Shown piece by piece: positions 1 to 36,438 of a DNA stretch of 36,438 nt. The DNA comes from Bryobacterales bacterium. GTDB taxonomy: Bacteria > Acidobacteriota > Terriglobia > Bryobacterales > UBA6623. Under the pieces are notes generated by a model, which saw only the letters and a list, made by a program, of their open reading frames with translations, ran no database searches and had not been told where the DNA came from. The stretch lies in assembly GCA_022824585.1 (NCBI GenBank), contig JAJDZN010000102.1, positions 1 through 36,438 of the forward strand. The letters are read 5' to 3'. The translations under genes were made by a program, and so were the position numbers. Each line of letters opens with the position of its first letter. The stretch's first letter is position 1.

Positions 1-126
1 GAGGAGCGCTATCGCCAGCGCACCTTGGCCCACCTGCAAACAACCGCTAAGGAGCTCGGTTACCAGCTGATTGCCGCTCCCACTTCAGCGCCCACGCCGG
101 AGCCCGTTTCGGTGCTGGCGACCTGA
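1..126 (+). CDS. C-terminal tail of a gene cut by the window edge (possibly transposase)
   Basis: Frame 1 is open from the first base to a TGA at 124-126, giving 41 residues of a protein whose start lies outside the window. The tail has an Arg/Gln-rich helix (EERYRQRTLAHLQ) followed by KELGYQLI and a Pro/Thr-rich end. A basic helix followed by a short L/I-rich strand at the very C-terminus recalls the tails of some transposases, but this is a weak impression and no catalytic motif is visible. Codon use looks like that of real genes here, so a true coding end is likely. The identity is unresolved. Confidence 0.45.
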   Translation, partial: EERYRQRTLAHLQTTAKELGYQLIAAPTSAPTPEPVSVLAT

Positions 127-224
127 GGTGTTTCACATCAGGATTTGGGATCTCAACGCCTTTGTCTGAGGTGCGCCAAGGCGTTCCCTACCTCACAATA
201 TTCCCCGAACAGTAAGCTAATGTC

Positions 225-536
225 ATGGATCACGAAATCCATCGCATCATGGGAATACGGATCGTCGGAGACTACACACTTGCGGTGGAATTTGCCGACG
301 GCACGCAGCAAGACATCGACTTCCAGCCTGTGATGGCAGGAGAGCTATATGGCCCTCTACTTGATCGGTCGTTGTTCGGCAAGGTGAGGGTGGACCCTGA
401 AGTTCACACCCTTGTGTGGCCCAACGGAGCTGACTTCGATCCGGCGACACTCCACGACTGGCCCATCTACAAAGACGCATTCTGCGAACGGGCGAGGCAG
501 TGGAACGCAGTCCCGCCGGCAGAAGCCAGTTCCTGA
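225..536 (+). CDS. DUF2442 domain protein
   Basis: A 103-residue protein with the DUF2442 pattern: an opening I-x-G-I-R-I-V segment, D-Y-T-L-x-V-E-F, a D-G-T-x-Q-D-I-D-F strand, a G-x-x-x-P-L-x-D-x-x-x-F stretch and the closing V-W-P-N-G-A-D-F-D-P with L-H-D-W. The length is normal for the family. Members are often small partners in toxin-antitoxin-like pairs, frequently next to a DUF4160 gene; none is seen here, so this copy looks solitary. The chosen ATG has no clear ribosome binding site, but TAAGCT lies six bases upstream, which could be a -10 box of a leaderless transcript. A second ATG at 249 is possible. The function is unknown. Confidence 0.8.
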   Translation: MDHEIHRIMGIRIVGDYTLAVEFADGTQQDIDFQPVMAGELYGPLLDRSLFGKVRVDPEVHTLVWPNGADFDPATLHDWPIYKDAFCERARQWNAVPPAEASS

Positions 537-624
537 TACGGACCCCTAATTCGGAGTGCTGGCAGAGTCCTCCATTGTTCGCCGACCGGCTGTCGAAATA
601 ACCTAGATCATCCCACTTTGCGCG

Positions 625-2745
625 ATGAACGTGCTGCTCATAGACAACCGAGACTCGTTCACCTTTAACCTGAGCCAGCTCATCGCGAGGGTCACTGCCC
701 AGACTCCACGGGTAATTGACAACACCGCTTCGCACTGGCGCGACGTAATCTCGGAGATCGGCGCCGAGGCGATTGTCATCTCTCCCGGCGCGGGGACTCC
801 CGCACGCTACGAAGACTTCGGGGTCTGTAGCGAAGTGATCCTAGAGGCAGGCATCCCGCTACTGGGTGTCTGCCTAGGCCATCAGGGTGTCGGGCACGCG
901 TATGGGGCGCGAGTTGTACCGGCCCCCGTCCCCATGCACGGCCGGATATCTCGCGTCTCGCACGATGGCAGCGACTTGTTCCGCGATATCCCCGGCAGCT
1001 TCGACGTAGTGCGCTACCACTCCCTCTGCATCGAGAGCGATTCGCTGCCAGCGTGCTTGACGGCAACGGCCTCGACCGCCGACGGAGTTGTGATGGCGGT
1101 GCAGCACAAGTCTCGTCCGCAGCTTGGCGTGCAGTTCCACCCGGAGTCCGTGAGCGCGGACTGCGGTGAGCAGCTGGTTCGCAATTTCCTCCGATTGGCC
1201 GCTCGGCACGCCCGGCACCGCACGATCAAGCAGACCCAGCCAACCAGCGGCCGGCCGACAGTCGGCGGAAGCGCCGCTGCCCGTGCCTCGACAGCGGGTC
1301 CGGCCCGCATTGAATCGCGCGCGCTGGAACGCTGGGTCGAGCCTCAAGAGGCGTTCGAGCGCCTCTACGCTGACGCCGAGCACGCATTCTGGCTGGACAG
1401 CTCGGCGGTGATCCCGAGCCGCTCGAGATTCAGCTTCATGGGCGATGCTTCCGGGCCGGAGGGGGCGGCCTTGCTGTACCAATCGGCGGACCGCAGTCTG
1501 ACAGTGCGGACGCGGGTCGGCACCAAGACCAAGAAGATCACATCCCTGCTCGCAGAGCTGCGCAAGCGCTTGGGCCGTGCGGTACAGCTGGACCCTTCCC
1601 TGCCGTTCGACTTTCAAACCGGCTTGGTTGGATTCTTCGGATACGAATTCCGCAACGAGGTGGGCTTGCCGACGTCGCGCAGGTCTGCGACGCCAGACGC
1701 CGCATTCGTGGATTCCGAGCGATGCGTCGCATTCGACCATGCTGAACGCCGCGTCTACTTGGTCGCCCGAGTCGGAGCGTCTAGTGACGATCCAGCAGTC
1801 TGGTTCGACAGCGCCGAGCGGGCGCTGTTCGGCCAAGAGCGGGCCGGTAGCCTCCCCGCACTGGAGAACAAGCCCGTCATCGCGCACCTTGCGGACGGCC
1901 CCAAGACGTATCAAGGCAAGATCGAGCATTGCCAGACTGAACTGGCAGCCGGGGAGTCGTACCAGATCTGCCTCAGCAGCGAGTTCTCGGTGACATGCGA
2001 TGTCGGGGCCTTCGCGGCCTATCGGGCGTTGCGGGAGCTAAACCCGGCACCGCATGCGGCATTTCTTCGCTTTGGGGATCTGGCGCTTCTCAGCTCATCG
2101 CCGGAGAGATTCCTACGTGTCGATCCGGACCGCGCGGTCTGGGCGAAACCGATCAAGGGCACCTGTCCGCGCGGAAGCACAGCCAAGGACGACGCAAGGC
2201 TGGCGGAGTGGTTGCGCAAAGACGAAAAGACGCGGTCGGAGAACTTGATGATCGTTGACCTGTTGCGCAACGACATCGGGCGGATCGCCTCGGCCGGCTC
2301 GATCCGCGTGCCGAAGTTGATGGACGTAGAGTCCTACGCCACGGTCCACCAGCTGGTGAGCACGGTCGCCGGGAAGCTTCCGCCGGGCCGGGACTGCCTC
2401 GACTGCGTCGCCGCTGCGTTCCCGGGAGGCTCCATGACCGGCGCGCCGAAGGTCCGTACCCTTTCGATCATCGACCGGCTGGAAGAACGAGCGAGAGGTC
2501 CGTACTCGGGCGCGCTCGGCTACTTGACCTACGGCGATCGAATGGACCTCAGCATAGTGATCCGAGCGATCGTGATGGACGGCAAGAGTGTCTCCGTGGC
2601 GTCTGGAGGGGCCATCGTGGCCATGTCGGACCCAATGGAAGAGTTCAACGAAATGCTGCTGAAGGCGCGGGCACCCTTGGCTTCCTTGGCGCTTGCGTCA
2701 ACGGGAGATGCCGACGCATGGGAGCTGCGTTACGCCTCGCCGTGA
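625..2745 (+). CDS. pabAB: fused aminodeoxychorismate synthase (PabA-PabB), para-aminobenzoate/folate pathway
   Basis: A 706-residue fusion. Residues 1-195 are a class I glutamine amidotransferase with the oxyanion SPGAGTP (53-59), nucleophile Cys83 in GVCLGHQG, and His172/Glu174 in FHPES. A Ser/Ala/Arg-rich linker (about 196-230) leads to a chorismate-binding domain (about 235-690) with SSSPERFL, PIKGTCPRG (509-517), the R-x-E-N-L-M-I-V-D-L-x-R-N-D block (537-550) and PGGSMTGAPK (600-609). The Lys in PIKGT (Lys511) marks PabB; anthranilate synthase has PIAGT. It should therefore transfer ammonia from glutamine to chorismate to give 4-amino-4-deoxychorismate. Fused forms are known in fungi, plants, apicomplexans and some bacteria, often for folate and sometimes for antibiotic precursors. 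No pabC lyase or biosynthetic cluster adjoins it, so a folate role is more likely. It appears to be a single-gene unit. Confidence 0.93.
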   Translation: MNVLLIDNRDSFTFNLSQLIARVTAQTPRVIDNTASHWRDVISEIGAEAIVISPGAGTPARYEDFGVCSEVILEAGIPLLGVCLGHQGVGHAYGARVVPAPVPMHGRISRVSHDGSDLFRDIPGSFDVVRYHSLCIESDSLPACLTATASTADGVVMAVQHKSRPQLGVQFHPESVSADCGEQLVRNFLRLAARHARHRTIKQTQPTSGRPTVGGSAAARASTAGPARIESRALERWVEPQEAFERLYADAEHAFWLDSSAVIPSRSRFSFMGDASGPEGAALLYQSADRSLTVRTRVGTKTKKITSLLAELRKRLGRAVQLDPSLPFDFQTGLVGFFGYEFRNEVGLPTSRRSATPDAAFVDSERCVAFDHAERRVYLVARVGASSDDPAVWFDSAERALFGQERAGSLPALENKPVIAHLADGPKTYQGKIEHCQTELAAGESYQICLSSEFSVTCDVGAFAAYRALRELNPAPHAAFLRFGDLALLSSSPERFLRVDPDRAVWAKPIKGTCPRGSTAKDDARLAEWLRKDEKTRSENLMIVDLLRNDIGRIASAGSIRVPKLMDVESYATVHQLVSTVAGKLPPGRDCLDCVAAAFPGGSMTGAPKVRTLSIIDRLEERARGPYSGALGYLTYGDRMDLSIVIRAIVMDGKSVSVASGGAIVAMSDPMEEFNEMLLKARAPLASLALASTGDADAWELRYASP

Positions 2746-2884
2746 GGGTGGTTGCCACGGCGGCCTCCTCATTCCGAGACCTCCAATCGCGGTCACGCTG
2801 AGGCTCAGCGGTGCGTGACTTCCAGCCCGCGAAGACGCAGGCGCAGCAACCTCCACCGATCAGTTGCGTGACCTACGGCGACGG

Positions 2885-2892
2885 TATACATT
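2885..2892 (+). promoter_or_regulatory. -10-like box next to the start codon of the beta-helix gene
   Basis: TATACATT lies 6-8 bases before the ATG at 2899, with TTGCGT at 2864-2869 about 17 bases upstream of TACATT. There is no Shine-Dalgarno between box and ATG. Transcription would begin at or within a few bases of the ATG, giving a leaderless message. The same TATACATTCG string recurs upstream of the TonB receptor gene (25388). Confidence 0.45.
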
Positions 2893-2898
2893 CGACCC

Positions 2899-4125
2899 AT
2901 GAATCGAACAACGCTGTGGCTCGCCGCGTCGTTGCTGCTCGCAGGCAGCGCCCTTCTGCTTCGAACGCAGACTCAACACGCCGGCCCGACAACCGTGAAT
3001 GCGTCGGACTACGCCGGCTTGCAAGAGGCCTTCGACGCGCTTCCGGCGACCGGCGGCCTCGTCCGGCTCCCGCCTGGCAGGTTCGAGATAGACGAGCCTC
3101 TGATTCTCTCGGTCGGGGACGTCCGTGTCGAAGGCTCGGGCGCGGCAACGCATATCGTCAACCTGAACGAGGACGGCGAACCGGCAGTCATTGTGCAGTC
3201 CGCAGTCTTTGATCCGGACGCTTCGGTTCGCCACAATCGCGACAACTCGCTTTGGCGAGTCCAGTTGGCCAACTTCCGAATCAGCGGCAACCCGAAGAGC
3301 GGCGACGGATTGCTGGCCCGGTTCGTGGACGAGATCTACGTCGAAGGTCTCTCGGTCGATCGCAACGGCGAGAACGGAATTCGCCTGGTGCACTGCTACG
3401 AGGACCCTCGGATCGCGGATTCCATCCTGACCTACAACGGAGCGTCGGGGCTACAGGTCGAGGGCGGCCACGACATCGTGGTCAACGCGAATCAGTTCGA
3501 GGAGAACCTGGACGCCGTCCGCGTGATCGACAGCTTCAACCTGTGCATGAACGCGAACAACATCGACGACCATCTACGGCACGGAATTGTCGTCGAGAAC
3601 ACATATGGCTCGGTGCTCTCGGGGAACATGATCGAGGAGTGCGCGGGCACCGCGATCGTCTTGGACCGCGACGTCTACGGAGTCACGGTCAGCGCGAACG
3701 TGCTGGCCCACAATAATGCAGGCGGCGTGGATCTACGCGACGCCTGGGGTTCGACAGTCAGCGCCAACACGTTTACGATCAATCCGGAGTGGTCCGTACG
3801 CATCGGAGAGAGCAGCGGACGGATTACGGTCACCGGAAACAATTTTTCCAACAGCTTTCTCGGGCAGGGCACGAAACGCGAGGAAGAGTATGACGTCGAG
3901 TGGCCCCAAAAAGGATACGCGCGCGGCGTGCTTCTGGAGGGTACGAGACAGGTTACCGTCACCGGAAACATCTTCACCGGGTTGATTGGGCCGGCGGTTG
4001 AGGGACGGGGGACGCTCAAAGATGTCCTGCTGAGCGCGAACGTTGCAGCGGATTTGTTTCGCAAGGGCGGCTCGGGTCAGCCTTTCATGTTTGAGAACCC
4101 CGACGGAGTCCGCATCTCGGAGTAA
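2899..4125 (+). CDS. secreted right-handed parallel beta-helix protein (pectate-lyase-3 type)
   Basis: A 408-residue protein with an N-terminal signal peptide (residues 1 to about 28, with core LWLAASLLLAGSALLL). The segment after it (ASDYAGLQEAFDALP, then GGLVRLPPGRFEI) is the typical entry to pectate-lyase-3/beta-helix folds. From about residue 95 to the end there are repeated turns with N-x-F/I/V motifs (NANQFEEN, SANVLAHN, SANTFTIN, TGNNFSN, TGNIFTG, SANVAAD), one per helix rung. The fold is well supported, but the substrate is not, and no catalytic triad can be named from sequence alone. Such proteins in sugar- or sulfate-degrading bacteria act on polysaccharides or serve as structural surface proteins. 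It probably starts its own transcription unit. Confidence 0.85.
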   Translation: MNRTTLWLAASLLLAGSALLLRTQTQHAGPTTVNASDYAGLQEAFDALPATGGLVRLPPGRFEIDEPLILSVGDVRVEGSGAATHIVNLNEDGEPAVIVQSAVFDPDASVRHNRDNSLWRVQLANFRISGNPKSGDGLLARFVDEIYVEGLSVDRNGENGIRLVHCYEDPRIADSILTYNGASGLQVEGGHDIVVNANQFEENLDAVRVIDSFNLCMNANNIDDHLRHGIVVENTYGSVLSGNMIEECAGTAIVLDRDVYGVTVSANVLAHNNAGGVDLRDAWGSTVSANTFTINPEWSVRIGESSGRITVTGNNFSNSFLGQGTKREEEYDVEWPQKGYARGVLLEGTRQVTVTGNIFTGLIGPAVEGRGTLKDVLLSANVAADLFRKGGSGQPFMFENPDGVRISE

Positions 4126-4163
4126 CCGCGACCGGAATCCATGCAGTCATTGCACCAGGTCTA

Positions 4164-4286
4164 ATGATCTATGCGAACTTCTATGAGTTGCCAATCATGA
4201 AAGACCTCATCCCGTTCTTTGCCGACAAGGACAAGGAATGGATTCCCGGAAGAACCGCGTTGGGCGTCTATCGCTTGGCGAGCTGA
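4164..4286 (+). pseudogene. possible small ORF or gene remnant between the beta-helix and oxidoreductase genes
   Basis: This frame reads 40 residues (MIYANFYELPIMKD, then LIPFFADKDKEW and PGRTALGVYRLAS) and stops with a TGA inside the ribosome binding region of the next gene. The frame is open further upstream, past the end of the beta-helix gene, with no other ATG near. The composition is protein-like, with a high proportion of G/C third positions, so this may be the leftover C-terminus of an older gene or a genuine small protein. I do not recognise it. Confidence 0.25.
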
Positions 4287-4299
4287 AGGAGAACCGACG

Positions 4300-5565
4300 A
4301 TGCCGCACCCTCGATTGAATCGACGTCAATTCCTGAACGCCTCTTCGGCGGCGGGCGCCAGCTTGGCGCTCGCTAGCACGGCGGCCGCGACGCCGCAGAG
4401 CGCCAACGACCGCATCCAGGTGGGCGTGATCGGCCCCGGCGGCCGGGGCACGCAGGTGATGAAGGAATGCATCGAGTTCGGCAGTGCATACAACGCCCGC
4501 CTGACGGCGGTTTGCGACATCTGGAACCAGCGTCTGGAGGCGGCCGCCAAACTGGTCAGCGAATCCTACAGCGCGCAGCCAAAGTCGTTCCGGCGATACG
4601 AGGAACTGCTGGCCGATTCAGAAATTGACGCGGTGATCATCGCCACCCCCGATCACCAGCACGCCAAGATGCTCAAGGCCGCGGTGGAAGCAGGCAAGGA
4701 CGTCTATTGCGAGAAGCCGATGGGTAACGTGCTCTCGGAGACCAACGAGGCGCTCGAGGCCGTCGAGAAATCGGACCGGATTGTCCAGATTGGCACCCAA
4801 CGGCGGAGCTACCCGCGCTATCGTTCGGCGATCGACATCATCCAAGAGGGCCGCATCGGCGAGATCGTGCGTGTCGACGTCATCTGGAACGCCTATAGCC
4901 CTTATCGCTGGGCGAAGAAGCCCGAAGAGCTCGACTCGTTGAAAGAAAGCGATGTCGACTGGGAAGCCTTCTTGATGGGCAAGCCCTCCCGCCCGTTCGA
5001 CCCCAGAATCTACCGCTCGTTCCGTCTGTTTCGAGAGTTCTCGAGCGCGATCATCGACCAGTGGATGACCCACGGGGTCGACGTCATCCACATGCTCACC
5101 GGAGAGCCTTACCCGCTCAGCGTTGTGGCGCACGGAGGCCTCTATCGCTTCCGCGACTACCGCGAGAATCCGGACGACATCCAGACCGCTCTCGAATACG
5201 GCAGCGGAGACCGCAAGTTCCTAGCGACTTATTCGACCTGCCTCAGCAACGCCGCCGGCAGCGCCACCCGCGTGATGGGAACGCTCGGAACTATGGAAGT
5301 CGAGAACGTCTGGCGCGTGTCCGGCGACGGGAGCGAGCATCCAGACGCCCTGACCGAGGCGGAAGACATTCCGGAGAAGCCGGGGACGCAACACCACATG
5401 GCGAACTGGCTCGACGCCATGCGTCGGCGAGACCGCAGCATCCTCTACGCGCCTGTCGAGGCCGGCTACGGCCATTCGATCGCCTGCATCATGGCGACGG
5501 ACTCTCTCTGGAGCGGCAGGCGCAAGACGTTCGAACCCGAAAGCAACCAGATCCAAGAGGGATAG
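4300..5565 (+). CDS. Tat-exported Gfo/Idh/MocA family oxidoreductase
   Basis: A 421-residue protein. The start at 4300 is chosen because AAGGAGA lies at 4286-4292 and the product then begins with a twin-arginine signal (NRRQFLN, residues 7-13, followed by an Ala-rich hydrophobic core). A longer frame from 4219 would bury this signal. The Rossmann entry is VGVIGPGGRG (41-50), and the conserved CEKPM at 137-141 contains the Glu-Lys-Pro of NAD(P)-dependent sugar or inositol dehydrogenases. The C-terminal half matches the substrate domain (MTHGVDVIHML). Export with a bound nucleotide fits the Tat route. It likely oxidises or epimerises a sugar or cyclitol in the periplasm, in keeping with the neighbouring sulfatase and beta-helix genes; the substrate is unknown. 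Confidence 0.9.
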   Translation: MPHPRLNRRQFLNASSAAGASLALASTAAATPQSANDRIQVGVIGPGGRGTQVMKECIEFGSAYNARLTAVCDIWNQRLEAAAKLVSESYSAQPKSFRRYEELLADSEIDAVIIATPDHQHAKMLKAAVEAGKDVYCEKPMGNVLSETNEALEAVEKSDRIVQIGTQRRSYPRYRSAIDIIQEGRIGEIVRVDVIWNAYSPYRWAKKPEELDSLKESDVDWEAFLMGKPSRPFDPRIYRSFRLFREFSSAIIDQWMTHGVDVIHMLTGEPYPLSVVAHGGLYRFRDYRENPDDIQTALEYGSGDRKFLATYSTCLSNAAGSATRVMGTLGTMEVENVWRVSGDGSEHPDALTEAEDIPEKPGTQHHMANWLDAMRRRDRSILYAPVEAGYGHSIACIMATDSLWSGRRKTFEPESNQIQEG

Positions 5566-5732
5566 TCGAGGTTTTCTAGCTGAACTGCATGTCCGCCCCA
5601 GGCCATTTCCCGCCCGACCATGCCTGCGTGCGGGCAAGCGCCGGTCTCGCGCCTCCGCCCGTCACCGCCGACAACAGCCTTCGAGCGATAAGGACGGTGT
5701 TCCAGTGCTGCCGGACGAACGCAGCCCGTCGG

Positions 5733-6854
5733 GTGAGCTGCGTCCTCAGAGCTGCCGCCTTGCCGGCGTTGCTTTGCGCCTGCGCCCCGCCGCCCGGGCC
5801 GCCGCAGGCGCTCGAGCTCGTCGGCGTGCTGCACGACGAAAACGCACTGCGACGTCCGCATGACGTCGAGCTGAGCGCCGACATCGCGTTTGTCCCCGGC
5901 AAAGGCGGCTCGCTCGCTCTGATCGACATCTCCGATCCTTCCCAGCCGACACTGCTCTCGGCGCTCACGGACCTGCCGGAGCTGGAGGATGCGGAAGCCG
6001 TGCTGCCCTTGGGAGAAACCCTGCTCGTCGGGACCCGTGACTTTCTCTCCGTGGATGTGAGCGACCCCCGGCAACCCAAGGTCCTGAAGACGATCAGCGA
6101 CCGGGAGCGTATCGACAAGATCAACGGGATGGTCAAGATCGGCGACTTCGTGTTCACGGCGAACAAGATCGGCTTCATCGGCGTCTTCGACGTCTCTGAG
6201 CCGCGAAACCCAAGGCTGGTGGACGCCTTCGACGCGCGGACTCACGGACAGACGAGCCCGCACGACATCGCCCAGGTCGACGACTCCCGCATCATTGTCG
6301 TCGACACCGGCCGCGGCACGGCTGCGGCGGTCCAGGTCTACCGAGTGTTTGACGATCAAGGCCGTCTGGCGCCCGTATCAGAATGGACCGCGGAGGGGCG
6401 TATCCCCTCCCACCGAGGGACGCGCCTCGATATCGAAGGCGCCAACCGCGTGGCCGTGTCGGGTCGCGTCGCCTTTCTCGGAGCCTTCGTGCCCGACCGC
6501 GTTTCGGTCGTCGACCTGAGCAACCCGGCCGAGATCTTCCAAACCGCCAACTTGCCGGTGTGCGACATCGACGCCACCGGCATGACGATCGTGGGCAAGG
6601 CGCTGTTCGTCTCCGGCGGAGAATGCGTAGAAGCGATCGACGTTTCCGACCTGGCGCACCCGGTTTCGATCGCTCAATACCGCAACGGCGACCTCTTCCC
6701 CAGCCGCGAAGTCCTACTCGAAGGCGAGCCTCGATACGACAACGGTCACGACTTGGTCTACCGCGACGGGTATCTCTACGTCAGCGCCCAGAACGACGCG
6801 CGCTTCGGCGTGCTCAGAGTGAACGACCCGCGCGCGCTGGAGTTGACCCAATGA
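5733..6854 (+). CDS. LVIVD-repeat beta-propeller lipoprotein
   Basis: From the GTG at 5733 the product has 373 residues and starts with a short signal ending in a lipobox (LLCAC, lipid-bearing Cys17). An in-frame ATG at 5589 would add 48 residues in front of the signal, so it is less likely. The body carries LVIVD-type repeats of the form x-D-I/V-S-D-P-x-x-P (ALIDISDPSQP, SVDVSDPRQP, VFDVSEPRNP, VVDLSNPAE, AIDVSDLAHP), one per blade of a propeller. The family is found on cell surfaces and in the periplasm; its molecular role is unknown and probably involves binding. Its TGA overlaps the ATG of the sulfatase gene that follows (ATGA), so the two are translationally coupled and probably work together at the cell surface. 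Confidence 0.85.
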   Translation: MSCVLRAAALPALLCACAPPPGPPQALELVGVLHDENALRRPHDVELSADIAFVPGKGGSLALIDISDPSQPTLLSALTDLPELEDAEAVLPLGETLLVGTRDFLSVDVSDPRQPKVLKTISDRERIDKINGMVKIGDFVFTANKIGFIGVFDVSEPRNPRLVDAFDARTHGQTSPHDIAQVDDSRIIVVDTGRGTAAAVQVYRVFDDQGRLAPVSEWTAEGRIPSHRGTRLDIEGANRVAVSGRVAFLGAFVPDRVSVVDLSNPAEIFQTANLPVCDIDATGMTIVGKALFVSGGECVEAIDVSDLAHPVSIAQYRNGDLFPSREVLLEGEPRYDNGHDLVYRDGYLYVSAQNDARFGVLRVNDPRALELTQ

Positions 6855-8260
6855 GGGCCTCCTGCTTGGCGATCGCTTGGCTCCTCGCAGAAGCTTCACT
6901 GGCGCAATCCCTCGACCGCGCCCCCAATTTCATCGTCATACTGGCAGACGATCTTGGGATTGGCGATCTCGGGGTCTATGGCGCGACCTCCCAGAAGACG
7001 CCGCGGCTCGATCGCATGGCCGCCGAGGGCTTGCGCTTCACGGACTTCTACGTGTCTTCACCGGTGTGCTCGCCGTCGCGGGCGGCCTTGCTGACCGGCT
7101 GCTATCCCGTGCGGGTCGGCATTACGGGCGTCGTGCCGTACCGCTCAAAGATCGGCATCCACTCCGATGAAACGCTGCTGCCGGAAACGCTCAAGAAGAG
7201 GGGTTACCGCACAGCCTTGTTCGGCAAGTGGCATCTCGGCGATCACGAGAGCTTTTCTCCCCTGCGCCACGGCTTCGACGAGTTCTTCGGGACGCCCGCA
7301 TCCAACGACATGGGGCCTGACATGGATCTCGAGGTTCGCCGCCAGGGCAAGGCGGGCATCGGCCTGAGGGAGGGGGACGAGACGATCGAGCTACACCCCG
7401 ACCAATCGCTGCTGACCCGTCGTTACACCGAGCGGGCGGTGCGGTTCATTGAGAGCAACCGCGACCGGCCGTTCTTTCTATACCTCGCCTACAACATGCC
7501 CCACACCCCGATCTTTGCGAGCGATCGGTTTCGCGGTAGGAGCAGCGGAGGGCTGTACGGCGACGTCCTCGAGGAGATCGATGACTCGGTCGGGCAAGTG
7601 CTCGACGCCGTCAAGCGAGTTGGAATCGACGAGCGCACGCTGGCGGTCTTCACGTCCGACAACGGTCCCTGGCTGATCTTCGGCGACCACGGCGGTTCCC
7701 CGGGCCGCCTCAGGGGCGGGAAGAAGCAGACCTTTGACGGCGGGGTGCGCGTACCGGCGATCATCCGCTGGCCCGGGGTGATTGAAGCGGGCCGGGTGAG
7801 CTCCAAGATTGTGACGGTGTTCGACTTGCTTCCCACGTTTGCCAGGCTCGCCGACGCCCCCCTGCCGCAGAAGGCCATCGACGGAATCGATCTCACCAGG
7901 CTTCTGCGAGGCGAGGCCAACCCATCGCTCGCGCGGAGGCCTTTCTTCTACTACTGGAACAATGAGCTCAGAGCCGTAAGAAGCGGTCGCTGGAAATTGC
8001 AGTTCCCTCATGTCGACCATCAAGCCCCCGATCCAGCTGCGATCGGATTCGGCGGCAAACGCGGGAAGGTCACGGATGTCGAGCACAGCTTGGCGCTCTA
8101 CGACCTCGAACAGGACCCGGGCGAGAGCAAGAACGTCGCCGCCGAGCATCCCGGCGTCGTCGGGCGGCTTGAGCGTCTTGCCGATCAGGCCCGCAGCGAG
8201 CTCGGCGATTCGTTGACGGGAGCCGCTGGCGCGGGTCTTCGGCCGGCGGGAAGGATCTGA
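6851..8260 (+). CDS. secreted type I sulfatase (arylsulfatase family)
   Basis: A 469-residue sulfatase with a signal peptide (residues 1-19, ending SLAQ). The metal site begins at VILADDLG (Asp33, Asp34). The formylglycine signature CSPSR sits at 73-77 (Cys73 would be converted to formylglycine), followed by AALLTG. Further family blocks are GKWHLG, the TSDNG metal motif, and GGKKQTFDGGVRVP. It hydrolyses a sulfate ester outside the cytoplasm; the substrate cannot be read from sequence. The start is the ATG at 6851, overlapping the stop of the LVIVD lipoprotein gene; a much longer frame upstream runs in another frame through that gene and is spurious. Activity needs a formylglycine-generating enzyme, which is not in the window. 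Confidence 0.93.
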   Translation: MRASCLAIAWLLAEASLAQSLDRAPNFIVILADDLGIGDLGVYGATSQKTPRLDRMAAEGLRFTDFYVSSPVCSPSRAALLTGCYPVRVGITGVVPYRSKIGIHSDETLLPETLKKRGYRTALFGKWHLGDHESFSPLRHGFDEFFGTPASNDMGPDMDLEVRRQGKAGIGLREGDETIELHPDQSLLTRRYTERAVRFIESNRDRPFFLYLAYNMPHTPIFASDRFRGRSSGGLYGDVLEEIDDSVGQVLDAVKRVGIDERTLAVFTSDNGPWLIFGDHGGSPGRLRGGKKQTFDGGVRVPAIIRWPGVIEAGRVSSKIVTVFDLLPTFARLADAPLPQKAIDGIDLTRLLRGEANPSLARRPFFYYWNNELRAVRSGRWKLQFPHVDHQAPDPAAIGFGGKRGKVTDVEHSLALYDLEQDPGESKNVAAEHPGVVGRLERLADQARSELGDSLTGAAGAGLRPAGRI

Positions 8261-8296
8261 CTTTCCCGCATTCAACCGAGCGCAAAGATTCTCCGC

Positions 8297-9757
8297 TCAA
8301 CCGCCCTGGAAGCAATACAGCGCCGCCGCGGTGCGGACGTACATGCGCCTCCCGTCGAGGGCCGGCGTAGCGTAGACGGGCTCTTCGAAGTCGTGCTGCG
8401 AAAGCGGTTTCCAATCACGGCCGGCTTCGATTACCGTTGCTCTGCCCGGCTCGCTGAACAAGTAGACGCGACCGTCGGCCCCAATCGGTGATGCGTAGTA
8501 CTTGTCGTACGCTTGCGGAAGCCGCCCTTGCGTCGCGACTCGCCCGGTCTCGGGCTCGAGAACCGAGAGAATCCCGCCGTCCTTCACGAGGTACAGCAAG
8601 CCTTTGTAGAGCAACGGTGACGGGACGTTCGGCAGAAACTTCTCGAGACGCCAGAGCAGGGCCGGCGTGTCGGTCAGATCGCCGCGGCCCTCGCCCGGCT
8701 CGATGGCGACCAGCGCGTTGGAGGCAGTGCGCTTGGCGACCTCGAAATCCCAATCGCGGCGGTCTAGAAAGCCGTCGGAGTTCAGATCAATGATCTCGAA
8801 GCGGCTCTTGGGCTCGACTGCGAGAAGCTCGGGCTCGGAGATCCTGCGGTCTGAGTCCTGGTCGGCTGCGGCGAGCATGGCGGGGAAGTCGGGAACATCC
8901 TCGTAACGCCCGCCGCCGGCCCCTTCCCAGGAGTTGACGAAGATGCGGCCGCCGGCGACGATCGGCGTCGACTTGGGCTGCCATGACAGGCCACGAACCC
9001 ACCAGAGCTTTTCACCGGTCTTCTGATCGTAGGAAGCAACGCTGTATGCCCCCGGGACAATGATCTGGGCTGGGCCGGAGGAGGGCTCGAAAACCGCCGG
9101 AGTGGAATACGAGCGGGTCGATTCGGGACGTGCAGTCCTCCAAAGCCGCTCGCCTGTGTCCTTGAAGACCGAGAGCAGATATGAATCCGTATCCTGGTCA
9201 GCGAGCAAGATCAGGCTGTCGCCGACGATGACAGGAGACGTGCCGTGGCCGTTTGCATTGTTGAAGGGCCCAAGCGGAAGGCGCCAGCGCTCTCGCCCGG
9301 ACCGGTCGTAGGAAAGCAGCCCGAAGTCCCCGAAGAACACATACACGTTTCCTTCAGCGTCGACCGCCGGGCTCGGGGAGGCCGGCGAGTTCGTTGGCTG
9401 GTAGCGTTCCATCCTCGGTCGCGGAGCCTTCTGGCGCCACAGCGTCGCTCCCGACTTCTTGTCGATCGCATAGGTCCACAACACGCCGCCGGCATCCACG
9501 ACTTTCTGGCGGCCCGCGTCCGTGCGGGCGCCCCCCTCGGCGGCCGTGAGGTAGATCCGGTCGCCGTGGAGGACGGGGGAGGAGTGGCCCGGCGGGAGCG
9601 GAGAGCGCCAAACCAGAGCGCCCGGCGCGGAGAAATCGGCTGGCGGGCGGGCTGTTGCCGAAACGCCGTCTCCGTTGGCCCCGCGAAATCGGTTCCACTC
9701 TTCGGCCGAAGCCGCAGTAGCCGTCACGCAGAGGACGAGCCGAAGCAGAGTGCGCAC
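8297..9757 (-). CDS. secreted PQQ-like beta-propeller protein with inserted EF-hand pair
   Basis: From the GTG at 9757 the product has 486 residues; a GTG at 9766 would add three. It begins with a signal peptide (RTLLRLVLCVTATAASA). The body has PQQ-like propeller repeats (D-x-x-x-G-x-x-L-W: DKKSGATLW, FKDTGERLW, DQKTGEKLW), often annotated as outer membrane assembly BamB-like or quinoprotein-like. Around residues 298-335 there are two calcium loops (DQDSDRRIS and DLNSDGFLD) inserted between blades. No Trp-docking or vicinal Cys pair of true quinoprotein dehydrogenases is visible, so an enzymatic PQQ role is doubtful; calcium-stabilised binding is more likely. It faces the sulfatase gene tail to tail, with 36 bases between. 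Confidence 0.85.
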   Translation of the reverse strand: MRTLLRLVLCVTATAASAEEWNRFRGANGDGVSATARPPADFSAPGALVWRSPLPPGHSSPVLHGDRIYLTAAEGGARTDAGRQKVVDAGGVLWTYAIDKKSGATLWRQKAPRPRMERYQPTNSPASPSPAVDAEGNVYVFFGDFGLLSYDRSGRERWRLPLGPFNNANGHGTSPVIVGDSLILLADQDTDSYLLSVFKDTGERLWRTARPESTRSYSTPAVFEPSSGPAQIIVPGAYSVASYDQKTGEKLWWVRGLSWQPKSTPIVAGGRIFVNSWEGAGGGRYEDVPDFPAMLAAADQDSDRRISEPELLAVEPKSRFEIIDLNSDGFLDRRDWDFEVAKRTASNALVAIEPGEGRGDLTDTPALLWRLEKFLPNVPSPLLYKGLLYLVKDGGILSVLEPETGRVATQGRLPQAYDKYYASPIGADGRVYLFSEPGRATVIEAGRDWKPLSQHDFEEPVYATPALDGRRMYVRTAAALYCFQGG

Positions 9758-9764
9758 TGCAAAC

Positions 9765-9770
9765 ACTATA
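9765..9770 (-). promoter_or_regulatory. -10-like box for the minus-strand propeller gene
   Basis: On the minus strand TATAGT is followed by seven bases (GTTTGCA) and then GTG at 9757. No ribosome binding site fits in this gap. If the box is used, transcription would begin at about the GTG itself, so the message would be leaderless. This placement was used to choose the GTG at 9757 over the GTG at 9766, which overlaps the box. Confidence 0.4.
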
Positions 9771-10140
9771 GGCTCAAGCAGGTAGATTGTGCCTACTACC
9801 TTTCATGCTGGCCGTGGGCCAGGCGGTGGCCTGAGCGGGCCGCCGGGTCTGGCTGACCAGTCCCACCAAAGACCTGGAGCGGTCGGGCAGGCTTCCGCCA
9901 GAGCTGCAAATGGTGTCTTTGCGGGAAGGGATGCACGGGGGAAAGCCCATCGGCGACGATCTATTCCGGTCCTCGCAAGCCTCGCGAGCACCGGAAAATA
10001 CCTCGAAAAATCGTGGTATCCCCAAACCCTACATCCTGTACCTTTGAAGTCGCCAACACCCAAATCTACCATTCGGGCACTCACGTCTGTAGTTCCCTAA
10101 ATTATTGTTTGACAAGCACCTAGAGACCCTGCGCTGCCGA
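9771..10140 (+). other. 370-base divergent intergenic region with one hairpin
   Basis: No convincing gene lies between the two diverging genes. The clearest structure is a hairpin at 9964-9996: TTCCGGT and ACCGGAA form the lower stem, a C-C mismatch follows, and CTCGC pairs with GCGAG above it around a seven-base loop. It is followed by AAAATA rather than a T-run on the plus strand, so it is not a standard terminator. A TTGACA at 10109-10114 is too far (26 bases) from TATAAT at 10141 to be its normal partner. No known riboswitch was recognised. Confidence 0.35.
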
Positions 10141-10146
10141 TATAAT
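10141..10146 (+). promoter_or_regulatory. consensus -10 box six bases before a GTG start
   Basis: A perfect TATAAT is followed by CGTCGC and then the GTG at 10153. No Shine-Dalgarno fits. The box supports GTG 10153 as the start, because an upstream ATG at 10105 in the same frame would lie before the promoter. No good -35 box is seen at the usual distance. Confidence 0.5.
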
Positions 10147-10152
10147 CGTCGC

Positions 10153-12624
10153 GTGAAACGCACTGCGGCGGCATTCCTCCTCTTGCTGGTAATGGTCCTT
10201 GCCAGTTGCGGCGAACCGCCTGCGGAGATGCCGGAAGTGCCGGCAGCCGATCTGCCACCCGCCGAGGTCGCCGGCGAAATAGAATCCGCGCGTGTCTCGC
10301 CTACCGACCAGACCGCCGACTGGCCGGCCTTGGCCGCAGCCGCCGATGGCAGCCTGTGGATGGCGTATGTGGAATGGAACGGCAGCGACGCCGACACAGT
10401 CGTAGTCCGCCGCAGAAGCCCGGAAGGCACCTGGGGCGGGCCGATCGTGCTCAGCGACGGCAACTGGGACCACTACCTGCCAGCCATCGTGGCTGTGCCG
10501 GGCGGGGCAATGGCCTTTTGGTCGGGCCGCAACGAGGGCGCTTTCCAACTCTACGGAGCCAGTGTCAGCGACTACTCGGAAGTCGGCAAGATAGAGACCG
10601 TCGCCGAGTCCCCTCACTCGGACTTCCATGTCCGCGCGGCAGCCAGCCCGGACGGGGACGTCACCGTCACTTGGCAGTCGTTCCGCGACCTGCAGTCCGA
10701 TGTCTACGCCCGACGCCGAACCGCCGGCGGCTGGGGGCCCGAGGTTCGCGTGTCGCCGTCCGATGCCAGCGACTGGGAACCCTCGGTCGCGCTGGATTCG
10801 ACGGGCCGGGCCTGGATCTCCTGGGACAGCTATCACGCCGGCAACTATGACGTGTTCCTCGCGTCTTTCGACGGCCAGAGCGCGGGCGAGCCGATCGCGA
10901 TCACTTCCGATCCTAGGGCCGAGTTCCATTCGAGCGTCGCGGTGGACGCGGCAGATCGGGCGTGGATCGCTTTCGACACCGCCCGCAAGAATTGGGGCAA
11001 GGACTACTCCGAGTCCAGTGCAGCCGAGGGCAGCGAAGGACTGCACGCGCGCAGGGGCCTGGGGCTTCGGGTGTATTCCAATGGCCGCGTCTTCGAGCCG
11101 GTTTCGCAGATCGCCGACGTCCTGACCGGCAGGATGTCCCGCTATGCGGAACTGCCTACGGTGCGCTTTGATGGAGGCGGCTCAGCTTGGGTCGTGTTCC
11201 GACACTGGACGATTCGGAAACCTCACGAGATGTTCCACGTGTACGCCACGCGCTTGGGCGCGGACGGCTGGACGATGCCCGTGATGCTCTCCAACAGCTC
11301 GGGGCGCAACACGCAGAGAACGGCAGTCGCAGCCGGCCCGGATGGATCGCTGCAGCTGGCCTTCGCGAGCGACCTGCGCTCCCCGGAGAACCTGCCGAAG
11401 GACCAACTTCACGCCCTGCATTACAACGTCTTCGCGGCCGCCTTGGAGTCTGTTGAATCTGTCGAGCCGGAACTCGCAGAAGTTGTGGTGACGCAACCCC
11501 GCGCCGGTTTCGAACCGCGCCAGCGGGAGACCATGTCTGCCGGAGGCAAGACCTACTCGCTCCTGCTTGGCGATTGCCACAGGCACACAGACGTGCGCGG
11601 CCATAGCGCGCGCGACGGCTCGATCGAGGACACCTACCGCTACGCGATAGACGCGGCCAAGATGGACTTTGTCGGTCCGAGCGACCACAACGAAATTCTG
11701 GGCGGGCGCTGGCCGGATTCCCTGCGGGACTACCAATGGTGGTACGCGCAGAAGATGGTCGACCTTTACACCCATGCCCCGAAGTTCTGGGGGATCTACA
11801 CCTATGAGCACTCGATGAACCGTCCCGGAGGCCACCGCAACGTCCTCTACCTCAAGCGCGGCGGTCCGCTGCGGCCGATTGATCGCGCAAAGGGCCTCGA
11901 GGCGCCGGATAACCTGCCTCCGGTGATGTGGAAGTGGATGGAGGACAACGCCCTGAGCCAAGCCGGCCAAAAGGTCGTGGTAGTGCCGCACACGTTCGCT
12001 GCCGGCCCGCTGGCTGATTGGAACTGGGAGCCGGCGCCGTTTGACTGCCTGCTCGAGATCTATCAGGGCTCGCGCGGCAGCTACGAGATGTTCCAGGCTC
12101 CCGAGGGAGAGAAGCGCGGCGGCACTCAGGTGGACGAGCCGGGGCACTTTGCCCAAGACGCGCTCAACAAGGGACACCGCTACGGATTTGTCTCCTACAG
12201 CGACCACGGCTCGACGCACAACTCATGGGCCGCGATTTGGGCGGAAGCGCCGACGCGGGACGCGCTGTTCGACGCCATGCTGGCGCGCCGGACGTTCGCC
12301 GCGAGCGACGAGATCTACGTCAAGGCATCAGCAGCCGGGCACATGGTCGGAGAAGAATTCCAAGCCTCCGCATCGGACCCGCCGGAAATCCGGATCGAGA
12401 TCGAAGCTCAAGACGAGATCCTGCGCGTGGATGTTGTCAAGAACGGCGAGTACGTGTTCACTCATAGCCCGGGCGGCCGAAAGGCCGAGCTGACGTACAA
12501 GGATTCCGAGGCTACGCCAGGCGAATCGTACTACTACGTGCGCGTCTTCCAGCGCGACACCGACAAGCCCGATGGCGACCCGGAGATCGCTTGGACTTCG
12601 CCCTTCTTCATCGACTACGAGTAG
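10153..12624 (+). CDS. lipoprotein with N-terminal beta-propeller and C-terminal PHP-type metallohydrolase (CehA/McbA or DUF3604-like)
   Basis: An 823-residue protein. The GTG start gives a classic lipoprotein signal (KRTAAAFLLLLVMVLASC, lipid-bearing Cys19). Residues about 45-430 contain repeated DWPALAAA, DWEPSVALDS, EFHSSVAVDA and TQRTAVAAGP motifs, each followed by a D-G-S/R-x-W strand, as in BNR/sialidase-like propellers. Residues about 465-740 form a PHP-type metal site: GDCHRHTD (His476, His478), the SDHNE segment (Asp511, His512), a VPHTF His and a late SYSDHGSTHNSW. A beta-sandwich tail follows. The PHP part predicts a hydrolase of phosphoester, carbamate or similar bonds at the cell surface. 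The exact reaction is unknown. The propeller may bind substrate or partners. It faces the second sulfatase gene tail to tail. Confidence 0.82.
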   Translation: MKRTAAAFLLLLVMVLASCGEPPAEMPEVPAADLPPAEVAGEIESARVSPTDQTADWPALAAAADGSLWMAYVEWNGSDADTVVVRRRSPEGTWGGPIVLSDGNWDHYLPAIVAVPGGAMAFWSGRNEGAFQLYGASVSDYSEVGKIETVAESPHSDFHVRAAASPDGDVTVTWQSFRDLQSDVYARRRTAGGWGPEVRVSPSDASDWEPSVALDSTGRAWISWDSYHAGNYDVFLASFDGQSAGEPIAITSDPRAEFHSSVAVDAADRAWIAFDTARKNWGKDYSESSAAEGSEGLHARRGLGLRVYSNGRVFEPVSQIADVLTGRMSRYAELPTVRFDGGGSAWVVFRHWTIRKPHEMFHVYATRLGADGWTMPVMLSNSSGRNTQRTAVAAGPDGSLQLAFASDLRSPENLPKDQLHALHYNVFAAALESVESVEPELAEVVVTQPRAGFEPRQRETMSAGGKTYSLLLGDCHRHTDVRGHSARDGSIEDTYRYAIDAAKMDFVGPSDHNEILGGRWPDSLRDYQWWYAQKMVDLYTHAPKFWGIYTYEHSMNRPGGHRNVLYLKRGGPLRPIDRAKGLEAPDNLPPVMWKWMEDNALSQAGQKVVVVPHTFAAGPLADWNWEPAPFDCLLEIYQGSRGSYEMFQAPEGEKRGGTQVDEPGHFAQDALNKGHRYGFVSYSDHGSTHNSWAAIWAEAPTRDALFDAMLARRTFAASDEIYVKASAAGHMVGEEFQASASDPPEIRIEIEAQDEILRVDVVKNGEYVFTHSPGGRKAELTYKDSEATPGESYYYVRVFQRDTDKPDGDPEIAWTSPFFIDYE

Positions 12625-12654
12625 CTTCCGCCGGCACACCGACGAATCGCTGCC

Positions 12655-14043
12655 TCAATTGGAGGTGAGCGTCACCGACATATCCACCATTCCCGGCGGA
12701 CGCTGGTTCTTGCCAGCCCGCTTGCCGTCGCCTAGGTCTCGCCGGGCCACTTCGGCCAAGGCCTGCAAGCGTTCGACCACTTGTGGGAACTTCTCAGCGA
12801 CGTTGCGCTCCTCTCCTATATCGGTCTCCAGATCGTAGAGCTCGAGCACGGGGTTGGATTCATAGTCGGGATAGCGCCCGCCCTTCCTAGCGACATGCAA
12901 TTTCCACCTTCCACTGCGGACACCGTTGAGATGAGACATGAAGTAGTAGTAATACGCAACGTGCGGCGACGGTTCAGGCTGGTCGTCAAGTAGCAGAGTG
13001 CGGATGTCTTTGCCGTCGATCACCCGGTCTGGCGGCACGGACGCGCCGGCCAGCGCAGCGAAGGTCGGCAGGATGTCTACCGATATCGCGACTTCATCGG
13101 TTGTCGTTCCCGCAGGCACGCGGCCCGGCCAACGGACCACGAAACAGACGCGGTGACCGCCTTCCCAGGTTGTCCCCTTGCCGCCGCGCAGCGGGGCGTT
13201 GCTGGCCCCGTGCTGCACGGCACCGCCGTTATCCGACGTGAACACGACCATCGTGTTGTCGTCGATTCCGAGTTCGTCGAGCTTTGCGAGAATCTGCCCG
13301 GTCGACCAGTCGATCTCTTCCACAGAATCGCCCCAAGCGCCGTTCTTCGACTTGCCCGCGAATCGCTCGGAGGAATACTGCGGCCAGTGCGGCATGGTGT
13401 GCGGCAGATATAGGAAGAACGGGCCTTCCTTGTTTTCCTCGATGAACTCCAAGGCCTCTTCGGTGTAGCGCTTGGTGATCAATCTCTGGTCGGGCTCCTC
13501 CTCGATCACCTCTTCTCCGCGCAGCAGCGGGAGCGGGGGGTAACGGTAAGGCTGCTTTCGGGAATCATGCCCCATGTCATTGGAATACGGTATTCCGAAG
13601 TACGAGTCGAACCCATGTCGGGTCGGCAGGAACGGAAGCTGGTCGCCCAAATGCCACTTGCCCACGCAGGCCGTCTTGTAGCCCACTGCCTTCAATGTCT
13701 CGGCCAAGGTGATCTCGTCGGGATTGAGGCCCTCTTGGTTGCCTGGAAACAACACCCACTGCCCCTTCTCGCTTTCATCTAGGCCGACGCGCCGGGGGTA
13801 GCTGCCGGTCATCAGCGAACTGCGCGAGGGGGTGCAGACCGGCGCGGTCACATAGAAGCTGGTGAGCTTGCGTCCTTCGGCCGCCATCTTGTCCAGATTG
13901 GGGGTGCGGTGCAGCTTGGAGCCGAACGGCCCGATATCGGCGTAGCCAAGGTCATCGACGAAGATCACGATGAAGTTCGGCGTGTCCGCGGCGCTGACAA
14001 CCACCGAACTGCAGAGCGCGAGGGCGAGGGCGAACTTGGACAT
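12655..14043 (-). CDS. secreted type I sulfatase (second copy type)
   Basis: From the ATG at 14043 the product has 462 residues, with a signal peptide (SKFALALALCSSVVVSAA). The metal motif is IFVDDLGYADIG (Asp30, Asp31). The formylglycine signature CTPSR is at 70-74, followed by SSLMTGSYP. GKWHLGD, the TSDNGGA metal block and GGKGTTWEGGHRV complete the family pattern. It is clearly diverged from the sulfatase at 6851, so the two probably cleave different sulfate esters. The frame is open up to 14229 and the extra part encodes a hydrophobic helix, but that stretch overlaps the preceding metalloprotease gene, and the internal ATG directly precedes a proper signal peptide. It lies downstream of the metalloprotease gene on the same strand. 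Confidence 0.92.
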   Translation of the reverse strand: MSKFALALALCSSVVVSAADTPNFIVIFVDDLGYADIGPFGSKLHRTPNLDKMAAEGRKLTSFYVTAPVCTPSRSSLMTGSYPRRVGLDESEKGQWVLFPGNQEGLNPDEITLAETLKAVGYKTACVGKWHLGDQLPFLPTRHGFDSYFGIPYSNDMGHDSRKQPYRYPPLPLLRGEEVIEEEPDQRLITKRYTEEALEFIEENKEGPFFLYLPHTMPHWPQYSSERFAGKSKNGAWGDSVEEIDWSTGQILAKLDELGIDDNTMVVFTSDNGGAVQHGASNAPLRGGKGTTWEGGHRVCFVVRWPGRVPAGTTTDEVAISVDILPTFAALAGASVPPDRVIDGKDIRTLLLDDQPEPSPHVAYYYYFMSHLNGVRSGRWKLHVARKGGRYPDYESNPVLELYDLETDIGEERNVAEKFPQVVERLQALAEVARRDLGDGKRAGKNQRPPGMVDMSVTLTSN

Positions 14044-14174
14044 CCGGATGCTCAATCGAGCTTGGCGTCGGTCCGAAAGACCGACGGGTTGCTCACTCGC
14101 CTGCCCAGTAGCACGGGCCCGGCAACGCAGGCCAACATACCACAGCAAGCCGGTCGCTAGCACCAGACTGATGC

Positions 14175-16676
14175 TCAGAATCCCGACCGCCATTCCCAAG
14201 AGCAATCCTGGGGCGCCCCGCGCAGCCACTCCAGCGCCGGGGTGCCGATCGGGCTGCCCGGAGGCGCCGCAGGCATGGGCGCGGCCGGACTCGGAATGGG
14301 TCGACCCGGTCGCTCGAGAAAGCGTTCGATCTCGCGCCGCAGCAATCGATTGTGGGTATCGCCGCCGCGCGGCAAGAGTCGAGGGCGGATGCGCTCCAAC
14401 GCCTCCGTCGCGTGGGTGCGCACCTCCGCCATCGGAGCGGCCTCGCCGAGTCCCATCAGCCGTTCGACGACGACCCGCTGCACGGCCCGCCGGACCGCGT
14501 ACGCATATGCGGATTCGCCGGGCCAGTCGAAGACACTCTCCACCAGCGCTTCCAGCACCTCCCTCAGGTCCGGCAGGGTGGGGTCGAGCATTGCCTGCTC
14601 GACCAGCCGGGCGGCCCGGGACGGGACCAGCATCTGCGTGACCGTCAGGTCGGCCGCGACGATTGCAGGCGTCAGGGCATCGAATGCCGGACCGGTGCGG
14701 CGGGGGAACAACTCCCGGTGTGGGCCGTGCCCCGGTGGCCGCGGCGGAATCTGCTCCAGCACGCTTTCAGGCAGGGTCAGCTCGGCCGGATCGAGCGTCC
14801 GTAGCAGCGCCGCCAGCGCCGCTCGCTGCTGGTCACCCGGCACTGGCGTCACCGGCTCGCGGCCGTCGCCCCGCATTGCATAGACGTAGTCCAAGCCTCC
14901 GAGCGCAGATGCCGCGGCGTCTATCTGGTAGCGGTGATGGAGGTAGAGCGGCACGAGTGCTTCCTCCAGCGTCGCCAGCGGGCGTCCGGCGGGAATCGCG
15001 CTCTCGCCGAAGCGGTTGAGGGCGATGCGGCGCACTTGCAGCATCCGCTCGAGCTCGCGGGCGGGATCGGTGCCGTTAGCCCATTGGTGGACCCGCGGGT
15101 GAGCGGTCGTGTCCTGGTTCGTCAGGTAGCGCAGGTCCTCGCCCCACGCCTCGTCGAGCAGCCGCTGTAGCGCGAGCGCCGTGTCGGTCCCGTCCGGATA
15201 GTCTTGGTAACCATAGGCAATGGCCACCTCGTCCCATTCCCCGATGCCGACGTCGTAGGCGTCCGACAGGTCGATCCGCGCGTCCGGTCCCAGCTTCACA
15301 AGCGGGTGCGGGTAGTCCATGACCGAGATGCGCCCCTGGCGGCTCGCGTAGTAGTTGTGTCCGAGGCCCAGAGTGTGCCCCACCTCGTGCGCGGACAACT
15401 GGCGGATCCGTGCCAGCGCCAGCTCTGCCAGCTGGGGCACTTCTTCGTCACCGCGGAGATAGGGCGAAAGCAGCCCCTCGGCGATGAGGTAGTCCTGCCG
15501 GACGCGCAGGGAACCGAGCGTGACGTGCCCCTTGATAATCTCGCCGGTGCGGGGGTCGGTCACCGAGCTGCCGTAGCTCCAACCCCGTGTGGACCGGTGC
15601 ACCCACTGGATGACGTTGTAGCGCACGTCGAGCGGATCGGCTCCCTCGGGCATCAGTTCGACCCGGAACGAATCCCGGTAGCCGGCCGCCTCGAACGCCT
15701 GGTTCCACCAGCGCGCGCCGTCGAGCAGCGCGGAGCGGACCGGCTCTGGTGTGCCCCGGTCCAGGTAGTAGACGATCGGTTCGACCGCCTCGCTGACGGG
15801 GGCTGACGGGTCGCGTTTCTCAAGGCGGTGCCGGCGCAGGTAGCGGCGGGTCATCGGCTCGCCCAGCGGCGCGGCGTAGTCGACGTAGGAGACGGCACCG
15901 TAGCCAGCACGCGGGTCGTAGGGACGCGGCGTGTAGCCGTCGTCCGGCAGCTCGATGAGCGCCTGGCGCTGGCGCACGGTGACCGCCTCGGAACTCGGGG
16001 CGACAGCCTCGATCGACCCGCGGCCGAAGCCGGGTCCGTCTCCGCGACTGTCGCGCGCGAAGGTCAGCATAGCCTCCATCTCGGTGTTCCGCGGAAACCC
16101 CTTGGTACGCGGGAGGTATACGGCGCTGCGTTCCCGGTCGAGCTGGTACGTTCCCGGCAGCCTGTCGGCGACGCCGTGGACATCGCGCAACAGGAACGGC
16201 GTGGCGTCGACGAGGAAGCGCTCGCCCGTGCGGGCCGCTGCCGTGAACCCGAACAGGACGGATGTGGCGAAGGCGTCTTCCACCGCACGCCGCTCGTCCG
16301 GGTTGGTGGTCGTGGCACGGTAGGCGTGGTTCGGTTGGACCATCAGGATCTTGCGGCCGATCCGCTCGAATCGCACGATGCGCGTACCGCCGAGCTGGCC
16401 ACGATCGAGCCCGATATCGTTCGAACCCACCCCGGCCGCCAGCGCGTTGACATACAGCACCTCGACGCCGAGACGGCTGATTTCCAGCCAGAGCGTGCCG
16501 GCGTCATCGTCCCAGTAGAGCGGGAAGGAGCCGTCGAGACGCTCAAAGCCGGCCGTGTGCGACTCGATCGTCGGAAGGGCGGCGTCGCCCTGCGCGCGGG
16601 CCGGCACCGGGAGGCCGAGCGCACTCGCAAGTATCATGACTGACACCGTCAGCAACGCTGCCTGCGCTTTCGTCAT
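14175..16676 (-). CDS. secreted zinc-dependent metalloprotease (DUF5117/DUF4953 type)
   Basis: An 833-residue protein with a signal peptide (residues 1 to about 28, ending ARAQ). It carries the extended zinc motif HEVGHTLGLGH with His430, Glu431, His434 and His440, and a Met-turn-like SVMDYP downstream, as in metzincins. The front half (about residues 30-330) fits DUF5117/DUF5118, and the part around and after the zinc site fits DUF4953. Proteins of this build are common and often duplicated in Bacteroidota, Gemmatimonadota and Acidobacteriota; the substrates are not known. AAGGAGAG about five bases before the ATG is a good ribosome binding site. The family normally ends near the SPIGTPALEWL stretch, and the last 15 or so residues (GAPQDCSWEWRSGF) look like an extension that overlaps the open frame of the sulfatase. 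Confidence 0.88.
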   Translation of the reverse strand: MTKAQAALLTVSVMILASALGLPVPARAQGDAALPTIESHTAGFERLDGSFPLYWDDDAGTLWLEISRLGVEVLYVNALAAGVGSNDIGLDRGQLGGTRIVRFERIGRKILMVQPNHAYRATTTNPDERRAVEDAFATSVLFGFTAAARTGERFLVDATPFLLRDVHGVADRLPGTYQLDRERSAVYLPRTKGFPRNTEMEAMLTFARDSRGDGPGFGRGSIEAVAPSSEAVTVRQRQALIELPDDGYTPRPYDPRAGYGAVSYVDYAAPLGEPMTRRYLRRHRLEKRDPSAPVSEAVEPIVYYLDRGTPEPVRSALLDGARWWNQAFEAAGYRDSFRVELMPEGADPLDVRYNVIQWVHRSTRGWSYGSSVTDPRTGEIIKGHVTLGSLRVRQDYLIAEGLLSPYLRGDEEVPQLAELALARIRQLSAHEVGHTLGLGHNYYASRQGRISVMDYPHPLVKLGPDARIDLSDAYDVGIGEWDEVAIAYGYQDYPDGTDTALALQRLLDEAWGEDLRYLTNQDTTAHPRVHQWANGTDPARELERMLQVRRIALNRFGESAIPAGRPLATLEEALVPLYLHHRYQIDAAASALGGLDYVYAMRGDGREPVTPVPGDQQRAALAALLRTLDPAELTLPESVLEQIPPRPPGHGPHRELFPRRTGPAFDALTPAIVAADLTVTQMLVPSRAARLVEQAMLDPTLPDLREVLEALVESVFDWPGESAYAYAVRRAVQRVVVERLMGLGEAAPMAEVRTHATEALERIRPRLLPRGGDTHNRLLRREIERFLERPGRPIPSPAAPMPAAPPGSPIGTPALEWLRGAPQDCSWEWRSGF

Positions 16677-16704
16677 CCGTCTCTCCTTGCGCGGACTCGG
16701 CTAC

Positions 16705-16710
16705 TGTTTA
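16705..16710 (-). promoter_or_regulatory. possible -10 box for the metalloprotease gene
   Basis: On the minus strand GGGTAAACAG lies about 30 bases before the ATG at 16676, with a good ribosome binding site between them. A very similar GGGTAAACTG followed by C-x-A-C-C-G-A-G occurs upstream of the DUF6152 gene at 35341. TAAACA/TAAACT would serve as the -10. This is a weak call. Confidence 0.25.
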
Positions 16711-16763
16711 CCCCACGCGGGTGGCCTTAGACCGCCGACTCCATCCTACATTTTGTCCCCGTT

Positions 16764-18092
16764 TCAACTGTGGCGGATCGCCAGCTGCGGCGCTGCCACG
16801 AGGATGCGAAGGTCGCGGACGTTGTTTCCCGTGGGCCCGGTCATGATTAGGTCGTCGAGCTTCTGGAAGAAGCCGAAGGAATCGGACCGCCGCTCGAAGT
16901 CGGCCGGGTCCATTCCGAGCGACTGCGCCCGCGGCACGGTGGACTCGTCGGCAATGGCACCGGCTGCCGGAGAATTGCCATCGATGCCATCAGTTCCGGC
17001 GCTCAGGACGGTCGCCCGCATCCCCCGCTCGGCGAGCTTGCGGGCAATCCACAGCACAAATGCTTGATTGCGCCCGCCCATGCCATCTCCTTTGACCGGG
17101 CTGCTGAGCTCCCCTCCGCTCGTCACCGCGACGGTCCTACCGGGGTGGGCGCGGGACAGGGATTGCAAGCGGTCCAAAAGCAGATCGGCCGCGAGTTCGA
17201 CGGGCTGGTCGTCGACGCTCAAATCACGCTCGAGCTCCCAGCCCAAGCGGCGCACTTCGCTTTCGAGCCTCTCCAATGCGGCGGCGTTGTCGAGCAAGCA
17301 GACCCACTGGCTCCGGGCGAATTCGGCCATGCCGGGCTTGGGCGTCTCGGCGAGAGTCCGATTCACGAAGAAGCGGCGAATCGAGGCGGGCAGCCTGGCA
17401 ACGATGCCAAGCTCCTCGGCCGTCCCGTAGGCGTCCTCGCATGTAGACGCATCCGGCATGGTCGGGCCGGAAGCGACGGACGAGGGCTCATCGGGCGGCA
17501 CGTCTGAGACATACAGCGTCATCTGCCTGGCCGGGTGCGCGGCCTGGGCCAGGCGTCCGCCCTTGATGAGCGAGAGGTGCTTGCGCAGGATATTGATCTG
17601 AACAATGTTGGCCCCGCAGGTAACGAGGACCTCGTAGAACGCCTGCATGTCGGCCAGCGATACCGATGGGTCGAGCGGGGCTTCGCAAATCGCGGATCCT
17701 CCGCCCGACAAGAGGCAAACGAAGAGATCGTCGGCACCCAGGCCGGCAACTTGATCCAGCAAGAATCGGGCGGACTCGTCGCTTGCTCGGTTGGGATAAG
17801 GGTGCCCTCCCACAAACTCCTTGGCGCCCCGCAGCGGTGGGTCTGACGCCACCGGCGCCACCACCGCTGCAGCCGTTCTGTCGTCCGGCAGCAGCGGGAG
17901 CAACGCCTCGCACATCGGATGCGCGGCCTTGCCGACACCCGCCACGAAGATTCGCCGCGCTTGGCGAAGATCGACATCGCTTCCGAGTGCGGTCAACACT
18001 TGCCCGCGTCGCGCGAGGCTGGCGGACATGACATTGGCCAAGGAAGCGTGATCCAATGTCTTGAGGAACAGGCGCAGCAGGCTGTGCTTCAT
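16764..18092 (-). CDS. glycerate 2-kinase (MOFRL/DUF4147 family)
   Basis: A 442-residue protein of the glycerate kinase type II (GckA/TtuD-like) family. Visible marks are VAGVGKAAHPM (nucleotide-binding entry, about residues 50-60), the GGHPYPN segment, LLSGGGSA (about 128-135), N-I-L-R-K-H-L-S-x-I-K-G-G-R-L, YVSDVPPDEPSSVASGPT, and the C-terminal MOFRL domain with GGRNQ and SAGTDGIDGNSPAAGA. It phosphorylates D-glycerate to 2-phosphoglycerate in the cytoplasm. Its start lies 11 bases after the stop of a D-2-hydroxyacid dehydrogenase gene, so the pair forms an operon: glyoxylate or hydroxypyruvate reduction followed by entry into glycolysis. The length is normal and nothing looks damaged. Confidence 0.92.
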   Translation of the reverse strand: MKHSLLRLFLKTLDHASLANVMSASLARRGQVLTALGSDVDLRQARRIFVAGVGKAAHPMCEALLPLLPDDRTAAAVVAPVASDPPLRGAKEFVGGHPYPNRASDESARFLLDQVAGLGADDLFVCLLSGGGSAICEAPLDPSVSLADMQAFYEVLVTCGANIVQINILRKHLSLIKGGRLAQAAHPARQMTLYVSDVPPDEPSSVASGPTMPDASTCEDAYGTAEELGIVARLPASIRRFFVNRTLAETPKPGMAEFARSQWVCLLDNAAALERLESEVRRLGWELERDLSVDDQPVELAADLLLDRLQSLSRAHPGRTVAVTSGGELSSPVKGDGMGGRNQAFVLWIARKLAERGMRATVLSAGTDGIDGNSPAAGAIADESTVPRAQSLGMDPADFERRSDSFGFFQKLDDLIMTGPTGNNVRDLRILVAAPQLAIRHS

Positions 18093-18103
18093 GGCAGGTC
18101 GAA

Positions 18104-19078
18104 TCAGTCCAGCACTTCAGGATTGACGATATTGGGCGGGCGTTCACCGGCCAGGCCCGCCAGCACGTTCTCGGCGGCCATCACGCACATTCGCCTGCGG
18201 GTGGCCACCGAGGCACTCGCAATGTGAGGCACGAGGAGCGCGTTCTCGCACGCCAGCAGCTTCGGGTGGATTTTGGGTTCTCTTTCGAACACGTCCAAGC
18301 CGGCCGCCGCGATCGTTCCCGCCTGCAAGGCATCGGCCAGCGCCGCTTCATCCACCACCGGCCCACGCGAGGTGTTAACCAGCACGGATGTCGGCTTCAT
18401 CGCTCGCAGTTCCGCGGCACCGATCAGGTGCCGGGTCTCGGGCGTTAGCGCACAATGCAGGGTCACGAAGTCGGCCTGCGCCAAGACCTCTTCCTTATGG
18501 GCGAATTCGATGCCCAGCTCTCGCTCGGCATCATCACCGAGGCGAAACGGGTCGTGGTACAGCACACGCATGTTGAACCCACGCCCGCGGCGTGCCACGG
18601 CCTGGCCGATGCGCCCCATGCCGAAGATTCCCAAAGTTGCACCCCACACGTCCCAACCCGTGAACAGATCGATGCGCCACTCTCCGTAGCGTCCCGCCCT
18701 CAAGAAGCGCTCCGCCTCCCCGATCCGCCTGCCCGCACCCAAGATCAGTGCGAAGGCCAGGTCGGCGGTCGTGTCGGTGAGCACGTCCGGTGTGTTGGTC
18801 ACAATGACCCCGCGCTCGGTGGCCGCGGAAACGTCGATGTTGTCAAAGCCCACGGCGATGTTGGACACGACCCGGAGGTTGGGAACGGCATCGAGCAAGG
18901 GTGCGTCGATACGGTCGGTAAGTTGGCAGATCAACCCTTGCTTGCCGCCCAGCCGAGCCTGCAATCGCGCGCCGGAAAGGCTCTTGTCCGAGTCGTTGTA
19001 GTCGACTGCGACGCGCCCCGCCAAGTGGTCAATGGCCTCCTGGTAGACGTGCTTGCTGACGAGCACCGGACGCAGCAC
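18104..19078 (-). CDS. D-2-hydroxyacid dehydrogenase (glyoxylate/hydroxypyruvate reductase-like)
   Basis: From the GTG at 19078 the product has 324 residues, the usual family size, and begins LRPVLVSKHVYQEA as family members do. The much longer open frame upstream runs antisense through the next gene and is not real. The NAD(P) site is GIFGMGRIG (150-158). The catalytic residues are Arg238 (in NTSRGP), Glu267 (in FEREP) and His285 (in VPHIAS). GhrB-type enzymes reduce hydroxypyruvate to D-glycerate and glyoxylate to glycolate. The next gene in the operon is glycerate kinase, so hydroxypyruvate reduction is the favoured role. It diverges from the 3-hydroxyisobutyrate dehydrogenase-type gene with 78 bases between the two starts, which leaves room for a shared control region. 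Confidence 0.9.
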   Translation of the reverse strand: MLRPVLVSKHVYQEAIDHLAGRVAVDYNDSDKSLSGARLQARLGGKQGLICQLTDRIDAPLLDAVPNLRVVSNIAVGFDNIDVSAATERGVIVTNTPDVLTDTTADLAFALILGAGRRIGEAERFLRAGRYGEWRIDLFTGWDVWGATLGIFGMGRIGQAVARRGRGFNMRVLYHDPFRLGDDAERELGIEFAHKEEVLAQADFVTLHCALTPETRHLIGAAELRAMKPTSVLVNTSRGPVVDEAALADALQAGTIAAAGLDVFEREPKIHPKLLACENALLVPHIASASVATRRRMCVMAAENVLAGLAGERPPNIVNPEVLD

Positions 19079-19144
19079 GGTTGGGTATTCTCGCACAGGC
19101 TCGCGGCGCACTGGACCGCATCCGGGGAGCCCTGCCCCGTCCGA

Positions 19145-19150
19145 TACAAT
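19145..19150 (+). promoter_or_regulatory. -10 box six bases before an ATG start
   Basis: TACAAT (in GATACAAT) is followed by six bases (CTCAAT) and the ATG at 19157, with no ribosome binding site. This is another likely leaderless start, in the short gap between the two divergent reductase genes. Confidence 0.42.
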
Positions 19151-19156
19151 CTCAAT

Positions 19157-20050
19157 ATGGCGAAACTCGGTTTTCTCGGACTCGGACTCATGGGCAAGCC
19201 CATGGCGGAGCATCTCCTGGCTGATGGCCACGAAGTTGCGCTGTGGAGCCACACAAGCTCGAAGGCGAAGGATCTGGCGAACTCGCACGATGGCGGACAC
19301 TTTTGCGAGACACCGGCGCAAGTCGGCGCGTTCGCGGACTGCATCTTTCTGTGTGTCGGGGACTCGGCGATGTCCGAGGAAGTGCTCACCGGCGAAGGCG
19401 GCGTGCTGTCGGGAGTAAGCTCGAAGACCGTGGTCGCGGACTGCTCGACGATCGGGCCGAGCACGGCGCGGCGTATCGCTGCCAAGTTCGAGGCCGAGGG
19501 CAGCCACTACCTCGACAGCCCCTGCACGGGCTCCACGCCGGGCGCGACCAGCGGCACGCTGACCTTCATGATCGGCGGCGACGAGGAAGTCTTCGAGAGC
19601 GTGCGGCCCTACTTCGAATGCATGGGCAAGAACCTCTACTACTGCGGCGGGCAGGGCATGGGACTGCACGCCAAGCTGTCCCAGAATCTGGTGCTCGCCA
19701 ACACCCTGCAGGGCTTCGTCGAAGGCATGGTGCTCTCCACCAAGGCGGGGGTGCCTCCCGATCTGATGTTCGAGATCCTCGACAACTCGGCCGCCAAGTC
19801 CGGTCTCATCGCCTTCAAGGCGCCGGCCGTCTTCGGCCGGAAGTTCGACGCCGCCTTCCCACTGAAGTGGATGCGCAAGGACATCAGCCTGATGCTCGAA
19901 TCCGGCCGTGAGCTCGGCGTGCCGCTGCCATCGACCAGCCTGGTTCACGAACTCTTCAGCGCCGGCGTGGCCAAGGGCCACGGCGACGAGGACATCATCG
20001 CCGCGTTCAAGATGTTCGAAGAGCTGGCCGGGGTGGTGGTCGAACCCTGA
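19157..20050 (+). CDS. 3-hydroxyisobutyrate dehydrogenase-family reductase (tartronate semialdehyde reductase-like)
   Basis: A 297-residue protein with the Rossmann entry LGFLGLGLMGKPMA (GxGxxG at 8-13), the DCSTIGPSTAR block (95-105), the substrate loop SPCTGSTPGATSGTL (121-135) and the catalytic Lys173 in HAKLSQN. The family reduces or oxidises short beta-hydroxyacids: 3-hydroxyisobutyrate, tartronate semialdehyde (GarR/GlxR), succinic semialdehyde or glyoxylate. Beside glycerate kinase and a hydroxypyruvate reductase-like gene, tartronate semialdehyde reduction to glycerate is an attractive role, but no glyoxylate carboligase is in the window and the substrate loop differs from the usual D-A-P-V-S-G-G form, so this is inference. 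It ends 19 bases from the convergent purB. Confidence 0.88.
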   Translation: MAKLGFLGLGLMGKPMAEHLLADGHEVALWSHTSSKAKDLANSHDGGHFCETPAQVGAFADCIFLCVGDSAMSEEVLTGEGGVLSGVSSKTVVADCSTIGPSTARRIAAKFEAEGSHYLDSPCTGSTPGATSGTLTFMIGGDEEVFESVRPYFECMGKNLYYCGGQGMGLHAKLSQNLVLANTLQGFVEGMVLSTKAGVPPDLMFEILDNSAAKSGLIAFKAPAVFGRKFDAAFPLKWMRKDISLMLESGRELGVPLPSTSLVHELFSAGVAKGHGDEDIIAAFKMFEELAGVVVEP

Positions 20051-20069
20051 CCGCGCGGGCGGGCTGGGG

Positions 20070-21383
20070 CTATTCGGAACCGAACACCCGCTCGAAGATC
20101 GCATCCACGTTGCGCAACTGCCGCTGCAGCGAGAACGCCCGCTCGTAGTCCTCCGGGCCTAACACGGCGCTGATGTCGGGGTCGGCTTCGACCAGCTCCC
20201 GAAAGCTGCCGTCCTCCTCCCAGGCGCGCAGCGCGTTGCGCTGAACCCAGCGGTAGGCCTCCTCGCGCAGCACGCCCTGGGCGGAGATTTCCAGCAGCAA
20301 CTGGCCCGAATACACCAGCCCGCCGTTGGACTCCAGGTTCTTGGCCATCCGCTCCGGATACACCAGCAGCCTGCGCACGAGGTCGCAAGCCTTGGCCAGC
20401 ATGTAATCCACCAGCGTGGTGGAATCCGCGAGGATCACGCGCTCCACCGAACTGTGGGAGATATCGCGCTCGTGCCATAGCGCCACGTTTTCGAAGGCCG
20501 CCACGGCATTGCCGCGCACGACGCGCGCCAGCCCGCTGAGCTGCTCCGAGGTAATCGGGTTCTTCTTGTGCGGCATGGCCGAGCTGCCCTTCTGTGTCTT
20601 GGAGAAGTACTCTTGCGCCTCCCTTACCTCGGTGCGCTGCAAGTGCCGCACCTCGACCGCGATCTTCTCGACGGTCGCGGCGATGTTCGCCAGCGCGGAG
20701 ACAAAATGCGCGTGGCGATCGCGCTGGATGACCTGCGTGGAGACTGCGGTTGCCTTCAGGCCGAGCTTGGCGCAAATGCGATCCTCGGCCTCGGGGCTGA
20801 TGTGTGCCAGCGTGCCGACGGCGCCCGAGAGCTTGCCCACCCGCATCTGCTCCCGCGCCGCGTCGAAACGCTCTATGTGGCGCCCGATCTCGCTGTACCA
20901 GTTGGCCAGCTTGAGACCGAACGTGGTTGGCTCGGCATGCACGCCGTGCGTGCGGCCGACCATCACCGTGTCCTTGAACTCGAACGCGCGGGCGCGCAAG
21001 ATTCCGTGCAATGCGCGCAGCTGCTCGGCGATCGGTTCAGACGCCTGCTTCAGCAGCAACGCTTGGGCAGTATCGACGACATCGTTGGAAGTCAGGCCGT
21101 AGTGCAGCCAGCGCGAGTGCTCCGCCACGCCAGCCGCCGCCATGGACTCGGACACCGAGGTCAGGAACGCGATCACGTCATGACGCACTTCGGCCTCGAT
21201 GGCGTCAATGCGCTCCACGTCGAACTCCGCGTGTTGCCGCAGGGCTTGCGACGCCTCGCGCGGCACTTCGCCGAGTTCCGCCAGCGACTCGGAGGCCATC
21301 AACTCGACCTCGAGCCACTGGCGGTACTTGTTCTGATCCGACCAGATGCGGCCTAGTTCGGGCCGCGTGTAGCGAGCAATCAC
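20070..21383 (-). CDS. purB: adenylosuccinate lyase
   Basis: From the GTG at 21383 the product has 437 residues and begins IARYTRPELGRIWSD, as PurB proteins do. The frame extends 24 residues further upstream without matching the family. The fumarase/aspartase-superfamily signature GSSAMPHKKNP is at about 266-276 and carries the flexible-loop serines and Lys; MVGRTHGVHAEPTTFG holds the conserved His. It acts twice in purine synthesis: cleavage of SAICAR to AICAR and of adenylosuccinate to AMP, releasing fumarate each time. AGAAGG lies directly before the GTG, closer than ideal. It is the clearest housekeeping gene in the window, and its neighbours are not purine genes. Confidence 0.95.
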   Translation of the reverse strand: MIARYTRPELGRIWSDQNKYRQWLEVELMASESLAELGEVPREASQALRQHAEFDVERIDAIEAEVRHDVIAFLTSVSESMAAAGVAEHSRWLHYGLTSNDVVDTAQALLLKQASEPIAEQLRALHGILRARAFEFKDTVMVGRTHGVHAEPTTFGLKLANWYSEIGRHIERFDAAREQMRVGKLSGAVGTLAHISPEAEDRICAKLGLKATAVSTQVIQRDRHAHFVSALANIAATVEKIAVEVRHLQRTEVREAQEYFSKTQKGSSAMPHKKNPITSEQLSGLARVVRGNAVAAFENVALWHERDISHSSVERVILADSTTLVDYMLAKACDLVRRLLVYPERMAKNLESNGGLVYSGQLLLEISAQGVLREEAYRWVQRNALRAWEEDGSFRELVEADPDISAVLGPEDYERAFSLQRQLRNVDAIFERVFGSE

Positions 21384-21570
21384 CCTTCTAGTTTCGCGCA
21401 GGGGCGGCCATCTGCCGAAGCCGCGAAGGGTGCGCCACAATTCCGTGCGGCTCATGCCGCGGCCTGCTCTTCCCAGCCGCGTTCAGGATGGGATTGGCTT
21501 ACTCTTGTTCGCTATGGTGACGTTCCGGCACCTCGTAGGTTTGCCAAGCAACCTTCTGTGCTGTTAGCAA

Positions 21571-21900
21571 CGTGACCTACTTGAAGACACTTTGGTCATC
21601 TGGGGAGGGGAGTTCGGTCGGCTGCCGGCGGGCCGGGGCGATTCGAACAACACGAGCAGCCCAGGGCGGGATCACGGCCCCAACGGCTCTTCTCTCAGGG
21701 TGGCGGGTTGAAGGGCGGCACGGTATACGGAGCTGCCGACGCGCTAGGGAACCAAGCCGTGGAAGACCCTGTCCGCCTGCATGACTGCCGCGCCACAGTG
21801 TCTGGCCTCTTGGGCATGAACTTCCGTGACCTGACCTACCGCCGCCACGGCCTGGACGAACGCCTGACGGACTCGAATTCGCGCGCGGTTAGGAAGAGTC
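21571..21900 (+). pseudogene. decayed C-terminal remnant of a DUF1501 protein
   Basis: Two frames together spell the C-terminal end of the DUF1501 family. From 21571 one frame reads [19 protein letters not shown], then GRDHGPNG, and hits a TGA at 21709 just after VAG. From 21708 another frame continues with [40 protein letters not shown] and DERLTD, where the family has a match along its full C-terminus. Upstream a TAG at 21565 interrupts the first frame, and nothing recognisable remains of the N-terminal two thirds. The gene is therefore truncated and frameshifted. DUF1501 proteins are exported, sulfatase-like proteins typical of Planctomycetota and Acidobacteriota. The remnant sits in the 570-base gap between purB and an ADP-ribosylglycohydrolase gene, in which I see no other gene. 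Confidence 0.8.
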
Positions 21901-21957
21901 AGTCGCCTGATTCCGAGTGCGGCCTCGCGCACTCGCCGCCGTCAACTCCAATTTGGA

Positions 21958-23229
21958 TTACAGATCGGAATTCACGACATAGACCGTCTTGCCGTCGCGC
22001 ACTTCCATGCGCCCGCCGTTCTCAAGGATGGCGGTCTTGGCGACTGCGCCGATCCGCTCGACGATTTCGCTGATCGGGGTGCGGAGCTTGATTTCGTCGC
22101 GCGAGATATTGACGTAGCGGTCGTTGAACGGCTTGTCCCACTTGCCCCGCAGGGGGAGTTCCGTGGTTAGCTTGACGGCCGCTTCGCCCATGCCGCTGAG
22201 CCCGTTGAGAACCCCGATCAGCCCTGCCGTGGTCGCCGCTTGGTTGTCACAGTCATACCCGGCCGACGTCGCGATTCCGACTGTCTTCATGAAGTCTCCC
22301 TCACCATAGAGCACGGCCATGATTCCGGTCAGCCCGTTGGCCAGCGACGAGACCACGCTCACCGGCGCTTCGTACGATCCCTTCTTGTAGGCATAGTACT
22401 CTTCATGGATCTTCTGTCGCGTGTCGCGCCAGTTGTCGAATTCGGAGTGCCACTTGACCACGTCGCGAATGCCCTCCGCAAACGGCCCCTCGTTGGGCAC
22501 GGCCTTGATTCCGATATTGACCAGCTTGCGCACGTCCTTCTCGAAGAACGCCGCGCTGATCATCGCCCCGTAGGCTATGGTCGGGTGCGTGCCCCAATCG
22601 TCATTGGTGATGCGAGCGCCCCACAGCGCCCGCTCCGCCGCCTTTTGAGTCATTCCGGGATAGAACGCGCTCCAGATCTCATTGACCAGTTGCGGATCGA
22701 TTTGGAACCAGTGCTTGTTATTCTCCTTGCGACCAGTGTCGGGGGCAACCAGTCCTTGGTCCATCAAGTTGCGCGCTTCTCGGTTCGCAACCCAGATGAA
22801 GTCGTTGATGTGGGTCTTCCACATCTGGGTGATCTCGGGATACGTGATGTCTAGGCCGTACTTCTCGACCGCATGCAAGGTGACGAACTCGATGTCGGTG
22901 TCGTCGTCGCTGAACGCGCCGCGAAGCGTCTCGGCCATGAGCGGTATGAATCCCCGCCGGTCTTTCGAATTGATCTTGAGTTCCGGGCTGCCGTCGTAAT
23001 CGGCGGTATATATCCGGTCGACTAGGACTGGGATCGGTTCTTCGACATAGAGGTTCTCGAACGGAAAGCCGATGTAGTTGCCGAGGAGCTGCCCGATCCA
23101 AAACCCCGACATCTTGTCCATCAGCTCGTCGTGGCTGATGACCCGCTCCTTCGCAGTCGCGTGATCGACAAATACGGCCGCAGACAGCGCCAGCGCCCCG
23201 ATCAGCCCCAAGTGACTCGCTCGTTTCAT
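21958..23229 (-). CDS. exported ADP-ribosylglycohydrolase family protein
   Basis: A 423-residue protein with a signal peptide (KRASHLGLIGALALSAAVF, cleaved near ATA) and an AGAGGAGA ribosome binding site. The ADP-ribosylglycohydrolase fold shows the first metal motif SDDDTDIEF (after RGAF), the W-x-x-H-I-N-D segment, a WGTHPTIAYGAMI helix and the second metal motif near SAGYDCDNQAATTAGLIGVLNG (G-x-D-x-D-x-N/Q-A form). These acidic residues bind two Mg ions in family enzymes. Exported members are common in Acidobacteriota and Planctomycetota; their substrates are mostly unproven and may be nucleoside or glycosidic compounds rather than ADP-ribosylated proteins. It lies 72 bases downstream of a shortened member of the same family on the same strand. 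Confidence 0.9.
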   Translation of the reverse strand: MKRASHLGLIGALALSAAVFVDHATAKERVISHDELMDKMSGFWIGQLLGNYIGFPFENLYVEEPIPVLVDRIYTADYDGSPELKINSKDRRGFIPLMAETLRGAFSDDDTDIEFVTLHAVEKYGLDITYPEITQMWKTHINDFIWVANREARNLMDQGLVAPDTGRKENNKHWFQIDPQLVNEIWSAFYPGMTQKAAERALWGARITNDDWGTHPTIAYGAMISAAFFEKDVRKLVNIGIKAVPNEGPFAEGIRDVVKWHSEFDNWRDTRQKIHEEYYAYKKGSYEAPVSVVSSLANGLTGIMAVLYGEGDFMKTVGIATSAGYDCDNQAATTAGLIGVLNGLSGMGEAAVKLTTELPLRGKWDKPFNDRYVNISRDEIKLRTPISEIVERIGAVAKTAILENGGRMEVRDGKTVYVVNSDL

Positions 23230-23301
23230 GAAGATCTCCTCTCTTTGCCTCGTGCGGCCCGTCTGGGCCGCACGCCGGACCTCTTTGATTCAAGAGTTGG
23301 C

Positions 23302-23883
23302 CTAGCGAAAGACTACCAAGTTCTCCAACAAAACACCGCTCCCTTGCGCCCCGCGGCATGGCTCACCGAGCACAACCCCCCGAACGGTGTGCGAAGTGTT
23401 CTCCAAGCCGCAGGCATGCCATGCGGAATCGCCGTACTGCCGGTAGTCTCCGTCCGGAAACACACCAACCTGCTCGTCCAGCTCTCCATCCAAGTAGAAT
23501 TGCGCCGACCCTCCGCTTGGAAGATAGGGCACTGTGACGATAGCTCCCGCGCCTTCAAGGGTGTTCGTGGCGTCGAGTCCCTTCTCGTCCAGGACTGTCG
23601 CAAAGGTCATTTTGACGTTGAGTTCGTCTTGGTCCAAGGCGTTGGCCACCCTGTCTGGAGTCCATTCGGGCATCTTGTCTTCCGGAACGATCCGCTGGTT
23701 GTAGACGAACTCCGTGGGATAGCCGTAGGCGACACCGACCATCTGGCCCGCCCAGCCGCCCTTGATCCGGTCTTGGAGGTTCGCCAGCGAGATCGCGAGC
23801 TCGTTGGAATACGGTGGCGTGCCGCACTGGATCAGGACCAAGGCAATCAGCAGGCCGAACGTGGCCGCCAGACTGTTTCGCAT
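23302..23883 (-). CDS. internally deleted ADP-ribosylglycohydrolase-family lipoprotein
   Basis: A 193-residue product from the ATG at 23883, with a lipoprotein signal (SLAATFGLLIALVLIQC). Residues about 30-100 are the start of an ADP-ribosylglycohydrolase domain (LQDRIKGGWAGQMVGVAYG, then DQDELNVKMTFATVLDEKG). At about residue 105 the sequence jumps to the accessory C-terminal beta-sandwich found at the end of long family members (GAGAIVTVPYLPSGG, FYLDGELDEQV, WHACGLENTSHTVR, ending in NLVVFR). The whole middle, including the second metal site, is missing, yet the frame is kept. Full-length relatives would be several hundred residues longer. This is a deletion product, probably without enzyme activity, though it could still be exported. 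A GTG or ATG further upstream is possible but would precede the signal. Confidence 0.78.
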   Translation of the reverse strand: MRNSLAATFGLLIALVLIQCGTPPYSNELAISLANLQDRIKGGWAGQMVGVAYGYPTEFVYNQRIVPEDKMPEWTPDRVANALDQDELNVKMTFATVLDEKGLDATNTLEGAGAIVTVPYLPSGGSAQFYLDGELDEQVGVFPDGDYRQYGDSAWHACGLENTSHTVRGVVLGEPCRGAQGSGVLLENLVVFR

Positions 23884-24043
23884 AGTTTCGCTGCTTGCAG
23901 TCCCCGTCACGGTCTCAGGTGCTCAGAGGGTTGCAACCCCGATCACGGTGAGCCCGCAAGTGCACCCTAGGGAACATCAGCACGACGAAGGGCGTGGCAC
24001 TCTTCGGCGCCTCTTTGAATTGGGATTTACATCGATGACTTGT

Positions 24044-24083
24044 AACTACACACGCCTCGACACCAACCGAGGCGTGTGTAGTT
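24044..24083. repeat. perfect 16-bp inverted repeat (hairpin) near the toxin-antitoxin pair
   Basis: AACTACACACGCCTCG (24044-24059) and its exact complement CGAGGCGTGTGTAGTT (24068-24083) are separated by eight bases. No T-run follows on either strand, so a standard rho-independent terminator is not supported. It lies about 65-85 bases past the end of the HEPN gene on the minus strand. It could be a processing or termination hairpin, a protein site, or the end of a mobile element. Confidence 0.75.
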
Positions 24084-24168
24084 AGGCTACGCCTAGACAA
24101 GGAGTCTAGAGCTAGCTGCCTGCCCCGTGAATGCAGCGGGAAACCGATTCAGGACCGATTCGGTTCGG

Positions 24169-24537
24169 CTAGGAATTCCCTGACGCGGGCCAGCAGAGAC
24201 GCCGTTCGGGAGGCAGCCTGCGCACGGTCCATGGGCTGCTCTTGAGGGCCGAGCGCCTCGTGCCGATGGACGACGGCGAACGGAGTGTAGTCCGATAGGC
24301 TCCGAGTTCGACACCCCCTTGCGCGAGAACTTCGAATAACTGTTCCAGATCGTGGGTCAGCGGATAGCTCTCACCGCGAATGGCCAGCCAAGCCTTGAGC
24401 AGCTTTTCGACGGCCTGCTGTACGTGAAAACCGAACACCTCGTCCGCCCCCGCGCTGTGTTCCAGCATGAGTTGGACAAGCTCAAGGTCTCGCTCTGCCG
24501 CCAGAACCAATGCCTGGGCGCACTTAAGGTCGCTCAT
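24169..24537 (-). CDS. HEPN domain toxin (HepT-like), frameshifted
   Basis: The ATG at 24537 opens a HEPN (PF05168-type) protein: SDLKCAQALVLAAERDLEL, FHVQQAVEKLLKAWLA and PLTHDLEQLFEVL are the family helices. After GVELGAYR (near 24292) the open frame continues with an Arg/Ser-rich string that fits nothing and stops at 24169. In the -1 frame the family C-terminus goes on correctly (DYTPFAVVHRHEALG, then MDRAQAASRTASLLARVREFLAE), with a stop at 24149-24151. Adding one G after CGG would restore it. So either one base has been lost or the sequence has an indel error. HEPN proteins paired with MNT proteins are RNases whose activity is blocked by AMPylation. The R-x(4-6)-H motif is not obvious; the spacing here is R-x7-H. 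The gene overlaps its MNT partner by 14 bases. Confidence 0.8.
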   Translation of the reverse strand: MSDLKCAQALVLAAERDLELVQLMLEHSAGADEVFGFHVQQAVEKLLKAWLAIRGESYPLTHDLEQLFEVLAQGGVELGAYRTTLRSPSSIGTRRSALKSSPWTVRRLPPERRLCWPASGNS

Positions 24538-24859
24538 AGAGCACCCTGCCTTCGCGAAGGGCGCGCGCAAGAACGTAGTTCAGCGAGTCTTTCCAGTACT
24601 CGACGTCGGCGGCGCTGTACACGAGGATGTCCTTGCGAACGCGCACCCTCGCGAGCGTCTTGTACAGACGGGCTTCCTCTTTCAGCCTCGATCTGGTTTC
24701 GTCAAACGACTCGGCCTCGATAACCACCAAGTCAACGTCTGATTCCGGTGTGGCGTCCCCCCGGCTTTGAGAGCCGAAGAGAATCACCTTTTCGGGGTCC
24801 ACTGCATTGACAATCAGTCGCACCATTCGGTCCAGCAGCTCTTCGGTGACCGGCTCCAT
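24524..24859 (-). CDS. minimal nucleotidyltransferase antitoxin (MntA-like)
   Basis: A 111-residue protein from the ATG at 24859; a longer frame to 24919 adds 20 residues with no family match. The nucleotidyltransferase motif GSQSRGDATPESDVDLVVI gives the G-S-x2-R-G loop and the D-x-D metal pair; a third acidic residue probably comes from the RVRKDILVY strand. In studied MntA-HepT systems the MNT protein adds AMP groups to a tyrosine of the HEPN toxin and so silences its RNase activity. The gene stops 14 bases inside the HEPN gene, so both are one operon in the order antitoxin then toxin. It looks intact although its partner is frameshifted, which fits loss of the toxin first. Confidence 0.87.
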   Translation of the reverse strand: MEPVTEELLDRMVRLIVNAVDPEKVILFGSQSRGDATPESDVDLVVIEAESFDETRSRLKEEARLYKTLARVRVRKDILVYSAADVEYWKDSLNYVLARALREGRVLYERP

Positions 24860-25319
24860 GCCAGCGCAGGACGACGGCCGACCAGCGGGCTGACGCTGCG
24901 TTTCGCTCCCTTCGGGCACTGCTCACGGCCTCTCGTGCGTGCGTCGCCACATGTCTTGGTCCTTACCCACGCGATTCAGCGATGCTCGAACCAGCGATGG
25001 CCATTGGCTCCCATGGTCTGGCTAGAATCTCGCACAGGTCCATTCTCACAGCCCTGCTTGAGCTATCGTAGCCCTCTTGCCAGCCATGGGCTCGATATCA
25101 ATCCGCCGGGAGCCAGCCCCACGGCGGTCCGAATTGGCGGAGATTTCGGTGGTGAGCTTGGCAAGGGAGCGAATCGCTCGAACTCACTGACTCGCTGGCC
25201 GTCTATTCGGACCTACTGCGCCCTCTCGCGAGGGATTGGACGGCCTCCGGGAAAGTGAATGAACCTAGGCTTTCCACGGAACCGGACGGAGCGTCACTCG
25301 CTAAGAGGAAGTTCTGGAC

Positions 25320-25364
25320 GGGTCGACTCGCCCGAGGGAGCCTCGCCCTCGGGCGAATCGACCC
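25320..25364. repeat. 19-bp inverted repeat with one mismatch, upstream of the TonB receptor gene
   Basis: GGGTCGACTCGCCCGAGGG (25320-25338) pairs with CCCTCGGGCGAATCGACCC (25346-25364) apart from one C-A mismatch; the loop has seven bases. It lies about 25 bases upstream of the TATACAT box. No T-run follows on either strand. It could block read-through, act as an operator, or mark an old element end. Confidence 0.75.
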
Positions 25365-25387
25365 AGCCGCGAAGTCGCGAAAGATCC

Positions 25388-25430
25388 TATACATTCGTTA
25401 ACGTTCGAGATACCCTAGTACTTGAGTACT
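25388..25430 (+). promoter_or_regulatory. promoter-like box and short repeat upstream of the TonB receptor gene
   Basis: TATACAT (25388-25394) is followed by TTCG exactly as in front of the gene at 2899. About 23 bases on, AGTACT-TG-AGTACT (25417-25430) repeats a palindromic hexamer just after the likely transcription start, which is a possible operator. The ATG is at 25509, so this transcript would have a leader of about 110 bases. Confidence 0.3.
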
Positions 25431-25508
25431 TGGTTGCTGGGGCAGCCGATCCCGAGGCGGACCGCGGCCGAGCGCCCGCAGGCGAACTGTAGGGGCATCC
25501 GAGTTTCT

Positions 25509-28205
25509 ATGCGGCCCAAAATCAGGCTTGCGCCCTCAGTCCGGCAACTGGCCGGAGTCGCCGTTATGGCCGGGCTGGCACTGGCGGGTCAGAACCTCAA
25601 CGGAGAATCTGGCGAATCCGGCTCGTCTGAGGCGGCCGCAGAACTGCGCGCAGAGTCTGCTCCCGAAACTCAGGATGCGCTCCTCGACGAGGAATCCGAG
25701 GGCAACCGCGAGCGTACGGAGCTGAACCTGCTCGGCGAGGTCGACAGCGAAGCTGGCGAGAGCCGCCGCAACGAAAACGTCCGGCTGACGCTGATCGACA
25801 ACAACGTCCTGAAGGAAATCAACATCCGCATGGGAACCACCGCGACAATAGTGCGCGAGTTCGATTCGGCAAGGGGCTACTTCGGCACCGAGTTTGGCAA
25901 CCCGGCCAGCCGGCCGATGCACCTTCGCCCGTCCACGGGGCGCAACTTCCACGGCTCGTTCCACGAAACTCACGGCAACAGCGTTTTCTCGGCTCGATCG
26001 TTCTTTCAAGTCGGAGCGGTCCAGCCCGCGAACTCGAACGACTTCGGCATGCAACTGACTATGCCGTTGCCGGGCGAGTCTGCGTTCTCGGTCGAGCTAA
26101 ACCACCAAAGAAACCGCGGCAACGTCAACGGCAACGTCTTGATGCCCCTGCCCGAGGAGCGAGTTCCGCTCGCGACAGATCCCGATCTGCGAGCGATCGT
26201 CTCAGAGATCCTAGGGTCGTACCCAGACGAGGCGCCCAACCGGCCCGACATCAATCCTCGCGCGCACAACACCAACGCTCCGCAAGTGATCCACAACGAT
26301 ATTGTCGGCGGGCGCTACGACCTCCCCCTGGGCGAAAACGACAGGCTGGCCTTGGACTACCGGTTTCGCAAGCAGAACGTGGACGCCTTCCAACTCGTCA
26401 GGGGTCAGAACCCCAACACAACCACCGGCTCCCACGACGGACGCTTCACTTGGAACCGGGCTTGGTCCCCGCAGACCTCCACCGATTTCTCAGCCGGATT
26501 CCGCCGCACGACCTCGCTGATCGTGCAGGACGAAACGGCCTTGGGCCCGCTGTTCTTCATGGGCAGGCAATTGCAGTCCCTCGGCGGCTCGAGCAGCCTT
26601 CCTTATGACCGCGTGCAGAACTTCTTCCGCTATGCCGGGACCGTTAGCACGACCCGCGGCAATCACAGAGTCGTGGCGGGCTTCGGCCTGACGCGCGAGC
26701 AACTCAACGGGATCGAGAGCTCCGGTCACCTGGGGATGGTGATGTTCACCGCCAACTTCGGGCGAGACATGATGACCAACCTGCGCCTGGGCACGCCGAC
26801 CCGCGTCACGCAGTCGATTGGCATGACCCACCGAGGCTTTCGGCGCTGGCGAATGCAGTATTTTGCCGGGGACACTTGGAAGGCCGCTCGGAACCTGACG
26901 CTGGATTTCGGGCTGCGCTTCGAGCCCGCCACCAGGCCGGTCGAGGTCAACGGGTTCTCCGACCTCCCGTTTCGCTGCGACTGCAACAATTTCGCACCGC
27001 GCTTCGGCTTCGCCTACCGCACCAAGCTGGGCGTCCTGCGAGGCGCGTACGGCACCCACTTCGGCGAGATCTTCACCGCCACGTACACGCAAGAACGGTT
27101 CAACCCGCCTGGCAACATCCGCGTCAACGTCTTGGCGCCTAACCTGCTGGACCCGTTGGCCGGCGTCAACTTCGACACCACCGATCCCAAGGTGCGCAGC
27201 ACCATAGTCCAGATCGATCCGGACTTGGTCGCCCCCTACTCGCACCACTACAACTTCAGTTGGATCGTCTCCAGCTCGCGGGGCGTGTTCGCAGAATTGG
27301 GCTACCTCGGGAGCCGCTCGCATAGGCTCATTGCCGGCTGGTTCCTGAACCGAGCCCGCAGCGTCGACGGCGTCCCGACGACTATCAGGACAATCAACGA
27401 CCGCCGCCCGGACCAGCGCTACTACGACATCCGCCGCATTCTCAACGGCTCGCGCGGATATTTCGACTCGGCCAAGGCCACGGTCGGGCTGCGCGATGTC
27501 GGCGGACTGACGATGGATTTCTCCTACTGGCTGAGCAAGGCGATCGATCTCGGGGCGCACTACGCCAGCAACGCCAGCTCGCGCGATGCGTTCTACGGCC
27601 GCAGCCAGACCGAGGACGACGTCCATGGCGATGTCAAGTCCCTGAGCGACTTCGACCAGCCGCACGCCGCGCTGGGAAGGGTCACCTACCTCACTCCTCG
27701 GATCGGTTCTGCGGGAAGCACCCTGGACAGGGCTCTGGGTGGCTGGTCGTTGTCCTCTGTGCTGCTGCTGAAGACCGGCACGCCGTTCCTGATGTATACC
27801 GGCTCGGACGGCCCAGGTTTCGGCAACGTCGATGGCGCAATGGGTGACCGACCAAACCTGCTCGACCCGTCGCTGATAGGCCGCAGGATCGACCATCCCG
27901 ACACCTCCCGGCAGATGATGCCGCGCTCCGCATTCAGCTATGTCCAAGCAGACCAGAAGAGCGGAAATATTGGCAGGAATGTGTTCCGCAAAGACGCCAT
28001 CCAGAATCTCAACCTGTCACTGTCGCGCAGTTGGAAGATCGCCGGCGAGAGCACCCTGATGTTCCGCGTGGAGTCGATCAACCTCTTCAACACGCCGCAG
28101 TTCGCGTTTCCGGGCAACGAACTCACCGGCGGCAATTTCGGGCAGATCACCAACACCCTCAACGATGGCCGCACGTTCAACCTCGCTATGCGGCTGTCTT
28201 TCTGA
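25509..28205 (+). CDS. TonB-dependent outer-membrane receptor, acidobacterial type, without carboxypeptidase-like domain
   Basis: From the ATG at 25509 (898 residues; an ATG at 25422 lacks a signal). A signal peptide (SVRQLAGVAVMAGLALAGQ) is followed by an acidic, low-complexity stretch (about 35-95). A short plug-like part comes next (LTLIDNNVLKEINIRMGTT, ARGYFGTEFGNP, then RNFHGSFHETHGN with ARSFF), and from about residue 170 an extended beta-barrel with alternating strands (FFRYAGTVSTTRGNHRV, NNFAPRFGFAYRTKLG, LGYLGSRSHRL). It ends in Phe, as outer-membrane barrels do. Acidobacterial relatives usually carry an N-terminal carboxypeptidase-regulatory-like domain; it is missing here and the plug is short. 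It should import a bulky substrate with TonB energy. It lies upstream of the A-B cassette on the same strand, so it may feed the quinoprotein system. Confidence 0.85.
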   Translation: MRPKIRLAPSVRQLAGVAVMAGLALAGQNLNGESGESGSSEAAAELRAESAPETQDALLDEESEGNRERTELNLLGEVDSEAGESRRNENVRLTLIDNNVLKEINIRMGTTATIVREFDSARGYFGTEFGNPASRPMHLRPSTGRNFHGSFHETHGNSVFSARSFFQVGAVQPANSNDFGMQLTMPLPGESAFSVELNHQRNRGNVNGNVLMPLPEERVPLATDPDLRAIVSEILGSYPDEAPNRPDINPRAHNTNAPQVIHNDIVGGRYDLPLGENDRLALDYRFRKQNVDAFQLVRGQNPNTTTGSHDGRFTWNRAWSPQTSTDFSAGFRRTTSLIVQDETALGPLFFMGRQLQSLGGSSSLPYDRVQNFFRYAGTVSTTRGNHRVVAGFGLTREQLNGIESSGHLGMVMFTANFGRDMMTNLRLGTPTRVTQSIGMTHRGFRRWRMQYFAGDTWKAARNLTLDFGLRFEPATRPVEVNGFSDLPFRCDCNNFAPRFGFAYRTKLGVLRGAYGTHFGEIFTATYTQERFNPPGNIRVNVLAPNLLDPLAGVNFDTTDPKVRSTIVQIDPDLVAPYSHHYNFSWIVSSSRGVFAELGYLGSRSHRLIAGWFLNRARSVDGVPTTIRTINDRRPDQRYYDIRRILNGSRGYFDSAKATVGLRDVGGLTMDFSYWLSKAIDLGAHYASNASSRDAFYGRSQTEDDVHGDVKSLSDFDQPHAALGRVTYLTPRIGSAGSTLDRALGGWSLSSVLLLKTGTPFLMYTGSDGPGFGNVDGAMGDRPNLLDPSLIGRRIDHPDTSRQMMPRSAFSYVQADQKSGNIGRNVFRKDAIQNLNLSLSRSWKIAGESTLMFRVESINLFNTPQFAFPGNELTGGNFGQITNTLNDGRTFNLAMRLSF

Positions 28206-28241
28206 GGGGGCTGGCCGAGCGCTTCGCGACCGCAGCCCCTC
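28204..28241 (+). terminator. hairpin directly after the TonB receptor stop
   Basis: GGGGCTG (28207-28213) pairs with CAGCCCC (28233-28239), and GA before it pairs with TC after it around one bulged G. A smaller stem lies in the loop. It begins at the stop codon, where a terminator would be expected, but no T-run follows. It could be a rho-assisted or attenuating hairpin. Confidence 0.35.
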
Positions 28242-28345
28242 GGCCGCTAGCGGCTCGACACTTCCCAGGCCGGGGCGCGCCGATTGCGCTCGTCAAACGG
28301 GCTGCCTTTAGGAATCGGCACGCAACGATGGCCCGTCTCAGCATG

Positions 28346-28351
28346 TATACT
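28346..28351 (+). promoter_or_regulatory. possible -10 box for the first A-B pair
   Basis: TATACT lies 76 bases before the ATG at 28428, in the 220-base gap after the TonB receptor gene. TGGTTGACTC follows it. The rest of the gap shows no coding signal. If the box is used the transcript has a leader of about 70 bases. Confidence 0.3.
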
Positions 28352-28427
28352 CTGGTTGACTCGGGACCGTTGCGGGACGAGCTCCCGCCGGTCTGTTGAC
28401 CCGGATCCCGCAAGACAGAGAACGCCG

Positions 28428-29258
28428 ATGTTGCGCAGGACATTGTCCGGAGCCTCGATAGCTGCCATGGCATTGCTGTGCAGTGCGCCGGGAACGCCCG
28501 CGTCCGCCCAGTATGCCGCTGCACGCACGCCCGATGGCAATCCTGACCTAAACGGCATCTGGCAGGCGATGGGGTCGGCGCACTGGGACTTGGAAGACCA
28601 CGCGGCCCGCCATGGGCCGGTCGAGGCACTCGGCGCGCTCGGGGCGATACCCGCCGGGCTCAGCGTGGTCGAAGGCGGCACGATCCCGTACCAGCCTTGG
28701 GCCGCCGAGCAGCGCGCGAAAAACTTGGAGAACTGGCTAAAGCTCGATCCAGCGGTGAAGTGCTTCATGCCGGGCATCCCTCGGGCCACCTACTTGCCGC
28801 TTCCGTTCCAGATCGTCCAGACGCCGACAAAGATCCTGTTCGCCTACGAATTCGGTGGCAACAGCCGAATTGTATGGCTGGACCGACCCGACAGCGAAGC
28901 TCTCGCCCCTTCGTGGATGGGCTATTCGTTGGGTCGGTGGGAAGGCGAAACGCTGGTCGTTGACGTGACTGCGCAGGTGGCCGACACTTGGTTTGACAGT
29001 TCAGGGAATTTCCACAGCGAAGAGCTCCGCGTGGAGGAGCGATACACCCGGACGGGGCCTAACACGCTCCGCTACGAGGCCACCATCGAGGATCCCAAGG
29101 TGTTCACCCGTCCGTGGAAGATCAGCATGCCGCTGTACCGGCGCCTCGAGCCCAACGCGCAGATTCTCGAGTTCAAGTGCGTGCCGTTCGCCGAGGGCGC
29201 CACCTACGGACACCTCAGCCGGGATGCCGAGGCATCGGAGGCCGAACCCGAGGACTAG
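28428..29258 (+). CDS. cassette protein A1: secreted protein of an uncharacterised acidobacterial family
   Basis: A 276-residue protein from the ATG at 28428, with a signal peptide (LSGASIAAMALLCSAPG, cleaved near SAQ). It begins ARTPDGNPDLNGIWQAMGS, then DPAVKCFMPGIPRATYLPLP with PFQIVQTP, GRWEGETLVVDVT, a TWFDSSGNFHSEEL block, YEATIEDPKVFTRPWK and LEFKCVPF. A second copy (33248) matches it over its whole length, and the C-terminal half also aligns by eye with protein B (GRWEG-x-TLVV, ERFTR, DPESF, PW). I cannot name a family or reaction. Two Cys (in KCFMPG and FKCVPF) are conserved between copies. It is exported, and it lies 15 bases upstream of B1, as A2 does upstream of B2. Confidence 0.8.
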   Translation: MLRRTLSGASIAAMALLCSAPGTPASAQYAAARTPDGNPDLNGIWQAMGSAHWDLEDHAARHGPVEALGALGAIPAGLSVVEGGTIPYQPWAAEQRAKNLENWLKLDPAVKCFMPGIPRATYLPLPFQIVQTPTKILFAYEFGGNSRIVWLDRPDSEALAPSWMGYSLGRWEGETLVVDVTAQVADTWFDSSGNFHSEELRVEERYTRTGPNTLRYEATIEDPKVFTRPWKISMPLYRRLEPNAQILEFKCVPFAEGATYGHLSRDAEASEAEPED

Positions 29259-29273
29259 AAGAGGAGACGAGCC

Positions 29274-30371
29274 ATGGCCCACGCCAGCGATCACACAGTG
29301 CGTTTCACCAAATGGATGCTGCGCACCTGCGCGTTGCCGACCAGCGCGCTGCTGCTGGCGGCGCTGCCAGTGACAGTCCTTGCGGCCGACCCGCCGACCA
29401 CGAGCTGGGGCGCGCCCGACCTGCAAGGCACGTGGGACTTCCGTTCCATCACTCCGTTCGAGCGCCCGAAGGAACTCGCCGACAAGGAGTTCCTCACGCC
29501 CGAAGAGGCCGAGGCCTGGGAGAAGCGCACGCTTGACGCCAGCGCCGCTCGGCGCAATCGAGACCCGGTCCAGGGACAGGGGGACGTGGATGTCGGCTAC
29601 AACGCCTTTTGGCTGGACCGAGGCGAGAAGATGACCGGGACGATGCGAACCTCTCTGGTCGTCGATCCGCCGGACGGCCGGATACCGGCCCTGACCGACC
29701 TCGCCAAGCGGCGCTCGGATGAGCGCTATGCCCGCTGGGGCGGCGTCCCGTCCGGCCCCGAGGATCGGAACCCCCTGGAGCGTTGCATCGTGGGCTTCAA
29801 CTCCGGCCCGCCCATGAATCCGGGCGCTTACAACAATTTCGCGGAGATCTTCCAAACGCCGACGTACGTCGCCATTCTCAACGAGATGATCAACGACCAC
29901 CGCATCATCCCGCTCGACGGAAGGGACCACGTTCCGGAGAACATGCGCTTCTGGAAGGGCAGCTCGCGCGGCCGCTGGGAAGGCAACACGCTGGTCGTGA
30001 CGACCAAGAACTTCACCAAGCACACCAACTTTCGCGGCTCGGGCCCCAACATGGTCCTCACTGAACGCTTCACTAGGACATCGCAGGAAACGCTGCTCTA
30101 CGAGTACACCATCGATGACCCCGAATCGTTCGAAGCTCCTTGGTCGGTGGCGGTGGAGATGAAGAATTCGTCCGACCCGCTGCTGGAATACGCTTGCCAC
30201 GAAGGCAACCGCGCCATGACCCTGATGCTCTCCGGAGCCCGCGTGCGGGAACAGAAGGGCCAAAGCGCCGACGACTGGCTGGCTTCTTGGTACGGCGGTG
30301 CAAAGGCGGCCAAGGCCGCTAAAGAAGCCGTGGAAAGCGAAGGGGCAGCCGCCCCGGACGACGAGAATTGA
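29274..30371 (+). CDS. cassette protein B1: secreted paralogue related to A
   Basis: A 365-residue protein with a ribosome binding site (GAGGAGA) and a signal peptide (LRTCALPTSALLLAALPVTVLA). It opens with TSWGAPDLQGTWDFRSITPFERP and continues with SLVVDPPDGRIPALT, ERCIVGFNSGPP, YNNFAEIFQTP, a PLDGRDHVP segment, GRWEGNTLVV, NMVLTERFTR, DDPESFEAPWS and YACHEGN. It matches B2 (34103) along its length, apart from a C-terminal Ala/Lys/Glu tail of about 40 residues found only here. Family members are widespread in Acidobacteriota without an assigned role. Its stop (TGA 30369-30371) abuts the stop of C1 on the other strand (TCA 30372-30374), forming TGATCA. Confidence 0.82.
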   Translation: MAHASDHTVRFTKWMLRTCALPTSALLLAALPVTVLAADPPTTSWGAPDLQGTWDFRSITPFERPKELADKEFLTPEEAEAWEKRTLDASAARRNRDPVQGQGDVDVGYNAFWLDRGEKMTGTMRTSLVVDPPDGRIPALTDLAKRRSDERYARWGGVPSGPEDRNPLERCIVGFNSGPPMNPGAYNNFAEIFQTPTYVAILNEMINDHRIIPLDGRDHVPENMRFWKGSSRGRWEGNTLVVTTKNFTKHTNFRGSGPNMVLTERFTRTSQETLLYEYTIDDPESFEAPWSVAVEMKNSSDPLLEYACHEGNRAMTLMLSGARVREQKGQSADDWLASWYGGAKAAKAAKEAVESEGAAAPDDEN

Positions 30372-30818
30372 TCAGGGACGCTTCGGCTCGCTGGGGTCCG
30401 CACCGTCGCGGGGCGCGCCGGTCCCGGATGAGCCCATGAAGAGCTTGCGCCCGTCCTGAAACGTGATGTCGCGACCGCTGCCCTTGCAGTTCGGATCGCA
30501 CAGCCTGTCCTTGCTCTGGTAGCCACGCACCGTCACCGGCGTCCCGGGCACCAAGAGCGTCTTGGTGAGCCCGCGCCGCAGGAGGGTGTTGGGCGTGCCC
30601 GCCTCGAGTTCCCACGTCAGCGTCGCGCCATCTTCGCGCTCCATCCTCACGTGGACCCATGCATGGGGGTTGATCCACTCGACCATGACCACCTTGCCGA
30701 TCACCCTGATCGGCGCGTTGGCATCGAACTCGGCGGAGAACGCGTGGTGCGCGTAAGCGCACGGAACGATCGCCAGCACAGCGGTCAACAGCAGCGCGGA
30801 AACAGCGTTGCGAATCAT
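30372..30818 (-). CDS. cassette protein C1: DUF6152 family exported protein
   Basis: A 148-residue protein from the ATG at 30818, with a GAGGAAGGG ribosome binding site. The signal peptide ends CAYA, so the mature protein should begin with His24-His25 (HHAFSAEFDANAP). Other marks are VEWINPHAWVHV (His52, His56), GTPNTLLRRGLTK, VTVRGYQSKD, RDITFQDGRKL and FMGSSGTGAPRDG. C2 (35341) has the same pattern. C1 alone has a small insert with two Cys (RLCDPNCKG). DUF6152 proteins are small periplasmic beta proteins of unknown role. An N-terminal His after cleavage together with inner His residues suggests metal binding, but that is inference. It lies 77 bases downstream of the quinoprotein gene on the same strand. 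Confidence 0.85.
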   Translation of the reverse strand: MIRNAVSALLLTAVLAIVPCAYAHHAFSAEFDANAPIRVIGKVVMVEWINPHAWVHVRMEREDGATLTWELEAGTPNTLLRRGLTKTLLVPGTPVTVRGYQSKDRLCDPNCKGSGRDITFQDGRKLFMGSSGTGAPRDGADPSEPKRP

Positions 30819-30895
30819 CGACCCTTCCTCGTCCTGTCCCATGCGGACCACTAAGAGTATATGCGACCCGCCACCGGGCGGGGCTGCGGACTTGC

Positions 30896-33010
30896 CTATT
30901 GACCGGACGTTTCGCGGTCGATGTTGGCCCGCGAGATGATGTACTGCCGGATCAGTTCCGTCTCGGTCTCGTTTAGGTCGTTGCCAAAGCTGTCCATGCC
31001 AAGATCCAGCAGCAAGCCTTCCCGCACGACTTTCTGGAAGGCGTCGTGGATGGCGTGGCTCATCAGGCGGAGGTCGGCATTGCGGTAGCCGCGCGCTCCG
31101 TAGCCGTGGCACGAGGCGCAGAACTGGTGATAGAGCGTCTCGCCTTGGGCCAATTCCTCGGTTGACGCTGTCATCGCCGGTTGCTTCGGAATCGACCTGT
31201 CGCGCAATGGCGGTTGCGGCAGAGCATGATCCGCGCCGAGCGAGAACACGAGCAGCTTGCCGAAATCGAGATAGGCAAAGCTGGCGCCGACCACTACTGC
31301 CACGTATTGCGTATTGCCGACTTGGTACGTAACGGGAGGAGCGATGATCGAGCCGTAGGCGTCGAACTCCCAGAGCCGCTTGCCAGTGTCGCTGTTGTAG
31401 GCCGATAGCGTCCCGCTTCCGTCACCTTGGAAGACAAGCCCGCCGGCAGTCGAAAGCACGCCTCCGATCCGCGCGGTCTCGTTCTGCACCTTCCAGACGG
31501 TCTCCCCGGTGAGCGGGTCGAAAGCCTTGAGAAACCCCTTTGGCTCAGGCCGCTCCCCCGCTTCTTCGATGAGCTTCGTGCGATCGGCACCCATCGCAAC
31601 GCCCAAGTTCATGGTTCGCTGGCGCGGGCGGTAAACGCCGGTCTCGCGATAGTCCTTCGGGAGGGCGAAAAAGAACGGCGTGTCGTGCGTCGGGATGTAC
31701 ATCAGGCCCTTGGCGGCGTCAAACGACATCGGCTCCCAGTTGTGCGCGCCCGTGTTTCCCGGCAGGATCCATTGTGGCTCCTCCTCCCACACGACATCCG
31801 GATTCTCGACCGGCCGCCCCGTCTCCATGTCGACGTGGGTGGCCCACGTCATCGCGCCGTAGGGATGCGCCCTGAGGAGCTCGCCATCGCTGCGGTCCAA
31901 TACGTAGAAGAACCCGTTCTTGGGCGCCTGCATGAGCACCTTGCGGTCTGCTCCGTCGACCTCCATGTCAGCCAAGACCATGTCCTGCGTCGCCGTGTAG
32001 TCCCAGTTGTCGCCGGGGGTGGTCTGGTAGTACCACTTCATCCGGCCGGTCTCGGGGTCTAAGGCCACGACCGACGACAGGAAGAGGTTGTCACCGCCTC
32101 CGGGCGAGCGGATCTTGCGCGACCACGGCGTGCCGTTGCCCACGCCGATGTAGACCGTGTGCAAGTCGGCGTCGTAGGTCATGCTGTTCCACACCGTGCC
32201 GCCGCCGCCAAGCTTCCACCATTCGCCGTTCCAAGTCTCGGCCGCCATCTCCATCTCGGGATGCTCGAACGGCATGGAGGGATCGCCCGGCACGGTGAAG
32301 AAACGCCACTCCTTCTCGCCTGTCTCGGCGTTGTAGGCAGTCACGTAGCCGCGGTGGTCCCACTCCGAGCCGCTGTTGCCGATGAAGACCTTCCCGGCGG
32401 CGGCTAGCGGAGCGCCGGAAATGGTGTACGGGACCCGGGACGGGTAATCGTCGGTGGCCACATCCCACACCTTCTCGCCCGTCCGGGCATCGATCGCCAC
32501 CAGGCGGGCGTCAAACGTAGCCGTATAGACCCGGTTCCGGTACACCGCCACGCCCCGATTGATCGGCCCGCCGCAGCACGACCAGCGAGCGCGTGTGCGC
32601 TGGGTCTTGGGGTCGAACGTCCAAATCGTCTCCCCCGTATCGGCGTCGACTGCCGATACAACGCTCCAGCTGTCGGTGACATACAGGACGCCATCCGCCA
32701 CGATCGGAGACGATTGCAAGCGATGGCGAACCTCAATCTTGCGCGTCCAGTTCAAGCCGAGGTCGCGAACGGTCCGGCGGTTGATCTGGTCGAGCGGGGA
32801 AAAGCGGTGCTGGCTGTAGCCGCGTCCGTACGCCAGCCACTGTCCGGGATCGTTGTCGTCGATCCTGTCGATCCGCTCGTCATCGACACGCCCAGCGGAT
32901 GGCTGGCTTGTGGAACTCTGCGCGGAAGCCGTGGCAACGCAGCACGCTAGCGCCATCGCAAGACCGACGAAACCGCGCTTGGGGGACAAGAGGCTCGACG
33001 ATAGGTCCAC
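30896..33010 (-). CDS. PQQ-dependent dehydrogenase with C-terminal cytochrome c domain (quinohemoprotein)
   Basis: A 704-residue protein from the GTG at 33010, which places the signal peptide (RGFVGLAMALACCVATASA) at the N-terminus; a longer frame to 33085 adds only an unrelated Arg-rich stretch. The eight-blade propeller shows LAYGRGYSQHRFSPLDQI, the vicinal Cys pair (Cys145-Cys146 in WSCCGGPINRG) that packs on PQQ, and GDNWDYTATQD with the catalytic Asp. The position two residues after that Asp is Thr, not the Asp typical of lanthanide enzymes, so a calcium enzyme is likely. CASCH (631-635) binds heme c, with Met672 a possible sixth ligand. It oxidises an alcohol, sugar or aldehyde in the periplasm. 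Copies of A, B and C flank it. No pqq biosynthesis gene is in the window. Confidence 0.9.
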   Translation of the reverse strand: MDLSSSLLSPKRGFVGLAMALACCVATASAQSSTSQPSAGRVDDERIDRIDDNDPGQWLAYGRGYSQHRFSPLDQINRRTVRDLGLNWTRKIEVRHRLQSSPIVADGVLYVTDSWSVVSAVDADTGETIWTFDPKTQRTRARWSCCGGPINRGVAVYRNRVYTATFDARLVAIDARTGEKVWDVATDDYPSRVPYTISGAPLAAAGKVFIGNSGSEWDHRGYVTAYNAETGEKEWRFFTVPGDPSMPFEHPEMEMAAETWNGEWWKLGGGGTVWNSMTYDADLHTVYIGVGNGTPWSRKIRSPGGGDNLFLSSVVALDPETGRMKWYYQTTPGDNWDYTATQDMVLADMEVDGADRKVLMQAPKNGFFYVLDRSDGELLRAHPYGAMTWATHVDMETGRPVENPDVVWEEEPQWILPGNTGAHNWEPMSFDAAKGLMYIPTHDTPFFFALPKDYRETGVYRPRQRTMNLGVAMGADRTKLIEEAGERPEPKGFLKAFDPLTGETVWKVQNETARIGGVLSTAGGLVFQGDGSGTLSAYNSDTGKRLWEFDAYGSIIAPPVTYQVGNTQYVAVVVGASFAYLDFGKLLVFSLGADHALPQPPLRDRSIPKQPAMTASTEELAQGETLYHQFCASCHGYGARGYRNADLRLMSHAIHDAFQKVVREGLLLDLGMDSFGNDLNETETELIRQYIISRANIDRETSGQ

Positions 33011-33053
33011 TGCTCGGTTCCGGCCGCCGCCGGCGCACGGCTGCCGGGCAGAG

Positions 33054-33059
33054 AGTATA
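33054..33059 (-). promoter_or_regulatory. -10-like box for the quinoprotein gene
   Basis: TATACT on the minus strand lies 43 bases before the GTG at 33010, so the message would have a leader of about 35 bases. This 237-base divergent gap also holds the TAGACT box for A2 on the other strand. I see no gene in it. Confidence 0.35.
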
Positions 33060-33234
33060 GCGCAGGCTGGCCGGCTCCATCGCAAATCCGGCAGCGTGCC
33101 GCCGACTCAGGAGCAGACCGGCCTCGAGCCTGCTCGGGCGGAAGGAGACCGCCAGGCCCCGGCCAAGGCCCCCATGGGGCGACGAACTGGCTGATTCCTG
33201 CGGTGCCCGGTTCCGCTCCGGCCCGAATCGGTAG

Positions 33235-33240
33235 TAGACT
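33235..33240 (+). promoter_or_regulatory. -10-like box seven bases before the A2 start
   Basis: TAGACT is followed by CTTCAAA and the GTG at 33248, with TTCCGC 18 bases upstream as a weak -35. No ribosome binding site fits, so this is a likely leaderless start. It argues for GTG 33248 over the ATG at 33203. Confidence 0.4.
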
Positions 33241-33247
33241 CTTCAAA

Positions 33248-34087
33248 GTGTTGCACGTGATTCGACCCCACGCCCGATCCCAGTCTGCCAGCGCGCTGGT
33301 CACTGCGGGGACTCTCTGCTTCTGCCTGGTGCTGGTGGCAGCGGGCGGGCTTGCGCAAGACTATCAAGCCCCGCTCACCCCCGATGGGAACCCGAACCTG
33401 AACGGCATCTGGCAGGCCCTGGGCTCAGCGAACTGGAATATCGAGGGCCACTCGGCCGAAGCCGGGCCGGTCGTCAACATGGGCGCTCTGGGCGCGGTTC
33501 CCGGCGGGTTGGGCATCGTGGAGGGCGGCGAAATCCCCTACCAACCCTGGGCTCTGGAGAAGCGGCTGCAGAACAAGGCGGACTGGATCAAGCTGGATCC
33601 GGTCGTCAAATGCTACATGCCCGGCGTGCCGCGCGCCACCTACATGCCCTTCCCATTTCAGATCGTCCAAACGCCGGACCACATATTGATCGCGTACGAG
33701 TTCGCCAGCGCGTCGCGGGTGGTCTACATGAACCGGCCGGACTTCGAGCATCCCGGCGACGCGTGGATGGGGCACTCGCGGGGCCGCTGGGAAGGGCAGA
33801 CGCTGGTGGTGGATGTCACCAACCACGTCGCCGACACGTGGTTCGACAGCGCTGGAAATTTCCACTCCGAGTCGCTGAAGGTAGTCGAGCGCTACACGCC
33901 CACCGGCCCGAACCACCTCTTGTACGAGGCCACTATCGAAGACGAGAACGTGTTCACTCGGCCGTGGAAGATCAAGCTTCCCCTCTACCGGCGCATGGAC
34001 GAGAACATGCAGCTGCTCGAATTCAAGTGCGTGGAGTTCGTCGAGGAGATGATGTACGGACACTTGCGCAAGAAGGAAACGGAATGA
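33248..34087 (+). CDS. cassette protein A2: second copy of the A family
   Basis: From the GTG at 33248 the product has 279 residues and a signal peptide (ASALVTAGTLCFCLVLVAAGGLAQ). The frame from 33203 would put 15 residues in front of it. The body repeats A1: PLTPDGNPNLNGIWQALGSA, DPVVKCYMPGVPRATYMPFP, PFQIVQTPDHI, GRWEGQTLVVDVT, TWFDSAGNFHSESL, YEATIEDENVFTRPWK, LEFKCVEF. Most of the protein is close to A1 by eye, so these are recent or strongly constrained paralogues. It ends MMYGHLRKKE. AGGAGG for B2 follows the stop. It diverges from the quinoprotein gene. Confidence 0.82.
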   Translation: MLHVIRPHARSQSASALVTAGTLCFCLVLVAAGGLAQDYQAPLTPDGNPNLNGIWQALGSANWNIEGHSAEAGPVVNMGALGAVPGGLGIVEGGEIPYQPWALEKRLQNKADWIKLDPVVKCYMPGVPRATYMPFPFQIVQTPDHILIAYEFASASRVVYMNRPDFEHPGDAWMGHSRGRWEGQTLVVDVTNHVADTWFDSAGNFHSESLKVVERYTPTGPNHLLYEATIEDENVFTRPWKIKLPLYRRMDENMQLLEFKCVEFVEEMMYGHLRKKETE

Positions 34088-34102
34088 CCTAGGAGGTTCG
34101 CC

Positions 34103-35101
34103 ATGACACATCGGGGCTTAGTGCTGGCATCAGTCGCAGCCCTCGTGGCTGCTCCGCTGGTGGCGGCCGACGCCGCCGGGGAACAGCAGGAGTGGACTCC
34201 CCCTCGCACGGCTTGGGGCGCGCCCGATTTGCGCGGCGTGTGGGACTTTCGGACCATCACGCCGCTGGAGCGACCCGCCCGGCTCGGCGAGCAGGATGTC
34301 TTCAGCGACGAAGAGGCCGCCGAGTTTCGCGTCGAAGAACTGGGGCGCCGCAACAAGGACCGTCGAGCGTCCGACGGCATCTCGGCCGAGCAGGACGTGC
34401 GCAACGCCTACAACCAGTTCTGGTGGGACTACGGCAACGAACTCACCGAAGACAAGCGCACGTCGCTGATCGTGGATCCGCCAAACGGCAGGATCCCGGC
34501 CATGACCGAGCCAGCCCGGAAGCGCTACGCGGGGATCCGCGCCGCTCGGGCGCGAGAGCCGCACGGCCCGGAGGACCGGGGCGTTGCCGAGCGCTGCATC
34601 CTGGGCTTTAACGCCGGGCCGCCGTACACGCCGAGCGCGTACAACAACAACGTCCATATCTTTCAGACACCGGGCTACGCGGTGTTGCTGATCGAGATGG
34701 TCAACGACGCCCGCATCGTGCCGCTGGACGGTCGGGACCACCTGCCAAGTCACATGCGCCAGTGGCGCGGCGATGCGCGCGGACGCTGGGAAGGCGACAC
34801 GCTAGTGGTCGAGTCGCGCAACTTTACGGACAAGACCTCCTACCGCGGGACAGGGCCGAACATGGTGCTGACCGAGCGGTTCACGCGAGTGGCGCCAGAC
34901 AGGGTCGTATACGAATACACGATCAGCGACCCCGAATCGTTCGAACAGCCGTGGTCGGCGGCCATACCCATGAAGAAGACCGACCAGCCGATGTTCGAAT
35001 ACGCCTGCCACGAGGGCAACTACAGCATGTTCACGATGCTGGAGGGAGCGCGCGCGGCGGAGCAGGTGGGCAAGCCTCACACGGGATCGAATCTGCCCTG
35101 A
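34103..35101 (+). CDS. cassette protein B2: second copy of the B family
   Basis: A 332-residue protein with a consensus AGGAGG ribosome binding site and a signal peptide (GLVLASVAALVAAPLVAADA). Family blocks match B1 in order: TAWGAPDLRGVWDFRTITPLERP, SLIVDPPNGRIPAMT, ERCILGFNAGPP, YNNNVHIFQTPG, PLDGRDHLP, GRWEGDTLVVESRNF, NMVLTERFTR, SDPESFEQPWS, YACHEGN. It lacks the Lys/Ala/Glu tail of B1. The 15-base gap to A2 is the same as that of the first pair, which supports duplication of an A-B unit. The role is unknown; it is exported. Confidence 0.83.
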   Translation: MTHRGLVLASVAALVAAPLVAADAAGEQQEWTPPRTAWGAPDLRGVWDFRTITPLERPARLGEQDVFSDEEAAEFRVEELGRRNKDRRASDGISAEQDVRNAYNQFWWDYGNELTEDKRTSLIVDPPNGRIPAMTEPARKRYAGIRAARAREPHGPEDRGVAERCILGFNAGPPYTPSAYNNNVHIFQTPGYAVLLIEMVNDARIVPLDGRDHLPSHMRQWRGDARGRWEGDTLVVESRNFTDKTSYRGTGPNMVLTERFTRVAPDRVVYEYTISDPESFEQPWSAAIPMKKTDQPMFEYACHEGNYSMFTMLEGARAAEQVGKPHTGSNLP

Positions 35102-35312
35102 TTCGGCCGCGACAGGGAGCGTTCGCTCGATGGCAAGCATGGAGACGCAGGTCTTGCCCGTGCGGCTCGCCGATAGCGCGCCAGGCTCTGGCGAGGTTCC
35201 GTTTGGAAGGCGAGTGACCGGGCTCTTGCGGCGTTCCCGCGCTCTCATTTGTCAATCGGGGTCGCCAAGCGTCGGATTGTCGCTCGCTGACCCGCTCGCA
35301 GGCCCGTTAGGG

Positions 35313-35318
35313 TAAACT
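35313..35318 (+). promoter_or_regulatory. possible -10 box in the 239-base gap before C2
   Basis: TAAACT lies in GGGTAAACTG, 28 bases before the ATG at 35341, with the strong GAGGAGAGAAGG ribosome binding site between. C2 could therefore be transcribed on its own as well as with A2-B2. The rest of the gap (35102-35310) shows no gene or clear structure. Confidence 0.3.
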
Positions 35319-35340
35319 GCAACCGAGGAGAGAAGGCAAC

Positions 35341-35775
35341 ATGTCCAAAGGCGCCGCAAGCATCTGCGTCAACATCATCGTGATCGCCCTGTTAGCCGCA
35401 GCGCAACTGCTGGCCCATCATGCGTTCTCGGCCGAATTCGACGCTAACCGGCCCGTTCAGCTCAAGGGCACCGTGACCAAGATGGAGTGGATCAACCCGC
35501 ACGCTTGGATTCATATCGACGTGACGATGGAAGACGGCGAGGTCGAGCAGTGGATGATCGAGGGCGGCACGCCAAACACCCTCTTCCGTCGCGGCTTTAC
35601 CAAGCAATCCCTGCTGCCGGGCACGGTCATCATGGTCGATGGCTACCAAGCCAAGGACGGCACGCAAAAGGCCAACGGTCGCGACCTGACATTTGAGGAC
35701 GGCACGCGGCTGTTCATGGGGTCGTCCGGCACTGGCGCGCCTCGGGATGGAAGGGATCCGACCGAGCGGCGCTAG
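35341..35775 (+). CDS. cassette protein C2: DUF6152 family exported protein
   Basis: A 144-residue protein with a strong ribosome binding site. The hydrophobic signal (ICVNIIVIALLAAAQLLA) is followed at once by His26-His27 (HHAFSAEFDANRP), so the mature N-terminus is again His-His. MEWINPHAWIHIDV (His54, His58), GTPNTLFRRGFTKQ, VDGYQAKDG, RDLTFEDG and FMGSSGTGAPRDG match C1 closely, without the two-Cys insert. Alignment by eye shows strong conservation across nearly the whole mature protein. It follows B2 on the same strand after 239 bases and has its own promoter-like box. The function is not known; a periplasmic metal-binding or redox-partner role is inferred from the His pattern and the neighbouring quinohemoprotein gene. 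Confidence 0.87.
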   Translation: MSKGAASICVNIIVIALLAAAQLLAHHAFSAEFDANRPVQLKGTVTKMEWINPHAWIHIDVTMEDGEVEQWMIEGGTPNTLFRRGFTKQSLLPGTVIMVDGYQAKDGTQKANGRDLTFEDGTRLFMGSSGTGAPRDGRDPTERR

Positions 35776-36044
35776 GCCGAATACCATTCCCAAACGAGCC
35801 CTCCAACTGGTGGCTACGTGCTGGGTTTCACCAAGCAGCGGAACGCGAAGAAACCCGGGCGGTAACTAGCGACTGCGATTGCACGCAGTCGTCTCCTCGC
35901 GAAACAATCGGTCGTGCGACATTGCGGGAGCTTGCCGACGGACCCGCCGACGAGCCTAACGGGTGGGCGCGGATTCACGCGACACCCCAGCCGGGAACCG
36001 CTGATTCCGTCGGCCGTTCGAGAGACACTGAGGAAGTGCCTGCG

Positions 36045-36438
36045 ATGAAACAGTTCGTTCGACAACTGCATGTTGAGACCAAGGGCACCGGACTGTCCGA
36101 AGTCACCCGCCCGATATTGGACTGGGTGGCGGGGCTCGACATTGAGACCGGCATGCTGACCGTGTACATCCGCCATACGTCCGCGTCCTTGACGATTCAA
36201 GAAAACGCCGACCCAGACGTCGTGTATGACCTTGAGAGGTTCTTCGCCCGCCTGGTGCCCGAAGATAATCGCCTGTACCAGCACACGATGGAAGGGCCGG
36301 ATGACATGCCGGCGCACATCCGGACGGCATTGACCCAGACGCACTTGGCGATACCCGTAGTCGAGCGCAGGCCGGCGCTCGGCACCATGCAGGGAATCTA
36401 TCTCTTAGATCACCGACGCCGTCCGCAACGGCGGACCC
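36045..36438 (+). CDS. YjbQ/UPF0047 family protein (cut by the window end)
   Basis: The frame from the ATG at 36045 is open to the last base (131 residues). GAGGAAG about ten bases upstream serves as ribosome binding site. Family marks are the V-T-R-P-I-L-D segment, GMLTVYIRHTSASLTIQENAD (with the conserved His, Thr and Ser residues), DDMPAHIRTAL and GTMQGIYLLDHR. Family members run to about 130-140 residues, so only a few residues are missing. YjbQ proteins have been reported to have weak thiamine phosphate synthase activity, but the real role is open. The 270 bases before the gene hold nothing I recognise. It looks unrelated to the DUF6152 gene upstream. Confidence 0.9.
   Translation, partial: MKQFVRQLHVETKGTGLSEVTRPILDWVAGLDIETGMLTVYIRHTSASLTIQENADPDVVYDLERFFARLVPEDNRLYQHTMEGPDDMPAHIRTALTQTHLAIPVVERRPALGTMQGIYLLDHRRRPQRRT

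What the first reader, a model, noticed from the sequence alone, without database searches (positions are those of the whole stretch)
28428..35775. Duplicated three-gene secreted cassette (A-B-C) around a PQQ quinohemoprotein
A1-B1 and A2-B2 are parallel gene pairs with identical 15-base gaps, and each pair has a DUF6152 partner (C1, C2). In copy 1 the C gene is inverted and sits downstream of the quinoprotein gene; in copy 2 the order is A-B-C. All six small proteins are exported and none has a known role. A conserved set kept twice beside a periplasmic dehydrogenase suggests one functional system, perhaps substrate binding and electron or metal handling for the dehydrogenase, with the TonB receptor supplying substrate.
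Basis: partly seen in the sequence, partly recalled or inferred. Interest (0 to 1): 0.72.

Follow-up and report, generated by a model that had tools for sequence, protein, structure and literature searches.

The report
Exported gene trio with membrane partners
Two copies of a trio of exported proteins of unknown function belong to a larger envelope system, with a pair of membrane proteins, that recurs in distant bacteria; the neighbouring alcohol dehydrogenase looks like an optional partner rather than the core.

Summary
In detail: two parallel A-B cassettes, each with a DUF6152 partner. Corrections: A and B are homologous to each other; the cassettes are two old lineages side by side, not a local duplication. 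New: a tandem pair of small membrane proteins (DUF6644; D1, D2) belongs to the set. Over 247 genomes of the phylum the 31 with DUF6152 are exactly the 31 with DUF6644 over cut-off, 30 of them with A/B. Seven Gammaproteobacteria/Pseudomonadales loci show A-B-C-D1-D2 in one direction; a 369-genome check in that class was weaker. C is a predicted OB fold with His-His at the predicted mature N-terminus in 129 of 129 sequences; B has a calycin-like barrel. Best reading: a periplasmic metal (probably copper) and ligand-handling redox system with a membrane hub. The system is well supported; its chemistry is inferred.

The parts
28428..29258 (+). A1: exported protein of the A family, with the C-terminal domain it shares with B
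   Evidence: ORF; 62% to A2, homologous to B1 and B2; A-family HMM 455 bits
29274..30371 (+). B1: exported protein of the B family, 15 bases after A1
   Evidence: B-family HMM 480 bits
30372..30818 (-). C1: DUF6152 protein, convergent with B1 and just downstream of Q on the same strand
   Evidence: PF19649 98.3 bits, cut-off 27
30744..30749 (-). His-His codons of C1, the predicted mature N-terminus
   Evidence: HH in 129 of 129 nonidentical C sequences of at least 90 bits, -1/-3 cleavage rule met in 122 of 129
30896..32956 (-). Q: type II quinohemoprotein alcohol dehydrogenase (PQQ propeller plus cytochrome c domain); stays with copy 1 in relatives, not part of the general core
   Evidence: TIGR03075 569.7 bits; PF01011, PF13442; 1kv9 E 5e-195
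33248..34087 (+). A2: exported protein of the A family (start uncertain, other in-frame starts possible)
   Evidence: A-family HMM 469 bits
34103..35101 (+). B2: exported protein of the B family, 15 bases after A2; its predicted C-terminal barrel is calycin-like
   Evidence: model pLDDT 83.5, Foldseek
35341..35775 (+). C2: DUF6152 protein, predicted OB fold
   Evidence: PF19649 116.5 bits; model pLDDT 87, Foldseek
35416..35421 (+). His-His codons of C2 (residues 26-27), the predicted mature N-terminus

Best explanation
The cassettes are two units of a conserved envelope system made of A, B and C plus a tandem pair of small membrane proteins D1 and D2 (DUF6644), and in many Acidobacteriota loci also a cytochrome c'-like protein E. 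SHOWN by computation: A, B, C and D co-occur across genomes and often sit together; C is a predicted OB fold that starts with His-His after predicted signal cleavage; B has a calycin-like barrel, and A shares that domain by sequence; D1 and D2 form a heteropair, sometimes fused, with a conserved His in the first membrane segment. INFERRED: C uses its N-terminal His-His (perhaps with the conserved NPH-x-W-x-H/Y motif) to hold a metal ion in the periplasm, copper being most likely; A and B bind a small hydrophobic ligand or substrate in their barrels; D1/D2 are the shared membrane hub that takes up the metal or passes electrons between the membrane and the periplasmic proteins (to E where present). 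Each A-B-C set would serve its own ligand, which would explain why some genomes have 19 or more C matches but mostly few D genes (four or fewer DUF6644 matches in 17 of 22 genomes). The quinoprotein here is a client or local companion of copy 1, not the heart of the system.
For: Co-occurrence: C over cut-off in 31 of 247 genomes, D over cut-off in 31 of 247, the same 31, A/B at E <= 1e-10 in 31 with 30 shared; these 31 lie in 8 families by the tool's labels. Class of G257, 369 genomes: D at E <= 0.001 in 4 (2 over cut-off), all among the 8 with C, and adjacent to C in three. D in 23 of 24 genomes that host A loci titled outside Acidobacteriota (24 of 35 such loci given); one of these is the same genome as G237 of the phylum, so 22 of 23. 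Neighbourhood: 55 of 60 C with A/B within 1.5 kb; 33 D genes in those 60 regions against 1.3 expected; a D gene within 4 kb of a listed C in 17 of 22 C-bearing genomes (read by eye); A-B-C-D1-D2 in one direction in L179-L183, L185, L186. Fusions: C-A, Q-B, D-D. Distance congruence A-B 0.84, A-C 0.73, B-C 0.75 against a permutation maximum of 0.27. C: HH 129 of 129, -1/-3 rule 122 of 129; OB fold. B: calycin hits. D: first-segment His in 61 of 63 rows, the other 2 gapped, one D1-type and one D2-type gene in 26 of 31 loci. E: CXXCH in 32 of 32. N-terminal His as a natural metal chelator, in some families fused to a membrane permease: PMC12537917 (outline, passages and section 8 part 1 read).
Against: No metal, ligand or redox activity is shown. 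In the class of G257, four of the 8 genomes with C (all weak hits, 32 to 42 bits: G355, G377, G394, G479) show no D, two of the four D hits (G484, G602) are below cut-off, and G257 itself was chosen because it holds an A locus. His-His lies in a low-confidence stretch of the C model (block pLDDT 64) and a 19-residue strand separates it from NPH, so a single brace site is not established. D does not match E. coli YebZ of the CopD family by profile comparison, and its CopD/DUF2214 Pfam hits are below cut-off; of ten D proteins scanned, 7 are over the DUF6644 cut-off, 2 just below and 1 has no hit. Twelve of 22 best D pairs outside the phylum have no C in the stretch fetched. E is not general: 3 of 30 D regions outside the phylum. 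The calycin match is fold-level only (best E 1.5e-3, target TM about 0.5). G171 has C and one D but no A/B; G080 (75% complete) has A/B only. Genome co-occurrence P values ignore shared ancestry.
Confidence: 0.5

Rival explanations
1. Accessory set of the quinoprotein: A, B and C bind substrate or metal, or carry electrons, for the periplasmic PQQ dehydrogenase.
For: Q stays beside copy 1 in seven close relatives and in the more distant L047 with the same C-Q order; 9 of the other 69 A-centred loci hold a Q hit of at least 200 bits; a natural Q-B fusion; 22 of 22 genomes checked have a TIGR03075 match at E <= 0.001, 16 over the cut-off.
Against: Only 6 strong quinoproteins in 60 C regions, 2.3 expected; 10 of 60 regions hold a Q-HMM hit of at least 200 bits, 5 with one within 1.5 kb of A, B or C; no quinoprotein at the third cassette. 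PQQ-type matches number 2 to 59 per genome at a loose threshold that also rings in 9 of 14 control genomes, so presence says little.
Confidence: 0.12
2. Copper capture and import like CopC/CopD: C is the periplasmic copper binder, D1/D2 the membrane importer, and A/B shuttle the metal or a metallophore.
For: N-terminal His after predicted signal cleavage, membrane partner with a conserved His, weak CopD and DUF2214 hits; CopC/CopD-type import in YcnJ (PMC13344008, abstract and section list seen).
Against: No CopC match for C; no profile match of D to YebZ; 19 or more C matches in some genomes is a lot for one importer; E and the calycin barrels are left unexplained.
Confidence: 0.25
3. Linked but independent exported proteins that expanded together in lineages with large secretomes; no common machine.
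For: A/B are expanded (9 members here; more first-look candidates elsewhere); 5 of 60 C have no A/B near; 12 of 22 best D pairs outside the phylum have no C near.
Against: Exact agreement of C and D over cut-off in 247 genomes including same-class negatives, gene order kept across phyla, fusions, distance congruence.
Confidence: 0.1

Closest known systems
CopC/CopD (YcnJ, YobA-YebZ) periplasmic copper binder and membrane partner
   Same: Small exported protein with a mature N-terminal His, and a membrane partner with a conserved His, encoded together
   Different: C is a predicted OB fold with no CopC match; D has no profile match to YebZ; A/B barrels and many C copies have no counterpart there (recalled)
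N-terminal-His metalloproteins found by signal strapping: DUF4198, DUF6702, Ang-1/Ang-2 with HupE/UreJ permease (PMC12537917)
   Same: N-terminal His after the signal peptide; Ang domains are fused to a membrane permease
   Different: The passages seen describe beta-sandwiches (DUF6702, anglerases) and a divergent fold (DUF4198); DUF6152 is a predicted OB fold and is not named in the main text
Calycins (fatty-acid-binding proteins, lipocalins, avidins)
   Same: Predicted barrel of B, and by homology of A
   Different: No sequence relation to solved members (only two weak hits, E 0.45 and 0.53, for B); invariant Cys pair and an added N-terminal region
Type II quinohemoprotein alcohol dehydrogenase (1kv9)
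   Same: Q itself
   Different: A, B and C are not known parts of that enzyme (recalled); most sampled cassettes have no such gene beside them

Membership tests
DUF6152 (PF19649) | Pfam profile above the curated cut-off | tested here: met
   C1 98.3 and C2 116.5 bits, cut-off 27
DUF6644 (PF20349), partner D in the same genome | Pfam profile above the curated cut-off | tested here: met
   C156:5455-5907 80.6 bits, C156:5959-6348 30.1 bits, cut-off 27
CopC | CopC profile match | tested here: not met
   no CopC among Pfam hits at E <= 1 for C1 or C2
CopC-like or histidine-brace metal site | mature N-terminal His | tested here: met
   HH 129 of 129, cleavage rule 122 of 129; a recalled rule of thumb, no signal-peptide program, cleavage not observed
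CopC-like or histidine-brace metal site | second ligand close to the N-terminal His, and metal bound | not testable with these tools
   no coordinates available; N-terminal stretch low in confidence
CopD | profile relation of D to CopD | tested here: not met
   Pfam CopD E 0.043 and 1.2 in 2 of 10 D proteins, below cut-off; hhalign to YebZ probability 0.1, a single-sequence target, so a weak test
Calycin superfamily (B, and A by homology) | eight-strand up-and-down barrel | tested here: inconclusive
   top PDB matches are SAHS, retinol-binding and fatty-acid-binding proteins, with streptavidin lower down; best E 1.5e-3, none at E <= 0.001; no sequence match
Cytochrome c' (PF01322), partner E | profile match and C-terminal CXXCH | tested here: inconclusive
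   CXXCH 32 of 32, 8 of 9; PF01322 the top hit in 9 of 10, only 1 over cut-off
PQQ alcohol dehydrogenase type II (Q) | family score, PQQ propeller and cytochrome c domain | tested here: met
TonB-dependent receptor (gene 25509-28205) | plug domain | tested here: not met
   only PF25183 at E <= 1

The most novel reading that the evidence does not exclude
A new class of periplasmic mono-metal (copper) redox units: C carries a metal at an N-terminal His-His on an OB fold, A and B are paired calycin substrate binders that give each unit its specificity, and a D1/D2 membrane pair (with a cytochrome c' in some lineages) powers or loads all units in the cell, with quinoproteins as one kind of client.
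Probability: 0.13. Interest if true: 0.85.

Novelty: new variant of a known kind. Interest (0 to 1): 0.6.

Why it matters
Two families marked unknown in Pfam (DUF6152, DUF6644) and one without a Pfam or NCBIfam model (A/B) appear to form one system, found in records titled Acidobacteria, Gammaproteobacteria, Pseudomonadales and Gemmatimonadetes, with 19 or more C matches in some genomes. That gives each of them a testable function and, if the N-terminal His reading is right, adds an OB-fold member to the N-terminal-His metalloproteins. It also shows that the quinoprotein next door is a weak guide to function.

Tried and rejected
Local tandem duplication: rejected. In all three families copy 1 and copy 2 are each closer to counterparts in other genomes than to each other, and in chromosome OY282420 the two types (L047, L041) lie about 0.5 Mb apart. 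Equal 15-base gaps as evidence: set aside (rough because starts are called automatically). TonB receptor as part of the system: rejected. D as a proven CopD: rejected for now. E as a core part: rejected, since it is largely an Acidobacteriota feature. A common neighbour of D pairs that lack A-B-C: none stood out (best 5 of 89, NIPSNAP). Sequence relatives of A, B or C in the PDB: none at E <= 1 for A and C; for B only two weak hits (E 0.45 and 0.53) that I set aside. Paper searches for DUF6152 and DUF6644 returned nothing. Three wider searches were seen as listings only; none of the titles and abstract starts listed describes the A/B family or DUF6152. The sponge-symbiont search and the CopD search were read as listings only; of the latter one paper was opened.

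Limits of the counts: the A-centred loci are the best 80 of 441 matches (76 loci), so they lean to close relatives. The 60 C-centred regions were picked by hand from the listed matches (a capped list), spread over 21 genomes (one genome standing for the ten of genus g71), not drawn at random. Distances are between stop-to-stop frames, so they run short. One search kept C frames of at least 90 bits and one per identical C-terminal 90 residues; weaker ones such as the C64 copy of this genome (60 bits) were left out. In one search the observed 6 and the list of handles were read, whose listing stops at 346 bits. The 17 of 22 for D beside C rests on capped lists read by eye, so it is a lower bound. 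In the neighbour census 120 of 236 near and 120 of 151 far genes were scanned, 89 of the 92 listed. The D counts compare my own HMM (observed) with Pfam counts (expected). Some D regions end at a contig end.
Full report
OBSERVATION. Both A-B gaps are 15 bases. C1 and C2 are DUF6152. The gene between the cassettes scores as a type II quinohemoprotein alcohol dehydrogenase. The arrangement is A1-B1 facing C1-Q, then A2-B2-C2 diverging from Q. A and B have no family in Pfam or NCBIfam at E <= 1 but are homologous to each other over about 125 residues. Gaps in 66 A-B pairs of relatives range from -59 to 270 bases (automatically called starts, so approximate).

HOW OFTEN THE TRIO OCCURS. The window's own genome has four DUF6152 matches and nine A/B-family matches, including a third set A-B-C-B on contig C260 with no quinoprotein in the 20 kb fetched. 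A scan of the genome-contig collection with an A alignment gave 441 confirmed matches; the best 80 (76 loci) come from records titled Bryobacterales, other Acidobacteria, Gammaproteobacteria, Pseudomonadales, Gemmatimonadetes and a few others. HMMs built from these show B near A in most loci, often followed by C: in the A-centred loci, window and own-genome stretches together there are 68 same-strand A-B pairs, 54 of them with C within 1.2 kb of B, 42 of those on the same strand.

THE TEST FROM THE OTHER SIDE. I took 60 DUF6152 places from the list, covering 21 genomes of the phylum. 55 of 60 have an A/B gene within 1.5 kb, 50 of 60 on the same strand; five have none in view (L121, L129, L151, L152, L161). 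Ten of 60 regions hold a Q-HMM hit of at least 200 bits, five with one within 1.5 kb of A, B or C. PQQ-dehydrogenase-like matches are common in these genomes (2 to 59 each at E <= 0.001, a loose threshold). At the 346-bit limit of the listing, 6 fall in the regions against 2.3 expected (P = 0.03). Among the A-centred loci, Q of at least 200 bits is present in seven close relatives at the same place and in 9 of the other 69. So the link A-B-C is strong and the link to quinoproteins is weak outside the window's own lineage, though not nil.

TWO OLD CASSETTES, NOT A DUPLICATION ON THE SPOT. Copy 1 and copy 2 share 65% (A), 54% (B) and 53% (C) identity. Beyond near-identical relatives, copy 2 is nearest to L033, L034 and L032, copy 1 to L030, L032 and L047, in the same order for A, B and C. 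L041 (copy-2 type) and L047 (copy-1 type, with the same C-Q order) lie about 0.5 Mb apart on one chromosome. Distances are congruent: Spearman 0.84, 0.73 and 0.75, permutation maximum 0.27; shared species history contributes to this.

THE MISSING PARTNERS. A Pfam census of 120 genes beside C cassettes found DUF6644 in 16; it is not among the 25 families shown for 120 genes farther away. With an HMM of my own, 31 loci carry it, 30 of them with at least two genes, and the 60 C-centred regions hold 33 D genes against 1.3 expected. D proteins have mostly three or four hydrophobic segments by a crude count (54 of 63); the first-segment His is present in 61 of 63 aligned sequences (the other two are gapped there), and the final W and R are present in all 63. 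In 26 of 31 loci the pair is one member with a further His in the third segment (D1) and one without (D2); three loci have both in a single ORF. In the window's genome the pair lies on contig C156. In relative L027, sequence matching the window's end (94% identity) is followed at once by sequence matching the start of C156 (83% over 115 bases, then 96% over 6.9 kb); bases 118-1792 of C156 have no counterpart there. So the window most likely continues into C156; in L027 the pair starts about 4.5 kb past C2. Next to the pair is E, a protein with a C-terminal CXXCH, best matched by cytochrome c' though mostly under the cut-off.

CO-OCCURRENCE. Over 247 genomes of the phylum, DUF6152 is over cut-off in 31 and DUF6644 in 31: the same 31. 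Three more have DUF6644 hits below cut-off (G125, G143, G229). A/B-family proteins (E <= 1e-10) occur in 31, 30 of them shared; the exceptions are G171 (C and one D, no A/B) and G080 (A/B only, 75% complete). The second check is weaker. In the class of G257 (369 genomes), DUF6152 is over cut-off in 8 and DUF6644 at E <= 0.001 in 4 (G257, G484, G545, G602; only G257 and G545 over cut-off). All four are among the 8, and D is adjacent to C in G257, G484 and G545; but four of the eight, all with weak DUF6152 hits, have no D, and G257 was chosen because it holds an A locus. Of 24 genomes behind loci titled outside Acidobacteriota (24 of 35 such loci given), 23 have DUF6644; the miss is G266 (L091). 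One of them, G248, shares coordinates and contig length with G237 of the phylum, so the honest count is 22 of 23. Around the best D pair of 22 such genomes, 10 have C within 4 kb, and in seven (L179-L183, L185, L186) A-B-C-D1-D2 run in one direction; 12 have no C in the stretch fetched. So D is a genome-level partner nearly wherever A-B-C was found, and a next-door partner in many loci, not all.

WHAT THE PARTS LOOK LIKE. C2 is predicted as five strands and one helix (pLDDT 87); its top PDB matches are lysyl-tRNA synthetases, TiaS and single-stranded-DNA-binding proteins (six at E <= 0.001, query TM about 0.4), whose shared part is the OB fold (recalled). All 129 nonidentical C sequences of at least 90 bits have His-His; in 122 the residues before it fit the -1/-3 rule, and the distance to the NPH motif is 26 in 125. 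In the natural C-A fusion (L128) C comes first, keeping the His-His behind the signal peptide. An N-terminal His chelates metal through its amine and side chain (PMC10952591, abstract start seen in the listing; PMC12537917). B2 is predicted at pLDDT 83.5 with a C-terminal barrel whose PDB matches are SAHS, retinol-binding, fatty-acid-binding and avidin folds; the scores are modest. A and B alignments each have two invariant Cys, perhaps a disulfide (inference).

MECHANISM. I commit to a periplasmic metal and ligand-handling redox system with a shared membrane hub D1/D2. Shown: the co-occurrence, neighbourhood, fusions, export signature of C, predicted folds of B and C. Inferred: metal binding by C, copper as the metal, ligand binding by A/B, transport or electron transfer by D, and the quinoprotein as client. 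D failed the one direct CopD comparison I could make (against a single sequence), so I do not file it as CopD.

NOVELTY. No paper in the held library names DUF6152 or DUF6644. The nearest published kind I know of is N-terminal-His metal binders paired with membrane proteins, so I rate it a new variant of a known kind, with a more novel reading kept open.

Noticed in passing
L128:5860-7134 (-) and L125:13795-17706 (+): Natural fusions: DUF6152 followed by an A/B domain in one ORF, and a quinoprotein propeller followed by a B domain in one ORF.
   Followed up: partly
L193, L194, L205: D1 and D2 (DUF6644) fused in single ORFs of 347-349 residues.
   Followed up: partly
L023:8066-12148 (contig C260 of the same genome): Third cassette A-B-C-B on one strand, without a quinoprotein in the 20 kb fetched.
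   Followed up: partly
window 25509-28205: Outer-membrane barrel gene matches only PF25183; no plug domain found, so calling it a TonB receptor is not supported.
   Followed up: partly
L045 (record VFZL01000002.1): Titled Acidimicrobiia, but its genome G248 gives the same DUF6644 coordinates and contig length as G237, which the tool places in the window's phylum; the title looks wrong.
   Followed up: partly
G187 (same order as the window): At least 19 DUF6152 matches and 14 DUF6644 matches in one 4.3 Mb genome, none of the listed D genes close to a listed C gene.
   Followed up: no
L167-L172, L174, L176-L178: DUF6644 pairs with no A, B or C in the stretch fetched and varied neighbours; they may serve the cassettes at a distance or do something else.
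   Followed up: partly
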